A stretch of DNA of 64,000 nucleotides from Chitinophaga pinensis. Its GTDB lineage: Bacteria > Bacteroidota > Bacteroidia > UKL13-3. Every line of letters begins with the position of its first letter. The stretch's first letter is position 1. Shown piece after piece: positions 1-64,000 of the stretch. Below the pieces are notes generated by a model that saw only the letters and a list, made by a program, of their open reading frames with translations, ran no database searches and was not told the DNA's origin. The stretch covers positions 1-64,000 of the forward strand of contig CAMAWM010000002.1 in assembly GCA_945861965.1 (NCBI GenBank). The letters run 5' to 3'. Position numbers and translations under genes: made by a program.

Positions 1-2880
1 AACGGCCTTCATTTTTCCTCCAACCCTCTTACCCAGCGTTTTAAAATTTGGTTTAACGGTTTTTTCTATTGCATCAACAAATTCAAGCTCTTTTACATTT
101 ACTTCATTTATTATCAGAGTTTTAACATGTTTTATTTCCTCTTTAATTCTTTCATCTAGCACTGGAATTATAATTTTTTGTAGCGGTTGACGAACCTTAA
201 TATTTTCTTTTTTACGTATTGAAAGTACCAACGAAGTTATTTTTTGAGCAAATTCCATTTGTTCCTCAAGTTCGTTATTTATTAAACTTTTGTTTGATTG
301 AGTCAAATTTGTAAGATGAACAGATTCTGTTTTTCCGTTCAGATTCTTATAAATCCAATCAGAAAAAAATGGAGCAAATGGACTCATTAATTGCGAAACA
401 GTAATTAAGCAAGTGTACAACGTTTCATAAGCAGCTTGCTTATCGTTATTCATCTCGTCTTTCCAAAATCTTCTACGACTTAGTCTAACATACCAATTTG
501 AAAGATGATCGCCAACAAATTCTTCAATTGCTCTAACAGCTGGTGTCGCATCGTAATCTTCCATTCGTTCGTTAACAAATTGGATAAGACTGTTCAACTT
601 ACTAATTATCCATTTGTCGAGTTCTGTATCCGATTGAGATTTTGTTTTTGACAATTCAGGTTGAAATTTGTCAATGTTAGCATAGGTTGCAAAGAATGAA
701 TACGTGTGATAAAGTGTCCCAAAAAATTTTCGTTGGCTTTCGGCAACGCCTTCCATGTCAAATTTCAAATTGTCCCAAGGGTCAGAGTTGCTAAGCATGT
801 ACCAACGGTTTGCATCTGCACCGTATTTTGAAATGGCTTCAAAAGGGTCAATAGCATTGCCTAAACGCTTGCTCATTTTGTTGCCGTTTTTGTCAAGTAC
901 AAGTCCATTGGCAATAACATTTTTGTAAGCAATACTGTCAAATAACAAAACAGAAATGGCGTGAAGGGTAAAAAACCAACCACGTGTTTGGTCAACTCCT
1001 TCGGCTATAAAATCGGCCGGAAAGTTTTTCTTGAAATCTTCATTGTTCTCAAATGGCCAATGCCATTGTGCATATGGCATAGCTCCACTATCAAACCAAA
1101 CATCAATTAAATCGGCTTCGCGAAACATTTTTTCGCCATTAGCTGACACCAAAATAATTTCATCAACAAAAGGTTTATGCAATTCAATTTCTAAGTTTTC
1201 GTTTCTGTATTTTGATTCATTTGACATGAAACCCGCTTCAATTGATTTGTCAATTTCATCTGCCAATTCTTTTTTTGAACCAATACATTTCTCCTCTTTG
1301 CCATCTTCGGTTCTCCATATTGGCAATGGTGTTCCCCAATATCTCGATCGTGATAAATTCCAATCGACCAAGTTTTCTAACCAGTTTCCGAATCGGCCAG
1401 TTCCTGTATGTTCGGGTTTCCAATTGATGGTTTTGTTTAATTCAACGAGCTTGTCTTTGCAAGCAGTTGTTTTTATAAACCAACTTTCAAGCGGATAATA
1501 AATTATTGGTTTATCTGTTCGCCAACAATGCGGATAGCTGTGTTCGTATCTTTCAACTTTAAATGCTTTGTTTTCTTTTTTTAATTTAATTGAAATGCGT
1601 TCGTCAACGGTTAAATATTTTTCACCGCCTTGTTTCTTAAGTTCAATTTCTTTTTCCTCATTTGTATAAAATTGCTCTTTTACATATTCATCAGCAAAAT
1701 CTATAACCTCTTTTACAAAACGTCCGCGTTTGTCAACCAATGGTGAAGGATTTCCGTTTTCATCTTTTACCAAAATGGAGGAAATGTTATTTTCTTTGCA
1801 TACCCTAAAATCATCTGCACCAAAAACCGAAGCGGTGTGTACAATTCCAGTTCCATCTTCTGTTGTTACAAAATCACCAACTATTACCTCAAATGCTTTT
1901 CCTTCTGGCTGAACATAAGGCATTAGTTGTTCGTATTTTAGTCCAACTAAGTCTTTGCCTAAACATTCTGAAATTACTTCAAATGGAATTTGTTTATCAC
2001 CTTCTTTGTATTCATTTAATTTTAGTTCCGAATTTTTTTCTAAAAAATATTTGTGAACTAATTCTTTCGCTAAAATTACTGTAATTGATTTGAACGTATA
2101 CTGATTAAATGTTTTTACAACTGAGTAATTAATTTTTTCTCCTACTGCCAAAGCGCAGTTAGCTGGCAATGTCCAAGGAGTTGTTGTCCAAGCTATGAAA
2201 AAAACAGTGTCCTCGGTCGAAAATTTAGAAAAGTCTATCACTTTAAACTGCGCAACTACAGAAGTATCTTTAATGTTTCGATAAGTTCCTGGTTGGTTTA
2301 ATTCGTGACTGCTTAATCCCGTTCCGGCTGCTGGCGAAAAAGGTTGAATGGTGTGTCCTTTATAAAGTAATTGTTTTTCGTATAAAGCTTTAAGCAAATG
2401 CCACAAACTTTCAATATAATTGTTTTCGTAGGTTATATAAGGATCGCTCATATCTACCCAATATCCCATTCGTTCGGTTAGTTTTTCCCAAACATCTGTA
2501 AACTTCATTACATCTTTTCGACAAGCTTCGTTGTATTCAGCAACAGATATTTTTTTGCCGATATCTTCTTTTGTAATGCCTAAGCTTTTTTCAACTTGAA
2601 GCTCTATTGGCAATCCGTGAGTATCCCAACCGCCTTTTCGTTTAACTTGTTTGCCCTTTAAGGTTTGATACCGACAAAAAATATCTTTGACAGTACGCGA
2701 CATCACGTGATGAATTCCAGGCATTCCGTTTGCACTTGGAGGGCCTTCGTAAAATACAAAGGATTCAGCTCCTTCGCGGTTTGAAATGCTTTTTTCGAAA
2801 ATTTTATTTTCTTTCCAAAATTTTAGTATTTCCTCTTCAAAGGCAGGAAAATCAAGCTTCTTATATTCTTTATAGTGCAT
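1..2880 (-). CDS. ileS: Isoleucyl-tRNA synthetase (5' part; 3' end outside window)
   Basis: Charges tRNA-Ile with isoleucine in the cytoplasm. The frame is open from the ATG at 2880 to the first base of the window (960 codons, no stop), so the ORF track misses it. The N-terminus carries the class I HIGH-type motif as GMPGIHH near residues 52-58, the editing domain with TWTTTPWTLP-like residues follows, and KMSKR lies near residue 670. The rest is the anticodon-binding domain; roughly 150-200 C-terminal residues of the usual bacteroidete length appear to be missing beyond the window. It lies downstream of xerD on the same strand across a 164-bp gap. Identification is by motif and overall translation and is secure. 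Confidence 0.97.
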   Translation of the reverse strand, partial: MHYKEYKKLDFPAFEEEILKFWKENKIFEKSISNREGAESFVFYEGPPSANGMPGIHHVMSRTVKDIFCRYQTLKGKQVKRKGGWDTHGLPIELQVEKSLGITKEDIGKKISVAEYNEACRKDVMKFTDVWEKLTERMGYWVDMSDPYITYENNYIESLWHLLKALYEKQLLYKGHTIQPFSPAAGTGLSSHELNQPGTYRNIKDTSVVAQFKVIDFSKFSTEDTVFFIAWTTTPWTLPANCALAVGEKINYSVVKTFNQYTFKSITVILAKELVHKYFLEKNSELKLNEYKEGDKQIPFEVISECLGKDLVGLKYEQLMPYVQPEGKAFEVIVGDFVTTEDGTGIVHTASVFGADDFRVCKENNISSILVKDENGNPSPLVDKRGRFVKEVIDFADEYVKEQFYTNEEKEIELKKQGGEKYLTVDERISIKLKKENKAFKVERYEHSYPHCWRTDKPIIYYPLESWFIKTTACKDKLVELNKTINWKPEHTGTGRFGNWLENLVDWNLSRSRYWGTPLPIWRTEDGKEEKCIGSKKELADEIDKSIEAGFMSNESKYRNENLEIELHKPFVDEIILVSANGEKMFREADLIDVWFDSGAMPYAQWHWPFENNEDFKKNFPADFIAEGVDQTRGWFFTLHAISVLLFDSIAYKNVIANGLVLDKNGNKMSKRLGNAIDPFEAISKYGADANRWYMLSNSDPWDNLKFDMEGVAESQRKFFGTLYHTYSFFATYANIDKFQPELSKTKSQSDTELDKWIISKLNSLIQFVNERMEDYDATPAVRAIEEFVGDHLSNWYVRLSRRRFWKDEMNNDKQAAYETLYTCLITVSQLMSPFAPFFSDWIYKNLNGKTESVHLTNLTQSNKSLINNELEEQMEFAQKITSLVLSIRKKENIKVRQPLQKIIIPVLDERIKEEIKHVKTLIINEVNVKELEFVDAIEKTVKPNFKTLGKRVGGKMKAV

Positions 2881-3044
2881 TAATTGAAAAGTGTTGAAGA
2901 GATTTGATTATTCAACAAAATTTATTTTTTGTTAAATTTTTGCCTTTCTCCAAAGGGCTGGCAAGGTAAAATAATTTAAAATATATGCAAAGCTGTCAGT
3001 TTCTACTAGTTGAATTAGTATGTATAATGAAAAATATTCGGCAC

Positions 3045-3950
3045 TTATTTTCTTCCTCTTGGATGAAAATTAGTAACTACTTCATGCAAGTATTCTCTGC
3101 TAATGTGCGTATAAATTTCGGTAGTTGTTATACTTTCATGTCCTAACATTTGCTGTACTGCACGTAAATCTGCGCCCGCTTCGACCAAACTTGTAGCAAA
3201 AGAATGACGAAGTGTATGCGGACTAATATTTTTCTTTATTCCAGCCTGTAAAGCCATTTTTTTAATTAGAGTAAATATTGAAATTCGAGAAAGTTTATTC
3301 CCAAATCGATTTAAAAATAAAATATCGCTGCTACTTGATTTTACTTCAACTTTATTGCGAATGTTTTTCAAGTAAATTTCAATTTCTCTAAGCGCAGTTG
3401 TTGAAACTGGAATCAAGCGTTCTTTATTTCCTTTTCCAATTATTTTTATAAATTCATCTTTCCAAAAAATATCCGAAATTTTTAATCCAACAGCTTCGCT
3501 AACTCGTAAACCACAGCTAAACATCGTTTCTACGATGGCTTTGTTTCTTACATTTTCGGGTTTGCTTAAATCTAATGTTGCAATCATGGCATCAATTTCA
3601 GGAACATCTAATGTATCGGGCAACTTGCGTTTTATTTTGGGCGATTCTAATAATTCAGCCGGATTTTTTTTAATCAAATCTTCCATCAACAAGTACTTGT
3701 AAAATGCTCTGATACCGCTTTGCATTCTTGCCTGACTGCTAGGATTCATTCCTAATTCATTTGCCCAACGCAAAAACTCGCGAAGTATTTGCAATGAAAT
3801 TTCTTCGGGATGTTTGTCAATATTTTTTGCAATTAGAAAGCTACAAAGTTTTTGAATGTCGTGCATATAGGCATCTACACTGTTAGACGACAATGATTTT
3901 TCCAACTGCAGGTATGCTTTAAATCCTAGAATATAACTTTGCCACAACAT
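3045..3950 (-). CDS. xerD: Tyrosine site-specific recombinase XerD/XerC
   Basis: Resolves chromosome dimers at dif during division. Its 301 residues match the family length. An N-terminal SAM-like DNA-binding domain (about 1-105) precedes a catalytic domain with the full set of active residues: R149 (CGLRVSE), K173 (GKGNKE), H245 and R248 (HTLRHSFAT), H271 (LGHES) and nucleophile Y280 (TEIYTH). No phage or element genes surround it; neighbours are ileS and a divergent lipoprotein gene, so I read it as the housekeeping Xer protein rather than an integrase. Whether it is strictly XerD or XerC cannot be settled from one gene. Confidence 0.92.
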   Translation of the reverse strand: MLWQSYILGFKAYLQLEKSLSSNSVDAYMHDIQKLCSFLIAKNIDKHPEEISLQILREFLRWANELGMNPSSQARMQSGIRAFYKYLLMEDLIKKNPAELLESPKIKRKLPDTLDVPEIDAMIATLDLSKPENVRNKAIVETMFSCGLRVSEAVGLKISDIFWKDEFIKIIGKGNKERLIPVSTTALREIEIYLKNIRNKVEVKSSSSDILFLNRFGNKLSRISIFTLIKKMALQAGIKKNISPHTLRHSFATSLVEAGADLRAVQQMLGHESITTTEIYTHISREYLHEVVTNFHPRGRK

Positions 3951-3985
3951 TTTATTTGAATTGTAAAAATTTTACCAAATTTAAT

Positions 3986-4016
3986 CTTGTGTTTTACAAA
4001 GAGTAAAATATATTTG
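3986..4016 (+). promoter_or_regulatory. Bacteroidete-type promoter for the lipoprotein gene at 4042
   Basis: CTTG at 3986-3989, an exact 19-nt spacer, then TATATTTG at 4009-4016, a full match to the Bacteroidota consensus TTG-N19-TAnnTTTG. The ATG at 4042 lies 25 nt past the -7 element, giving a leader of about 20 nt. Confidence 0.62.
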
Positions 4017-4041
4017 TTCACCTAAATCTTAAAAAAATATC

Positions 4042-4866
4042 ATGAAAAAATTAATTCCTTTACTTTCTGTATTGGGTTTGTTGTTTTTTGCTTCTTGTTC
4101 AAAAGAAGACAATGGCACTCCAGTTCCAGTTCCTGAAACCCCGCAACAAAACGCAGTAGTATTTCACTTTGGCGGTACATGGAACAGCCCTGAAGGCGAA
4201 TATGGCAAGCCTGGGAAAGAATGGTTGTTAAAAAATTATGTAAAAAAAGTATGTGTCGTTTCGTGTCAAATGAATGCAACAAGCGGAGGATTTACCGATC
4301 CAATGTCAAGTGCTGATGGAAACCAAATGAGTGGATTTTTTAAACAATTAGGTCCGCCAAGTATGTTTTTAATGGCTGATGGTGGCGTTTTAAATTTAAG
4401 AGGAAACACCATTACACAGAATATGTTAAAATCAATTGTGGATAGCATGACTACAAAAATTACACCTCGTGCTACTGTTTCGGCTACTGTTACCAAAACT
4501 AATTTAGGATCAACTTGGCAATTAAGAGTAGATGCAAAAGTAAAATTTCATGTAGCGATACCTGGCAAGACTTACCTTTTGGGTGCTTATTTTGTTGAAA
4601 ATGATCTTTATTTTCCTCAACAAAACGATAACGGTGATAACACTGATTACCACGAAATGGTAATGCGTGAAAAACTTTGTACCGCTTTAAATGGTGATTT
4701 ATTAGCTTCAAATCCTGCAAAAGATTTAGAGGTTTCAAAAACTATTACCAAAGGTGTAAACAATAGTTACAATATGCCGAAATGCAAAATTGTACTTGTA
4801 ATTTGGGAAAAAACCGGAACAACAATTAATTGGCCAATGAACGGATTGGTATTAGATATTCCTTAA
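4042..4866 (+). CDS. Lipoprotein, Omp28-like but lacking the CxxC motif
   Basis: A 274-residue exported lipoprotein with a charged N-terminus, hydrophobic core and lipobox FFASC (lipidated C19). After a Pro-rich linker, the segment VVFHFGGTWNSPEGEYG sits where Omp28-family proteins carry the thioredoxin-like CPNCP motif, and the later ATVSATV / HEMVMREKLC blocks align in order with the beta-sandwich half of the Omp28 protein at 41010-41930. The redox cysteines are absent, so a disulfide role is unlikely. It has its own promoter and is closed by a strong hairpin. The family assignment is my inference from comparing the two proteins in this window; the function is unknown. Confidence 0.6.
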   Translation: MKKLIPLLSVLGLLFFASCSKEDNGTPVPVPETPQQNAVVFHFGGTWNSPEGEYGKPGKEWLLKNYVKKVCVVSCQMNATSGGFTDPMSSADGNQMSGFFKQLGPPSMFLMADGGVLNLRGNTITQNMLKSIVDSMTTKITPRATVSATVTKTNLGSTWQLRVDAKVKFHVAIPGKTYLLGAYFVENDLYFPQQNDNGDNTDYHEMVMREKLCTALNGDLLASNPAKDLEVSKTITKGVNNSYNMPKCKIVLVIWEKTGTTINWPMNGLVLDIP

Positions 4867-4889
4867 AAAAATAAAAATTTAAATTCTGA

Positions 4890-4923
4890 AATAGCTTGTT
4901 GCATTTGGTTGCAACAAGCTATT
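4890..4923. terminator. Bidirectional intrinsic terminator between convergent genes
   Basis: Perfect 14-bp inverted repeat AATAGCTTGTTGCA / TGCAACAAGCTATT around a 6-nt loop (TTTGGT), followed by a T-rich tract on the + strand and, read on the - strand, by an AT-rich tract. It lies between the lipoprotein gene and the hydrolase gene, and the stop codon of the latter (4919-4921) is inside the right arm. Confidence 0.85.
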
Positions 4924-6271
4924 TTGTTTTATCATACAACCAATTAGTAATATCAGTTATTACTTCAACAGGGATATTTCCGGGCATAAAATATTCGCTA
5001 TAAGTTGAAGGCGCTTCACCCCAATGAAAAATGTGGTTTAGTTTTGGATATAATTTAAAGGACACATTTTTATTTGCACCTAGTTTTTTTTGCCACAAGT
5101 TGTAATTATTCATCGAAACCTGATAATCTCGACCGCCATGCAAAATCAAAATTGGGAGTGTTAATTTTTCAGCAACTTTTACATGCTTGTATTTCTTTAA
5201 CCAAAGCCAGTAGCTTGCTTGTACATCATAAGGTAAAAGCGTATAAGGCGTATTTTTTTTAAGATTATTGCTCATTGCAAATTTTGCTTTTGCTTTTTGG
5301 CCTTCATATTCGGCTTTTTTGTGTGGCAAAACAGTCGTTAAATAATCGTATTGCTCAGACATCATTTCCAATGTGTTTAATGAATTTGCTCCCCACAGAA
5401 GAATTCCTTTCAGCTCTTTTCGCTCTTGAGCAATTAGTGGACAAAGCATTCCAGCTTCGCCATGTCCTAAAATAAAAATATTTTTTTCGTCCACTTCAAT
5501 TTGATTTTTTAACGAATCAATAATCAAATACAAATCGTCTAAATAATCGTCTCGGCAGCTAAATTCCTTTTGTCTGATTTTTTCGCCTAACATAAATAAA
5601 CCATGATTTACCGATCGTTTATTATATCTGAAAACAGCAAATCCATTCGTTGCCAATCCCCAAGCAATGTCTTTGTAAGGTCTATTTGGATCGTATCCGC
5701 CATCCATTTCTGTTGGTCCTGCATCTGCCATAATTATTACTAAGGCGTTTTTTTTACTGTTAGTTGGATAGCTGAGTAATCCATTGAGCGGAAAATATTC
5801 ATTGAACTGAAATTTTATTTCGCGCTCATCAATTTTCAAAACATTTGTATAAGCCGGAGTTAAATAGGTTTTAAACGATTCGATAAAATCATACGATAAA
5901 ATTCTTTTTTCAGTAGGGGTAAAAATACAAGTAAAAATAAGTTGAATGTTGTATTCGCTTTCAACTACACTTTGGCACGAAACAAAGTTTATGCCTTGCA
6001 AAAATTGTGCGGCTCGGCTACTTTTAATATTTCCGTAACGATCTTTTAGTGCTAGCCAATTGAGTTTTATAGTTTCGGTATTAGTTGCTAATTGTAGGTT
6101 TGAGTCAAGTTTTTGATGAATCAAATCGTATTGTTCGTTTTTAAATAAATTTAGAATTGAATCACTAAACGAAAAATAATCGGACTTGTTTTGTGCCGAT
6201 GCAAAACCCGAAATAAATAGGAGATAGGTAAATAAAAAGTTTTTCAAATGGATAAATAATAATTGAAACAA
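4919..6271 (-). CDS. Exported alpha/beta-hydrolase-fold protein, nucleophile Ser replaced by Gly
   Basis: A 450-residue protein with an N-terminal signal peptide (cleavage likely near FASAQ, residue 27), a region about 30-150 resembling the DUF3887-type domain that precedes some secreted hydrolases, then an alpha/beta hydrolase domain. The Asp (HGGRD, D382) and His (LNHIF, H413) of the triad are present, but the nucleophile elbow reads GHGEAG: G271, codon GGC, stands where GHSxGG has serine. A single A-to-G change from AGC would produce this. The rest of the fold is intact, so it is either a recently inactivated esterase/peptidase or a non-catalytic binder. It is a single gene, convergent with the lipoprotein at 4042. 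Confidence 0.75.
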   Translation of the reverse strand: MFQLLFIHLKNFLFTYLLFISGFASAQNKSDYFSFSDSILNLFKNEQYDLIHQKLDSNLQLATNTETIKLNWLALKDRYGNIKSSRAAQFLQGINFVSCQSVVESEYNIQLIFTCIFTPTEKRILSYDFIESFKTYLTPAYTNVLKIDEREIKFQFNEYFPLNGLLSYPTNSKKNALVIIMADAGPTEMDGGYDPNRPYKDIAWGLATNGFAVFRYNKRSVNHGLFMLGEKIRQKEFSCRDDYLDDLYLIIDSLKNQIEVDEKNIFILGHGEAGMLCPLIAQERKELKGILLWGANSLNTLEMMSEQYDYLTTVLPHKKAEYEGQKAKAKFAMSNNLKKNTPYTLLPYDVQASYWLWLKKYKHVKVAEKLTLPILILHGGRDYQVSMNNYNLWQKKLGANKNVSFKLYPKLNHIFHWGEAPSTYSEYFMPGNIPVEVITDITNWLYDKTK

Positions 6272-6328
6272 AGGTGCTTAAAAACAGCAATTCATACTCT
6301 TAATTTTTATTTAAAATTATTCGGGTAA

Positions 6329-7708
6329 TTAATTTGATTGCAATTCTCCAGCTTCGCCTCTTTTTAAAGTATATTTTTCAATTTTATTGTAAAGATGGCT
6401 TCGTTGAATATCAATTTCCAATGAAGTTTTTGCAACATTCCATCCATTCTTTTTCAATTTTTCTTCAATAAAAATTTTCTCGACATATTCTTTAAATTCT
6501 TGCAATGTTTGAAAGCGTTCAAAAATGCTTTTTTCTTCTTCTCTTGCACTAAGTGGGGTTGCAAATTTTTGTACATCTTCAATTGTAATACGTGCTTGCC
6601 CTAATATTACAAGGCGTTCTACAACATTTCTCAATTCGCGAATATTGCCGAAGTAATCTAACTTTTTTAATTCTTCCAAAGCTTGAGGAGTAAATGTTTT
6701 TTTTGGAAGTCCATTGTCTTCGCATGCCTCTTTAATAAATTTTTCGGCCAAAATCGGAATGTCTTCCTTGCGTTCATTTAACGCAGGAACATGAATTAAA
6801 ATAACACTTAAACGATGGTATAAATCCATTCTAAAACTTCCTTTTTCAATTTCTTGCAAAAGGTTTTTGTTAGTGGCTGCAATTACCCGCACATCAACAT
6901 CAATATCTTTTTCGCCACCAACGCGAGTTATTTTATTTTCTTGCAATGCACGCAAAACTTTTGCTTGTGCTGCTAAACTCATGTCGCCAACTTCGTCTAA
7001 GAAAATAGTTCCGCCATTTGCTTGTTCAAATTTTCCGATTCGTTGTTTTATAGCAGATGTAAATGCGCCTTTTTCATGGCCGAATAATTCTGATTCAATT
7101 AAATCTGTTGGGATAGCCGCACAGTTTACTTCAACCAAAATATTCTTTGCTCTGTTGCTTTTTTCGTGAACCCAGCGTGCAACTAATTCTTTACCCGTTC
7201 CGTTATCGCCTGTTATCATTACACGCGCATCGGTTGGAGCAACTTTATTAATTGTTTCCATAATGTTTTGTATGGCTGGACTTTCTCCTATCATTTCGCG
7301 AGTTCTTGTAACTTTTCTGCGCAAAACTTTGGTTTCAATGCTTAATGATTTTTTCTCAATTGCATTTCTAAGGGCAACCAAAAGACGATTTAAATCTGCA
7401 GGTTTTGAGATATAATCATACGCGCCTTTTTTGGTGGCTTCAACTGCCGTTTCAATTGAATTGAGAGCGGATATCATTATGAAAGGAAGATCTTCATCTA
7501 TTTCTTTTGCTTTTGTCAAAACAGTAACGCCATCCATTTTTGGCATTTTTACATCGCACAAAACTGCAGCATATTCTTCGTCCAATATTTTTTGAAGTCC
7601 TTCTTCGCCATTTGACGCCTCGTCTACTTGATAATTTTCGTACTCAAGAATCTCACGAATAGAACTGCGAATTGCTTTTTCGTCATCAATAATTAAAATC
7701 TTACTCAT
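6329..7708 (-). CDS. Sigma-54-dependent response regulator, NtrC family
   Basis: Activates RpoN-dependent promoters after phosphorylation. Three domains are visible in 459 residues: a receiver with phospho-acceptor D52 (VLCDVKMP), an AAA+ core with Walker A GDNGTGKE (167-174), the sigma-54 contact loop GAFTSA (214-219) and the switch region FLDEVGDM, and a C-terminal Fis-type helix-turn-helix (NVAKTSLEIDIQRSHLYNKI). No histidine kinase gene is adjacent, so the partner is elsewhere. It is downstream of the esterase gene on the same strand, separated by 98 bp. Its target regulon cannot be inferred here. Confidence 0.93.
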   Translation of the reverse strand: MSKILIIDDEKAIRSSIREILEYENYQVDEASNGEEGLQKILDEEYAAVLCDVKMPKMDGVTVLTKAKEIDEDLPFIMISALNSIETAVEATKKGAYDYISKPADLNRLLVALRNAIEKKSLSIETKVLRRKVTRTREMIGESPAIQNIMETINKVAPTDARVMITGDNGTGKELVARWVHEKSNRAKNILVEVNCAAIPTDLIESELFGHEKGAFTSAIKQRIGKFEQANGGTIFLDEVGDMSLAAQAKVLRALQENKITRVGGEKDIDVDVRVIAATNKNLLQEIEKGSFRMDLYHRLSVILIHVPALNERKEDIPILAEKFIKEACEDNGLPKKTFTPQALEELKKLDYFGNIRELRNVVERLVILGQARITIEDVQKFATPLSAREEEKSIFERFQTLQEFKEYVEKIFIEEKLKKNGWNVAKTSLEIDIQRSHLYNKIEKYTLKRGEAGELQSN

Positions 7709-7806
7709 AATCTGCGCTTATTTTTTTCGCAAAGTGAAGTTTTTAGTGGACAGAAAAAAGCGTGTTGATAATTGGTTAGTTTTTTAGACAGTTTTGAAAT
7801 GGAGGT

Positions 7807-8568
7807 TTATCGTAAAAAATTCAAAACTGCATTCAAAAATTCTCTTGGATTGTCAGCATGAACCCAATGCCCTGCATTTGAAATGGGTATAATTTTTACA
7901 TCGCTAAAATGCGAATGGATTATTTTTTCGTCATCTGCTAGTATATAATTTGAATTTTCTCCTTTAATAAATAATGTGGGTTTTGTAAATTGAGTTTTAA
8001 AAACACATGCTTTTACTATTTCAGTGTAATCTCTTTCTAAAACCAACAAATTAAATTTCCATTTAAATCCCAATTCGGTACGAACTAAATTTTTTAATAA
8101 AAATTGCCTCAAAGCAAGTTCAGGAATTTTTGCGCTAATTATTTCATCAGCATGTTTTCGCGATTTTATCTTTTGTAATTCCAATGTATTTAAAACTTCA
8201 ATTACATTGTCATGTCCTCTTTGGTATTGTCGTGGCGACATATCAACTGCAATTAGTTTTATTGTTTTTTCGGGAAATTTAGTTGCGAATTGCATTGCTA
8301 CTTTTGCGCCCATGCTATGTCCTAAAATAAAAGCGGATGAAATATTTTGTTGCTGCATAAACGCATTCAAATCATCCACCATTAAGTTGATTGAATGAAA
8401 TTCTGTGTGTGGTGATTTTCCGTGATTGCGTAAGTCGAGTGAAAAAACTCGATATTTTTTCCCGAACTCAATTGCCAATGAATGCCAATTATCTAAAGAG
8501 CCTAAAAAGCCGTGAAGAATAATTAATGCTTCGCCTGTTTCGCCATATTTTTTAAAGTGTAGTTGCAT
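7807..8568 (-). CDS. Alpha/beta hydrolase, YbfF-like esterase
   Basis: A 253-residue soluble hydrolase without signal peptide. The oxyanion segment HGFLGS (19-24), the nucleophile elbow GHSMG (S85 in 83-87) and the C-terminal NAGHWVHAD histidine are all present, and the order and length fit the YbfF acyl-CoA/ester hydrolase family. The substrate is unknown. Divergent from the RidA gene across 80 bp. The intact elbow contrasts with the mutated one in the hydrolase at 4919-6271. Confidence 0.85.
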   Translation of the reverse strand: MQLHFKKYGETGEALIILHGFLGSLDNWHSLAIEFGKKYRVFSLDLRNHGKSPHTEFHSINLMVDDLNAFMQQQNISSAFILGHSMGAKVAMQFATKFPEKTIKLIAVDMSPRQYQRGHDNVIEVLNTLELQKIKSRKHADEIISAKIPELALRQFLLKNLVRTELGFKWKFNLLVLERDYTEIVKACVFKTQFTKPTLFIKGENSNYILADDEKIIHSHFSDVKIIPISNAGHWVHADNPREFLNAVLNFLR

Positions 8569-8648
8569 TTAAAATTCAATCTGCAAATCTGTATAATCTG
8601 AAGGTATAAAAAAATCAAATTTCAGATTTCATTTATTAATATTGCAAC

Positions 8649-9062
8649 ATGACAGAAATAAATTCATCAAAAGCACCCGAGCCAGTTGGTTTGTATCCTC
8701 ATGCAAGACGTGTTGGTAATTTGCTTTTTCTTTCGGGCGTTGGCCCACGCGAAAGAGGAACAAAAAAAATTCCGGGAGTTGAGTTGGATGAAAACGGAAA
8801 AATAATAAGCTACGATATCGCATTGCAATGCCATTCGGTTTTTCAAAACGTTAAATATATTTTAGAAGATGCCGGAAGCAGTTGGGATAAAATAATTGAT
8901 GTAACGGTTTTTTTGACCAACATGAAAGATGATTTTGAAATTTATAATAAGTTGTGGGCCGAATATTTTATCCAAAATTCTTCTTGTAGAACTACCATTG
9001 AAATTAATTGCTTGCCAACACCAATTGCAATTGAGCTGAAAGTCATTGCAATTATTGATTAA
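8649..9062 (+). CDS. RidA (YjgF/YER057c) family protein
   Basis: A 137-residue single-domain protein of the RidA family, whose members hydrolyse reactive enamine/imine intermediates. The family arginine that holds the carboxylate is R114 (SCRTTIEI), and the trimer-interface segment VGNLLFLSGVGPR is clear. The longer loop RERGTKKIPGVELDENGKI and the PVGLYPHARR start resemble the 2-aminomuconate-deaminase-like branch, but no kynurenine or catechol genes are nearby, so only the broad family is claimed. It has a single-gene layout upstream of dnaN. TAATATTG ends 4 nt before the ATG, a possible start-proximal -7 element. Confidence 0.88.
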   Translation: MTEINSSKAPEPVGLYPHARRVGNLLFLSGVGPRERGTKKIPGVELDENGKIISYDIALQCHSVFQNVKYILEDAGSSWDKIIDVTVFLTNMKDDFEIYNKLWAEYFIQNSSCRTTIEINCLPTPIAIELKVIAIID

Positions 9063-9156
9063 TCTTTAACTAGGATACGCAAATTTGCATTTTTTTAAAC
9101 AATCAAAATTTGCATTCGTGTGTATAACTTGTGTTTTATTGCACGTCATTCAAATA

Positions 9157-9164
9157 TATTTTTG
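9157..9164 (+). promoter_or_regulatory. Candidate -7 element upstream of dnaN
   Basis: TATTTTTG matches TAnnTTTG, 22 nt before the dnaN ATG. A TTG at the canonical 19-20 nt spacing is absent (ATTG occurs at a 15-nt spacing), so this is only a candidate. Confidence 0.35.
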
Positions 9165-9186
9165 ACCCATATCCATTTTACAAAAT

Positions 9187-10305
9187 ATGAAATTTATAGT
9201 AAACAGTACAATACTTTTAAAACACTTGTCGATGATTGATGGGGTGGTTGTTTCAAAACCCATCATTCCTATTTTGAACAACTTTTTATTTGATATTCAA
9301 AACGGCAATCTCACCATCTCTTCAACAGATTTGGAAACAACAATGACTACCAGCATTAAAGTAGATGCGAAAGAAGATGTTTCGATAGCTGTGCCATCAA
9401 AAACCACTATTGAATTATTAAAATCATTGCCAGATCAGCCTTTGGCGTTTTCAATAAATGCCGAAAAGGGTTTTATGGAAGTTAAATATTCAACAGGTAA
9501 ATTTAAACTTAGCATTCAAAAAGGCGATGAATTTCCTCGTACACCTGAGTTAGAAAAAACAAAATCGTTCAGTATGGGATCGGCAGTATTGCAAAAAGCA
9601 ATTGCAAAAACTGTGTTTGCAACCAGCAACGATGAATTGAGATTGAACTTAACTGGAGTTTATATGCAATTGTTTGAATCGTCAATTACGTTTGTAGCAA
9701 CTGATGCCAACAGATTGGTGCGTTACACAAGAAACGATGTAAAGCCAGGAGTTGAGGATAATTTTATAATGCCTAAAAAAGCATTGAATCTTTTAAAGAA
9801 TTCGTTGCCAAGTGACGAAAGTGAAGTTTCAATTAGTTTTAATAAATCAAATGCATTTTTCTCGTTTGGCGATTTCAACCTTATTTGCCGTTTGATCGAT
9901 GAGAAATATCCGGATTACAAAGCAGTTATTCCTACTGAAAATCCAAACAAGCTATTGATTGATACAAATGAATTTAATATGGCAGTTAGGCGTATTTCAA
10001 TTACATCAAACAAAACCACTTACCAAATTCGTTTGAAATTTGCAGGAAGCGAAGTTACAATCAGTTCAGAGGACATTGATTATGAAAACGAGGCACAAGA
10101 AAAAATCAGTTGCACTTACGAAGGCGAAGATTTGGAAATTGGTTTCAATTCAAAATATTTAAGCGAAATGTTAAGTTCAATAGGTTCATCAAATGTAAAA
10201 CTAGAAATGAGCCAATCGAACAGAGCTGGAGTTATGGCGCCAGATGTAGTGGATGAAGGCGAAGAAATATTGATGTTGGTAATGCCAATGATGCTCAATA
10301 ATTAA
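9187..10305 (+). CDS. dnaN: DNA polymerase III beta subunit (sliding clamp)
   Basis: Forms the ring that tethers the replicative polymerase to DNA. 372 residues, the standard length, with three repeated clamp domains; the start MKFIVNSTILLKHL and the C-terminal PMMLNN are typical of bacteroidete DnaN. It stands alone: dnaA is not next to it and no DnaA-box cluster is evident, so this is not obviously the replication origin. The gene ends in a strong hairpin terminator facing secG. Confidence 0.97.
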   Translation: MKFIVNSTILLKHLSMIDGVVVSKPIIPILNNFLFDIQNGNLTISSTDLETTMTTSIKVDAKEDVSIAVPSKTTIELLKSLPDQPLAFSINAEKGFMEVKYSTGKFKLSIQKGDEFPRTPELEKTKSFSMGSAVLQKAIAKTVFATSNDELRLNLTGVYMQLFESSITFVATDANRLVRYTRNDVKPGVEDNFIMPKKALNLLKNSLPSDESEVSISFNKSNAFFSFGDFNLICRLIDEKYPDYKAVIPTENPNKLLIDTNEFNMAVRRISITSNKTTYQIRLKFAGSEVTISSEDIDYENEAQEKISCTYEGEDLEIGFNSKYLSEMLSSIGSSNVKLEMSQSNRAGVMAPDVVDEGEEILMLVMPMMLNN

Positions 10306-10322
10306 AGTATAGCAATAAAAGA

Positions 10323-10352
10323 AAACCTCCACTTTTTATTAAGTGGAGGTTT
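10323..10352. terminator. Bidirectional intrinsic terminator between dnaN and secG
   Basis: Perfect 12-bp stem AAACCTCCACTT / AAGTGGAGGTTT with a 6-nt loop, followed by T7 on the + strand and a run of A before it that gives T's on the - strand. It serves both dnaN and the lptE-TPR-secG unit. Confidence 0.88.
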
Positions 10353-10376
10353 TTTTATTGAGTGTTGTTGTAAATA

Positions 10377-10748
10377 TTAATTTCCAGGTGCTGGTGAAGC
10401 TCCTTGTTGTTGTGCAGGTGCTGTTTGGGCTGGAGTTTGAACTGGTTGCGGAGCAGTAGGAACTGGCGCATCCATTACATTTTCTTTTATACGGCTATCT
10501 TTAGTTCCAGCATCAGCTTCGCTAGAAGGCTGACGAGCAAAATTGGATAGTAAACTTAAAACGATAAGTGTAATGGCTAAAATCCAGGTTGCTTTTTCAA
10601 CCACATCAGTACTACGGCTTGCGCCCATTATTTGATTTGGTGCAATAAAATTTGCGGCAATTCCTCCACCTTTTGGATTTTGAATTAACACAACCAACGT
10701 TAACAAAACGCAGGCAATAATGATTAAAATTAAAATGGCTGTTAACAT
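10377..10748 (-). CDS. secG: Protein translocase subunit SecG
   Basis: Small inner-membrane partner of SecYE. Two membrane segments (about 3-22 and 53-72) flank the conserved cytoplasmic loop LIQNPKGGGIAANF. A low-complexity tail rich in Pro, Ala and Gln (PVPTAPQPVQTPAQTAPAQQ) extends it to 123 residues, as in many Bacteroidota. It lies 9 bp downstream of the TPR gene, so the two are probably co-transcribed with lptE. Confidence 0.94.
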   Translation of the reverse strand: MLTAILILIIIACVLLTLVVLIQNPKGGGIAANFIAPNQIMGASRSTDVVEKATWILAITLIVLSLLSNFARQPSSEADAGTKDSRIKENVMDAPVPTAPQPVQTPAQTAPAQQQGASPAPGN

Positions 10749-10757
10749 ACTTTTATT

Positions 10758-12326
10758 CTATTTATTTTCGGCTTTTATTTTAGTAATAAGGGCTGCGAAA
10801 TAACTCTTTTTATCGGGATAAATCAAACTTAATTTTTGATAGGCTGAAATGGCTTTATTGAAAAGGCCTTGTTGGGTATAAATAGTTGCCAATGTTTCAC
10901 TCACTAAAGTTCCGTCTTCTTCTGCGCTTTGCTTGGCTACATTTACAGGATCGAAAAATGCGGCTTTTGAGCGATTAATACTGGGGCTTTCAGAAATAAA
11001 TTTATCTAAGATTAGTGTAATTTCTGGACTGGGTTTAATGCCAGGTTCGAAAAAATTAACTCGTTTGTTTGTTTCACTAACTTCTGATGTATAAACCTGA
11101 TTAAATTTATTTACAGTAGTTTGATTGTCCAAAGTCATAGGAGTGAAATCAAATTCGGAAATTTCAGAATGAAGTTCTTCTTGGTAATTTTCATCAAGTT
11201 TTGGCTCAAATGAGGGCGTCACATATCCGGGAGTTAATCCTTCTATTTTATCGTATTCAATCTGAATGTTTAATGAATCATCGTTTGATTGATTTGTGAA
11301 ATTCTTCGTCATTTCAAACTCTGAATTAATCAAATTTTCAGCAGCAGTGTTTGTTTTTTGAGATGTTTCTAAACTAAATTCTTCATCTAAATTCAACCAT
11401 TCATTTAATGGCAAACCAACAACGCTTGCAAAACTATCGGCTAAAGCATCTTCCTCGCTTAATATTGTTTGTATTACTACGTTAGGATGTTCAATCTTTT
11501 TTACTTCCATTAACAATTCTTCCTCAATTGAATCCAACAAATTATCTAATGTCGGAATCTCTGAAAGTGCTTCTTCGTTTTGAACAATTACTGATTCAAT
11601 TATTTCAATTTCTGCTACTTCATTTATTGGTTTGACCTCTTCAATTGAAGTACTTTCTACATTTTCAAGTTTTGGAATATCCCATGAAAGTGCTTTGATT
11701 TCAATTAAAGGAAGTGCTTCGTTTTCCAACAAACTACTTTCGTCAAAATCTTTCAAAATATCATCGATGTCACTCCAAGGCATTTCAAATTTTACCATCG
11801 GACCTTCGCTTTCTACTGCCTCATTTTTGTTATTATCAAGCGTATTTTCAATTAAAATTTCAGTGGTTTTATTCTCAATAATTTCTTCAACCTCTAGTGT
11901 TTTGTTTGGTAAGATTTCTGGGACGCTATCTTCAATTACCAATTCCTCTTTTTTGTTTTCAACTTCGGCAATAATTTTTTCGACTGAATTTTCTTTTTGA
12001 ATACTTTGTTCATTTATTTCAGCAATAGAAATTTTTTCGGCATCCAATGCAGATTGAATTGTAATGGATGGAATTTTTTCATCGCTATCAATTGGAAGAT
12101 TATTTAAAAATTTATATAAAACGGTTCTATCGCCTGCAATTAATGCTGTAGTTTTTAATTGTTTTTCGTATTCAAAATGACTGGTGTTGAACAATGCCTT
12201 AGCCAGCAGCACTTGTGCTGTGCTGAAATAAGGGAAATCAGCAACGACTTTTTTTAATGCATCAATTGAATCGTTACCTAATTTCTCGGGTTGTTTAATT
12301 AGTTCTGTAAAATCGTTTTTGTTCAC
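10758..12326 (-). CDS. Acidic TPR-containing protein of the lptE-secG cluster
   Basis: 522 residues. The N-terminal 75 residues look helical and TPR-like (VVADFPYFSTAQVLLAKALF), the C-terminal 60 carry a clear TPR pair (LATIYTQQGLFNKAISAYQKLSLIYP), and the 350 residues between are strongly acidic, repetitive in Glu/Ile/Asn and probably disordered. No signal peptide is seen. The start is GTG at 12326, chosen because MNKNDFTELIKQPEKL is the expected N-terminus and no upstream ATG fits. It is placed between lptE and secG, an arrangement known from other Bacteroidota; the role is not established. Confidence 0.82.
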   Translation of the reverse strand: MNKNDFTELIKQPEKLGNDSIDALKKVVADFPYFSTAQVLLAKALFNTSHFEYEKQLKTTALIAGDRTVLYKFLNNLPIDSDEKIPSITIQSALDAEKISIAEINEQSIQKENSVEKIIAEVENKKEELVIEDSVPEILPNKTLEVEEIIENKTTEILIENTLDNNKNEAVESEGPMVKFEMPWSDIDDILKDFDESSLLENEALPLIEIKALSWDIPKLENVESTSIEEVKPINEVAEIEIIESVIVQNEEALSEIPTLDNLLDSIEEELLMEVKKIEHPNVVIQTILSEEDALADSFASVVGLPLNEWLNLDEEFSLETSQKTNTAAENLINSEFEMTKNFTNQSNDDSLNIQIEYDKIEGLTPGYVTPSFEPKLDENYQEELHSEISEFDFTPMTLDNQTTVNKFNQVYTSEVSETNKRVNFFEPGIKPSPEITLILDKFISESPSINRSKAAFFDPVNVAKQSAEEDGTLVSETLATIYTQQGLFNKAISAYQKLSLIYPDKKSYFAALITKIKAENK

Positions 12327-12439
12327 AACACAAAGAATAGGCGGGCAAATTAATAATTTTGAATGAAGGCGTTGTAATTTTTTTAGAAACTTATTTTTGG
12401 GCTGTTTTGTTTAATTCCAATCCTAAAATTTTGAATAAA

Positions 12440-12943
12440 TTACCAGTTGATGAATGCTTTATTGAATACATCCTGAACCAGCATTACCGAAACTTTATCC
12501 GAAAGTTCTTGTTCGCGTGTCGCAAAATCATCGCTTGCCGAAAAATCAATAAAATTGCTAAAAGTTTGAGTAAAGTTTTTCTCTGCTGCTTTTTTATTTT
12601 CAAGTGTAATTTCGATCGTAATCGTTAGTCGATTAATTGCATTTTGCTGATTGCCTTGTACTGCAGTTGGATTGATTTCATAACTTGTAATTTTCCCGCT
12701 AAAAGCTAAATCTCCTTCAGTAGAAGTAAGTTTCAATTGGGTTTCATTAACAAATTTTTGTTTTAATTTTTCAGTCAAATTTTGGCTTAACAAGGGGTTT
12801 ACAATGTTTGCCACATTTGAAATATAAGAAACCGAAAAAGTTTTTGCGTCTGGCGGAATGCTTGCTCCCGAATGGCTGTAAATGCCACATGAAGTTATAA
12901 AAAATGCAATGGGAATTAGTAAAAATAAAAATTGTTTTTGCAT
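12440..12943 (-). CDS. lptE: LPS-assembly lipoprotein LptE family
   Basis: Plugs the LptD barrel that inserts lipopolysaccharide into the outer membrane. 167 residues with lipobox FITSC (C19) directly followed by GIYSHSGASIPP, the start typical of bacteroidete LptE, and a single alpha/beta domain. No further motif is needed for the family. First visible gene of a unit continuing to the TPR protein (113-bp gap) and secG. Confidence 0.87.
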   Translation of the reverse strand: MQKQFLFLLIPIAFFITSCGIYSHSGASIPPDAKTFSVSYISNVANIVNPLLSQNLTEKLKQKFVNETQLKLTSTEGDLAFSGKITSYEINPTAVQGNQQNAINRLTITIEITLENKKAAEKNFTQTFSNFIDFSASDDFATREQELSDKVSVMLVQDVFNKAFINW

Positions 12944-12980
12944 TTATTTGAAATTGAATGGTTGTGTTTTTATATAAAAA

Positions 12981-14213
12981 CTATGCCGCATTTAAATTTT
13001 TATATCTTATTTGTTCAATTTTATTGTTGGCATATTCAAGTGTAATTTCGATTGATTTTTGATCCTTCATTTCTGGTGCTTCAAACATCAAATCTAACAT
13101 AATGGTTTCGCAAATATTGCGCAAGCCTCTTGCTCCAAGTTTGAATTCATAAGCTGTGTCAACAATCAATTCAATTACTTCTTTTGAAAGACTAAGTTCA
13201 ATATTGTCAATATCAAACATGTATTGATATTGCTTGATTAATGCATTTTTGGGTTCAGTCAAAATTTTTCTCAATGCATCTTTGTCCAATGGATCTAAAT
13301 GGCAAAGTACCGGAAGTCTGCCAATAATTTCGGGTATCAAACCATAACTTCTTAAATCAGCCGGACAGATATATTTCAACAAATTTCCATCGTCTATATT
13401 TCCATTTCCATCATCGTTTTTAAAGCCAATAGCTTGCGTTTTGAGTCTTCGTTCAATTTGTTTTTCAATTCCAACAAATGCGCCACCACATATAAATAAA
13501 ATATTTTGAGTATTTATTTGCACCAACTTTTGTTCGGGATGTTTTCGCCCACCTTGTGGTGGAACGCCTGCAATAGTTCCTTCTAATATTTTTAACAAAG
13601 CCTGTTGAACTCCTTCTCCGCTTACATCTCTGGTTATGCTTGGATTGTCGCTTTTGCGAGCAATTTTATCTATTTCGTCAATATAAACAATGCCCATTTC
13701 GGCCGCTTCTACATTGTAATCTGCAGCTTGAAGCAATCGCGATAAAATGCTTTCTACATCTTCGCCCACATATCCAGCTTCAGTAATTACGGTAGCATCG
13801 GCAATGCAAAAGGGCACTTGCAAAATTTTAGCAAGTGTTTTGGCTAACAATGTTTTTCCAGTTCCGGTTTCGCCAGCTAAAAGAATGTTCGACTTTTCAA
13901 TTTCAATTTCTGTTTTCTTTTTAGAAGTAATACGTTTGAAGTGATTGTGAACAGCAACACTTAATACCTTTTTTGCATCGTCTTGGCCAATAACATATTC
14001 GTCCAAATGTGCTTTTATGGTAGACGGCTTTAACAATTTCAAATTTACCAATGGCGTATTGGCACTTTGTAATGTTTTATCCTCGCTTATAATTCGAAAT
14101 GCTTGTTTGGTACATTCTTCACAAATCATGGCATCGACACCAGAAATCAAAAATTGAACTTTGCTTCTTTCATGTCCACAAAACGAACAATGATCTTCTT
14201 TTTTCTTAGCCAT
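12981..14213 (-). CDS. clpX: ATP-dependent Clp protease ATP-binding subunit ClpX
   Basis: Hexameric AAA+ unfoldase that feeds ClpP. An N-terminal C4 zinc-binding domain (CSFCGHERS...ICEEC) precedes the AAA+ module with Walker A GETGTGKT, Walker [10 protein letters not shown] and the pore and sensor regions; 410 residues is the normal length. It starts 3 bp after clpP ends, so both are read from one transcript. No anomaly seen. Confidence 0.98.
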
Positions 14214-14216
14214 TTT

Positions 14217-14906
14217 TTATTTTTTCTCTTCTGGTTTTTTACGAATCAACACATCGTCAATCATTCCGTATTCTTTTGCTTCTTCAGCTATCATCCAATA
14301 ATCGCGATCGCTATCTGTTTGAACTTTTTCAAATGGTTGTCCACTATGCGTTGCAATAATTTCATACAATTCCTTTTTTAGCTTTTGTATTTCACGTGCT
14401 GTAATTTCAATATCGCTTGCTTGCCCTTGTGCACCTCCAAGTGGTTGATGAATCATAATGCGTGCATGGCGCAAGGCAGTACGTTTTCCTTTTTCACCGG
14501 CACACATTAACACAGCTCCCATTGAAGCGGCCATGCCCGTGCAAATAGTTGCAACATTTGGTTGTATCCATTGCATGGTATCGTAAATTCCTAATCCAGC
14601 ATAAACCGACCCCCCCGGACTATTAATATACATTTGAATGTCTCTGCGTGCATCCATTGATTCAAGAAAAAGCATTTGTGCCTGTACAATATTGGCTATA
14701 TAATCGTCAATTGCAGTTCCCAAAAAAATAATTCGATCAGCCATCAATCGGCTAAACACATCAATCTCGCGAAAGTTCATTGGACGTTCTTCAATAACTG
14801 TTCGCGTCATGTCTTGCGTAGTGCTGTGTATATATTGATCAACCTTTAGACTGCTAATGCCTTTGTGTTTAATTGCATAGTCGCGAAATTCTTTTCCTGT
14901 ATTCAT
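14217..14906 (-). CDS. clpP: ATP-dependent Clp protease proteolytic subunit
   Basis: Serine peptidase of the ClpXP degradation machine. 229 residues with catalytic S128 (GMAASMGA), H153 (MIHQPLGG) and Asp in SDRDYW (D202). The N-terminal extension of about 35 residues precedes the processed core seen in other ClpP. It is followed by clpX at 3 bp and preceded by tig across a 170-bp gap that contains a good promoter, so clpPX can be transcribed apart from tig. Confidence 0.98.
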
Positions 14907-14925
14907 GTTTAGTTTTGTTTGAGTT

Positions 14926-14956
14926 CAAAATTAGAAACTTGCATTGGATTGACAAG
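14926..14956 (-). promoter_or_regulatory. Bacteroidete-type promoter for clpP-clpX
   Basis: Read on the - strand: CTTG, an exact 19-nt spacer, TAATTTTG, then about 20 nt to the clpP ATG. It fully matches the phylum consensus. Confidence 0.62.
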
Positions 14957-15076
14957 TATTTTTACCAAAAACATTTGTTTAATACAATATGTATCGGATA
15001 AATTATAAAAATGAAAATAAAAAAGATGAAAAAAATGAATTTCTAAAAACCAATAAGACAGATTCAAATAATAAAG

Positions 15077-16459
15077 TTAATGTGCGTGATGAGCATGATT
15101 ATGCTCTTGCACAATTTTCATAAAATCTTCTGCTGAAATTTCTTTGTCGTTAACAGTTACCGAACTGCGAATAGCGGCATTAACTTTTATTTTAATGGCG
15201 GCATTAATCATTCTGCTTCGGTAATCTTCTTTTTGTAAACTTGGCTCAATCAATTGATTTATTAATTCCTCGCTAAGTCCATTGGCAGAGTAACCTCCAA
15301 ACATTTGTTTGGTATAATTTACGGCAGCTTCACGAATGTCTTCGTCTTCTACTTTAATATTATGAAGTGCCAATATTTTTTCTTCAAGCAAATGATTTCT
15401 CAAGTAATTTGCCTCTGGATTATATCCTTCGTCAATGTTTTCAGTATTAAATTTATCGGCATACCTGTCTAAAAGCCAACGCTTCAAAAATGCATCTGGC
15501 AATTGTATGTTGTGTTTAGCAACAATGGTATCAGACATTTCGTGCTCAAGTAAATGATCAGCTTGTCCAACATAAAAACTTTCAAGCTCAGTTTTAACAT
15601 TACTTCTAAAATCTTCAATGCTTGTTATCTTATCTTTTCCATAAACAGAATCAAAAAGTTCTTGATTGATTTCGGCTTCAGTATTTCTTTTTATTTCGCT
15701 TACCTGCAATTTAAAGTTAGGATTTAAATCTGCAATTCCTGCTTTTTGAACTCCAAGTGCGTGGCTTATTTCAGCTTCGTTGTTATCAAATAAGTTAAAA
15801 ATATTTACAGTGGATTCTTCAGCAATTGCAATTCCTTTTAATGCATTTTTTATTTCTTCATTTTTGATGGTAGAAATCAAAAATGGAACTTTTTCGGCAT
15901 GTACACCGCCTTCAAATATGCTTAAGTCTTCGTTAAGTTCAGTAACTGTACAATAAATCATATCGTTGTCAGATTCTGCTTTAGCTACATCCTCCAATTT
16001 GCCAAATCGTTTACGCATGCGTGTAATTTCATCGTCAATCATTTTTTCATCTGCCTGAACTACCAAACGTGTAAAAGTATCATCCTTCGAAATACTTAAT
16101 TCGAAAACTGGCGCTACACCAATATCAAATTTAAAAGTATAGTCAGCGCCTTTATCAATTTTTTCAATCAATGTTTCATTATTGATAACCGGTTCGCCAA
16201 GCATGTTGATATTGTTTTCCTTAATATAATCGTATAAACCCTTTGAAGCGGCAGCATTTATTTCTTCAAGAATTAAACTGTTTCCATACATACGCTCAAT
16301 CATTCCAAGTGGAGCTTGGCCTGGTCTGAAACCAGGGATGTTTGCTTTTTTGCGATAGTCTTTTATTTTTTTGTCCATTTCAGGCATATAATCTGCGCCC
16401 GAAATATTTACTGAGATGGTGCCATTTAAGGCATCTTTTTTTTCTAGAGATACGTTCAT
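15077..16459 (-). CDS. tig: Trigger factor (ribosome-bound chaperone)
   Basis: Binds nascent chains at the ribosome exit. 460 residues; the N-terminal domain has the ribosome-contact loop GFRPGQAP, and the remainder is divergent PPIase-region and C-terminal chaperone arms, as usual in Bacteroidota. The C-terminus ends EHNHAHHAH, a short His-rich tail that could bind metal. It lies upstream of clpP-clpX in the common tig-clpP-clpX order and just downstream of a tRNA-Leu gene on the same strand. Confidence 0.93.
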   Translation of the reverse strand: MNVSLEKKDALNGTISVNISGADYMPEMDKKIKDYRKKANIPGFRPGQAPLGMIERMYGNSLILEEINAAASKGLYDYIKENNINMLGEPVINNETLIEKIDKGADYTFKFDIGVAPVFELSISKDDTFTRLVVQADEKMIDDEITRMRKRFGKLEDVAKAESDNDMIYCTVTELNEDLSIFEGGVHAEKVPFLISTIKNEEIKNALKGIAIAEESTVNIFNLFDNNEAEISHALGVQKAGIADLNPNFKLQVSEIKRNTEAEINQELFDSVYGKDKITSIEDFRSNVKTELESFYVGQADHLLEHEMSDTIVAKHNIQLPDAFLKRWLLDRYADKFNTENIDEGYNPEANYLRNHLLEEKILALHNIKVEDEDIREAAVNYTKQMFGGYSANGLSEELINQLIEPSLQKEDYRSRMINAAIKIKVNAAIRSSVTVNDKEISAEDFMKIVQEHNHAHHAH

Positions 16460-16524
16460 TAAATTATTTACTCGTTAATTTCAACATTGATTGGTAAATG
16501 TTGAGGCTTTCAAAATTTTTTTTG

Positions 16525-16606
16525 TGCGCATGGAGGGACTCGAACCCCCACGCCTTTCGGCACCAGATCCTAAGTCTGGCACGGCTACCAATTACGCCAC
16601 ATGCGC
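16525..16606 (-). tRNA. tRNA-Leu (anticodon UAG)
   Basis: On the - strand the acceptor stem GCGCATG pairs with CATGCGC, followed by discriminator A. The anticodon arm CCAGA-CTTAGGA-TCTGG gives anticodon TAG with G37; the long variable arm (TGCCGAAAGGCGT) is of class II, and the T arm GGGGGTTCGAGTCCC is intact. CCA is not encoded (the next bases read CAA). 82 nt including the discriminator. It reads CUA and, with modification, other CUN leucine codons. Confidence 0.94.
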
Positions 16607-16626
16607 TTTTCCAAAAAAAAGGATGG

Positions 16627-16634
16627 CAAATGTA
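16627..16634 (-). promoter_or_regulatory. Candidate -7 element of the tRNA-Leu gene
   Basis: Read on the - strand, TACATTTG matches TAnnTTTG and ends 20 nt before the mature tRNA 5' end. No TTG is found at the -33 spacing, only a T-rich stretch. Confidence 0.4.
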
Positions 16635-16680
16635 CGCTTTGAAAACAGATAATAAAAATAATTTTAGGCAGTATTTTATT

Positions 16681-16935
16681 TCAGGCTTCGGGCAAGTTTT
16701 TTAAAAGCTCTTTGGCTTTATTTATTACGTGTAAAAAGAACAATACGGGCCAAACTAATGCCGCTTTGCTTGAATAATTAAGTAAAATTATGCTTGTAAA
16801 GACGCCAATACTAAATGAAGCAATGACAACATATATTAGTTGTATGCGTAGATTATTGCTTTTAATAAAGGAAACAATTGCAGAAAAAAGCAATAATGCC
16901 AAAGAAATAATTGCAGTGATGTAAATGATGTTCAT
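16681..16935 (-). CDS. Small three-segment membrane protein, function unknown
   Basis: The ORF track starts at 16971, but the internal ATG at 16935 (MNIIYITAIISL) gives an 84-residue protein that begins directly at the first membrane segment; the upstream start would overlap the M61 coding region. Three hydrophobic segments are visible (about residues 3-24, 33-53, 58-73), then a basic tail. I do not recognise the family. Its start codon lies inside the 20-bp palindrome shared with the divergent peptidase gene. Confidence 0.6.
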   Translation of the reverse strand: MNIIYITAIISLALLLFSAIVSFIKSNNLRIQLIYVVIASFSIGVFTSIILLNYSSKAALVWPVLFFLHVINKAKELLKNLPEA

Positions 16936-16971
16936 ATTTGCAAATATGAAGTACAAAGTTTCGATAAACAA
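16910..16971. promoter_or_regulatory. Palindromic bidirectional promoter over two start codons
   Basis: TTCATATTTGCAAATATGAA (16931-16950) is a perfect 20-bp palindrome containing the start codons of both divergent genes (CAT 16933-16935, ATG 16946-16948). Each arm holds CATATTTG, one base off TAnnTTTG. On + a TTG lies exactly 19 nt upstream (16911-16913); on - a TTG lies 20 nt upstream (16969-16971). Predicted starts fall at or next to the start codons, implying leaderless messages. Confidence 0.5.
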
Positions 16972-18397
16972 CCCAACAGAACATTTTATTCAAATAGAGG
17001 GGAAAATTGAAAATATAAAATCGCAAGAAGTGTTGTTGCAATTACCAGCATGGAGACCGGGAAGGTATGAGCTTGGAAATTTTTCGAAAAATATTAGAAA
17101 GTTTAAAGCAATGGATGAAAGCGGCATCGAATTGCACGTCAGAAAAACATCAAAAGATTGTTGGAAAATAATTAATCCAACGATGCTGAATAGTATAATA
17201 ATACATTACGAATACTATGCAAATCAATTGGATGCTGGCGCATGTTATTTAGACGAAAATCAATTGTATGTTAACCCAGTTCATTGTTTTATGTACCAAT
17301 CAGAAAACATGAAAGAATCTTTTGAAATTGAATTGAACATTCCGGATAATTACAAAATTGCATGTCAACTTTCTGAAAAAAATAAAGTTCTTTTTGCTAA
17401 AGATTTTCAACAGCTTGCTGACAGCCCGTTTATTGCATCTGAGAAGTTAGAAAAAACTTCGTTTTCAATTGAAAATTCAACAATCCATTTTTGGTTTAAT
17501 GGAGCCCACAATGTAAACATCGAAAAACTAAAAGAAAATACGATTTCATACGCCAAAAAACAGGTAGAAATTTTCGAAGAATTGCCTTGTAAAGAGTATC
17601 ATTTTTTGTACCAAATGTTGCCAGATGCTTTTAGGCATGGCGTTGAACACGAAGATTCAACCGTTATTGCAATGGGAAAAAGAGAAGATGAAACTGACGA
17701 GAATTTTTACGATAGTTTATTGGCAATTAGTTCGCACGAATTTTTTCATTTATGGAATATAAAACGCATTCGTCCTGTTGAAATGTGGCCTTATGATTTT
17801 ACAAAAGAAAACTATTCGACACTTGGATATGTTTACGAAGGAATTACAACATATTATGGCGATTTAATTTTGCTAAGAAGCGGAATTTGGAACTGGGAAA
17901 AATATGCAGCAAGTTTTAATGGCGACTTAGAAAAACACTTAAATAATGAGGGTAGATTTAATTATTCGGTGGCCGAATCTTCGTTTGATACATGGTTGGA
18001 TGGATACACTCAGGGAATTCCTGCAAGAAAAGTTTCAATTTATTTTGAAGGAATGTTAGCGGCTATGATTGCCGATTTAATGATAATAAAAAACTCAGAC
18101 GCAAAGTTTTCGCTTGATAATGTAATGCACGATTTGTACCACGATTATTATAAAAATAACAAAGGATATACGGAAAGCGATTATAAAAATTTGTTAGAAA
18201 AATATGCAGGCATTTCTTTCGATTCCTATTTTAAGGATATAATTTGGGGAAAAGGAAAAATTGAAAAATATTTAGAAGAATATATAAGTTTGCTTAGTTG
18301 TTCTATATTTGAAAAAAAAATTCAACGACAAATTGATGTAGAATCCAATCCATTGTTTGTTTATTGGATGAATAGAAAAAAATGTTCTACTAAATAA
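16946..18397 (+). CDS. M61 family metallopeptidase (glycyl aminopeptidase type)
   Basis: I choose the ATG at 16946 (MKYKVSINNP), which matches the conserved N-terminus of the family, rather than the track start at 16925. 483 residues: an N-terminal beta domain with the hallmark LPAWRPGRYELGNF, then a zinc peptidase domain with HEFFH (about residues 264-268) and the downstream Glu ligand in YEGITTYYGD. No signal peptide, so it is probably cytoplasmic; the C-terminal PDZ domain of longer members is absent or minimal. Followed 8 bp later by the Crp/Fnr gene. Confidence 0.88.
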   Translation: MKYKVSINNPTEHFIQIEGKIENIKSQEVLLQLPAWRPGRYELGNFSKNIRKFKAMDESGIELHVRKTSKDCWKIINPTMLNSIIIHYEYYANQLDAGACYLDENQLYVNPVHCFMYQSENMKESFEIELNIPDNYKIACQLSEKNKVLFAKDFQQLADSPFIASEKLEKTSFSIENSTIHFWFNGAHNVNIEKLKENTISYAKKQVEIFEELPCKEYHFLYQMLPDAFRHGVEHEDSTVIAMGKREDETDENFYDSLLAISSHEFFHLWNIKRIRPVEMWPYDFTKENYSTLGYVYEGITTYYGDLILLRSGIWNWEKYAASFNGDLEKHLNNEGRFNYSVAESSFDTWLDGYTQGIPARKVSIYFEGMLAAMIADLMIIKNSDAKFSLDNVMHDLYHDYYKNNKGYTESDYKNLLEKYAGISFDSYFKDIIWGKGKIEKYLEEYISLLSCSIFEKKIQRQIDVESNPLFVYWMNRKKCSTK

Positions 18398-18405
18398 GGA
18401 TTATT

Positions 18406-19119
18406 ATGAATAGAGAAAAAATCGAGTGTCAGTTTTGTGACACGAAGAGTCTAACTGCATTTTTAGAAAAATGCACCGATGCAGAAACTACTAAAGTAAT
18501 AGAAAGTAAAACCTGCGGACAATACAAAAAAGGACAAAGTATTTTTTATGAAGACAATGTTGCTTTAGGTATTTATTGCATCACAAAAGGAATTGTAAAA
18601 CTTACCCGCTCTAATATTTATGGCAAAGAACAAATTTTGCGATTTGTAAAAGAAGGTGAATTTCTAAGTTATCGCGCAGTGATTGCTGATGAAACACTAA
18701 CCGCAACAGCAACTTGTGTTGAAGATGTGACTGCTTGTTTTATACCAAAACAGGTTTTTATTGATTTGGTTCAAGGCAATCCAGAGATAAACAAGCAAAT
18801 GTTTAAAACCCTTTGTCACGACATGGGATTAAGCAACGAAAAAATTCAAAGTTTGGCGCAAAAAAGCGTTCGCGAACGTGTAGCCGAAACTATTTTATAT
18901 CTTCATCAAACCTTTGTTGAAAAACCAGACGAAACAAATCAGGTGATTCCGATTAGCCTGCCACGCGAAGATTTGGCAAATATTGTTGGCACCGCTACAG
19001 AAACTTTAATTCGATTGTTGTCTGAATTTAAAAACGATAAATACATCGATTTTGAAGGCAAAAGAATTAAAATATTAGACAAAGCAGCTTTGGAAAGAAT
19101 TTCGAGAGCGAGTGTTTAA
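18406..19119 (+). CDS. Crp/Fnr family transcriptional regulator with Cys-rich N-terminus
   Basis: 237 residues: a cyclic-nucleotide-binding-type beta roll (about 40-150), the dimer helix and a winged helix-turn-helix with the recognition-helix motif LPREDLANIVGTATETLIRLLSEF. The first 40 residues contain C8, C11, C23 and C37, followed by C58. This recalls Fe-S sensors of the FNR type, though the spacing is not that of E. coli FNR. It probably shares a message with the M61 peptidase (8-bp gap), but the ligand and targets are unknown. Ends 6 bp from the convergent DUF5916 gene. Confidence 0.9.
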   Translation: MNREKIECQFCDTKSLTAFLEKCTDAETTKVIESKTCGQYKKGQSIFYEDNVALGIYCITKGIVKLTRSNIYGKEQILRFVKEGEFLSYRAVIADETLTATATCVEDVTACFIPKQVFIDLVQGNPEINKQMFKTLCHDMGLSNEKIQSLAQKSVRERVAETILYLHQTFVEKPDETNQVIPISLPREDLANIVGTATETLIRLLSEFKNDKYIDFEGKRIKILDKAALERISRASV

Positions 19120-19125
19120 TTCACA

Positions 19126-21411
19126 TCAACCGTTAAACCAATAAATAAACTTAATAACCAAAGCGCGGTTTTTTACTTTTAAATAATCAAACATGCTTAA
19201 ATCTTTGTAGCTGTTTGTTGGCGGAGTTTGGTAGTTGTCGGTATAAACAATAAACAAATCGCTCATCGGTTTAAATCGCCATTGAAGTCTTGAATTGATA
19301 TTTATATTTTCAGCTTGAGTATTGTATTGAACAAAAGTGCTAAAAAAAACTTTTCGACTAAAACTTAATTCGGCTTGCGGACCTATCAACAATAAATTTG
19401 TTTGTCCGTTTGAAACAGTTAAGTGTTCGCGCGTAATGCTTAACGAATAAGTTCCCCACGGTTGATGCCTGTAACTTATTGCTGCTCTATATGAGAATCG
19501 TTCACCATTAAAAAAATTTCCTGCAATGCATCCCAAGTTGAAATAAAAAGGTTTGCGTTTGTTTGATTCAAATTCGGCAGAATAAAGCGCATAATTATAA
19601 TCGGCAGCTGGCAAGGGAGTTAGCCCAGTTCCGCTAATATCCAACGGAAAATATAGTTTAGTATAATTGTTAGAATAACTAAAACTTAAGCTAGCACTAT
19701 TCTGAAAAGCAATGTCGATAAATGGATCGACCTGAACATCATTTGCCTGAAATGAACTGTCAAAATACATGCTTCCATACAAGCCAAATTGTAGTTTATT
19801 AATAATTTTTGAAGCTGGATAATATTTGTAAGAAATATGTGGCTCTAATCTCCAATAACTCATTTTAATTGTACTAAAATTGTATGACTTTGAAGTGGTA
19901 TCAAATAGTTGTTTTGAAACTTCCAAATGAGGGACAAATCCAGTTTGTGCATCAAATCCTTTTCCCACAAATTCATGATTCCAATCCATGCTCCAATTAA
20001 TACTTGTAAAAGTTAGCCAACTTGCATGAGTATAAGAATTATCTTGTTGCGTGGGCGAAAAACTTCGCATGTAAAACATTTTCCCCATCCATTTTTTGTC
20101 GGCAGATTGTTCGTTGAATTCTAAGCCAGCAACGCGGTTGTAGTTTTTAAATGTTAGGTTGTTGTTTGCATCAAATCCTTCACGATTTACAAAAATGGCT
20201 GCAATGTTTGATGCTTTAAAAACTTGTCGTTGAAAACTAAGCACCGAAAAATTTGTTGCGTTTAAATTAAAATCTTTGTAGTTGTTTGTTTGAACATTCA
20301 TCAAACCTACACGCAGTTTGTTATTTATTTTTCCGCTAATTCGTGCTCCTGCAATTATTGGCATATTTACATTTCCCTGAACACTTTGTTCTAATCCAAT
20401 CTTGCGCGAAAAAAACGGACGTATTTGTCTAAATCCAAAATTTGCAAACAAGTCGCTATTTTCAATAAAAAATTGTCTGCGTTCAGGAAAAAAAATACTA
20501 AAACGAGTAAGGTTTATAACTTGTCTATCAACTTCAACTTGAGCAAAATCTGGGTTAATAGTTACATCTAAATTCAGTGAAGGAGTGATACTTAATTTTG
20601 CATCAAAACCGGAGTTTAATTTATTTTCTACAGATTTCTTTTCCGAATAATTTTTTGAAGTAGAACCAATTGCATAAGGAATTATTGAAAAATTTAATCC
20701 TGGATTTTTCAATGGCTCATCCCAATTTAATTTTCCAGTAAATACAAGCGATGAAATATTAAAAACCCTCGGCACATAACTCCAACAACTGCTTTCATTT
20801 ATTTTTAAATTGTTTCGATGAAAATTTATTCGCCATGTTTTCTCGCCACCTTTGAAACGAAGAGTTTTAAAGGGAATTGCAAATTCTGCTGTCCATCCGT
20901 GTTCAAACTTTCCGACTTCGCTTGTCCATTTATTGTCCCAATCGGTACTAACGCCAAATCCGCCACCAAATGCAATAAGTCCTTCGCGTTGTGCTCCCAA
21001 AGGGTTTACAGCAAAACTAAAACCATTTGTTTTGTCGTTAAATGGGTCGATACTCACAGCAAACGCATCGCTTAATGGATAACTCCAATCGCGCTTAAAT
21101 GATTGAATAATATAGGGCAAATTTGGCAATGTATCAAACATCCAAGCGGCCACATAAATATTTTTTTCATCGTAACATATTTTTACTTCAGTTTTTGTAG
21201 TTGAATACGAAGTGTCGTAAGGAAAGTTTTGAATAAAATCTTTTGCAAGCGGCAATTCCAGCCATATTTTATCACCTAATTTCCCATCAATTTCAATTTT
21301 ATCGGTTATTTTTTTTATCGAAATATTTCTTTCTGCCAAAAGTGTTTGAGCATTTCCAATCTGTATATTTGAAAAAATAAATAATAATACTACGCTTAAA
21401 AAAAATTTCAT
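19126..21411 (-). CDS. DUF5916 outer-membrane protein with CBM9-like N-terminal domain
   Basis: 761 residues with a signal peptide ending near NAQ (residue 22). A beta-sandwich resembling carbohydrate-binding family 9 (about 30-230; KITDKIEIDGKLGDKIWLELP is diagnostic) is followed by a long aromatic-rich beta-barrel-like region ending in IYWFNG. The architecture is the DUF5916 family of Bacteroidota; function is not known, and a surface binding or export role is only inferred from the barrel. It is a single gene with its own upstream region. Confidence 0.82.
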   Translation of the reverse strand: MKFFLSVVLLFIFSNIQIGNAQTLLAERNISIKKITDKIEIDGKLGDKIWLELPLAKDFIQNFPYDTSYSTTKTEVKICYDEKNIYVAAWMFDTLPNLPYIIQSFKRDWSYPLSDAFAVSIDPFNDKTNGFSFAVNPLGAQREGLIAFGGGFGVSTDWDNKWTSEVGKFEHGWTAEFAIPFKTLRFKGGEKTWRINFHRNNLKINESSCWSYVPRVFNISSLVFTGKLNWDEPLKNPGLNFSIIPYAIGSTSKNYSEKKSVENKLNSGFDAKLSITPSLNLDVTINPDFAQVEVDRQVINLTRFSIFFPERRQFFIENSDLFANFGFRQIRPFFSRKIGLEQSVQGNVNMPIIAGARISGKINNKLRVGLMNVQTNNYKDFNLNATNFSVLSFQRQVFKASNIAAIFVNREGFDANNNLTFKNYNRVAGLEFNEQSADKKWMGKMFYMRSFSPTQQDNSYTHASWLTFTSINWSMDWNHEFVGKGFDAQTGFVPHLEVSKQLFDTTSKSYNFSTIKMSYWRLEPHISYKYYPASKIINKLQFGLYGSMYFDSSFQANDVQVDPFIDIAFQNSASLSFSYSNNYTKLYFPLDISGTGLTPLPAADYNYALYSAEFESNKRKPFYFNLGCIAGNFFNGERFSYRAAISYRHQPWGTYSLSITREHLTVSNGQTNLLLIGPQAELSFSRKVFFSTFVQYNTQAENININSRLQWRFKPMSDLFIVYTDNYQTPPTNSYKDLSMFDYLKVKNRALVIKFIYWFNG

Positions 21412-21530
21412 GTATCTAAAATCTAAAATTTATTTGGTTTACAACAAAGCTGCAAAAGTGGAAAAATTTTCTGATACATCCACACCAGTAATCAATTTTA
21501 AGTCTAATCTTGTCCAAAAAATTTTACAGC

Positions 21531-22187
21531 ATGGAATACATTGATATTTTAATAAAATTATTGACGCACACAAAGGATTTTTTAGAGGAATTTGTTTCAA
21601 ATCACGGATTATGGATCTATGCCGTTTTGTTTTTGATAGTTTTTTGCGAAACGGGTTTGGTCGTTTTGCCTTTGTTGCCTGGCGATTCACTTTTATTTGC
21701 AGCTGGCGTTTTGGCTGGAAATGCTAACAATAATTTAGATGTTACTACCATTATTTTTCTTTTGATATTAGCAGCATTGATGGGCGATAATACCAACTAT
21801 TTTATCGGAAAATATTTAGCAAAAAAAGGAGAAGGCGCAAAACTTTTTGGAGTCTTTACATTACGAAAAGATTACTTAGATAAAACGCACAATTTTTATG
21901 AAAAGTATGGTGCGCAGGCAATAATTCTTGCACGCTTTGTTCCGATAGTTCGAACTTTTGCACCTTTTGTTGCAGGTGTTGGAAGCATGACTTACAAGCG
22001 ATACATTGTTTTTTGTATAATCGGAGCAGCACTTTGGGTTGGTTCCATTACGCTAGCAGGATTTTTTCTTGGAAACATTGAATGGGTGCAGAAAAATTTC
22101 GAAAAAATTGTGCTTGGCATTGTTTTCGTTTCAGTGCTTCCGATTTTTATTGGATTACTTAAAGCAAAATTTTTTGTTAAAAAATAA
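21531..22187 (+). CDS. DedA family membrane protein
   Basis: DedA proteins belong to the superfamily with lipid-carrier flippases and affect membrane homeostasis. The track starts at a TTG (21510); the ATG at 21531 (MEYIDIL) is preferred, giving 218 residues. The motif FCETGLVVLPLLPGDSLLFAAG and the second half with RFVPIVRTFAPFVAGVG are the family signatures, with four to five membrane segments. A second gene overlaps its end. Confidence 0.92.
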   Translation: MEYIDILIKLLTHTKDFLEEFVSNHGLWIYAVLFLIVFCETGLVVLPLLPGDSLLFAAGVLAGNANNNLDVTTIIFLLILAALMGDNTNYFIGKYLAKKGEGAKLFGVFTLRKDYLDKTHNFYEKYGAQAIILARFVPIVRTFAPFVAGVGSMTYKRYIVFCIIGAALWVGSITLAGFFLGNIEWVQKNFEKIVLGIVFVSVLPIFIGLLKAKFFVKK

Positions 22188-22947
22188 ATTCATATTTCCG
22201 TATTCATTTTGGGCAACTATTTTTTGCCTGATATCGTTTATTTTAATAATTGCTAACAACGTAAAAGCTGAAACTACAAGCGGTACATGCACAATTAAAG
22301 ACGATTTGAATGGAAACAATTTGTATGAATTAAGGCCAGGAATTTATTTTGAAGTTAAACCCGAAAAAAACGGATGGCATCGAATATTATTAAAAGTTTG
22401 GGTGCAGAAAAAATTTACTTATTCTGAAGAACAGATTTTGCACAAAGCAAAATTATTTGATGAAAATAGAAAACAAATTGGAATTGCCATCAACGATTTT
22501 ACACCTTACAAAATGCTTGGCGAAATAGATTCGATGTATTGTTTTCAGTTGAGTGGATACATTGACCAAAATTGTATTGATGCCAATTCAGTACCTGAAA
22601 ATAATTTAAACACACTGCTTTCTTCCATCAATCAAAATGCAAAGTTGGATACTTTTGGAATGCATTTTAAGAAATTTCCCTATTCAAGTTTTATAGCAAA
22701 CAATAAATTTCAATCTTACATTTTAACCGAGCCGGATTTTATACTTCAAAAAAACACTCCTAGAATTTTGATTGTATTTTATGAACAAGAACTTATTGCT
22801 ATTTTTTATTCTCGAGAAGTTAAAGCAAAATACTACGACAGCATTGAAATAGGTAGTGAATACAAACTAATCTATAATTCAAAGTTTACTGAAAAAACAA
22901 AAACCGAAATGTTAGAAATTTTTCGCAAAAAAGTGGAAGAATATTGA
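22174..22947 (+). CDS. Exported protein of unknown function overlapping dedA
   Basis: No ATG lies between the dedA-overlapping track start and the mature part. TTG at 22174 gives MLKNKFIFPYSFW followed by a hydrophobic core ending near NNVKAE, a good signal peptide, and a 14-bp overlap with dedA. The mature part (about 225 residues) is mixed alpha/beta with no recognisable domain; it has conserved-looking segments such as RPGIYFEVKP and WHRILLKVWVQ. I do not recognise a family. The overlap suggests translational coupling with DedA. The start is uncertain. Confidence 0.6.
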   Translation: MLKNKFIFPYSFWATIFCLISFILIIANNVKAETTSGTCTIKDDLNGNNLYELRPGIYFEVKPEKNGWHRILLKVWVQKKFTYSEEQILHKAKLFDENRKQIGIAINDFTPYKMLGEIDSMYCFQLSGYIDQNCIDANSVPENNLNTLLSSINQNAKLDTFGMHFKKFPYSSFIANNKFQSYILTEPDFILQKNTPRILIVFYEQELIAIFYSREVKAKYYDSIEIGSEYKLIYNSKFTEKTKTEMLEIFRKKVEEY

Positions 22948-23017
22948 AATGTAACAATTCCGATTTTTATTATAATTTGATTATTTTCGTAAACATTATT
23001 TCACACAAAAAATTTAA

Positions 23018-24154
23018 ATGAAAACTGCTTTAGTAACTGGAATCACTGGACAAGACGGAGCTTATCTGGCTGAATTTCTATTGAAAAAAGGATACATGGT
23101 TCATGGAATTAAGCGAAGAAGTTCTTTGTTTAATACAGATAGGATTGATCATTTGTATCAAGACCAGCATGAGAATAACGTGAAAATGAAACTGCATTTT
23201 GGCGATTTAACAGACTCGACAAATCTTATAAGAATTATTCAAGAAACGCAGCCAGATGAAATTTACAATTTGGCGGCAATGAGCCATGTTCATGTTAGTT
23301 TTGAAACTCCTGAATATACTGCTAATGCTGATGGAATTGGCACATTAAGATTATTGGAAGCCATGCGAATTTGTGGGCTTACTAATAAAACAAAAATATA
23401 TCAAGCTTCAACATCCGAACTTTATGGATTGGTACAAGCGGTTCCTCAAACAGAAACAACTCCGTTTTATCCTCGCTCGCCTTATGCGGTTGCCAAAATG
23501 TATGCATATTGGATTACTGTAAATTATCGCGAAGCATACAATATGTTTGCTTGTAACGGAATTTTATTTAACCACGAATCTCCGATTAGAGGAGAAACAT
23601 TTGTAACCCGAAAAATTACTCGTGCAGCGTCAAAAATTGCAATGGGAATGCAATCAAAATTATATTTAGGAAACCTTTCCTCTCAACGCGATTGGGGACA
23701 CGCAAAAGATTTTGTCGAGGCAATGTATTTAATATTACAACAAGAAAAAGCTGAAGATTATGTAATTGCTACAGGAATAGCAACTCATGTTCGTGATTTT
23801 GTGAAAATGGCATTTTCTGATTTAGGAATTACAATTGCATTTAAAGGTGAAAAAATAAATGAAATTGGATTTGTTGAAGCTATTGATAAATCAAGAATAG
23901 AAGAATTAGAAATCAAGGATTGCAAATTAAAAATTGGTGATGAAGTAGTTGCCGTTGATCCAAAATATTTCCGTCCAACTGAAGTAGATTTGTTGATTGG
24001 CGATGCAACTAAAGCGCATCAAAAATTGGGATGGAAACCAAAACACGATTTACAATCTTTAGTAAAAGATATGATGAAATCTGATTTGAAATTAATGAAA
24101 CGCGAAAAGTTTCTTAAAGATGCAGGACATAAAGTATTAAGTCAACACGAATAA
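23018..24154 (+). CDS. gmd: GDP-mannose 4,6-dehydratase
   Basis: Converts GDP-mannose to GDP-4-keto-6-deoxymannose, the first step to GDP-L-fucose. 378 residues with the NADP-binding [14 protein letters not shown] (8-21), the catalytic segment STSELYG and the [10 protein letters not shown] Tyr/Lys pair. The stretch [16 protein letters not shown] before FRPTEVD looks slightly longer than in some relatives but stays in frame. It is followed 36 bp later by the GDP-fucose synthase gene, completing the pathway. Confidence 0.97.
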
Positions 24155-24190
24155 TTTTAAATCAATCATTCGTATTTCAAAACGACATAA

Positions 24191-25120
24191 GTGAATAAAA
24201 CAGATAAAATTTTTATTGCAGGCGCTACAGGAATGGTAGGTTCTGCAATTTACAGAAAGTTGCAAGCCGAAGGATTTACAAATTTGATTGGCAAATCATC
24301 AAAAGAGTTAGATTTAAGAAATCAAAAAGCAGTAGAAGATTTTTTTACAACAGAAAAACCCAATTATGTTTTTTTGGCTGCTGCAAAAGTGGGTGGAATA
24401 GTTGCAAACAATTCTTTTCGCGGACAATTTATTTACGAAAATTTGATGATTCAAAACAATGTAATTCATCAAAGTTATTTAAGCGGAGTAAGCAAGTTAA
24501 TGTTTTTTGGATCCAGTTGTATTTACCCAAAACTTGTTCAGCAACCATTGAAAGAAGAATATTTACTTAGCGATAAATTAGAGCAAACCAACGAGCCTTA
24601 TGCCATTGCTAAAATTACAGGAATAAAAATGTGTGAATCCTATCGCGATCAATACAATTGCAATTTTATTTCAGTGATGCCAACCAATTTGTATGGATAT
24701 AACGATAATTATCATCCTCAATATTCGCATGTACTTCCTGCTTTAATTCGAAGGTTTCACGAAGCAAAAATAAATCAAAATCCAACTGTCGAAATTTGGG
24801 GAACTGGCAATCCACTTCGCGAATTTTTATTCGTTGATGATTTGGCTGATGCTGCTTTTATGTTAATGCAAACCTATAACGATAAACAGTTTTTGAATAT
24901 TGGTTGTGGCGAAGATATTACTGTAAAAAATTTAGCATTGCTTATTAAAAATATAATCGGCTACACGGGAGAAATTACATTTGATACTTCAAAACCCGAT
25001 GGAACACCACGAAAACTTTTGGATGTGAGTAGAATTAAATCCTTGGGATGGAGTCCGAAAATTAACCTTGAAACAGGTATAGAACTTGCTTACAAAGATT
25101 TTTTAAGCAAACACATTTAG
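24191..25120 (+). CDS. fcl: GDP-L-fucose synthase
   Basis: Epimerase-reductase that makes GDP-L-fucose from the Gmd product. 309 residues, GTG start at 24191 ([20 protein letters not shown]). The catalytic residues are in GSSCIYP and NEPYAIAK, and the family sequence [11 protein letters not shown] is present. Co-directional with gmd. Together they supply activated fucose for surface polysaccharide or glycoprotein, but no glycosyltransferases are in the window. Ends 15 bp from convergent serS. Confidence 0.96.
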
Positions 25121-25135
25121 CGCTGAAATTTTATT

Positions 25136-26407
25136 TTAGTCTATCATTTCAAAACCTAAAAATGCTTGCAAAACCTTGGGCATTTTAATTCCATCAGATG
25201 TTTGATTGTTTTCTAAAATTGTTGCAACAATTCGAGGCAAGGCAAGTGCGCTACCATTTAATGTATGAACCAAAGTATTTTTTCCGTCTTTGTTTTTGAA
25301 TCTACATTTCATTCTGTTCGATTGGAAATTTTCAAAATTCGATGTAGAACTAACTTCAAGCCATCTTCCTTGTGCAGCACTGTAAGTTTCAAAATCATAA
25401 GTTAGCGCTGATGCAAAACTCATATCGCCACCACACAAACGTAAAATCCGATAAGGCAATTCTAATTTTTCTAATAATCCTTGAACATGTTTTGCCATTT
25501 CTTCTAAAATTTCATAGCTTTTTTCAGGCGAAGAAATCTGAACAATTTCAACTTTATCAAATTGATGCAATCGATTTAGGCCTCTTACATGTGCACCCCA
25601 AGCACCTGCTTCGCGCCTAAAACAAGGAGTGTAAGCAACATTTTTAATTGGCAATTCTTCTTCTTTCACAATAACATCGCGGTACAAATTTGTAATCGGA
25701 ACTTCAGCGGTTGGAATCAAATACAAATCATCAAGCGTTGCATGATACATTTGCCCTTCTTTATCGGGCAATTGTCCTGTCCCAAATCCAGAATCTGAGT
25801 TGACAAGCAAAGGTGGAATCACTTCGTTGTAGCCAGATTTAATGGCTTCTTCCAAAAAAAAATGTATTAACGCGCGTTGTAATTTTGCTCCTTTTCCTTT
25901 GTAAACCGGAAATCCAGCACCTGTAATTTTAGCACCCAATTCAAAATCTATCAGGTTGTATTTTTTTATTAAATCCCAATGCGGCAATCTGTTTTCATTC
26001 AATGTAGGAATGTTTCCCCATTCGTAAATTGTTACATTTTCTTCAGGAGTTTTTCCTTCTGGTACCGATTGGTGAGGCAAGTTTGGAAGTGTTACCAATA
26101 AGTCAAAAAGTTCTTGTTCTGTTTTCTTATAAGCGTCTTCTAAGTTTTTTAATTGTGCTTTTTGTGTAGTGCTATTTGCTTTACAAATTTCGGCTTCTTC
26201 TTTCTGCCCACTTTTCATCAAATCGCCAATTTTTTTAGCAAGTGCATTGCTTTCTGCCTGCATGGTTTCCATGTCAGACTTTGCCTTTCTGCTTATTTCG
26301 TCTACTATTAAAATAGAATCAATTACGGCAATATGAATAGGATTTTTTTTTGCAATCCTACGTTTTGCTTCTTCAGTATTCTCACGTATGTAATTTATTT
26401 GCAGCAT
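25136..26407 (-). CDS. serS: Seryl-tRNA synthetase
   Basis: 423 residues: an N-terminal coiled-coil arm (about 30-110, which binds the long variable arm of tRNA-Ser) followed by the class II catalytic core with motif 2 FRREAGAWGAHVRGL and motif 3 around NGSALALPRIVATILE. Standard length with no anomaly. Convergent with fcl, and in its own unit upstream of an unrelated pair. Confidence 0.97.
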   Translation of the reverse strand: MLQINYIRENTEEAKRRIAKKNPIHIAVIDSILIVDEISRKAKSDMETMQAESNALAKKIGDLMKSGQKEEAEICKANSTTQKAQLKNLEDAYKKTEQELFDLLVTLPNLPHQSVPEGKTPEENVTIYEWGNIPTLNENRLPHWDLIKKYNLIDFELGAKITGAGFPVYKGKGAKLQRALIHFFLEEAIKSGYNEVIPPLLVNSDSGFGTGQLPDKEGQMYHATLDDLYLIPTAEVPITNLYRDVIVKEEELPIKNVAYTPCFRREAGAWGAHVRGLNRLHQFDKVEIVQISSPEKSYEILEEMAKHVQGLLEKLELPYRILRLCGGDMSFASALTYDFETYSAAQGRWLEVSSTSNFENFQSNRMKCRFKNKDGKNTLVHTLNGSALALPRIVATILENNQTSDGIKMPKVLQAFLGFEMID

Positions 26408-26531
26408 TTGAATTTAATTCTAACCAAAAATTATTTTGTCAAAGATGTGTTTTTTGTTTTTGTTATACAATATTCAATAAATATATAGCTACTATTGTGT
26501 TAAGTATATTCCAAAATCTGGTTTGAGAATT

Positions 26532-27038
26532 ATGAAATATCTACTAGCACTTGTTTTGTTTTTTTACATTAGCAAAAACAATGCATTTGCTCAAAAGTTG
26601 ATAAAAATAATTGATAACACAAATGGGAAAGAGTATTTTATAAAAGCAGGTGTTACGTCTGTAAATTATGTTTTAGCGGGAACCGATGGCTCATTTGCAG
26701 ACAAAATAGATTCAACTGATGAAGCCGGAATTTATTTTAAGAACTACCCAAGAATAGAATTCCAAAACATTAAATCAATTAATTTTAAACCGTTTTATAA
26801 AGCAGTTAGAGCAGCAAATGTTATTTATTATACAGGCATGTTAAACCTAACTTTGTTTGGTGCATTTTTGTCGTATGATGGCTCATATGGAAGTGGAAAC
26901 GGAATAGTTATAATGATTATTACATCACCCATTTGGGGCATACTTATTCCTGGTGCCGCAAATTTTATTGTCTATTCATTAAAGCCTCGGATTTTTCTAA
27001 AAGACATTTCAGCTATAAATTTTCAGAAAGTAGAATGA
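26532..27038 (+). CDS. Membrane-associated exported protein, unknown
   Basis: ATG at 26532 is preferred over the track's TTG at 26523 (168 residues). Signal peptide MKYLLALVLFFYIS...NAFAQ, a short beta-rich part (about 22-90) in which KLIKIIDNTNGKEYFIKAG looks like a repeated-strand start, and a C-terminal half with two hydrophobic segments (GMLNLTLFGAFLSY and IVIMIITSPIWGILIPG). No family recognised. Its TGA overlaps the ATG of the next gene, so the two form a unit. Confidence 0.65.
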   Translation: MKYLLALVLFFYISKNNAFAQKLIKIIDNTNGKEYFIKAGVTSVNYVLAGTDGSFADKIDSTDEAGIYFKNYPRIEFQNIKSINFKPFYKAVRAANVIYYTGMLNLTLFGAFLSYDGSYGSGNGIVIMIITSPIWGILIPGAANFIVYSLKPRIFLKDISAINFQKVE

Positions 27039-27760
27039 TGAAATTCAAACTATTTTTAATATCAATTGCTTTGCATTTTATAAGCTTGCATCTATTTGCG
27101 CAAAATTTTGTTGGAATTAATTTCTCCAATGTTTCAATGATGTATAAGGCACAAAATTTTCATTCTATTATAGAAAATCCGTTGAAAGGAAAAGGATTTG
27201 ATTTGTTTTATTTGAAAAAAATAAATCGATTCGGAGTGGAGGCAAAATTGTTTTATTCTTCATTAACTAGTTTCCCGCAATATGAAGTTGATGGCCCTGT
27301 TAGTACGCATTCTTATATTCAAAATTATAAAGTGTCGCCACTCAACACATTCGGATGTTCTGCAAGTTTTATTTATTTCTTGCTTCCAAAAACACTTTAT
27401 GTAAAATTTGGAACAAATGCAATTTCTTCTGCTTTTATCGAGCATGAATTCAGTACAATATTTATTAATACTTATTCGCCTTACGATACCTCTTACAATA
27501 ATTTAAAATATACTTCGCAAAGAGGTTTAGGATTTGGGTTGACTTTAGGAACTGGTGTATTGATTAAAGTGTATAAAAGAGTGTATTTTAACAGCTCAAT
27601 CGATTATTTTTTTACTGGGTTAAATACTGAAATTACAGAAACCGGAAGTTATTCAAGTAAAATGATTTCGAATCCAAACATTTTCAATAAAATGAATAGT
27701 AGTTTAGATTTAGTTTATCTCAATCTAAATATAGGTTTGTCAATTGTTTTAGTAAAATAA
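27035..27760 (+). CDS. Outer-membrane beta-barrel-like protein, unknown
   Basis: The ATG at 27035 overlaps the stop of the upstream gene (ATGATGA); the track start at 26933 lies inside that gene. 241 residues with signal peptide (MMKFKLFLISIALHFISLHLFAQ) and alternating aromatic/hydrophobic strands such as GLGFGLTLGTGVLIKVYKR, ending in LNLNIGLSIVLVK, consistent with a small outer-membrane barrel. No Pfam-type motif known to me. Coupled to the membrane protein before it; the pair's role is unknown. Confidence 0.65.
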   Translation: MMKFKLFLISIALHFISLHLFAQNFVGINFSNVSMMYKAQNFHSIIENPLKGKGFDLFYLKKINRFGVEAKLFYSSLTSFPQYEVDGPVSTHSYIQNYKVSPLNTFGCSASFIYFLLPKTLYVKFGTNAISSAFIEHEFSTIFINTYSPYDTSYNNLKYTSQRGLGFGLTLGTGVLIKVYKRVYFNSSIDYFFTGLNTEITETGSYSSKMISNPNIFNKMNSSLDLVYLNLNIGLSIVLVK

Positions 27761-27776
27761 TATTTTTAAAAGGTAA

Positions 27777-28211
27777 TTATTCAACAACAATAACTTTTTC
27801 CATCACATCGCCTTCCCTAATCTGATCAATCACTTCAAACCCATCCACTACTTTTCCAAAACAAGTATGATTGCGGTCTAAGTGAGAAGTATTGTTTCTG
27901 CTATGACAAATAAAAAATTGAGAGCCCCCTGTATTTCTACCAGCATGAGCCATGCTTAAAACGCCTCGATCGTGGTATTGATTATCGCCATCCAATTCGC
28001 AATTTATTTGATATCCGGGTCCGCCTGCACCTGTCCCGGTTGGGTCTCCACCTTGAATTACAAAATCAGGAATTACACGATGAAAAGTTACTCCATCATA
28101 AAATCCTTTTTTTGCAAGTTTTGTAAAATTGTCGACTGCAATTGGAGCATCATTTTCGAAAAAATTAATTTTCATCACCCCTTTGTTTGTGTGTATTTCG
28201 GCTGTTAGCAT
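27777..28211 (-). CDS. Peptidyl-prolyl cis-trans isomerase, cyclophilin type
   Basis: 144-residue cytoplasmic cyclophilin that speeds proline isomerisation. The catalytic segment [19 protein letters not shown] (Arg and Gln of the active site) and GGSQFFIC are intact, and there is no signal peptide. Compact PpiB-like form. Convergent with the barrel gene (16-bp gap) and divergent from lpdA. Confidence 0.95.
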
Positions 28212-28318
28212 TTTTTTTTAAAATTTTGGGCGAAATTAAGAAAAAGGAGATTAGCTTTTTACTGATTTTTTCTGAATACAAATATTAACTTAATTTGCAG
28301 CACAAAAATGTATAAAAA

Positions 28319-29707
28319 ATGAGTTACGATTTAATATTGATTGGAAGTGGTCCTGGTGGATATGTGGCTGCAATTCGTGCAAGTCAGTTGGGGTTAAAAG
28401 TTGCAATTGTTGAGCGATCGGAGTTGGGCGGAATATGTTTGAATTGGGGTTGTATTCCAACCAAGGCATTGTTAAAATCTGCGCAGGTTTTTGATTACAT
28501 TAAGCATGCAGCTGATTATGGAATTACTGTTAGCGGTCATTCACACGATTTTTCGGCTGTTGTAAAACGTAGCCGAAGAGTTGCAGATGGAATGAGCAGA
28601 GGAATCTCTTTTTTGCTGAAAAAAAATAAAATTGATGTAATTCAAGGAAACGGAAAATTGATTTCGGTTGGTAAAGTAGAAGTTACCGAAAGCAATGGAA
28701 CTAAGAAAATAATAGAGTCGAAAAATATTATTTTAGCAACAGGCGCTCGAAGTCGTGAATTGCCCAATATAAAAATTGACGGCAAAAAAATTATTGGTTA
28801 CCGCGAAGCGATGAATCTTCAAACTCAACCAAAATCAATGTTGGTGATGGGAAGCGGAGCAATCGGAAGTGAGTTTGCCTATTTTTATAATGCATTGGGA
28901 ACGAAGGTTACTTTAGTTGAATTTTTGCCAACTATTTTGCCAATTGAAGACGAAGATGTTTCAAAAGAAGTTGCTAAATCATTTAAAAAACAAGGCATTG
29001 AAATTTTAACTTCGGCATCGGTTGAGAGTGTTGATACAAGCGCTGCTGCATGTAAAGTAAAAATTAAAACTGCAGATGGAATGAAAGAAATAGAATGTGA
29101 TGTTGTGCTTTCGGCAGTTGGTATTCAAACAAATATTGAAGGAATTGGCTTAGAAGAATTAGGAATAAAAACCGACAAAGGAAAAGTTTTGGTTGACGAT
29201 TTTTATCAAACCAACATAAAAGGAATTTATGCAATTGGCGATATTGTTAAAGGTCCGGCATTGGCTCATGTTGCAAGTGCTGAAGGAATTATTTGTGTTG
29301 AAAAAATTGCAGGACATCATCCCGAAGCATTGAATTATAACAATATTCCTGGATGTACTTATTGCAGCCCCGAAGTTGCTTCTGTTGGATATACAGAAAA
29401 AGCTGCTGTTGAAGCTGGCTATCAAATCAAAATAGGAAAATTTCCATTTAGCGCAAGCGGAAAAGCCAGTGCTGCAGGAACAAAAGAAGGTTTTGTAAAA
29501 GTTGTTTTCGATGCAAAATATGGTGAGTTTTTAGGAGCTCATTTTGTTGGTGCAAATGTTACTGAAATGATTGCCGAAGTGGTTGTAGCTCGAAAACTAG
29601 AAACTACTGGAATGGAAATAATCAAAGCGGTTCATCCACATCCAACAATGAGCGAAGCTTTGATGGAAGCTACTGCACAAGCATATGGCGAATGCATTCA
29701 TTTGTAA
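28319..29707 (+). CDS. lpdA: Dihydrolipoyl dehydrogenase (E3)
   Basis: FAD-dependent reoxidation of dihydrolipoamide in the 2-oxoacid dehydrogenase complexes. 462 residues with the FAD-binding GSGPGGYVAA, redox-active disulfide CLNWGC, NAD-binding GSGAIGSEFAYF and the C-terminal catalytic HPHPT. No E1 or E2 genes are adjacent. It precedes rsgA by 9 bp, probably in one unit with rsgA and dtd. Confidence 0.97.
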   Translation: MSYDLILIGSGPGGYVAAIRASQLGLKVAIVERSELGGICLNWGCIPTKALLKSAQVFDYIKHAADYGITVSGHSHDFSAVVKRSRRVADGMSRGISFLLKKNKIDVIQGNGKLISVGKVEVTESNGTKKIIESKNIILATGARSRELPNIKIDGKKIIGYREAMNLQTQPKSMLVMGSGAIGSEFAYFYNALGTKVTLVEFLPTILPIEDEDVSKEVAKSFKKQGIEILTSASVESVDTSAAACKVKIKTADGMKEIECDVVLSAVGIQTNIEGIGLEELGIKTDKGKVLVDDFYQTNIKGIYAIGDIVKGPALAHVASAEGIICVEKIAGHHPEALNYNNIPGCTYCSPEVASVGYTEKAAVEAGYQIKIGKFPFSASGKASAAGTKEGFVKVVFDAKYGEFLGAHFVGANVTEMIAEVVVARKLETTGMEIIKAVHPHPTMSEALMEATAQAYGECIHL

Positions 29708-29716
29708 ACTATAACA

Positions 29717-30637
29717 ATGGAAGGAACAGTAATTAAATCAACCGGAAGTTGGTACGATGTGCGAAATGCTGAAGGAAAGATTTATAAATGCAGGATAAAA
29801 GGAAGATTTAGGTTAGAAGACATAAAACACACAAATCCTATTGCTGTTGGCGATAAAGTGGTTTTTGAATTAGAAAATAATGTTGAAACTGGTGTTATTG
29901 AAAAAATAGAACCAAGAACAAATTACATTATTCGAAAAGCAAGCAATCTTTCAAAACAAACTCACATCATTGCAAGCAATTTAGATCAGGCATTATTGAT
30001 GGTTACGATTGCAACACCAGCAACTTCAAATGGATTTATCGATAGATTTTTAATGACTGCTGAAGCGTATCATATTTCAGTTGTTTTGGTTTTTAATAAA
30101 ATTGATTTGTGCGTAGAAAATGTAAAAATACAATTGGATGAAACAGTTAAACTTTATCAAAATATAGGATATAAATGCCTACTTACTTCGGCAAAAAATA
30201 AAATAGGAATTGATGAAGTTAAAAAAGAATTGATAAATAAAACTACATTAATATGCGGTCATTCTGGAGTTGGGAAATCAAGTTTATTAAACACGATTGA
30301 AAACACATTAAATTTAACAACCAAAGAAGTATCAAAATCAACGAATAAAGGACAGCATACAACTACTTTTGCGGAAATGCATCAATTAAATTTTGGCGGT
30401 TACATTGTAGATACACCAGGCATTCGTGAATTTGGTGTGGTTGATTTTGAAAAAGTTGAAATCTCACATTACTTTAAAGAAATGCAAACATTAATTGGGT
30501 CTTGTAAATTCAATAATTGCATTCACTTGAATGAGCCCGATTGCGCAATTATTAAAGCAGTTGAAAACGAAAAAATTTCAGCACATCGTTACAAAAGTTA
30601 TTTGGGTATATTAAATAACGAAGATGCTTTTGAATAA
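29717..30637 (+). CDS. rsgA: Ribosome biogenesis GTPase RsgA
   Basis: Assists 30S maturation. 306 residues with an N-terminal OB fold, then a circularly permuted GTPase: NKID (G4) comes before GHSGVGKSSLL (G1), KGQHTTT (G2) and DTPGIREFG (G3), followed by the zinc knuckle CKFNNCIHLNEPDC. Lies between lpdA and dtd with gaps of 9 and 5 bp. Confidence 0.97.
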   Translation: MEGTVIKSTGSWYDVRNAEGKIYKCRIKGRFRLEDIKHTNPIAVGDKVVFELENNVETGVIEKIEPRTNYIIRKASNLSKQTHIIASNLDQALLMVTIATPATSNGFIDRFLMTAEAYHISVVLVFNKIDLCVENVKIQLDETVKLYQNIGYKCLLTSAKNKIGIDEVKKELINKTTLICGHSGVGKSSLLNTIENTLNLTTKEVSKSTNKGQHTTTFAEMHQLNFGGYIVDTPGIREFGVVDFEKVEISHYFKEMQTLIGSCKFNNCIHLNEPDCAIIKAVENEKISAHRYKSYLGILNNEDAFE

Positions 30638-30642
30638 AAAAT

Positions 30643-31095
30643 ATGAGAGCAGTTATACAAAAGGTACTACAAGCAAAAGTTGCTATTGACGAAAAAATAT
30701 TTTCGGAAATAAATAAAGGTTTGCTTGTTTTTGTTGGCATTGAAGATGCAGATTCAATGGATGACATTGTTTGCCTCTCAACCAAAATTGTAAACATGAG
30801 AATATTTGACGATGAAAATGGCGTAATGAATTTGTCGGCAAAGGAAACAAACGCTGAAATTTTATTGGTAAGTCAGTTTACACTTCATGCATCAACCAAA
30901 AAAGGAAATAGACCTTCGTACATCAAAGCGGCAAAACCTGAAATTGCAATTCCACTTTACGAAAAACTGATACTTCAATTGCAAAATGATTTGCAAAAAA
31001 ATATCGGCACTGGAAAATTCGGTGCCGATATGCAAATAAGTTTAATCAACGATGGTCCAGTTACAATATGGTTGGACACAAAAAATCGCGAATGA
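30643..31095 (+). CDS. dtd: D-aminoacyl-tRNA deacylase
   Basis: Removes D-amino acids, and achiral glycine, mischarged on tRNA. 150 residues, the normal DTD length, with the two substrate-pocket motifs SQFTL and NDGPVT. Last gene of the lpdA-rsgA-dtd run. Its TGA lies in a short hairpin shared with the convergent stress-protein gene. Confidence 0.95.
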   Translation: MRAVIQKVLQAKVAIDEKIFSEINKGLLVFVGIEDADSMDDIVCLSTKIVNMRIFDDENGVMNLSAKETNAEILLVSQFTLHASTKKGNRPSYIKAAKPEIAIPLYEKLILQLQNDLQKNIGTGKFGADMQISLINDGPVTIWLDTKNRE

Positions 31096-31101
31096 TTTTT
31101 T
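31080..31101. terminator. Short AT-rich hairpin spanning both stop codons of dtd and the USP gene
   Basis: Perfect 8-bp stem AAAAAATC / GATTTTTT around GCGAAT. It is symmetrical, so it presents a U-tract in both directions. It is weak in GC but covers the dtd stop (31093-31095) and most of the opposing stop. Confidence 0.35.
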
Positions 31102-31984
31102 AGATAATAAATTCAGAAATAAAACCTTCTCTACTTGGATTTACACACATTACCGGCACAATTCCAGATGAGTTAACGATGCGTTGAGCGTATGTTTCAA
31201 TGATGTATTCGCTAATTGCTTTGTCCTCGCTTTGAGTCATAATCATTATCAAATCAGCTTGGCTATACTCAGCAAATTTTAAAGTTTCTTCTGCAAAATC
31301 AGAACCTGTTTCATCTACAATTTTTACAGTAAATGGTATTCCGTTTTGAGCCAACAGATTTTCTGTTTGTTGTAAGTTGGCTGACATTTTATTGTTTAAA
31401 AATTCGTCCCTTACCTTATACGTTAATATATGAATTGTCGATTTGTATGACTTCCCTAAATGTATAGCCCACTTTACTTTTTGTTTTGATTCGGTAGATA
31501 AATCCAATGGGAATACAATATTTTTATATGCATTTGGGTTTTTATTGGTTTTAAGTACAATAACTGGAATTGTGCTGTAGTTTATTACTTTACTTGAATT
31601 ACTTCCAATTATACGCTCAACTCCGCTAGCACCATGCGTTCCCATTATTATACAATCGCAACTATGTTCAATCGCAGTTTCTACAATTGTTTTATAAATT
31701 CTGCCAACTCTTATTTCCGGATTGCATTCTACTTTGTATTTATCTTTTATATTAGTTGCAAGTTCTTTCAACTGAGGCAAAAATTTTTCTTCTGCCATTT
31801 TTTGTTTTTCATCGTAATGCCCAAAAGTAAAAAGTGAGCTTAAAAGATGCTCTTCTAAAATGTAAAGTATAACCAAATTGTTGTCAAAATGCTTGGCAAC
31901 TTGAGCAGCGTGATCAAGTGCATTTAAACTAATTTCCGAAAAATCAACCGGAACCAACATGGCGTTCTTTTTGCTAATACTCAT
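31100..31984 (-). CDS. Tandem-domain universal stress protein
   Basis: The ATG at 31984 (MSISKKNAMLVPVDFSE) is chosen; the longer track ORF runs through the divergent promoter region and adds a non-family N-terminus. 294 residues with two UspA domains: the first has the nucleotide-binding-loop-like GTHGASGVERIIGSNSSKVI, while the second is more degenerate. Cytoplasmic; stress or nucleotide sensing is known for the family, but the ligand is unknown. Divergent from upp. Confidence 0.88.
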   Translation of the reverse strand: MSISKKNAMLVPVDFSEISLNALDHAAQVAKHFDNNLVILYILEEHLLSSLFTFGHYDEKQKMAEEKFLPQLKELATNIKDKYKVECNPEIRVGRIYKTIVETAIEHSCDCIIMGTHGASGVERIIGSNSSKVINYSTIPVIVLKTNKNPNAYKNIVFPLDLSTESKQKVKWAIHLGKSYKSTIHILTYKVRDEFLNNKMSANLQQTENLLAQNGIPFTVKIVDETGSDFAEETLKFAEYSQADLIMIMTQSEDKAISEYIIETYAQRIVNSSGIVPVMCVNPSREGFISEFII

Positions 31985-32007
31985 ATTTATGTTTGTTTTA
32001 TGGGCGG

Positions 32008-32015
32008 CAAATCTA
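32008..32015 (-). promoter_or_regulatory. Candidate -7 element of the universal stress protein gene
   Basis: Read on the - strand, TAGATTTG followed by CCGCCC matches TAnnTTTG exactly, 23 nt before the ATG. No TTG at the -33 spacing. Confidence 0.4.
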
Positions 32016-32083
32016 AGGATTAAAGTGATGAATGACCTGCTAAATACTAAAATCATATATTGCCTATTCGAAATTTGATTTTT

Positions 32084-32728
32084 ATGCTTCAAAATCTCTC
32101 TGATAACAATTCAATACTAAGCCAATTTGTATCGGAAATTAGAGATATTGATATACAAAAAGACCGCATGCGTTTTCGTACCAATGTTGAACGAATTGGT
32201 GAAATAATGGCTTATGAAATAAGCAAATTGCTTTCTTTTGAAAACAAAGAAATTCAAACTCCTTTAGCCAAACATCAATCCAAAATTTTAGCCGAACAAC
32301 CTGTAATTGCAAGCATTTTGCGCGCAGGATTGCCCATGCATCAGGGTTTTTTAAATTATTTTGATAAAGCAGATTGCGCTTTTTTATCAGCATTTCGTAA
32401 ACACATCAGCGAAACCGAATTTGAAATTGAATTAGGATATTTAGTTTCTCCATCAATTGAAAACAAGGTTTTAATTCTCATTGATCCTATGTTAGCAACC
32501 GGTCGAAGTATGTTTTCGGCTTATCAATCTTTTTTAAAAAACGGAAATCCTAAAAAAGTATTTGTAGCAAGTTTAATTTCAAGCCAACAAGGCATTGAAT
32601 TTATACAACAAAAAATGCCTGAAGCACATATTTTTGCTGCTGCTATTGATCCTGAATTGAATTCGTATAGTTACATTGTGCCAGGTTTAGGCGATGCAGG
32701 AGATCTTAGTTTTGGCGAAAAATTATAA
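32084..32728 (+). CDS. upp: Uracil phosphoribosyltransferase
   Basis: Salvages uracil to UMP with PRPP. ATG at 32084 (MLQNLSDNNS) is preferred over the upstream TTG used by the track; 214 residues, the usual length. The PRPP loop is LILIDPMLATGRSM, and the uracil-binding C-terminal part PGLGDAGDLSFG is intact. It is a single gene, divergent from the stress protein. Confidence 0.95.
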   Translation: MLQNLSDNNSILSQFVSEIRDIDIQKDRMRFRTNVERIGEIMAYEISKLLSFENKEIQTPLAKHQSKILAEQPVIASILRAGLPMHQGFLNYFDKADCAFLSAFRKHISETEFEIELGYLVSPSIENKVLILIDPMLATGRSMFSAYQSFLKNGNPKKVFVASLISSQQGIEFIQQKMPEAHIFAAAIDPELNSYSYIVPGLGDAGDLSFGEKL

Positions 32729-32784
32729 TTTATTTGCCAGCATGCTTTGTATGAATGATTATTGCAATTGAATAATTACTATTT

Positions 32785-33675
32785 ATGAAAACCATATCAG
32801 CAAAAGATTTAGCAGTTTCAGATTTTCACAATGCATTGCTTACAAGTGTTGCACCGCGTCCAATTTGTTTTGCTAGTACGGTTGATAAAAACGGAATTCC
32901 AAACTTAAGTCCCTTTAGTTTTTTTAATTGTTTTGGTAGCAATCCACCAACATTTGTTTTTTCGCCTGCTCGAAGAGTTAGAGACAATACAAATAAACAC
33001 ACACTTGAAAATATTATTGAAACAAAAGAAGTAGTAATTAATGTGGTAAATTATGCAATGGTACAACAAACAAGCCTTGCAAGCTGCGAGTATCCAAAGG
33101 GCGTTGATGAATTTGTGAAAGCCGGATTTACACCTATTCCATCATTAAAAGTAAAACCATTTAGAGTAAAAGAAAGTCCTGTACAATTTGAATGTATAGT
33201 GAAACAAGTAATAGAAACTGGCGTTGAAGGCGGTGCTGGAAATTTAATTATTTGCGAAATGCTTTTGATGCACATAAGTCCTGAGGTGATGACTGCTGAT
33301 GGAAAAATTGACCAACAAAAAATGGATTTGGTTGGCCGCATGGGTAGCGATTGGTATGTACGGGCAAGCGGCAATGCATTGTTTGAAGTGCCTAAACCAA
33401 ACAAACAATTAGGTATTGGAATTGACAATTTGCCCGAAAGTATTTTGATGAGTAAAATATTAACTGGAAACAATTTGGGAATGCTTGCCAATGTTGAGCA
33501 ATTGCCAGATGATGACAGCATCGAAATTTTTAAGAAAGTAAATGTTGACCTTGCCGAAATTCATAAGCGTTTTAGCAATGACACAATTACACTGCAATTA
33601 GAATTGGAAAGATTGGCGCAGTTTTTTCTAGAAAAAAACAAAGTTGCCGAAGCTTGGAAAACCTTGTTAAGTTGA
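32785..33675 (+). CDS. Flavin reductase-like (FMN-binding split-barrel) protein
   Basis: 296 residues. The N-terminal 200 form the flavin-reductase/flavoredoxin split barrel with TSVAPRPICFASTVDKNG and LSPFSFFNCFGSNPP, typical of FMN-binding members. The C-terminal 90 residues are helical and not part of the core. It probably reduces or binds FMN; the partner is unknown. Ends 7 bp from convergent recO. Confidence 0.88.
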   Translation: MKTISAKDLAVSDFHNALLTSVAPRPICFASTVDKNGIPNLSPFSFFNCFGSNPPTFVFSPARRVRDNTNKHTLENIIETKEVVINVVNYAMVQQTSLASCEYPKGVDEFVKAGFTPIPSLKVKPFRVKESPVQFECIVKQVIETGVEGGAGNLIICEMLLMHISPEVMTADGKIDQQKMDLVGRMGSDWYVRASGNALFEVPKPNKQLGIGIDNLPESILMSKILTGNNLGMLANVEQLPDDDSIEIFKKVNVDLAEIHKRFSNDTITLQLELERLAQFFLEKNKVAEAWKTLLS

Positions 33676-33682
33676 GGAAATT

Positions 33683-34411
33683 TTAAGCCAAAACCTCAGA
33701 TAATATCTTGTGAGATTTTAACTCGCTAGCTCCAAAAACATGTAGTTGATAATAGAAAATTATATTTTCAAGCAATTTGTTTCGTACTGTTTTTGCAATC
33801 TGAATTTTATCGAAACTTTCAAATTTTTCATTGCACAATTCAAAAATAATTTTGCTCCATTCGGGGTTTAAACAATCTGTATTTTTATCAGCGTATTCTT
33901 TGAAAACTCCTTCTTTTAAATCGAATGAATTGTTTTCATCATCGAAATTTAGTTTCGGAAAAAAACCTAAATGCCGACTTAGTTGCAACAAAAAATAGCA
34001 GGGTAAATTCGCCAAACTTTGTTCTGTTAAATCCAAAAAACGAATCGTGCTAAACAGAAATTCGAATAATTTTTCTTCCGTGTGATTTTCTTCTCGAATT
34101 GATTTGTGTATGACTTCAGCAATAAAAATAGCCAATGAACTTTTTATTATATCAAAATGCAAATGCTGCAACATCGGATTGCACTTCAATTCTTTAATGC
34201 GTTGCAAACTTTTATTTTGCCAATGGTATGCTTCCAAATCAAGCAAATTCAGAGGCATTAAATGAGATGGTTTGATGGCGCCTTTTTTACTTTTAACACC
34301 ATTTACCATGTACGATTGCAGACCGTATAAATCGGTATAACATTTTAAAACAACACTGCTTTCGCTGTAGTTTACGGTCTTGATTACTATTGCTCTGATT
34401 TTTGTTAACAT
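33683..34411 (-). CDS. recO: DNA repair protein RecO
   Basis: Loads RecA at gaps with RecR. 242 residues: an N-terminal OB fold (IVIKTVNYSESSVVLKCYTD) and a helical C-terminal domain. The zinc-knuckle cysteines of some RecO proteins are not evident. It lies directly downstream of porZ on the same strand across 48 bp. Confidence 0.9.
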   Translation of the reverse strand: MLTKIRAIVIKTVNYSESSVVLKCYTDLYGLQSYMVNGVKSKKGAIKPSHLMPLNLLDLEAYHWQNKSLQRIKELKCNPMLQHLHFDIIKSSLAIFIAEVIHKSIREENHTEEKLFEFLFSTIRFLDLTEQSLANLPCYFLLQLSRHLGFFPKLNFDDENNSFDLKEGVFKEYADKNTDCLNPEWSKIIFELCNEKFESFDKIQIAKTVRNKLLENIIFYYQLHVFGASELKSHKILSEVLA

Positions 34412-34459
34412 GCAAAAAGAAATTGAATTCAGGTATGAATTTTAATTTCTGTGATCCTA

Positions 34460-36766
34460 TTAATTAATGAATAAAATTTTTCCGATGAAACTATTTTCTC
34501 CGCTTTTCACTGCACACATTATCATGTAAACTCCTGTTGCTACACGTTGTCCCAAAAAGTTTTTTCCGTTCCAGGTTGCAAATCCACCGTTTGAAGTTGT
34601 TTCATAAACCAAGTTCCCTGAAATGTCAGTTACTTTCACATTTACATTATTTGGTAATCCGCGAATTGAAATATCTCCTGTAAAATTTGGTCGTACTGGA
34701 TTTGGATAAATCCTTACATCTTTAAAATTATTTTCGCCTTCAGTTGCATCGCCCATGTACGAAATAATTCCTTTATCGCTTGCAAAAAACACCTCTCCAC
34801 TTGCATCGTCAATGCCAATTTCGGTAACATTGTTGTCAAGCAATGGACTGTTTTGAAAAGTAAAGTTTTTTATCACAGTATATCCATCTTCAGAAACTAA
34901 CCACACTCCATTTGATGTTCCAATCCATTTTCTATTTGCGCCATCTAATTTTATACAATTAATGTTTTCGCCCCCTAAAAAATTAGAATAAACCAAGTTC
35001 GTTTTGATTACAATTTGATGGGCATCAAAATTTATATTTTCTGGATTGTCAAATAGTAGCGATGGATTACTAATAATACATAAACCGTTGTTGGTTCCAA
35101 TCCAAATTTCTCCTCTTTTATCGTTCACAAAACAATTAACTTGATTGCTTGCCAAGCCACCGTTTCCTTCGTCTTTGGTTAAAACTTTATAGCTGTCATC
35201 TCCATCTTGAGTTACATCGTTTGGATTTCCGAAATTATAAACTAAAATACCTCCATCGCGCGTATGAGCAATCCAAAGGCGTTGCAGGTCGTCAATTATC
35301 ATTCTTGATAAATAATTTTGTCCGCTGAATAAATTTCCTACACTAAAAGATTTCCATTGATTGTTATAAGTAAAAACCGAAATTGGATTTACAGCGCTGT
35401 GGTTTGTAATCCATAAATTATTTTTTGCATCAAATACAATTCCAGCAGTTCGCAATGATTTGTCTCCTCCTGCATAATTTTGCAGCGAACTATTTTTGTT
35501 GTTGTAGTTTGTAAGGTATTTTCCATCGCGGTTCAATTGTACTAAACCCGATCCATAGGTGCTGAAAAAAATATCGCCATTTACAGGACTTACTGCAGCA
35601 TCAACATAATCTAAAATTGTATCAGGCAAATTGAAGTTTTTTTGTTTTGAGTTTTGCCAAACATTGTTCGAGAAATTATAAACACCACTTTGGCTGTATC
35701 CCTCAAGCCAACTTGGCGCCATGCCACCACCAACCCAAAGCGAAGAATTGTTGTACAACATTTTTGCGGCAGTTTTTGCGTACGGACCATTTGGGAAAAT
35801 ATAATCATAGCCGCCAAAATCACCTCCAGGATATAATGTTAAACCATAAAAATTATCGACCATTGCGTATCGGCCATTTGCCAAATAGCTGCATGCGTTT
35901 TTATAATTAATTCCCAATTTACTTGATGTTCCATCGGCATTTTCTGTAATGATATCATCCTCTAAAGTAATGATTAATTTGCCTGATGATTGTTGAATGT
36001 CTATTGTTTTTTTTGAGGAAGTTTGTGTGTAATTACTCCAAGCAAAACCATCAAAAATTTTGATAATGCTATCAGCAACTACATACATTTTTCCTCTGAA
36101 AATTTCAGATTGTCTGCTGCTTGTAAATGTTGATTCCTTTTGCCATTTATCATAATAGCCAAGATTATCATTGAATACCAACATTCTTTTTGTGCGATAC
36201 AAACCATCGTTGCCTGAAGCATAAATGTAATCGTTGTAAATTGTGATATCAAAAAACTCAACTTGTGCACCAGCAAATCCTAATTTGTTGTATGAATCAA
36301 CAATTTGCTTTCTCTCCAGATCAACTATTACAATACCGAAACTGCAGGATAAATATGCTTTGTTTTCAAAAAACGAGACGTTGTTAATTGTTTTTTTTCC
36401 AATAATTGTTTTTAATTTTATGTCAGCAATATTGAAAATTTCATTGTTTTGAATGATATCCATATTTGCATTTTCGTAAATTACAAAAACGATATTTTTT
36501 TCAGGATAACTGCGCAACAAACTTACCTCTACATCGCTCATTCCATTTACTTTTGAAATGCGTTCGACAGATTTGTCGCTTGAATTGTATGTAAAAATCC
36601 CACTTGCAGATCCGCAATAGATTTTATCGCCCAATACGCAAACGGTTTTGTTTTGCCAATAGGGTAGATGTACTCGCCACCCATTTAGTTTAGGAGTTTT
36701 TTGCTGAGAATTTACAGGGGAAGAAACCCATAAAGATAAAAATGCAACTGCTAAAATCTTTTTCAT
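34460..36766 (-). CDS. porZ: PorZ-like beta-propeller protein of the type IX secretion system
   Basis: 768 residues with a signal peptide ending near NSQ (21), two seven-bladed propeller regions (about 25-340 and 345-690) with two-component-propeller repeats such as GEIWIGTNNGLCII and RKWIGTSNGVW, and a C-terminal beta-sandwich (YPNPVRPNFTGDISIRG...GVYMIMC) of the T9SS sorting-domain type. In Porphyromonas PorZ is part of the surface attachment complex that anchors cargo to A-LPS. The recO neighbour is, to my knowledge, a common context. No other por genes are in the window. Confidence 0.8.
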   Translation of the reverse strand: MKKILAVAFLSLWVSSPVNSQQKTPKLNGWRVHLPYWQNKTVCVLGDKIYCGSASGIFTYNSSDKSVERISKVNGMSDVEVSLLRSYPEKNIVFVIYENANMDIIQNNEIFNIADIKLKTIIGKKTINNVSFFENKAYLSCSFGIVIVDLERKQIVDSYNKLGFAGAQVEFFDITIYNDYIYASGNDGLYRTKRMLVFNDNLGYYDKWQKESTFTSSRQSEIFRGKMYVVADSIIKIFDGFAWSNYTQTSSKKTIDIQQSSGKLIITLEDDIITENADGTSSKLGINYKNACSYLANGRYAMVDNFYGLTLYPGGDFGGYDYIFPNGPYAKTAAKMLYNNSSLWVGGGMAPSWLEGYSQSGVYNFSNNVWQNSKQKNFNLPDTILDYVDAAVSPVNGDIFFSTYGSGLVQLNRDGKYLTNYNNKNSSLQNYAGGDKSLRTAGIVFDAKNNLWITNHSAVNPISVFTYNNQWKSFSVGNLFSGQNYLSRMIIDDLQRLWIAHTRDGGILVYNFGNPNDVTQDGDDSYKVLTKDEGNGGLASNQVNCFVNDKRGEIWIGTNNGLCIISNPSLLFDNPENINFDAHQIVIKTNLVYSNFLGGENINCIKLDGANRKWIGTSNGVWLVSEDGYTVIKNFTFQNSPLLDNNVTEIGIDDASGEVFFASDKGIISYMGDATEGENNFKDVRIYPNPVRPNFTGDISIRGLPNNVNVKVTDISGNLVYETTSNGGFATWNGKNFLGQRVATGVYMIMCAVKSGENSFIGKILFIN

Positions 36767-36838
36767 TTTTCAGGGTGTGAATATAATCAAACGCATATTT
36801 TTATTTTTTATTTTGTTAAGCTCTTTGCTTAAAAAAAT

Positions 36839-36846
36839 TATTTTTG
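36839..36846 (+). promoter_or_regulatory. Start-proximal -7 element of the RND exporter gene
   Basis: TATTTTTG (exact TAnnTTTG) ends only 10 nt before the ATG at 36857. The nearest TTG is 23 nt upstream, longer than consensus. Confidence 0.4.
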
Positions 36847-36856
36847 CACCCAGTTT

Positions 36857-39202
36857 ATGTGGAATAAATTTGGGACTTTCATCATTCGCAATAGGTTTTA
36901 TTGCCTTATTGCCATTGGGCTTATAACTTTAGGATTTGGATATTTTGCTTCAAAAGTTCAACTTACTTATGATTTTGCAAAAGTAATTCCGGCAGACGAT
37001 CCGGATTTTTTAGATTATCAAAAATTTAAAGCAACCTTTGGCGAAGACGGAAATGTTTTGGTAATAGGCGTTCAATCGAAGAACATTTTTAAAGTTGATT
37101 TTTTTAACGATTGGTATAAACTTTCAAACGATATTGAAGCCATAGATGGAGTTGAAAAAGTTGTATCAATTAGTAAAATATATACGCTTGAGAAAAATGA
37201 CATACTCAAGAAAATTCAACTAAGACCTGTACTTTCAAAACCAATTACTACTCAATCGGAATTAGATTCATTTAAAAATGTAGTTCTGAATTTAAGATTT
37301 TATAAAGGCCTTATTTACAATCCTGAAAATAATGTAACTCTAATTGCAGTAACATTAAACAAAGCGAAGTTAGATAGCAAAGATAGAATTGCTCTTGTCC
37401 AACAGATTGAAAAAGTTTCGAATGCATTTGGCGAAAAAAATGTTTGTGAAATGCACTTTTCGGCTTTGCCTTATGTTCGTACATTAATCAGCAGTAAAGT
37501 TGCCGATGAAATAAAAATATTTATTTATCTGTCAATTTTCATGACAGCACTTTTTATTTTTATTTTTTTTAGATTTATAAGCGCAGTAATATTTTCGATA
37601 ATCGTAGTGTTGATTGGCGTAATATCTACACTTGGAACGATTGCTTTGTTTGGATTTAAAATAAGTTTGCTCACTAGTATTATTCCACCTTTGATGGTTA
37701 TAGTTGGTGTCCAAAACTGTATTTATTTACTCAATGTTTACCACCAAGAATTTTCAAAACATGGAAATAAAATGCTTGCTATTATTCGACTTATTTCGAA
37801 AAACGGTTTGGCTTTATTTTTAACAAATGTGACAACTGCAATTGGGTTTTGCGTTTTTAGTTTTTCGGGAAGTGCACTCTTGGATCAGTTTTCCATCGTT
37901 TCGGGAATAAACATTATGCTGATTTATTTAATCAGTTTAGTTTTTATTCCAATAATGTATAGTTACCTGCCACCGCCAAAAGCAAAGCACATAAAACATT
38001 TAAATTCAAAACGACTGAATAAAATTTTAACCTATTGCAATTTTTTAATTTACAATAAACGCAAGTACATTTATTTTACAACTATTTCATTAGTGCTTTT
38101 ATCCATTTGGGGAGCAACCAAAGTTGATAATTTAGGGTATGTGGTTGATGACTTGCCAAAACACAACAAAGTATATAAAGATTTAAAGTTTTTCGAAACA
38201 CATTTTAAAGGAACTTTACCCTACGAAATTCAAATTGATACCAGAAAAAAAGATGGAATAAAAGAGTATTCAACTTTGCAAAAAATAAATCGATTGCAAA
38301 AAGAATTGGCAAAAGTTCCCGAGTTTTCAAAATCAATTTCCGTTGTTGATTTTTTAAAATTTGCTAACCAATCAATGAATGGTGGAGATAGTCTTTATTA
38401 CATTATTCCTAATGTGTTAGACATTTCTGAATTGCTAAATTATTTACCAAAAAAAGAAGGCAATACAAATTTGTTAAAGTCAATGGTTGATAGCAATTTT
38501 CAATTAGCAAGAATTACAATTGCCATGAACGATGTTGGTTCGCAGAAGATAAAAACGTTAAACAATCAAATCACTCAAAAAATAGATTCGATTTTTCCGA
38601 AAGATAAATACGATGTAAAACTAACAGGAACCAGTATTATTTTCTTAAAAGGAAACGATTATCTAATCAATAATTTATTGAGCAGCGTTTTTTGGGCTTT
38701 GCTTTTAAATTCATTTATGATGATATTTTTATTTTCATCGTGGCGAATGATGTTGATTTCATTATTGCCAAACATTATTCCTTTGGCAATGACAATTGGA
38801 ATTATGGGGTTTTTTAATATTCGACTCAAGCCATCCACTATTATTATTTTTAGTATTGCTTACGGAATAGTGGTTGATTTTACAATTCACTACTTAGCAA
38901 AATACAGACACAGTTTAAAAAAACACGACTGGAATATGAAAGTTGCAATTCCTGAAAGTCTTGCCGAAGCCGGACCAAGCATTGTTTACACTGCAGTGGC
39001 TTTATTTGGTGGCTTTATTATTTTTGCGGCAAGCGATTTTGGTGGAACAATTGCTTTAGGAATTCTAACTTCATTAGCACTTTTGTTTGGCATGTTGATG
39101 AATTTAATTTTATTGCCTGCACTTTTACTTTCGCTTGAGAAATCAATTAATGCCAAAAAAGAATTTGAAAATGTAATTGTAGATGTCGATCCAGAAGATT
39201 GA
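36857..39202 (+). CDS. RND/MMPL-type exporter, HAE3-like
   Basis: 781-residue inner-membrane protein with the duplicated six-segment RND layout: a first membrane segment near residue 12, a large periplasmic loop (about 35-215), a membrane block (220-375), a second loop, then a C-terminal block (620-765). GVQNCIYLLNVYHQEF and YGIVVDFTIHYLAKYRH are the cytoplasmic-side motifs of the MMPL/sterol-sensing-like group. It lacks an adjacent adaptor, as HAE3 members often do. Substrate unknown, perhaps lipidic. Followed by the DUF6029-Omp28 unit. Confidence 0.88.
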   Translation: MWNKFGTFIIRNRFYCLIAIGLITLGFGYFASKVQLTYDFAKVIPADDPDFLDYQKFKATFGEDGNVLVIGVQSKNIFKVDFFNDWYKLSNDIEAIDGVEKVVSISKIYTLEKNDILKKIQLRPVLSKPITTQSELDSFKNVVLNLRFYKGLIYNPENNVTLIAVTLNKAKLDSKDRIALVQQIEKVSNAFGEKNVCEMHFSALPYVRTLISSKVADEIKIFIYLSIFMTALFIFIFFRFISAVIFSIIVVLIGVISTLGTIALFGFKISLLTSIIPPLMVIVGVQNCIYLLNVYHQEFSKHGNKMLAIIRLISKNGLALFLTNVTTAIGFCVFSFSGSALLDQFSIVSGINIMLIYLISLVFIPIMYSYLPPPKAKHIKHLNSKRLNKILTYCNFLIYNKRKYIYFTTISLVLLSIWGATKVDNLGYVVDDLPKHNKVYKDLKFFETHFKGTLPYEIQIDTRKKDGIKEYSTLQKINRLQKELAKVPEFSKSISVVDFLKFANQSMNGGDSLYYIIPNVLDISELLNYLPKKEGNTNLLKSMVDSNFQLARITIAMNDVGSQKIKTLNNQITQKIDSIFPKDKYDVKLTGTSIIFLKGNDYLINNLLSSVFWALLLNSFMMIFLFSSWRMMLISLLPNIIPLAMTIGIMGFFNIRLKPSTIIIFSIAYGIVVDFTIHYLAKYRHSLKKHDWNMKVAIPESLAEAGPSIVYTAVALFGGFIIFAASDFGGTIALGILTSLALLFGMLMNLILLPALLLSLEKSINAKKEFENVIVDVDPED

Positions 39203-39302
39203 TTACAATGAAGCTAAAAGCAGTTTTATTTAGTACAAATTAAATAAGATGTGTTAACAATTGTTATTCGTATTATCTTAAAAAAACTAATTTGCTGCGC
39301 AA

Positions 39303-40985
39303 ATGAAAAGGGGAATTAAAGCACTATTCTATTTAGTAACATTTCTGTTTATACAGCAACAATCCTATGCGCAAACTGAGCGTGGAGAATTCTCTGGAAA
39401 TTTTCAAACAACAGGACAATTTTATGTGCGTGATAGTGCCATTGGCGCAACAACCACTCAGTATCAGCGCGAGTTGTCGAGTAGCGATGCTTGGTTGTTT
39501 TTAAATTACAAGTACAAAGGATTTAATTTTAACATGCGTTACGATGCATTTAATAATACGCCATTGTTTGATCCGCAAAAAGCATTTACAGGTTCTGGTA
39601 TTGGATTTTGGAACATTAGCAAAGACATTGATAAATTTAATATCACAGCCGGATATTTTTATGAGCAATTTGCAACAGGCATGGTTTTTCGTAGCTACGA
39701 AGACCGTAATTTAGGTTTAGATTTTGCAATTAATGGTGCTCGCATTATTTGGAAACCGAACGAAAATACGCAGGTTAAATTATTTACTGGATTGCAAAAA
39801 TTTCGTTTTGATTTAAGACCTGAAGTAATCAAAGGAATTAATTTTGAACGCAGAATTCAGTTGTCTGAAAACTTGAGTATTCATCCAGGACTGAGTGTTG
39901 TCAATCGTACCATTAATCAGGAAACGATGAAACTATTGGCTGCTAATATTAATTCGTATGATTTAAATGATCGGTTCGTTCCAAAATACAATGTATTTGT
40001 TGGAAATATTTACAATACGCTAACATTTAAAAACATTGAATGGTATGTTGAATATTGTCAAAAAACAAGCGAAGCAATTTCAAATCCAAATACAAGTAAA
40101 TTGGAATTGAAAGACGGGAAGATTTATTATACAAGTTTATCGTATTCAACAAAAGGATTTGGTGCAAATGCACAATTCAAACGAATTGAGTCGTTTTCAC
40201 TTCGCACTTCGCCATTCGAAAATTTAAATCTTGGAATGATTGCATATCTTCCAAGTTTAACACGCCAAAACACTTATCGAATGCTTGCGAGATACAATGC
40301 AGTTGTACAAGAATTTGGAGAAAATGCTTTGGGATTTGAATTTACAATAAAACCACAAACAGCTTTTTTTAAAAAACATCAAACATCCATTAATATTAAT
40401 TTAAGTACAGTTAACGGATTAAATTCTTTTAATGGAACTAATTTAAACCCTATTAATTTTAACAACGATAGTTTGCGTTATTTCCGCGAATATTATTTTG
40501 ATGTATCGCACAAATTCAACAAACAATTTAAAATGTTGCTTGGGTATCAATTTATAAATTACAACCAACAATTGTTTGAATCCAAAGGGTCGGATTATAA
40601 ATATGTAACCGCAAAAACAGTTTTTGGCGAAGCTACATATCGTTTCAAAGACAACAAACGATCAATGCGTTTTGAAGGTCAGTACATGCAGTCAAGACAA
40701 GATTTAGGTGATTTTGTAAATGCATTGATTGAATTTAATTTTGCGCCACATTATTCGTTTAGTGCCGGAGACATGGTTAATGTAAATCGTGTGATTAGAG
40801 CAACTACTGCTGGAGGAGGAGATTTAACACATTATTGGAATGTTTTTGCTGCATTTACTTTTAAAAATACGCGCATTACAATGGGATACATTAAACAAGT
40901 TCAAGGTGTAAATTGTACTGGTGGAGTTTGTCGTGTTGAACCAGCATTTAGTGGTGCACGATTGACTTTACAAGCAAACTTTTAA
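39303..40985 (+). CDS. DUF6029 family beta-rich exported protein
   Basis: 560 residues with signal peptide (to SYAQT, residue 25) and an all-beta, aromatic-rich body resembling an outer-membrane barrel (FNMRYDAFNNTPLF, GLDFAINGARIIWKPN), ending ARLTLQANF with a terminal Phe as in barrel proteins. It fits the DUF6029 family, known to neighbour Omp28 genes in Bacteroidota. Function unknown; a barrel partner for the next gene's lipoprotein is inference from the 24-bp gap. CTAATTTG ends 8 nt before the ATG. Confidence 0.78.
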   Translation: MKRGIKALFYLVTFLFIQQQSYAQTERGEFSGNFQTTGQFYVRDSAIGATTTQYQRELSSSDAWLFLNYKYKGFNFNMRYDAFNNTPLFDPQKAFTGSGIGFWNISKDIDKFNITAGYFYEQFATGMVFRSYEDRNLGLDFAINGARIIWKPNENTQVKLFTGLQKFRFDLRPEVIKGINFERRIQLSENLSIHPGLSVVNRTINQETMKLLAANINSYDLNDRFVPKYNVFVGNIYNTLTFKNIEWYVEYCQKTSEAISNPNTSKLELKDGKIYYTSLSYSTKGFGANAQFKRIESFSLRTSPFENLNLGMIAYLPSLTRQNTYRMLARYNAVVQEFGENALGFEFTIKPQTAFFKKHQTSININLSTVNGLNSFNGTNLNPINFNNDSLRYFREYYFDVSHKFNKQFKMLLGYQFINYNQQLFESKGSDYKYVTAKTVFGEATYRFKDNKRSMRFEGQYMQSRQDLGDFVNALIEFNFAPHYSFSAGDMVNVNRVIRATTAGGGDLTHYWNVFAAFTFKNTRITMGYIKQVQGVNCTGGVCRVEPAFSGARLTLQANF

Positions 40986-41009
40986 AATCAGTAATATAAC
41001 TTTCGTTTT

Positions 41010-41930
41010 ATGACAAATAAATTTTTAAAAACATTTTTAAACATTGCTTTTTTGCTTTTGATTTCATCGTGTGAAGAAGAAGGACCTTATATAGATTTCG
41101 CACCACCACGAGCGATTAACGATACAACTTACATTAGCGATACTCCTTTTGTAATGCAAAATAAAGGAATATTAATCGAAGACTTTTCGGGTGTGCGCTG
41201 TCCAAATTGTCCGGCTGCTGCCGATGATGCTAAAAACATTGCAGATAATAATCCTGGCAGAGTTTCAATTATTGCAATTCATCCATTGAAAGCTGATTTG
41301 GATGGATTAACAAAACCATTTATTGGACCACCTGCTGATGATCATTATAGCAAGTATGATTTTAGAACAAACGATGGAAATACCATATTGCAAAATTTGG
41401 GAGGAACAGGCGAATTGCCAATTGGCGCTATCAACAGAAAAAAATTTCCATCTGAAAATTATTTAATAAGGCGCGATAAATGGGCAACTTATTCTAATTC
41501 TGAATTGTTGGATAGTACACCTGTAAATATTTACTTAACAGGATATAATTTTAATTCAACTACAAATGAGCTTACCATTAAAATTAAAATTGCTTACACA
41601 AAACAAGTTAGTGATTCGATTAATTTGTTAAGTATTGCTGTAATCGAAGATGATTTGGAAAGTGTACAGGAAAGAAAAAGTGCAACTGGATCTACTGAAT
41701 TTATTGAAAATTATGTTCACATGCATGTTTTAAGAGGAATGGTAACATCCTCATTGGGAGAAAAATTGAATGCATCGTATGTTCCAAAACGAGTGTTCGA
41801 AAAAACGTATAAATATATAATGCCTTCAAACCAATTTTCAAACAATCCTTGGAATAAAAATTTGGAAGTAGTTGTCTTTGTTCATACTAGTTTGGGCATA
41901 CTGCATGCACAGACATTTAAAGTTCATTGA
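41010..41930 (+). CDS. Omp28-family outer-membrane lipoprotein with CPNCP motif
   Basis: 306 residues. Lipobox LISSC (C21), then a thioredoxin-like segment GILIEDFSGVRCPNCPAAADDA with C64-C67, and a C-terminal beta-sandwich (about 165-305) with HMHVLRGM. Omp28 (P. gingivalis) was described as a surface protein; the CxxC suggests redox or disulfide chemistry. Directly follows the DUF6029 gene. Compare the cysteine-less relative at 4042-4866. Confidence 0.85.
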   Translation: MTNKFLKTFLNIAFLLLISSCEEEGPYIDFAPPRAINDTTYISDTPFVMQNKGILIEDFSGVRCPNCPAAADDAKNIADNNPGRVSIIAIHPLKADLDGLTKPFIGPPADDHYSKYDFRTNDGNTILQNLGGTGELPIGAINRKKFPSENYLIRRDKWATYSNSELLDSTPVNIYLTGYNFNSTTNELTIKIKIAYTKQVSDSINLLSIAVIEDDLESVQERKSATGSTEFIENYVHMHVLRGMVTSSLGEKLNASYVPKRVFEKTYKYIMPSNQFSNNPWNKNLEVVVFVHTSLGILHAQTFKVH

Positions 41931-41950
41931 CGATTTAAATTATACTGAAT

Positions 41951-42547
41951 TTGAAAATCCCTCGAAGTGTATTTGTTATTTTTGGATTGTATTTTATTTC
42001 CTGTACAAACAATTCTGAATACATAAATAAAGTAAAAGCTTTTCGAATGAATTTGGAATATGAATTTTCGAATTCACAAACTACGCCACTTGATTCGCTT
42101 GATTTAAAAAACTTTAAAGGGCTAAAATTTTTTGCTATTGATGAAGCATATAAGGTAAAAGCAAAACTAACACGTTTCAATAATCCAATTGTTTTCGATC
42201 TGATCTGTTCGCATGATTCCAAGAAGCCATATAAAAATTTTGGAAAAATAAATTTTGAGTTGAAGGGCAAAGAATTTGAACTTACCCTTTTAGAAGCTGC
42301 AAATAAAAAACCTGGATTCGAAAAATATTTGTTAGTTTGTTTTACTGATGAAACATCAGGAAAAGAAACATTTTCAAATGGCCGTTACATTGATTTTGAA
42401 ATTCCAAAAACAGATGAAATAGAAATAGATTTTAATTTGGCTTATAATCCTTATTGTGCTTTCAGCGGTCGTTATTCGTGCCCAATTCCGCCTAAAGAAA
42501 ATAATTTAAACATAGAAGTAAAAGCTGGCGAAAAATTTATTTACTAA
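41951..42547 (+). CDS. DUF1684 lipoprotein
   Basis: 198 residues, TTG start at 41951, lipobox FISC (C18). The diagnostic C-terminal block YNPYCAFSGRYSCPIPPKENNLNIEVKAGEK is the DUF1684 signature. The function of the family is unknown. It lies 20 bp after the Omp28 gene and may be read through from it. Its stop is 1 bp from the convergent coiled-coil gene. Confidence 0.82.
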   Translation: MKIPRSVFVIFGLYFISCTNNSEYINKVKAFRMNLEYEFSNSQTTPLDSLDLKNFKGLKFFAIDEAYKVKAKLTRFNNPIVFDLICSHDSKKPYKNFGKINFELKGKEFELTLLEAANKKPGFEKYLLVCFTDETSGKETFSNGRYIDFEIPKTDEIEIDFNLAYNPYCAFSGRYSCPIPPKENNLNIEVKAGEKFIY

Positions 42548-42548
42548 A

Positions 42549-43451
42549 TTACCTCAACACATAATTGCTAGCATGAACCAAAGTATTGTCTAGGTATATT
42601 TCAACTGTGTATGTTCCATTTCCTAAAATTCGTTCATCGTTTTCATAGCCAATACAAATGTCTTGTTTCCCACCTGTGTAATTTATTTTTACATTGGATG
42701 TTGCATCAATAATTTCATCAGCACCATTTAAAGTAAATTGGCCTTTGTTCAATCCCATCAACGGTTTACCTTCAGGCGAAAGGATTCTTAAATACACAAT
42801 TCTTTCTCCAGCTATTGCTACTTTATTATCCATCACAGTTACACAAGCTTCAATTTTATTGGTCTTTTTTGCTAAGGCGCTTTCAACAAATTTTCCATTG
42901 CTTTTCTTTTTGTATGAAATAACTTTAACATATTCTGCTTTTAATTGACTAGCAGTTGCTACTTGTTTTTCTAAACCGGTTTTTGTTTCGTTTAGGTTGG
43001 TGATGGTTGTGTTTAATTGTGCGTTCTGTAATTTTAGAGTTTCATTTTCTGCCATCAACGAGTCGATTTTTTCTAAATAATCATCACGAAGTTGTGAAAG
43101 TGTTGCCAATTCGCGTTTCAATTGTTTATTGAGTTTGTCTGAGTTTTTTTCGTTCCTTAAAAGTTCGCGAATTTTTTGTTCTTGTTTTGCAACTTCTACT
43201 TTTGCTTCGCGAAGCAGCGTATCCAAATTGCCAGCAATACCTTGGTATTTTTCCAACTCCATTTCAGTCGAAACCAATTCGCGCTCAACAGCCACACGCA
43301 CGTTAATTAGACTATCTATATCGCTTGCAGCTTGTATCACCGTGGTTGTATGATTTTTGTATTGATACACATTAAAAGCTACTGAGCCAATTAAAAGTAG
43401 TAGAATTAAAATATAGCCACTTCTGTTTTGCTTTTGATTATCGTTGTTCAT
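42549..43451 (-). CDS. Single-pass membrane protein with long coiled coil
   Basis: 300 residues: one membrane segment (about 13-30), a heptad-rich coiled coil (about 45-185) with Leu at regular spacing, then a beta-rich C-terminal domain (190-300) with GERIVYLRILSPEGKPL. Such proteins recur in Bacteroidota without known function; an envelope structural or spacing role is only inferred. Single gene, divergent from lpxB. Confidence 0.7.
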   Translation of the reverse strand: MNNDNQKQNRSGYILILLLLIGSVAFNVYQYKNHTTTVIQAASDIDSLINVRVAVERELVSTEMELEKYQGIAGNLDTLLREAKVEVAKQEQKIRELLRNEKNSDKLNKQLKRELATLSQLRDDYLEKIDSLMAENETLKLQNAQLNTTITNLNETKTGLEKQVATASQLKAEYVKVISYKKKSNGKFVESALAKKTNKIEACVTVMDNKVAIAGERIVYLRILSPEGKPLMGLNKGQFTLNGADEIIDATSNVKINYTGGKQDICIGYENDERILGNGTYTVEIYLDNTLVHASNYVLR

Positions 43452-43573
43452 TTTCTAATTATTTTTTGTGCAAATTAAATAGTAAAAACCCAATTTAAAT
43501 TCACGGGTTATCAACCAACGAAAAAAAATGAGTTTAGTTCACTCTCAACTGAAAACTCTTATTTTGCGCCCGA

Positions 43574-44677
43574 ATGAAATATTTTATAATAGCAGGAGAA
43601 GCTAGTGGCGATTTGCATGGAGCTAATCTTATTAAATCCATCAAACAAAAAGATTCAAAAGCTGAATTCAATTTTTGGGGAGGCGATTTGATGGCTAATG
43701 AAGCTACAGGATTGCTTCAACATTTTAAAGAAGTTGCTATTATGGGATTTGTTGAAGTACTTTTTCGTTTGCCTTTTATATTAAAAAGCATAAAAAAAGG
43801 CAAACAACAAATTACTAGTTTTAAGCCAGATGTAGTTGTACTTATTGATTATCCGGGTTTCAACCTGAGAATGGCTAAATTTTGCAAGCAAAACAATTTA
43901 AAGGTTGTTTATTATATCGCGCCAAAAGTATGGGCTTGGAAAGAAAATCGCGCCAAAAATTTAGAAAAATATGTAGATGAATTGTTGTTGGTTTTTCCTT
44001 TTGAATTCGATTATTTTAAAAAATGGAAAATTAAAAGCACCTATGTTGGAAATCCATTGTTGGATGAAATCTCGAATTTTAAAACTAAAAATAACTCATT
44101 CAGTAATTCTTCAAATCGTTCAATAATTGCCTTGCTTCCTGGAAGCAGAAAACAGGAAATTGAAAAAACTTTGCCATTGATGGTTCAATTGGCGGATAAT
44201 TATTTGCAATACCAATTTGTTGTGTGTGCAGCGCCATCCATTGATGAAATATTTTATCAAAAGCACGTAAATCAAAATTGTAAAATTGTATTCAATCAAA
44301 CTTATTCGGTTTTGAATAGTGCACAAGCAGCCATTGTTTGCAGTGGTACTGCAACGTTAGAAGTGGCATTGTTTAATGTGCCACAGGTTTGTGCGTATAA
44401 AGCAAATCCTTTTTCTATAGCAATTGCAAAGTTGTTTGTGAAAACAAAATACATTTCATTAGTAAATTTAATTCTTAATAAAACGGCAATTCTAGAATTA
44501 ATTCAAGAAAATTTTAATTTGAAAAACCTTCAATTAGAGTTTGAAAATATTTTGCCTGGAGGGAAAAAATACGATCAAATCCTTTTAGAATATAAAAATC
44601 TTCAAACCATTTTAGGCGATGTGGGCGCAAGTGATAAATCTGCTGAAATAATTTTTAATCTCTCAAGGAAAAGTTAA
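43574..44677 (+). CDS. lpxB: Lipid-A-disaccharide synthase
   Basis: Glycosyltransferase that joins UDP-diacylglucosamine and lipid X. 367 residues with the GT19 N-terminal AGEASGDLHGANL and the C-terminal CSGTATLEVALFNVPQVCAYK. No other lpx gene is adjacent. TTATTTTG ends 7 nt before the ATG, suggesting a very short leader; the gene ends in a hairpin terminator. Confidence 0.96.
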   Translation: MKYFIIAGEASGDLHGANLIKSIKQKDSKAEFNFWGGDLMANEATGLLQHFKEVAIMGFVEVLFRLPFILKSIKKGKQQITSFKPDVVVLIDYPGFNLRMAKFCKQNNLKVVYYIAPKVWAWKENRAKNLEKYVDELLLVFPFEFDYFKKWKIKSTYVGNPLLDEISNFKTKNNSFSNSSNRSIIALLPGSRKQEIEKTLPLMVQLADNYLQYQFVVCAAPSIDEIFYQKHVNQNCKIVFNQTYSVLNSAQAAIVCSGTATLEVALFNVPQVCAYKANPFSIAIAKLFVKTKYISLVNLILNKTAILELIQENFNLKNLQLEFENILPGGKKYDQILLEYKNLQTILGDVGASDKSAEIIFNLSRKS

Positions 44678-44687
44678 AAAACAAAAA

Positions 44688-44708
44688 CCCGCAAAAAGGA
44701 TTTGCGGG
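44688..44708 (+). terminator. Intrinsic terminator of lpxB
   Basis: CCCGCAAA / TTTGCGGG 8-bp stem with a 5-nt loop (AAGGA), followed by CTTTGTTT. It starts 10 nt after the lpxB stop. Confidence 0.75.
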
Positions 44709-44803
44709 CTTTGTTTATAATGAAAACAAATGAAACTAAATTACCAAATGAGTTAGTAAAACGAAAGATTAAATTTTTTAGTATTCGAAAAATAAAAATC
44801 CAA

Positions 44804-45961
44804 TTAGCATAATTTATAAATTTTTGCGAGTACTGTTTTCAAATCTTCCATTAAATCGCTGATATCTTCAACTCCAACACTTAATCTAAGCATGTTATCT
44901 ACAACTCCAGCCGCTTCTCGTTCAGCTTTTGGAATGCTAGCGTGAGTCATACTTGCAGGATGATTTATTAAACTTTCTACTCCGCCTAAACTTTCGGCCA
45001 ATGTAAAAACTTTAAAAGACGAAGCAATTTTAAATGTATGTTCTAGCGAAGCGTTTTTTAACACAATTGAAATCATACCTCCAAAACCACGCATCTGTTT
45101 TTTTGCTATTTCATGATTTTGACTATCGGCAAAACCTGGCCAATATACTTTTTCAATTTTTGGATGTTTTTTTAAATAATTAGCTATGACTTCAGCGTTT
45201 TCGCAATGCGCTTTCATTCTCAAATGCAAAGTTTTTATTCCTCTCAAAACTAAAAAACTATCCATTGGGCCAGGTGTAGCACCGCAACTGTTATGAATAA
45301 ATGCTAACTGCTCATATATTGTATCATCGTTTGTAACCAAAGCGCCCATAATTACATCGCTATGTCCGCCAAGGTATTTTGTAACAGAATGCATTACTAT
45401 ATCAGCACCTAAATCTAATGGATTTTGTAAATATGGCGAAGCAAAAGTGTTATCAACTGCAAGAATTACATTGTGTTTTTTTGCAATTTCGGCACATACC
45501 GAAATGTCTATAATTTGCATGGTAGGATTCGTTGGTGTTTCAACCCAAATCAGTTTTGTTTTTTCATTCAAAAAATTGTTGATGTTGTTTGCATCAGTTA
45601 AATCGATGAAATGAAATTTAATTCCAAACTTGGCAAAAACTTTAGTAAACATTCGGTAACTGCCTCCGTACAAATCGTTTCCAGTTATTACCTCATCGCC
45701 AGGTTGCAATAGTTTAATTACAGCATCTGTTGCGCCCATTCCACTTGAAAAACACAATCCGTGTTTGCCATTTTCTAATGAGGCTATGCATTTTTCTAAA
45801 GCACTTCGTGTCGGATTTTTTCCTCTAGCATACGCATACCCTTTATGCTTTCCTGGACTTTCTTGCCAATAGGTCGAAGTTTGATAAATAGGTGTCATTA
45901 CGGCTCCTGTTGTTTCATCAGGTTCTTGGCCAGCATGAATAGCTTTGGTTGCAAATTTCAT
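44804..45961 (-). CDS. Cys/Met metabolism PLP enzyme (cystathionine gamma-synthase/lyase)
   Basis: ATG at 45961 (MKFATKAIHAGQEPDE) is the family start; the track adds seven residues. 385 residues, fold type I PLP enzyme with YAYARGKNPTR, the PLP lysine in SVTKYLGGHSDV and SLGGVESLINHPASMTH near the end. Synthase and lyase are hard to separate by sequence and no met or cys genes are adjacent, so the direction is left open. A consensus promoter lies upstream. Confidence 0.9.
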   Translation of the reverse strand: MKFATKAIHAGQEPDETTGAVMTPIYQTSTYWQESPGKHKGYAYARGKNPTRSALEKCIASLENGKHGLCFSSGMGATDAVIKLLQPGDEVITGNDLYGGSYRMFTKVFAKFGIKFHFIDLTDANNINNFLNEKTKLIWVETPTNPTMQIIDISVCAEIAKKHNVILAVDNTFASPYLQNPLDLGADIVMHSVTKYLGGHSDVIMGALVTNDDTIYEQLAFIHNSCGATPGPMDSFLVLRGIKTLHLRMKAHCENAEVIANYLKKHPKIEKVYWPGFADSQNHEIAKKQMRGFGGMISIVLKNASLEHTFKIASSFKVFTLAESLGGVESLINHPASMTHASIPKAEREAAGVVDNMLRLSVGVEDISDLMEDLKTVLAKIYKLC

Positions 45962-45981
45962 AGTATTAGAATAAATTTTCA

Positions 45982-46012
45982 CAAAAGTAGTTTTTAGAAA
46001 GGCTTTACCAAA
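45982..46012 (-). promoter_or_regulatory. Bacteroidete-type promoter of the cystathionine enzyme gene
   Basis: Read on the - strand: TTTG, an exact 19-nt spacer, TACTTTTG, then 20 nt to the ATG. It fully matches the phylum consensus. Confidence 0.62.
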
Positions 46013-46119
46013 AGTTGATATTCATAATTCTTTTGGTTTCATGTTTTTGTATGATTAATAAATTTTTTATTTGTAATAATGTAAAACAATATATATTCAC
46101 ATCGTTAATAATTTTAGTT

Positions 46120-46485
46120 ATGACTACCCAATTTATTACTAAATTAAATAAAACTGAAGTCGGTTTTCATCTGTTGATGTCGCTATGTATTGTTGATGGA
46201 AGTGTAAATCATGCAGAAAGCGAAGTGATTCTTGAATTTTTAGAAAAAAACTTTAAAGGATCAATTGATATCATAAAAGAACAAGCTTTTTTACTTGCAT
46301 TGCCTGCCGAAGAATTGAAATATCATTTTATAGAAGTGGTAGAACAATTTTATAAATTGAGCAGCGTAGAAGAAAGAAATAACATCACTTCATTTGCAAT
46401 GAAAGTAGCAATGGCTGATACCCAAATGCAATCAAGCGAAAACGCATTGATAAATGCTCTTTATGATGCGTGGGGAATTGAATAA
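46120..46485 (+). CDS. TerB-like helical protein
   Basis: The ATG at 46120 (MTTQFITKLNKTEVGF) is preferred; the track's extra 35 hydrophobic residues come from the AT-rich upstream region. 121 residues, all-helical, with LLMSLCIVDGSVNHAESEVI resembling the DxxxxxxE metal-site repeat of TerB proteins, and a second MADTQMQSSENALINAL. This fold is not proof of tellurite resistance. Single gene before fsa. Confidence 0.7.
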   Translation: MTTQFITKLNKTEVGFHLLMSLCIVDGSVNHAESEVILEFLEKNFKGSIDIIKEQAFLLALPAEELKYHFIEVVEQFYKLSSVEERNNITSFAMKVAMADTQMQSSENALINALYDAWGIE

Positions 46486-46546
46486 AACAATTACAGATAT
46501 TTAACTTCTAAATATTAATTTGCGCCATATTTTAAATTTATAACAC

Positions 46547-47203
46547 ATGAAATTTTTTATTGATACAGCCAATTTAGCTCAAATAAAAGAGGCAAATGAT
46601 TTGGGGATTTTAGATGGGGTTACAACCAATCCTTCGTTAATGGCCAAAGAGGGAATTAAGGGTGAGGAGGCTGTAATGAAGCACTACAAAGACATTTGTA
46701 ATATAATAGATGGCGATATAAGTGCTGAAGTTATTAGTACAAATTTTGAAGGAATGATTGCTGAAGGCGAAAAACTTTCAGCCATTGATAAAAAAATTGT
46801 GGTAAAAATACCGATGATAAAAGAAGGAGTTAAAGCTTTGAAATATTTTTCGTCAAAAGGTATTAAAACAAATTGCACCTTAGTTTTTAGTGCAGGACAA
46901 GCAATACTGGCTGCTAAAGCTGGTGCTAATTATATCTCTCCATTTGTTGGCAGATTGGATGACATTAGTTACGATGGAATGGAACTGATTGCTCAAATTG
47001 CAAATATTTTTGCGGTGCAGGGATATAAAACTGAAATATTAGCTGCTTCTATTCGCAATCCTGTACATATTATAAAAGCTGCCGAAATGGGCGCACATGT
47101 AATTACAAGTCCATTGGAAAGTATTTTGGCATTACTAAAACATCCGCTTACCGATATTGGTTTGGAGAAATTTTTAGCCGACCACAAAAAGTTGAATTCT
47201 TAA
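46547..47203 (+). CDS. Transaldolase / fructose-6-phosphate aldolase family
   Basis: 218 residues, the short subfamily (FSA/TalC) of transaldolases. The start [29 protein letters not shown], the Schiff-base lysine in KIVVKIPM (K86) and SPFVGRLDD are intact. Whether it is a true transaldolase in the pentose-phosphate pathway or an F6P aldolase is not decidable here. TTAATTTGCGCC stands about 30 nt upstream as a possible -7 region. Confidence 0.92.
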
Positions 47204-47216
47204 TTTGATTTAAGAA
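47197..47216. terminator. Short hairpin spanning both stop codons of fsa and ccmE
   Basis: Perfect 7-bp stem TTCTTAA / TTAAGAA with a 6-nt loop, covering fsa TAA (47201-47203) and the ccmE stop (47210-47212). AT-rich and weak; may act in both directions. Confidence 0.3.
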
Positions 47217-47596
47217 GCTTTGACATTATTGTCAGTGTATTTGCTGGGGCATTTCAACAATATTTTTGAAGCTTCAAAATGGTCTTTTTCCATTTTCCCT
47301 ACAATTACTATTTTCTCTGATTTGTCAAAATCTGGTGGCTCTGGGTTGTGGTAAACAACTTTGGTTTCGTTTCCTTTTTCATCAATCATAAAAAACGAAA
47401 AGTAGTTGGCATCTTTTTCAGGGTTGTAGTATTTTTCTTTCTCGCGATTTAATTTCCCAACTATATGAAATTCTTTATCTGAATTTTCTGTTGCTACTGC
47501 AAAATCCTCGTATGTGCTGGCATCTCCGTAGCTGCTGTAAATAATTCCTATACAAACGGCTATTAGTATTAATGCTATGATATGAATTTTTTTCAC
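47210..47596 (-). CDS. ccmE: Cytochrome c maturation protein CcmE (Cys-type)
   Basis: Periplasmic haem chaperone. 128 residues: one N-terminal anchor segment, then an OB fold (HIVGKLNREKEKYYNPE, VVYHNPEPPDF). The haem-attachment site reads KCPSKY: C116-x3-Y120 instead of the His-x3-Tyr of E. coli, a variant known from some bacteria and archaea. Last of a ccmC-ccmD-ccmE run; CcmF and CcmH are not in the window. Confidence 0.9.
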   Translation of the reverse strand: MKKIHIIALILIAVCIGIIYSSYGDASTYEDFAVATENSDKEFHIVGKLNREKEKYYNPEKDANYFSFFMIDEKGNETKVVYHNPEPPDFDKSEKIVIVGKMEKDHFEASKILLKCPSKYTDNNVKAS

Positions 47597-47604
47597 GGTT
47601 TAAT

Positions 47605-47787
47605 TTAATTGCTTTTTGAATCGTTGTTTTTCTTTTCTTGTTTCTTTAACCTTAAATCAATATGGATTAAATACGCTACTACTACAACAAAAATAATTGC
47701 AATAACACCAACAACTACAATCATTTTATCGTTGTTTATTGGCTCGGTTAATTGATTGGTTTGAATTTGTAGAGATATTTTTTTCAT
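47605..47787 (-). CDS. CcmD-like small membrane protein
   Basis: 60 residues with one membrane segment (about 22-43) followed by a basic tail (HIDLRLKKQEKKN), typical of the poorly conserved CcmD that helps release CcmE from CcmC. Called from position: 8 bp before ccmE and 33 bp after ccmC. Confidence 0.72.
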   Translation of the reverse strand: MKKISLQIQTNQLTEPINNDKMIVVVGVIAIIFVVVVAYLIHIDLRLKKQEKKNNDSKSN

Positions 47788-47820
47788 GGTTTAATTTTTT
47801 AAAATAAGTGGAATTAAATA

Positions 47821-48519
47821 TCAATTTGAAGCCGACATTTCTATTTTTTTTAATCTAAATTTTAATTGAGCAATCCAAAATCCTAATAGAATCCAACCAA
47901 TACAAGCGGGATAAAATATTAATCGCATATTGTTGTCCAAATCATATGAATTAAATGCAGGATTTCCACCGTTTCCAGGATGCAAAGAATCAGTTAATCG
48001 AGGTAATATAAAAATCAAAACTAAATAAATTGGCAAACAAAATATATTGTAAACAGCTGAAACTCGAGCACGTTTTTCTTCATCATCAATGCTGCTGCGC
48101 AATACAAAATAGGCAGAATAAAGCAACATGCCAATTGCGGCACTATTCAGTTTTGGATCGGCAACCCAATATGCGCCCCAAGTATTTTTTGCCCAAATCA
48201 TTCCTGTTAATAGTCCAGCAATGCCAAAGGTCATTCCAACCGATGCAAAGCATGATGAATGCAAATCGTTCAACGAGTTTTTTGAGAAATTTGTTTGTAT
48301 AGCAATTTTGTTTGATTCAGGTTTTTCGCTTAAACTAAATATGGCATAAATAAAGGATGCTACCATCAATGCAATCATGCAAAACCACATCGGAACATGA
48401 AAAAATAAGTTGCGTATAGTTTGTTCCAAAATGGGCAAATCGGGTACATTTCCCAAAAGTCCGGCTGCAATCGAATAGAGTATTAAAACAACAGAAAGTA
48501 TTTTCCACCAATTCATCAT
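47821..48519 (-). CDS. ccmC: Haem exporter/delivery protein CcmC
   Basis: Presents haem to CcmE. 232 residues, six membrane segments, and the periplasmic tryptophan-rich motif WAKNTWGAYWVADPKLNS of the CcmC/CcmF/CcsA group. The short length favours CcmC. TACCTTTG ends 5 nt before the first of two ATGs, suggesting a leaderless or nearly leaderless message. Confidence 0.9.
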   Translation of the reverse strand: MMNWWKILSVVLILYSIAAGLLGNVPDLPILEQTIRNLFFHVPMWFCMIALMVASFIYAIFSLSEKPESNKIAIQTNFSKNSLNDLHSSCFASVGMTFGIAGLLTGMIWAKNTWGAYWVADPKLNSAAIGMLLYSAYFVLRSSIDDEEKRARVSAVYNIFCLPIYLVLIFILPRLTDSLHPGNGGNPAFNSYDLDNNMRLIFYPACIGWILLGFWIAQLKFRLKKIEMSASN

Positions 48520-48524
48520 GCCTG

Positions 48525-48532
48525 CAAAGGTA
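48525..48532 (-). promoter_or_regulatory. Start-proximal -7 element of the ccm operon
   Basis: Read on the - strand, TACCTTTG (exact TAnnTTTG) is followed by CAGGC and then the ccmC ATG. No TTG at the -33 position. Confidence 0.42.
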
Positions 48533-48564
48533 AATAAGTAAGCGAGACTAGTGAATGATATTTT

Positions 48565-49236
48565 TCAGAGATTAATTCTGCCGTCTTCCATTTCGATAAT
48601 TCTATTGGTTTTTGATGCGAAATCCTTGTCGTGAGTTACAGCAATTATCGTTTGATTGAAATTTGTTGAAAGTTCATCAAACAATTCAAATACGATTTTG
48701 GAGTTTGCCGAATCAAGATTTCCTGTTGGCTCATCCGCCATAATAATAGTAGGATCGTTAATAATAGCTCGTGCAATTGCAACTCGTTGTTGTTCCCCGC
48801 CAGATAGTTTGTTGGCTTGTTTATTTGCTTGAGAATAGACACCAAGCAATTTTAATTTCTCAATGGCACGACTTTCAATTTCATCTTTCGAATATTTTGC
48901 AAGTTTCAAAGCAGGAAGCATTACATTTTGTAAAACAGTAAACTCGGGTAATAAATAATGAAACTGAAATACAAAACCAATATGATTGTTCCGAAATTCG
49001 GATAGATCGTCTTTGCTTTTTCCGGTCAATAGTTGTTGATTTATTTCTACTGTTCCTTCATACGAAGTGTCCATAGTTGATAGCACATAAAGCAAAGTTG
49101 ATTTGCCACAACCCGATTTGCCAACCAATGACAAAAATTCGCCTCGCCTCACTTCGAAGCTTACACTATCAAGTACTTTAAACTTTTCGGGAGAGAAAAA
49201 ATATTTAGTGACTTGTGAAGTTTTTAATACAATCAT
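48565..49236 (-). CDS. ABC exporter ATPase, MacB/LolD type
   Basis: 223 residues with Walker [11 protein letters not shown]-loop [12 protein letters not shown], signature [15 protein letters not shown] and Walker [14 protein letters not shown]. It lies 23 bp after the permease and belongs to the three-gene exporter operon. Sequence alone does not separate MacB-like efflux from lipoprotein release. Confidence 0.93.
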
Positions 49237-49259
49237 TTTGAGTGCATGCTATTATTTAA

Positions 49260-50510
49260 TTAGCCTCGAATTATATCAACGGGATCAATCCTTCCTGCTT
49301 TTTTTGACGGGAAAAATCCTGCGACAAATGTTGTAATCAATCCGAATGAAATTCCATAAATATAGAATTTGATTGCAAAATTTACAGGCATGTGGTCTAT
49401 TGCTAAAAATCCTCCTGTGTTAAATGGAATTTTTTCAATTCCTAATGACATTAAAAAGCCTAAACACAATCCAAGAATTCCACCAATCAATCCAATGATT
49501 AACGATTGGGTTAAAAAAATTAACATCACGTCTTTGCTAGTAAAACCAGTTGCTTTAAGTATTGCAATGTCTTTCATTTTTTCATAAATTGTCATGTTCA
49601 TGATGTTGTAAATTCCAAATCCAGCAACGAGTAAAATGGTGATTACTGTTGCACCAGTTATTACATTTCTCAATGTGAAACTAATTAGTATAGTTGCATT
49701 TGCAGTTTCCCAATCTTCAGCTTTATAATTAAAAGTTTTAGCATATTCAGCAGCGATTTTTTTTGATTGGTATAAATCTTTCAATTTTAAATTAATGTCG
49801 GTGATGTAATTTTTGTTTTTTTGCAATATTCGTTGAACAGTGCCGATGTTTGCATAACTTCTCACATCATCTATTTGGCCTATTCCTATTTGAAAAATTC
49901 CAACAATATTTAATGTAAAAATTTCGCCCGAAGGAGTTGTTATATTAATTCTATCACCTTTATGTACATTTAATTTCTTGGCTAATCCAGCACCCATTAA
50001 TACTGCATTTGAATTCATCATTAGATCTTCAATACTTCCTTCTTTCATTTTAGTATTTAGCGAAAAAAGTCGGTCTTCATCTTCAATATTTACACCAGAT
50101 ACAAAACCGCTTAATTGCAGGTTTCCATAGTTGTAAAACACTTGTGAGCTTACAGATGGCGAAACTCCAAATACACGCTTGTCTTCTTGTAATCGATGAA
50201 TAATTTGAGAGGCGTTTCGTAGATTTTTCTTTTCTAATTTTGGTCGTTGGTGATGAATGATTATTTTTTTCTCTAAAAATAATTCTTCAACAATGGAAGG
50301 GCGTTCGGTTTTTATATCGTTGTAAATATGAATATGCGGACTTGCACTAAGCATTGTTTCTTCAAGCAAATGATTTACGCCTGTCATAAAAGCTGTCATA
50401 GCAATAAACATGGCTATGCCAAAAGTAACTCCAAGTGCCGCTATACTGCTTTGTTTTTTTCGACTTAGCAAATGAGTTTTCGCAATGCTTGTTGTCAGTT
50501 TAAGGTTCAT
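49260..50510 (-). CDS. ABC exporter permease, FtsX/MacB type
   Basis: 416 residues: an N-terminal membrane segment (about 22-45), a periplasmic MacB-core domain (50-275) and three C-terminal segments with the FtsX-like IYEKMKDIAILKATGFTSKDVMLIF. Overlaps the adaptor gene by 11 bp, so translation is coupled. Substrate unknown. Confidence 0.9.
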   Translation of the reverse strand: MNLKLTTSIAKTHLLSRKKQSSIAALGVTFGIAMFIAMTAFMTGVNHLLEETMLSASPHIHIYNDIKTERPSIVEELFLEKKIIIHHQRPKLEKKNLRNASQIIHRLQEDKRVFGVSPSVSSQVFYNYGNLQLSGFVSGVNIEDEDRLFSLNTKMKEGSIEDLMMNSNAVLMGAGLAKKLNVHKGDRINITTPSGEIFTLNIVGIFQIGIGQIDDVRSYANIGTVQRILQKNKNYITDINLKLKDLYQSKKIAAEYAKTFNYKAEDWETANATILISFTLRNVITGATVITILLVAGFGIYNIMNMTIYEKMKDIAILKATGFTSKDVMLIFLTQSLIIGLIGGILGLCLGFLMSLGIEKIPFNTGGFLAIDHMPVNFAIKFYIYGISFGLITTFVAGFFPSKKAGRIDPVDIIRG

Positions 50511-51594
50511 TTTTTACAATTTCTGTCTTATCATCAATGCCAGATAATATCTCAACAAAATCAAAATTTGAAATTCCTTTTTCTACCTTTATTTTATTTA
50601 TTTGTCCGTCTTGAATAATACAAATTGAATCTCCTTTTAATAAATAATTTTTAGGAATAACCATTGCTTTTTCCTTCTGAGAAATAATTATGTTAGCTTC
50701 GATACCCATTCCGGCCATAACTCGTTTTTCATTGTTTGCAAATTCTGCATCTATACGAAAACTTTGGTCGTGTTTTCGTTCCATCGGATAAATTTTTGTT
50801 ACGAATGCAGTAAAAATAGTTTCCTCAAATGCATCAATTTTTATTTCAATTTTTTGTCTTGTTTTTATTTTATGAATGTCTTGTTCGTCAACCAAAAGTT
50901 GAATATACATATTGTCTTTTTCGCCAATAATTGCAATGGGTTCGCCTCTTCTTACTAATTCGCCTCGTTCTTTATAAATTTCAAATAATGTTCCATTGAG
51001 AATGCTTTTAATGGTATAATTTTCACTGTCTTTTTGATTGATTTTGTATTGACTTTTTGCATTTTGTAAATCAACTTTTACTTGTTGCAAAGTTCTGTTG
51101 TATCTATCAAGCGATGATTGGAATTCGTTGGATGAAATTTTAAAACTCAATTTTGCTTTATCAAACTCAAATTGTGTGCTTACATCTTTTTCAAACAGAT
51201 TCTTAACTCTACAATAATTTAACGAATCGTTTTCTTTTTTTAATTTCGCTGAATTCAGACTATTTTTTAACTCATTAAGCAAAGGTGAGTTTTCGATGAA
51301 ATTGCTAATGGCAACATCGTACGTTTGTTTTGAACTAATGACTTTTTGCATTTGTTGTAATCCATCAAGTCTGAATAAAATTTGACTTTGCTTTACGTCA
51401 TCTCCAGCATTTGCAAATTTTTCTAATAAATATCCATCTGCTAATGCAAAAACGGTGTATTCGTTTTTTGGATGTATATAACCTGATGCGTAAACTGCCT
51501 CAATCAAAGGTTTGTATTCTACTTTAATTGATTCATTTTTATTTCCGCATGAGAAAACAAAAATGATTTGTACAAATAAAAGTATGCGTTTCAT
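50500..51594 (-). CDS. MacA/HlyD-like periplasmic adaptor lipoprotein
   Basis: 364 residues with lipobox FVFSC (C16), a biotinyl-lipoyl half-motif AGDDVKQSQILFRLDG, a coiled-coil hairpin (about 85-190) and beta-barrel parts (GELVRRGEPIAIIGEK). First gene of the adaptor-permease-ATPase operon. No outer-membrane TolC partner is adjacent, so one must be supplied elsewhere. Confidence 0.9.
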   Translation of the reverse strand: MKRILLFVQIIFVFSCGNKNESIKVEYKPLIEAVYASGYIHPKNEYTVFALADGYLLEKFANAGDDVKQSQILFRLDGLQQMQKVISSKQTYDVAISNFIENSPLLNELKNSLNSAKLKKENDSLNYCRVKNLFEKDVSTQFEFDKAKLSFKISSNEFQSSLDRYNRTLQQVKVDLQNAKSQYKINQKDSENYTIKSILNGTLFEIYKERGELVRRGEPIAIIGEKDNMYIQLLVDEQDIHKIKTRQKIEIKIDAFEETIFTAFVTKIYPMERKHDQSFRIDAEFANNEKRVMAGMGIEANIIISQKEKAMVIPKNYLLKGDSICIIQDGQINKIKVEKGISNFDFVEILSGIDDKTEIVKNEP

Positions 51595-51663
51595 TGGAAA
51601 ATATTAACAAAACGAAAATAACTAAAATGGAATTATATTTTTAGTAATGATTTCATAAAAAAA

Positions 51664-54282
51664 TTATTCCTTAATCAATAATTTATACGTTTTATCGTTA
51701 ATTGATAAAAGATAAATTCCCGAATCAATTATTTTACTTAAATCTATCTTTATAGATTGGTTTGCGTGAATAAAATCAATGGTTTGTGTGTAAATATTTT
51801 TTCCAAGAATATCGAACACTTTAATGATAATATTTTTTGAACTTTGAGATTTTCTAGAAATATAAATTTCATTTTTAAAAGGATTTGGGAATACTTGAAT
51901 TATTTCATCTGTCAAATCATTTTTCAAATTTACATTTACAATTTTTGAATAAGCATATTTCCCATCCAAGTCAACTTGTTTTATTCTATAAAAAATTGTT
52001 GATTCAAGTTGATTTGAAACGTCATTATCTACAAACTGATAATTGCTTATTGAATTTTTAGTTTCATTTCCTTTAATTTGACCAATTTTATTCCAATTCG
52101 CAGTATTTGGTAATTGTTCCATCGATTTCTCTATTGCGAAATAATTGTTGTTAATTTCGTGCGTGGAACTCCATTTAATTAAAACTGCATTATCAACTAA
52201 TTCTGCAGTTACACTTAGCCATTTAACGGGCAATGTTATCTGACTTCCAGTTAAAAATGAATTTGTTTGATAAAGGGTTCCTACACTATCACCATTGTAT
52301 TCAAAAACAGCAAAATAATAAACGGTATTTATATTTAAATTTTTAACAATACAGGTGTTTGACGTTCCGTTATAAACCACATAATTATTGCTGCCAAGAT
52401 TTGCGCCATTCCCAAAAGCAGAATCGTAATTATACAAATTTCCATTAACTGGAAAAGCACTTACACTTGATCCTGATTTAGCAACAACAATTCTTCTTGA
52501 ACCGTTTCCTTTTGTAAATGAAATTCTCATACTTGAGGAGTTTACATTCGTAAATTGTATGAATGAAGAACTAATTGTAGGCGAAGCATAAGCACCACTT
52601 AATACCAATGAAAATTTTTGGGGGTTTGCCGATGTGTTTAAAGTTACTTTATGTTTTATTTTTATTTGATATAATCCAGAAACAGGTGTTGAAATATAAA
52701 TCTGTTCCACATTATCTCTAAAATTATCACCTGTAGTTGCTGCTGTTGCAGGCGATGCAGGATTTAATACATACGGTTGATACAATTGGCTGTTTGATAC
52801 TTTTGTAATGCGCATATCTAAATCGTTAATTAGCATCAACGTTGTCGGATCGTTTTGATATGGAGCAATACTGTGTTCTTTATCAGTCCAACATATTGTT
52901 GCTTTTATAGGTGTTAACCCTTTTGAATAAACAAAAATTAGTACACTGTCGTTATTCAACAAATTATTTTCAGCTATTATATTATTTAACGAATCAGAGA
53001 TTAATTGTGCTGCGCGATTTGTGTTCATCAAACCCCAACCACTTTCGTAATTTGGGCCAAGTGTTATTTTAGGTGCATCTGTAGTGTTTATTGCCAATGC
53101 TTTTAAAGTCGCAGACTTCATATAGCTATTCTTAAGATTGAAATAATGTTGTTGCAAAAGCAAAAGTGAACCTGTAATTACTGGAGTACAACACGAGGTG
53201 CTGCTTCCAAAACCACCGTATGCCGAGTCGTTAGATGATGAGGTAGTTGAATTTGTTAAAGCCGGTGAAACAATGTCTGGTTTTATTCTTCCATCATCAG
53301 TTGGTCCCCATCCGCTAAAAGAAGTCATAACAACACTTGAAGGACCAGAATATCCTCCTGGAATTGTATTAACAGCACCAACTGTTAAAATATTTTTTGA
53401 ATTTCCATAGGTTACAATTGCATCATAAGGCCCAACCGAATCGCGAGTTGTGGTGCTTGCAACCCAAGCAGAGCCACTCCAGTAATAATGTAAAGTACTT
53501 GGAGCAACACCATTTCCTCTGTCGTTACCGGCAGCTTTAACTATCAAATAATTTGGATTTAGAAATGCGATGCTATCAAATTGCTTAGTGCGCATATCGT
53601 AGTATCCGAATTTCCAATCTTTTGTCATGCTTAATGCTGTATCGCCAAGCCAATATTGAAAACCTCCTGAGTAAACCCATGCAGCTTGATTTACGTACGA
53701 GTGATTTGAAACCAAAAGATTTGGAGCTCCAATGGCCATTTCTTGTCTATCGTTGTAAAAATCCCATCCTTTTAAATTGGTTTCGTACGCCATTCCTTTG
53801 GCTGTTGATGTAATTCCACTCGCCATTAATATTCCGGCAACTGCAGTTGAATGGCCTGAAATTCCTGCAGATGCGGTATCCATTAACGAAATTCTACCAA
53901 CAAATTCACGATGTGAAATGCGTGGAGCGCCACCATCCCACATTCCTAATTTACTCATTGAGTTTCCAGTTAACGCAAATCCAGATCCTCCGCCTGGCCA
54001 TACTTTATCGGTTGCTATACTTGCTGCTAAATTGGTGTTGTTTGATTCTGATTTAAACTCTGGGCATCCATTTGGTGCATAGCCGTCAAATTGTACAATG
54101 TTCCCTTTTTCGTTTATATAAATCAGTGGAATTTTAATGGCAGAATTGTTTTTTGCATGTTGCCATACTTTGTCCAATTTGTAATTAAAAGTAGTGTCTA
54201 CTTTTTCAAAAATTTGCGCAAATAAATTGCTGTTGAAAGGAAAGGAAATAATTGAAAATAATATTGCTGCAAACTTTCTCAT
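51664..54282 (-). CDS. S8 subtilisin-like peptidase, T9SS cargo
   Basis: 872 residues with a signal peptide ending near LFAQ (23). The subtilase domain carries D116 (MWDGG), H144 (SGHSTAVAG), N253 (AAGND) and nucleophile S363 in GSSTSCCTP. The Ser box departs from the usual GTSMATP, with CC after it. A fibronectin-like region and a TIGR04183-type C-terminal sorting domain (VFPNPFKNEIYIS...SGIYLLSINDK) follow, so it should be exported by T9SS to the surface. Single gene. Confidence 0.92.
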   Translation of the reverse strand: MRKFAAILFSIISFPFNSNLFAQIFEKVDTTFNYKLDKVWQHAKNNSAIKIPLIYINEKGNIVQFDGYAPNGCPEFKSESNNTNLAASIATDKVWPGGGSGFALTGNSMSKLGMWDGGAPRISHREFVGRISLMDTASAGISGHSTAVAGILMASGITSTAKGMAYETNLKGWDFYNDRQEMAIGAPNLLVSNHSYVNQAAWVYSGGFQYWLGDTALSMTKDWKFGYYDMRTKQFDSIAFLNPNYLIVKAAGNDRGNGVAPSTLHYYWSGSAWVASTTTRDSVGPYDAIVTYGNSKNILTVGAVNTIPGGYSGPSSVVMTSFSGWGPTDDGRIKPDIVSPALTNSTTSSSNDSAYGGFGSSTSCCTPVITGSLLLLQQHYFNLKNSYMKSATLKALAINTTDAPKITLGPNYESGWGLMNTNRAAQLISDSLNNIIAENNLLNNDSVLIFVYSKGLTPIKATICWTDKEHSIAPYQNDPTTLMLINDLDMRITKVSNSQLYQPYVLNPASPATAATTGDNFRDNVEQIYISTPVSGLYQIKIKHKVTLNTSANPQKFSLVLSGAYASPTISSSFIQFTNVNSSSMRISFTKGNGSRRIVVAKSGSSVSAFPVNGNLYNYDSAFGNGANLGSNNYVVYNGTSNTCIVKNLNINTVYYFAVFEYNGDSVGTLYQTNSFLTGSQITLPVKWLSVTAELVDNAVLIKWSSTHEINNNYFAIEKSMEQLPNTANWNKIGQIKGNETKNSISNYQFVDNDVSNQLESTIFYRIKQVDLDGKYAYSKIVNVNLKNDLTDEIIQVFPNPFKNEIYISRKSQSSKNIIIKVFDILGKNIYTQTIDFIHANQSIKIDLSKIIDSGIYLLSINDKTYKLLIKE

Positions 54283-54391
54283 TATTTGTATTTAATGAAA
54301 TTCAAAGTAATAAAAAGTTTCTGAGATTATGAAAAATAATCAGTTAGTACTTTTTCTGAATTGAAATTTATAAGAGAAAAACTTTATAAAT

Positions 54392-54862
54392 TTACTTTTT
54401 GCCGTAAAATTGTTTTTTGTAATCTTCTAGAATTGGTTTCAATCCTTCGGCATCTTTATATCCAACTACAATAGCAGTTTTATTTTGCTTTGGATAAATA
54501 AAAATAGTTGTTGGATATCCGCTTATCGAATTGTTGCTAATTGCACCAGCCAATCCTTGTCCATCATATTTTTTTCCGTTATAAGTGTAAGTAATCCCGG
54601 CAACTTCTGGGTTGAATTTTACAGCAACATAATCTTTGCTAACTATGGATGAAATGTCGTTTTTTGCATACGCATCTCGATCCATACGTTTGCACCATCC
54701 GCACCAGTCTGTATATACATCTACAAGCATTATTTTATTTTTCTTTTTTGCTAAAGCGTACCCTTCATTAAATCCTAACCATTTTATTTCATCCGCTTTT
54801 TTCATTGAGATGTTTCCAAACGCAAGCAATGCGATTAATGATGTAATTATTATTTTTTTCAT
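54392..54862 (-). CDS. Periplasmic thioredoxin-like protein
   Basis: 156 residues with a signal peptide (to about residue 22) and a thioredoxin fold with WCGWCKRM in LVDVYTDWCGWCKRMDRDAY; the cis-Pro loop is SGYPTTIFIY. It resembles the Thioredoxin_7 / DUF255-like type and probably reduces or oxidises periplasmic disulfides. Single gene between the subtilase and the palmitoyltransferase-like gene. Confidence 0.88.
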   Translation of the reverse strand: MKKIIITSLIALLAFGNISMKKADEIKWLGFNEGYALAKKKNKIMLVDVYTDWCGWCKRMDRDAYAKNDISSIVSKDYVAVKFNPEVAGITYTYNGKKYDGQGLAGAISNNSISGYPTTIFIYPKQNKTAIVVGYKDAEGLKPILEDYKKQFYGKK

Positions 54863-54939
54863 GATTGTGCCTAAAGTTTTTTTAATTGTTCTAATTTATT
54901 ATTTATTTAATGTTTAACGAATTCAGATAGTTTTTTGTT

Positions 54940-56187
54940 TTATTCTGCCATTGCTACAAAATCCATTTTTGCATATTCGCCCGAATCAAGTTTATGTTTT
55001 ACTGCAGAAAAAGCGTTGATGGTTTCTTCTACATCTTTCAAACTATGTGCCGCTGTTGGAATTATTCGCAATATAATAACACCTTTAGGCACAACTGGAT
55101 AAACTATAATGGAGCAAAAAATATTGTAAACCTCTCTAAGCTCTTGAGTAATTGCTGTAGCTTCAGGAATTGTGCCATTTAAAATTACCGGAGTAACTGG
55201 AGTTGTAGTAACTCCAATATTAAATCCTTTTTCTCTCAATCCGTTTTGCAATGCGTGAACTATTTTCCAAAGATTGCTTTTAAGTTCAGGATGATCGCGA
55301 AGGAGTTGGAGTCTTTTCAATGCACCAATAACCATTGGCATTGGCAATGATTTTGCAAATATTTGTGAACGACTGTTGTATCGCAAATGTTTTACAACCG
55401 TATTTTCTCCTGCAATAAAACCGCCAATCCCAGCCATTGACTTTGCAAAAGTTCCAAAATAAATATCGATTCCGTCCATACAATTTTGTTCTTCGCCAAC
55501 ACCGGCACCTGTTTTTCCCATAGTTCCAAATCCGTGCGCATCATCAACAAACAACCTGAAATTGAATTTTTTCTTCAGTTCAACAATTTCATTTATTTTT
55601 CCTTGAGCACCGCTCATTCCAAAAACGCCTTCGGTAATTACCAAGATGGAACCACCAGTTTCCTCAACCATTTTTGTGGCTCTTTTAAGTTGTATTTCAA
55701 GACTTTCAATATTGTTATGTGTGTAAACAAATCGTTTTCCAATATGTAGTCTCATGCCATCAATAATGCAAGCATGGCTTTCGGCATCGTACACAATTAC
55801 ATCGTGTCTATCTACTAAGCAGTCAATGGCAGAAACCATTCCTTGATAACCATAATTTAATAAAATCGCTTCTGGTTTGCTTACAAATGTCGCCAATTCA
55901 TTTTCTAATTGTTCGTGGTAATTGCTGTTTCCACTCATCATTCGTGCTCCCATTGGATATGCCAAACCATACTTCTCAGTTGCTTCAGCATCTGCTTTTC
56001 TTACCTCAGGATGATTGGCTAAACCTAAATAATTATTCAAGCTCCAAACTAGTTTTTCTTTTCCTCTAAAAAGCATTCTAGCGCCAATTTCTCCTTCCAA
56101 TTTTGGAAACATGTAATACCCGTAACTGTCCTTGGCATGAGTTCCAAGTGGGCCTGGTTTTGTTTTTAATTTTTCAAATAAATCCAT
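54940..56187 (-). CDS. Alpha-oxoamine synthase, probably serine palmitoyltransferase
   Basis: PLP enzyme joining an amino acid and an acyl-CoA. 415 residues: H138 (AESHAC) stacks on PLP, D216/H218 are in VDDAHGFGT, and the Schiff-base lysine is K249 (GTFAKSMAGIGG). The alternative, 2-amino-3-oxobutyrate CoA ligase (Kbl), is less likely because of the RMLFRGKEKLVWSLNNYLGL start seen in bacteroidete SPT, but the call is inferential. Sphingolipids are known in many Bacteroidota. Confidence 0.8.
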   Translation of the reverse strand: MDLFEKLKTKPGPLGTHAKDSYGYYMFPKLEGEIGARMLFRGKEKLVWSLNNYLGLANHPEVRKADAEATEKYGLAYPMGARMMSGNSNYHEQLENELATFVSKPEAILLNYGYQGMVSAIDCLVDRHDVIVYDAESHACIIDGMRLHIGKRFVYTHNNIESLEIQLKRATKMVEETGGSILVITEGVFGMSGAQGKINEIVELKKKFNFRLFVDDAHGFGTMGKTGAGVGEEQNCMDGIDIYFGTFAKSMAGIGGFIAGENTVVKHLRYNSRSQIFAKSLPMPMVIGALKRLQLLRDHPELKSNLWKIVHALQNGLREKGFNIGVTTTPVTPVILNGTIPEATAITQELREVYNIFCSIIVYPVVPKGVIILRIIPTAAHSLKDVEETINAFSAVKHKLDSGEYAKMDFVAMAE

Positions 56188-56287
56188 TTTTATTTTTTGG
56201 GTTGAGTAAACTTGAGCATTAAAAATTTGATAAAGACTAAATTTTTTTGGTGCAAAAATAAGATTGAAAGGTTAAAATAAAAAGTAT

Positions 56288-57466
56288 TTAAGCTTTGCTT
56301 CTTCTTTCAAGCTCATTTACTATCAATGAAAGCTCTCTGCTAGCTTGGCCTTTAACGCTTGTATTTTCAGCTGCTCGTCTGAACAAATAAGGTAAAACAG
56401 ATTTTACTGGCCCATAGGGTAAATATTTGGCTACATTAAATCCTGCATTGCTTAAGTTATAACTCAGATTATCCGACATCCCAAAAAGTTGCGAAAAGTA
56501 AATTCGTTTATCTGAGTTTTCAATATTGTTTTCTTGAATTAGTTTTACGAGCATTGAACTGCTTTCTTCATTATGTGTTCCGCAACAGAAACTAATTTTA
56601 TCAATATGTTTAATACAAAAATTTAATGCTTTGTTGAAATCAATATCGCAATTATTTTTATTTTTATGAATTGGATCTGTATAGTTTAAGTTTTTGGCTC
56701 GTTCGCGTTCTTTTTCCATATAAGCACCTCGAACTATTTTTAATCCTAAAAAGTAAGAATTTTGAGTTGCCTTTTCATAATTTTCATATAAAAAATTTAA
56801 CCTGTCGTGTCTGTATAATTGAATGGTGTTAAAAACAATTGCAAGTTCTTTGTTAAATTTCTGCATCATTTCATCTGCCAAGTCATCTACACAGTTTTGA
56901 ATCCAACTTTCTTCGGCATCTATAAAAATCCTAACATTGCTCTCATATGCAGCTTTGCAAATGGATTCAATTCTTGAGCGAACCTTTAAATATTCAGCAT
57001 TTTCATCATCACTCAATATTTTTCCTTCGTTTATTTTATTTAACAAATCAAATCTTGCCAGCCCAGTAACTTTAAAAACACAAAATGGAATTTTTGGGTT
57101 GTTTTTTGCCTTTATAATTGTAGTTAATATTTCATTTTTTGTTCGTTCAAAATCAAGTTCCTTTTCTTTGCCTTCTACTGAGTAATCTAATATTGTACCT
57201 ATTCCATATTCATGTAAATTTGAAATTGTTTTCTCACACTCTTCAATACTTTCACCACCACAAAATTGTTTGAAAACAGTCGCTTTAATCAATCCTTTTA
57301 CGGGCAAGTAAAACAGAAATGTAAAGTTTATAAGTGCTGGGCCGATTTTTACTAACCAATTTAATCCGATGGCTTTAAATAGCAAATAGGAATTTCTTAA
57401 GTCGCTGTTTGTTTTTGATTTAAATGCAACTTCGGTATTGCTAAAATTCAATGAATTATGCGCCAT
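56288..57466 (-). CDS. Proline dehydrogenase
   Basis: FAD enzyme that oxidises proline to pyrroline-5-carboxylate. 392 residues forming the PutA-type barrel, with LKIVRGAYMEKERE, CGTHNEES, YFSQLFGMSDNLSY and the C-terminal YLPYGPVKSVLPYLFRRAAEN substrate and flavin motifs. Monofunctional: no P5C dehydrogenase domain follows. Divergent from aroB across 126 bp. Confidence 0.93.
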   Translation of the reverse strand: MAHNSLNFSNTEVAFKSKTNSDLRNSYLLFKAIGLNWLVKIGPALINFTFLFYLPVKGLIKATVFKQFCGGESIEECEKTISNLHEYGIGTILDYSVEGKEKELDFERTKNEILTTIIKAKNNPKIPFCVFKVTGLARFDLLNKINEGKILSDDENAEYLKVRSRIESICKAAYESNVRIFIDAEESWIQNCVDDLADEMMQKFNKELAIVFNTIQLYRHDRLNFLYENYEKATQNSYFLGLKIVRGAYMEKERERAKNLNYTDPIHKNKNNCDIDFNKALNFCIKHIDKISFCCGTHNEESSSMLVKLIQENNIENSDKRIYFSQLFGMSDNLSYNLSNAGFNVAKYLPYGPVKSVLPYLFRRAAENTSVKGQASRELSLIVNELERRSKA

Positions 57467-57592
57467 TTATATGTATTTAAGATTTGTTTTTTAAATGATT
57501 AAAGCCAAATTTATTACTATATTTTAATAATTTAGCCGCACAAATATCTTAATTTCGCTGTGCAAAAAAAATGAGTAGGATTAAAACCTTTT

Positions 57593-58633
57593 ATGAATAA
57601 AATTATTTTTGGCGAAAACGTTTTTGATAGATTAAATAAAACAATAGCTAAAAACAGCTATTCGAAAGTTTTTGTGTTGTTAGATGAAAACACTAAAAGG
57701 CATTGTTTGCCAATACTTAAAAAGTATTTAACTGAATTTATTACAATAAAAATAAAAAGTGGAGAAGGGAATAAAAATATAGATACAGCAACTTTTATTT
57801 GGGAAACATTACATAAAAATTTTGCAGATAGACAAAGCGTTTTAATTAATTTAGGAGGAGGAGCTTTGTCAGACATTGGAGGATTTTGTGCTTCAACTTT
57901 TCTGCGAGGTATTGATTTTATTAATGTTCCAAGTACTTTGTTGTCAATGGTAGATGCTTCGATAGGTGCAAAACAAGGATTGAATTTGCAAAATTATAAA
58001 AACGTTATTGGCGTTTTTAATCATCCTAAATGCATTTTTGTTTATCCTGATTTTATTAAAACTTTAGCTGAATCCGAATTGAAAAATGGATTAGCCGAAA
58101 TAGTAAAACATGCTTTGATTGCCGATAAAAAATTATGGAATAAAATTTATAAAATTAAAAAATTTGATACCGATAATTTAAGCAAATTAATTCTGAGTTC
58201 AATTAGAATAAAGTCAAAAATTACAACAAAAGATCCTCATGAATTTGGTTTGCGAAAAGTTTTGAATTATGGCCATACCATTGCTCATGCGATAGAAACA
58301 TTTTCGATGAACAATGATGGAAATAACTTTTTGAAACATGGTGAGGCAGTTGCAATTGGGATTGTGTGCGAATCGTATATTTCACATAAAATAAATAAAT
58401 TTCCTCTAATCGATTTGAATTTAATTGTATCGTTTATTAAGAAACATTTCAAAAAATACCATTGTCGTTGGGACGAAATTCTTTTGATAAAAAATATGTC
58501 TCACGACAAAAAAAACAATTCTCGGAAAATTAATTTTACATTGTTGAATTCAATTGGGGATCCAATTGTTAACTGCAATTGTACTGATGAATTAATTTGT
58601 GAATCACTGAATTATTATAAAAATGCATTTTAA
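57593..58633 (+). CDS. aroB: 3-Dehydroquinate synthase
   Basis: Second step of the shikimate pathway. 346 residues with the NAD-binding GGGALSDIGGFCASTFLRG and zinc ligands in GLAEIVKHAL, LNYGHTIAHAIE and KHGEAVAIG. The usual GGKTG segment reads GAKQG here; the lysine is kept but Thr is Gln. Followed 5 bp later by aroA, which supports the assignment over other sugar-phosphate cyclases. Confidence 0.93.
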   Translation: MNKIIFGENVFDRLNKTIAKNSYSKVFVLLDENTKRHCLPILKKYLTEFITIKIKSGEGNKNIDTATFIWETLHKNFADRQSVLINLGGGALSDIGGFCASTFLRGIDFINVPSTLLSMVDASIGAKQGLNLQNYKNVIGVFNHPKCIFVYPDFIKTLAESELKNGLAEIVKHALIADKKLWNKIYKIKKFDTDNLSKLILSSIRIKSKITTKDPHEFGLRKVLNYGHTIAHAIETFSMNNDGNNFLKHGEAVAIGIVCESYISHKINKFPLIDLNLIVSFIKKHFKKYHCRWDEILLIKNMSHDKKNNSRKINFTLLNSIGDPIVNCNCTDELICESLNYYKNAF

Positions 58634-58638
58634 TTATA

Positions 58639-59904
58639 ATGAAAACGATTCGTTATAAACCTGTAGATTTTTCATCGCCTATTGAAATTAATTTATCTTC
58701 TTCAAAAAGCATAAGCAATCGAGCACTGCTCTTACAAGCACTTTCAAAACACAAATTTCCATTAAACAACATATCGGATGCTGACGATACAAAGTTAATG
58801 TTGGAAGCATTGTCGGGTGATTGTAAAACAATTAATTTAAAGAATGCTGGTACTTGCATGCGTTTTTTAACTGCGTATTTTTCATGTATTGAAAACAAGG
58901 AAATAATTTTGCAATGTGATGAACGAATGAAGCAAAGACCTATAAAAAATTTAGTTGATTCACTGAATGAATTAGGTGCTGAAATTATATATCTTGAAGA
59001 CGAAAATTTTCCGCCTCTAAAAATTATAGGCAAAAAACTTATAGGTAAAAATATTTCAATTAATGCTAGTCAAAGCAGTCAGTTTGTATCGGCTTTGATG
59101 CTTATTGCTCCTTTTATTGAAAATGGTTTGACGATTGATTTAGTGGATGAGATTTCATCTAAAAGTTATATTGAGATGACTGCAGATTTGATGAATAATT
59201 TAGGATTTGAAGTTTTATTTTCCGGATCAAAAATTTCAATTAAACAACAGAAAATAAATTCTACGATTGATCAAACAAATTCTTATTCAATTGAACCAGA
59301 TTGGAGCAGTGCAGCATTTTGGTTTCAAGTGGTTGCATTAAATTCAGACATTAAAATATTTCTAAAAAACTTATTTCATCAAAGTATTCAAGGTGACAAA
59401 ATAATTGAGAATTTAATGAAACGATTTTCAGTTCACTCATCAGAAATTATTTTTTATGGTACTAATGGAATTCTAATTGAAAATAAAAAAAGTATAAATT
59501 CTTTAAATGATATAAGTATAAATTTTACTTCAAATCCTGATTTAGTGCCTGTTTATGCTGTAACTTGTGCTGCATTGAATTTAAAAACGAATTTGATTGG
59601 ATTGAGAAATTTAAAAATTAAAGAAAGCGATCGACTTGTTGCAATAAACGAAGAGTTAAATAATCTGGGTTTTGAAACTCAAATTGTAAATGACGAATTG
59701 CAAATTAATAATACTTTACATCAGCGTTTCAACATGTCATCGAATCAGATAATGAATACTCGCAAGGATCATCGAATTGCAATGGCATTTGCGCCACTTG
59801 TATTTTTATTTGATGAAATTAAAATGAACGATACAGATGTAGTAATCAAATCTTATCCTGATTTTTGGTTAGAAGCAAAAAAAGTTGGGATTGAGTTGGT
59901 TTAA
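58639..59904 (+). CDS. aroA: EPSP synthase (3-phosphoshikimate 1-carboxyvinyltransferase)
   Basis: 421 residues, two-domain fold with the start SSSKSISNRALL, LKNAGTCMRFLTAYF, the KESDRL loop and DHRIAMAFAPL. The normally Ala-containing NAGTAMR motif reads NAGTCMR. It completes a tight aroB-aroA pair. Its TAA shares the TTAA at 59901-59904 with the stop of the convergent adaptor gene. Confidence 0.95.
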   Translation: MKTIRYKPVDFSSPIEINLSSSKSISNRALLLQALSKHKFPLNNISDADDTKLMLEALSGDCKTINLKNAGTCMRFLTAYFSCIENKEIILQCDERMKQRPIKNLVDSLNELGAEIIYLEDENFPPLKIIGKKLIGKNISINASQSSQFVSALMLIAPFIENGLTIDLVDEISSKSYIEMTADLMNNLGFEVLFSGSKISIKQQKINSTIDQTNSYSIEPDWSSAAFWFQVVALNSDIKIFLKNLFHQSIQGDKIIENLMKRFSVHSSEIIFYGTNGILIENKKSINSLNDISINFTSNPDLVPVYAVTCAALNLKTNLIGLRNLKIKESDRLVAINEELNNLGFETQIVNDELQINNTLHQRFNMSSNQIMNTRKDHRIAMAFAPLVFLFDEIKMNDTDVVIKSYPDFWLEAKKVGIELV

Positions 59905-61037
59905 TCTTCATCTATGTTTTTCAATTTCATTAACAAAGAATAACTGCCCTTCAGTACAATTGCATTTCCTGAAATTGATTTTACGTTTTCTGAAATTATT
60001 TCGGTGAAACCATTTTCTGAATTCCCGATTTTTATTTCAATCATTTCATAATTGTTGTTTGATTTTTGGATAAATAAAAATTGTTTATTTTCAAAAGTTA
60101 CAATTGCATCAGTAGGAATTGAGGACGCATTTTTACTATGCAATTCAATTTCTGCATTCATAAACATACCAGGAATTAAAGTCGCATCGTATTTTTCAAA
60201 ATGGCAATGGACATCAACGCTGTGGTCTTGAGTCAAGTCTTTTCCAAGTAAAATAATTTCGCAGTTATGCGTTATTTCAGGATTACTATTGTTATATGCA
60301 ATTAGTTTTTGTCCGATTAAAAGTTTGCTGATGTCTTTTTCAAAGATGGTAAGCGTTAAATGAATGTCGGAAGGGTTTACTAATTCAAAAAGCACATCGG
60401 TTGGCGTTGCATATTTTCCAATGTTCATTTTTACTTGCGATACAAAACCGTCAATGGGTGAAGTGATGTTGATGCTTTTTGAGATGGTGTTTTCATTTAA
60501 GTTGTCGGGGTTTATGCCTATCAATTTTAATTTCTCTGACAAAGATTTAATGAGAATTTTTTGTGAGAGATATTCGGTTTGTGCTGCTTGAAAAACTTTG
60601 TCGCTGCTGGCTTTGCTTTGGTTCAATTCTTTTTGGCGGTTGTATTCTGCTTCAATAGAAGTGAAGTGTGCTTTGGCTGTAAGGTAATCTTGTTGCAATT
60701 GAATGTATTGTTGGTCTTCCATTGTTGCAATTACTTCGCCTTTGCTGATGTGCATTCCTGCAAGAAGTTTTGTTGAACGCAAATAACCACCCATCGGCAC
60801 ACTAACTGAAACCATGTTTTGCGGTGGCACTTCAATTTTGCCGTTCACTTTTAAGAGTGAAGAAATATTTCGCAACTCAATTTTTCCTATTGCGATTTCA
60901 GAATTTTTGAGTTGTGCATCGGTGAGTTCAACGGTTGTTTCGCTTGATACTTCTTCCGTTGCTGTTGTTTCAGTTTTCTTGTTTCCACAAGATGTAAGAA
61001 TTGAAAATGCTATTGCTATGATGATATATTTTGTCAT
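59901..61037 (-). CDS. CusB-like RND efflux adaptor lipoprotein
   Basis: 378 residues with lipobox ILTSC (C17), then barrel and lipoyl halves (VPMGGYLRSTKLLAGMHISKGEVIATMEDQQY), a helical hairpin (about 110-165) and a beta-barrel domain. It follows the pump-channel fusion by 9 bp and completes a tripartite heavy-metal efflux system. The metal cannot be named; no CusF-like Met motif was seen at the N-terminus. Confidence 0.9.
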   Translation of the reverse strand: MTKYIIIAIAFSILTSCGNKKTETTATEEVSSETTVELTDAQLKNSEIAIGKIELRNISSLLKVNGKIEVPPQNMVSVSVPMGGYLRSTKLLAGMHISKGEVIATMEDQQYIQLQQDYLTAKAHFTSIEAEYNRQKELNQSKASSDKVFQAAQTEYLSQKILIKSLSEKLKLIGINPDNLNENTISKSINITSPIDGFVSQVKMNIGKYATPTDVLFELVNPSDIHLTLTIFEKDISKLLIGQKLIAYNNSNPEITHNCEIILLGKDLTQDHSVDVHCHFEKYDATLIPGMFMNAEIELHSKNASSIPTDAIVTFENKQFLFIQKSNNNYEMIEIKIGNSENGFTEIISENVKSISGNAIVLKGSYSLLMKLKNIDED

Positions 61038-61046
61038 GATTGAAAT

Positions 61047-64000
61047 TTATTTAGAAGTTAAGAAATTGAGTTGAATGATTGTTTGATTTAGTTTTTTGAC
61101 TGCTTCGGTGTAATTGCTTTGAATTGAAGTTGCGTTGTTGATTAGCATTGTCCATTCCAAATAATTGATGTCGCCATTTGCAAATTGTTGGTTGGCGGTT
61201 TTGGTAATGGTGTTTGCGTTTTGCAAAGCGTTATCTTCAAAATATTTTACGGTTTGCAGTTGCATTTGATAATTCCTGAGCGCTGTTTCATATTCTGTTT
61301 TCATTGTTTGCAAACTCAACTGATAGTTGTTTGCAGAAATCAACTCCAACATTTTCGAAGAATTAATTTTTCTTTTTTGCGAACCGAAAAACAAAGGCAC
61401 TCCTAAACCAAACTGCACTGAATTGAACCGATAACTTTTAGCATACAAAACATTGTCTGCTCCTGTGCCTTGTATGCTTTGGTTGTTGTAACCTAAAAAC
61501 AGGTTGGGAAATAGTTTTGATTTTTCCAACTGTGTATTCACCAACGAAATTTGTTTTTGTTGTTGCAAAACTTTTAGTTGCGGATGATTGCTTACGGCTG
61601 ATGTGTCCAAGATTGCTGTGAAAATCATTTTCGGATTTTCATTTGCAGGAATGAAAGCGGTTGTAGTGTTCAGCAACAATTGAAATTGCAGTTGCAAAAT
61701 TTCAATGTCGTTCTTCAACTGGTTTAGTTGAATAGAAATTTGTCCTCGTTGTGTTTCGGCTGTTGCTTTTTCTAAAACATTTGTTTCGCCTTTGGCGAAA
61801 CGCAAGTTTGCCTTTTCTAAAAACGAAGCATACACACTGTCGTTTTGCAGCAGTATTTTATGCTTTTGCTGCAAGTAAATCAGCAAGTAAAAAACTTCGC
61901 TGACTTGCTTTTTTAGTTCTGCTTCTTTTACTGCAATGTTTAGCACACTGCTTTTGTACTTTTCATTTTCCAGTGATTTTTGTTTTGCATAAACAGTCGG
62001 AAAACTTATTGATTGTGAAATTCCAAACTTGGTGTCGTTGTAAAACGAATTGATTTGTCCGTATTCGCCAGTGAGGTTTGTTTGCGGAATGTCAACGGCT
62101 GCGGCTTTTAGTTTCTTTTGATATTCTGCATTTAGGATTTCATTCTTTACCGACAAATTATTTTTCAATGCTGTATCAATTGCAGTTTGCAAATTGATTG
62201 GTGTTTGTCCGTCTGCATTTTGAAAAGAAAAAATTGTGAGCAATAAAATTGTTGCAATGATTGTTTGATTTCCATTTGCTGATTTCTTCTTTCCAATTTT
62301 TTCAAACAAAATATAGAGGATTGGCAAAACAAAAAGTGTAAGAAAGGTTGCTAATAAAAGTCCACCGATTACAACGGTTGCCAAAGGTCGTTGCACTTCT
62401 GCACCAGCACCGTGGCTTAATGCCATTGGTAAAAAACCAAGCGAAGCAACAAATGCAGTCATAAGAACTGGGCGCAAACGGTGTTTTGTTCCTTGCAAAA
62501 CAATTTCCTTTGTGTCGGTTTCGCCTTCTGCTTTTATGCGGTTAAATTCTGCAATCAATACAATTCCATTTAGCACGGCTACACCAAATAAAGCAATGAA
62601 ACCAATTCCTGCACTGATGCTGAAAGGCATTCCTCTCATGGAAAGAAATAAAATTCCACCAATGGCAGAAAGCGGAATGGCAGAATAGATAAGCAAACCT
62701 TGTTTGATAGAACCAAAAGCAAAATAGAGAAACAAGAAAATTAAAAGCAATGAAAGTGGAACGGCCAATGATAATCTTTTTTTCGCTGCTTCTAAGTTTT
62801 CAAATGCACCACCATAAGTAATGTAGTAGCCCGATGGAAGTTTTAAATCCTTCTCAATTTGTGTTTGCAAATCTTTTACAATGCTCTGCACATCTCTGCC
62901 TTTTATATTGAATCCAACAATAATTCTTCGCTTTGCATCATCTCTCTGAATTTGATTTACACTTTCTTCAATGGAAACATCGGCAACCTGATACAAAGGG
63001 ATTTGTGTTCCGTTGGGAGTTGGGATTAAAAGATTTTGCACATCTTCTAAAGTTTGTCGGTTTTCACCTGCAAGGCGAACCACCATATCAAAACGCTTTT
63101 CATCTTCAAACACAAGTCCACTGCTTTGCCCTGCGAATGCAGTGTTCACCACTTTATTGATGTCGGAAATATTTAAACCGTATTGAGCAATGATATTGCG
63201 TTTGTAATGAATAATGAGTTGGGGCAAACCGTCAATTGGTTCTACATAAATATTTTCTGCACCGTCAATTTTAGTTGCTACATCACCCAACAACTTTGAG
63301 TATTTTGAAAGTGTGTCAAAATTTTCACCAAAGATTTTACAAACAACATCTTGCTTTGCACCTGTCATCAATTCATTGAAACGCATTGCAACAGGATATT
63401 GAAAACTGTAAGTAACGCCTGGCACATCTTGCAATGCCTTACTCATTTTTTCAGAAAGTTCGTCCCACGAATTTGCCGAAGTCCATTCTGATTTATCTTT
63501 CAAAATAATCATCAAGTCGGCTGCTTCCATTGGCATTGGGTCGGTTGGAATTTCTCCGCTTCCAATTTTGCCAATTACTTTTTCTACTTCGGGAAATTTC
63601 TTTTTAAGAATGTGTGCAGCTTTCAAACAAGCATCGGTTGTTGTTGTGATGTTGCTTCCTGTAAGCACTCTTGTTTCTACTGCAAAATCTCCTTCGGGTA
63701 ATTCGGGAATAAATTCGCCACCTAATTTTGAGAAAACAAAAAATGAAACCAATAAAAGTGAAACCGAAATACCGATTACTGTTTTCGGGAAATTCAAAAC
63801 CTTCAATAAATATTTTTGATGAACATTGATAAAGAAGTCCATCATTCTATCACTGATATTTTTTTTGCGAGAAATATTTTTTGAAAGAAACAATGCACTC
63901 ATCATTGGAATGTATGTGAGTGAAAGAATGAATGCACCCAACAAAGCAAACGCTACTGTTTGAGCCATTGGCTTAAACATTTTTTCTTCAATTCCTTCCA
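61047..64000 (-). CDS. CusA-type RND pump fused to a TolC-like channel (5' end outside window)
   Basis: Open from before the window end; bases past the track's Met read GIEEK in frame, so the true start is outside. The first 580 visible residues are the C-terminal half of a heavy-metal RND pump (GGEFIPELPEGDFAVETRVLTG, GVAVLNGIVLIAEFNRIKAEG). After IGKKKSANG comes a hydrophobic segment (IIATILLLTIFSFQ) and then a TolC-like outer-membrane factor (INLQTAIDTALKNN, RFAKGETNVLEKATAE, ANQQFANGDINYLEW). Such CusA-CusC fusions are known in Bacteroidota. The cluster abuts aroA and looks acquired. Confidence 0.93.
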   Translation of the reverse strand, partial: EGIEEKMFKPMAQTVAFALLGAFILSLTYIPMMSALFLSKNISRKKNISDRMMDFFINVHQKYLLKVLNFPKTVIGISVSLLLVSFFVFSKLGGEFIPELPEGDFAVETRVLTGSNITTTTDACLKAAHILKKKFPEVEKVIGKIGSGEIPTDPMPMEAADLMIILKDKSEWTSANSWDELSEKMSKALQDVPGVTYSFQYPVAMRFNELMTGAKQDVVCKIFGENFDTLSKYSKLLGDVATKIDGAENIYVEPIDGLPQLIIHYKRNIIAQYGLNISDINKVVNTAFAGQSSGLVFEDEKRFDMVVRLAGENRQTLEDVQNLLIPTPNGTQIPLYQVADVSIEESVNQIQRDDAKRRIIVGFNIKGRDVQSIVKDLQTQIEKDLKLPSGYYITYGGAFENLEAAKKRLSLAVPLSLLLIFLFLYFAFGSIKQGLLIYSAIPLSAIGGILFLSMRGMPFSISAGIGFIALFGVAVLNGIVLIAEFNRIKAEGETDTKEIVLQGTKHRLRPVLMTAFVASLGFLPMALSHGAGAEVQRPLATVVIGGLLLATFLTLFVLPILYILFEKIGKKKSANGNQTIIATILLLTIFSFQNADGQTPINLQTAIDTALKNNLSVKNEILNAEYQKKLKAAAVDIPQTNLTGEYGQINSFYNDTKFGISQSISFPTVYAKQKSLENEKYKSSVLNIAVKEAELKKQVSEVFYLLIYLQQKHKILLQNDSVYASFLEKANLRFAKGETNVLEKATAETQRGQISIQLNQLKNDIEILQLQFQLLLNTTTAFIPANENPKMIFTAILDTSAVSNHPQLKVLQQQKQISLVNTQLEKSKLFPNLFLGYNNQSIQGTGADNVLYAKSYRFNSVQFGLGVPLFFGSQKRKINSSKMLELISANNYQLSLQTMKTEYETALRNYQMQLQTVKYFEDNALQNANTITKTANQQFANGDINYLEWTMLINNATSIQSNYTEAVKKLNQTIIQLNFLTSK

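Follow-up and report, generated by a model that had tools for sequence, protein, structure and literature searches.

The window (the whole 64,000-nucleotide stretch of DNA that was analysed) belongs to a Bacteroidota draft genome of 2.10 Mb, and contains a divergent gene pair whose start codons are separated by a spacer of only 10 bp. On the forward strand lies the gene of an M61 family peptidase (ATG 16946-16948) and on the reverse strand that of a small conserved protein, S84 (ATG 16935-16933). The features of the locus, with the basis for each, are:

16681-16935, minus strand: S84, conserved 84-aa protein with two hydrophobic stretches (two-helix); conservation across the family
16911-16913, plus strand: TTG, possible -33 element of M61; sequence, 19 nt spacer, not conserved
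16931-16950, no strand: 20-bp perfect palindrome TTCATATTTGCAAATATGAA, containing both start codons; sequence, frequency at chance level
16933-16940, plus strand: putative -7 element of M61, CATATTTG, including the complement of the S84 start codon; TTTG kept in relatives, consensus forms at the same place
16935-16936, minus strand: predicted S84 transcription start, 0-1 nt leader; same distance rule as for M61, about 10 bp from the predicted M61 start
16941-16948, minus strand: putative -7 element of S84, CATATTTG, including the complement of the M61 start codon; mirror of the plus-strand element
16945-16946, plus strand: predicted M61 transcription start, 0-1 nt leader; from the 4-5 nt distance between -7 element and start (PMC6847099)
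16946-18397, plus strand: M61 family peptidase, 483 aa; PF17899 (E=1.7e-45), PF05299 (E=2.1e-38)
16954-16961, minus strand: alternative one-off -7 element for S84, AAACTTTG, inside the first M61 codons, predicted leader about 13 nt; sequence, broken in genus g6
16969-16971, minus strand: TTG (CAA on the plus strand), possible -33 element of S84; sequence, 20 nt spacer
18406-19119, plus strand: Crp/Fnr-type regulator, 3' of M61; gene order kept across the family

Both genes of the divergent pair are real, judging from the domains and homologue starts of M61 and from the conservation of S84. The M61 homologues start at the same methionine (MKY/MHY), and we rejected an alternative M61 start at the ATG at 16925 based on these N-termini and on the PF17899 match, which begins at residue 2 of the MKY/MHY form. 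S84 had no match in Pfam or NCBIfam; it is carried by 31 of 64 genomes of the family (46–63% identity among those aligned), and is practically absent outside it. The Crp/Fnr gene probably shares an operon with M61, and these two genes (16946-19119) are conserved as a pair family-wide, including in genomes without S84. A search of a viral collection identified neither a relative of M61 nor the palindrome.

The palindrome in the genome and in relatives

An earlier note on this DNA had described a perfect 20-bp palindrome spanning two start codons 10 bp apart, with a one-off -7 element in each arm, and these observations hold: the palindrome occupies 16931-16950, and CATATTTG is found at 16933-16940 (+) and again at 16941-16948 (-). 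The 16-bp exact core of the palindrome is unique in the genome, occurring once even when up to one mismatch is allowed. However, in the 1.26 Mb of stretches from which our genome-wide counts were taken there are five perfect palindromes with arms of exactly 10 bp versus 4.7 expected from Markov-shuffled sequence, which rules out the palindrome as a statistically special element; for arms of at least 10 bp the count is 9 versus 7.0, the surplus being two much longer ones. For two ATGs at a distance of 10 bp, the probability of a perfect 20-mer is ~6e-4, a value that, being calculated after the fact, is only mildly surprising. Among the relatives, L063 (22 bp) and L066 (18 bp) also have a perfect palindrome and L050 and L060 a near-perfect one, whereas it is broken in genera g6, g7, g8 and g9. 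Most relatives with both genes have thus lost the perfect palindromy, the very outcome set beforehand as refuting, and so the palindrome falls as an element while the promoter idea stays. The perfect palindrome is a chance-level feature of one species and no conserved switch; two TTTGC ends would meet here, with an outcome that happens to read as a perfect palindrome.

Elements of the -7 type at the locus and genome-wide

In mapped Bacteroidota promoters transcription starts 4–5 nt past the sequence TAHHTTTG, of which T-12 and T-6 are nearly invariant in F. johnsoniae (PMC6847099). Scored against this -7 element of the sigma-ABfr type (T-12 A-11, T-8 T-7 T-6 G-5), the window matches at five of six positions: both CATATTTG copies are one mismatch off TAnnTTTG, having C for T at -12. 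They adjoin each other, and their footprints would overlap. The full TAHHTTTG is present at the same place in L067, L068 and L069.

To place these elements in context, we counted motifs before gene starts called mechanically (the first ATG of long open frames), so that all such counts are approximate. TAHHTTTG lies 3–9 nt before an ATG 29 times in the sample of the source genome versus 7.2 expected (P about 1e-9; 3 for the reversed control), and 20 times versus 4.5 expected in the subset with unambiguous starts. It forms a peak 4–8 nt before ATGs, with a sharp onset at 4 nt and a flat reversed control, and similar peaks were found in smaller samples of two relatives (g6 and g11). Because of this enrichment just before ATGs in the source genome and two relatives, near-leaderless promoters are an ordinary minority in this lineage. 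Most mapped Bacteroidota mRNAs are leadered, with 5.5% leaderless in one study (PMC9723704) and about 3.7% having leaders of <10 nt in another (PMC7366714), and the motif positions suggest that this family has a higher share of near-leaderless mRNAs than the model species in which transcripts were mapped. The form seen in the window, CAHHTTTG with C at -12, is unenriched before genes (15 versus 14.1 expected, and the same in two relatives), as is A at -12 genome-wide (31 versus 32.3 expected). We also tried reading the element as TATTTG without the TA at -12/-11, and rejected this as it was not enriched. As the C-12 variant is unenriched, the site at this locus may be weak, or may require assistance; that it may nonetheless be an active promoter is argued from its orthologous position, not from the quality of its motif.

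The same counts yielded several further observations. TAHHTTCG occurs 70 times 3–35 nt before ATGs versus 6.0 expected (~12-fold), compared to 115 versus 34 for TAHHTTTG, and is also enriched in two relatives (8.0x and 6.2x); in this family, it seems, the -7 element reads TAHHTT(T/C)G. The opposite-strand form of the element (CAAADDTA) is enriched 4–5 nt before ATGs in the genome sample (9 versus ~2). In addition, near position 4320 of contig C22 of genome G000 there is a divergent pair 8 bp apart in which TACATTTG, 5 nt before one ATG, overlaps the start codon of the other gene, a second such layout with a consensus -7 element on one side.

The spacer between S84 and M61 is variable, being 10 bp here and 11, 12, 13, 14, 15, 26 or 28 bp among relatives (10–15 bp in genera g1, g3, g6 and g7, and 26–28 bp in g8), and exceeding 100 bp in one well-supported g3 clade (99/100); several insertions or deletions have therefore arisen between the two start codons. 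TTTG is found beside the S84 start codon in 15 of 16 short-spacer relatives, which share ancestry and thus are not 16 independent observations, versus one of five in the supported long-spacer clade. The noncoding bases adjoining this codon are kept as ATTT(T)G, the first four positions after CAT having identities of 1.0, 1.0, 0.88 and 0.94 in the 16 short-spacer genomes, compared to mean identities of about 0.54–0.60 at third codon positions of S84 and M61. The complementary CAAAT precedes only three of 985 ATGs in the source genome and is lost in the long-spacer clade, which led us to reject a generic Kozak-like start context as its main cause; given this rarity, the bases are easier to explain as an opposite-strand -7 element of M61. 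Insertions or deletions at this very place have given rise to consensus -7 elements before the M61 ATG in several relatives: TATATTTG at 4 nt in L067, TATTTTTG at 8 nt in L068 and L069, TATAATTG at 8 nt in L065, and TAATATCG at 5 nt in both g9 genomes. The g6 genomes have TATTTTGC 7 nt before this ATG, which fits TAnnTTGY, the motif SM5 of F. psychrophilum (PMC9723704).

On the S84 side the CATATTTG element is conserved in g3 genomes with 12-bp spacers and in g6, more weakly than on the plus-strand side, and is absent or degraded in L067, L053, L054 and g8. In the three members of the long-spacer clade that were scanned, a consensus TAACTTTG lies 37–39 nt before S84. This clade (L043, L044, L049, L052 and L071) also has a conserved intergenic block between S84 and M61, TGCGAACAAAGTTAAAAA-TTGCAAA ... 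AAATAnTTTGTGCC, which includes TAACTTTG on the S84 strand. Two synonymous codon choices at the borders are uniform: Asn2 of S84 (16930-16932) is AAC in 16/16 short-spacer relatives and AAT in 3/5 long-spacer ones, AAC making up ~31% of Asn codons in the source genome, where AAT is preferred, and Tyr3 of M61 is TAC in 16/16 short-spacer genomes with a genome share for TAC of ~34%. This TAC preserves the G of a second minus-strand TTTG, that of AAACTTTG (16954-16961). The TTG that the earlier note had placed upstream of each -7 element is present, at 19 nt (+) and 20 nt (-), but is weak evidence, since most g3 genomes, and some of those in g6, have TGG in place of the M61-side copy. A TTG or TTTG near 16969-16971 on the S84 side is also found in g6, g3 and g7, and can be explained by coding constraint. 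Mapped Flavobacterium promoters show hardly any -33 element (PMC6847099), and as the TTG is not conserved we did not count it as promoter support.

A putative compact bidirectional promoter and its alternatives

The comparison, in which the divergent pair is conserved, its spacer varies, the M61-side TTTG is kept, several relatives have a consensus -7 element and near-leaderless promoters are common, suggests that one compact promoter region drives two near-leaderless mRNAs in opposite directions, a reading to which we give a probability of about 0.5. The primary sigma factor (sigma-ABfr type) would direct polymerase both ways from the 10-bp spacer and its borders. The plus-strand -7 element of M61 would run over the S84 start codon, reading it in complement, and the minus-strand -7 element of S84 would do likewise with the start codon of M61. 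Facing either way, polymerase would start ~5 nt past the -7 element it uses, right on the corresponding ATG or a few nucleotides from it, to produce two near-leaderless mRNAs with start sites ~10 bp apart (a predicted spacing of 9–11 bp), and occupancy by both polymerases at once would be sterically excluded. The proposal of two mutually exclusive promoters whose transcripts begin on the ATGs or next to them thus survives in outline, through the kept TTTG, the consensus elements of relatives and the genome-wide 4–8 nt peak, but less well for the C-12 copies of the window, whose activity in this species we infer together with the actual start sites, the S84-side promoter and the mutual exclusion. 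In our best reading the predicted promoter is stronger for M61 than for S84; a near-leaderless promoter is fairly likely for M61 and less certain for S84.

This asymmetry leaves some room for an alternative, doubtful in our view, in which only the M61 promoter (near-leaderless) lies here, S84 has a separate promoter within the coding sequence of M61, such as AAACTTTG at 16954-16961 with its leader of ~13 nt, and the symmetry is incidental. The better conservation of the M61-side element favours this arrangement, and candidate elements recur ~18–21 nt before the S84 ATG (AAACTTTG here, TAATTTTG in L066, TATTTTGT in L067, TAAATTTG in L061 and TAAATTCG in L042), with the TAC codon required for the second TTTG fixed in all 16 short-spacer genomes; yet the element is broken in g6 despite the TAC being kept, and its A at -12 is of a kind unenriched genome-wide. 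It is unlikely that there is no promoter at the palindrome at all, with the sequence a chance product of two ATGs, second codons starting with AA and AT-rich start contexts, and transcription starting elsewhere. The chance-level frequency of 20-bp palindromes, the unenriched C-12 variant and the general A-richness around ATGs would all fit such an explanation, but CAAAT is generally rare before ATGs, TTTG is conserved in the short-spacer relatives with consensus -7 elements at the same spot, and no consensus -7 element was found within 220 bp 5' of M61 here, with only scattered ones in relatives. Finally, the suggestion of the earlier note that the symmetric element serves as the operator of a dimer, possibly of the Crp/Fnr protein whose gene lies 3' of M61, draws on the perfect symmetry here, the symmetry of some g3 genomes (e.g., the 22-bp palindrome of L063) and the nearby Crp/Fnr gene, but is very improbable: the distance between arms varies by 0–6 bp and the spacer from 10–15 to 26–28 bp among relatives keeping the gene pair, which makes a rigid dimer operator unlikely, CATATTTG-N0-6-CAAATATG occurs only nine times in 64 genomes (five at this locus, two at other gene starts and two inside open frames), so that the sites do not make up a regulon, and many relatives that lack both S84 and the arms still have the M61-Crp/Fnr operon, which argues against Crp/Fnr as the binder.

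Returning to the bidirectional promoter, we tentatively extend it to a family-wide architecture, possible though below even odds, in which the -7 element of each gene contains the complement of its partner's start codon, polymerases exclude each other, two near-leaderless mRNAs are made, and start codons constrain promoter strength, with CAT imposing C-12. If true, the Bacteroidota sigma factor would here use a bidirectional promoter tied to leaderless translation, which would extend bidirectional promoters to the divergent primary sigma factor of this phylum, and packing would be very tight, the same bases serving in promoter elements and in start codons. Bacteroidota do not use Shine-Dalgarno sequences, and such a locus could offer a handle on how they translate almost leaderless mRNAs.

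The view of the earlier note that no element like this has been described was too strong, as Warman, Grainger and colleagues have described bidirectional promoters with divergent starts 7–25 bp apart, 10 bp being a common spacing (PMC12825309, PMC10268837). These consist of pseudo-symmetric DNA with overlapping -10 elements and are enriched between divergent genes; polymerase can bind them facing either way, and once bound it keeps out a polymerase facing the opposite way. The locus would work like these promoters, with a predicted start spacing of ~10 bp and predicted exclusion, although membership by definition rests on mapped starts and those here are predicted only. Whereas these known promoters share a sigma-70 -10 element (TATAAT), the locus has two putative sigma-ABfr-type -7 elements side by side, and, unlike in them, each reads in complement across the start codon of the partner gene and the mRNAs are predicted to be near-leaderless. 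In this latter respect the locus resembles leaderless and near-leaderless Bacteroidota mRNAs, which have a -7 element 4–5 nt before the start and an ATG at or near the 5' end (PMC9723704, PMC7366714, PMC6847099), the leader here being predicted at 0–1 nt. Leaderless mRNAs are a few percent of those mapped in Bacteroidota, whereas here two such genes, as predicted, would stand back to back.
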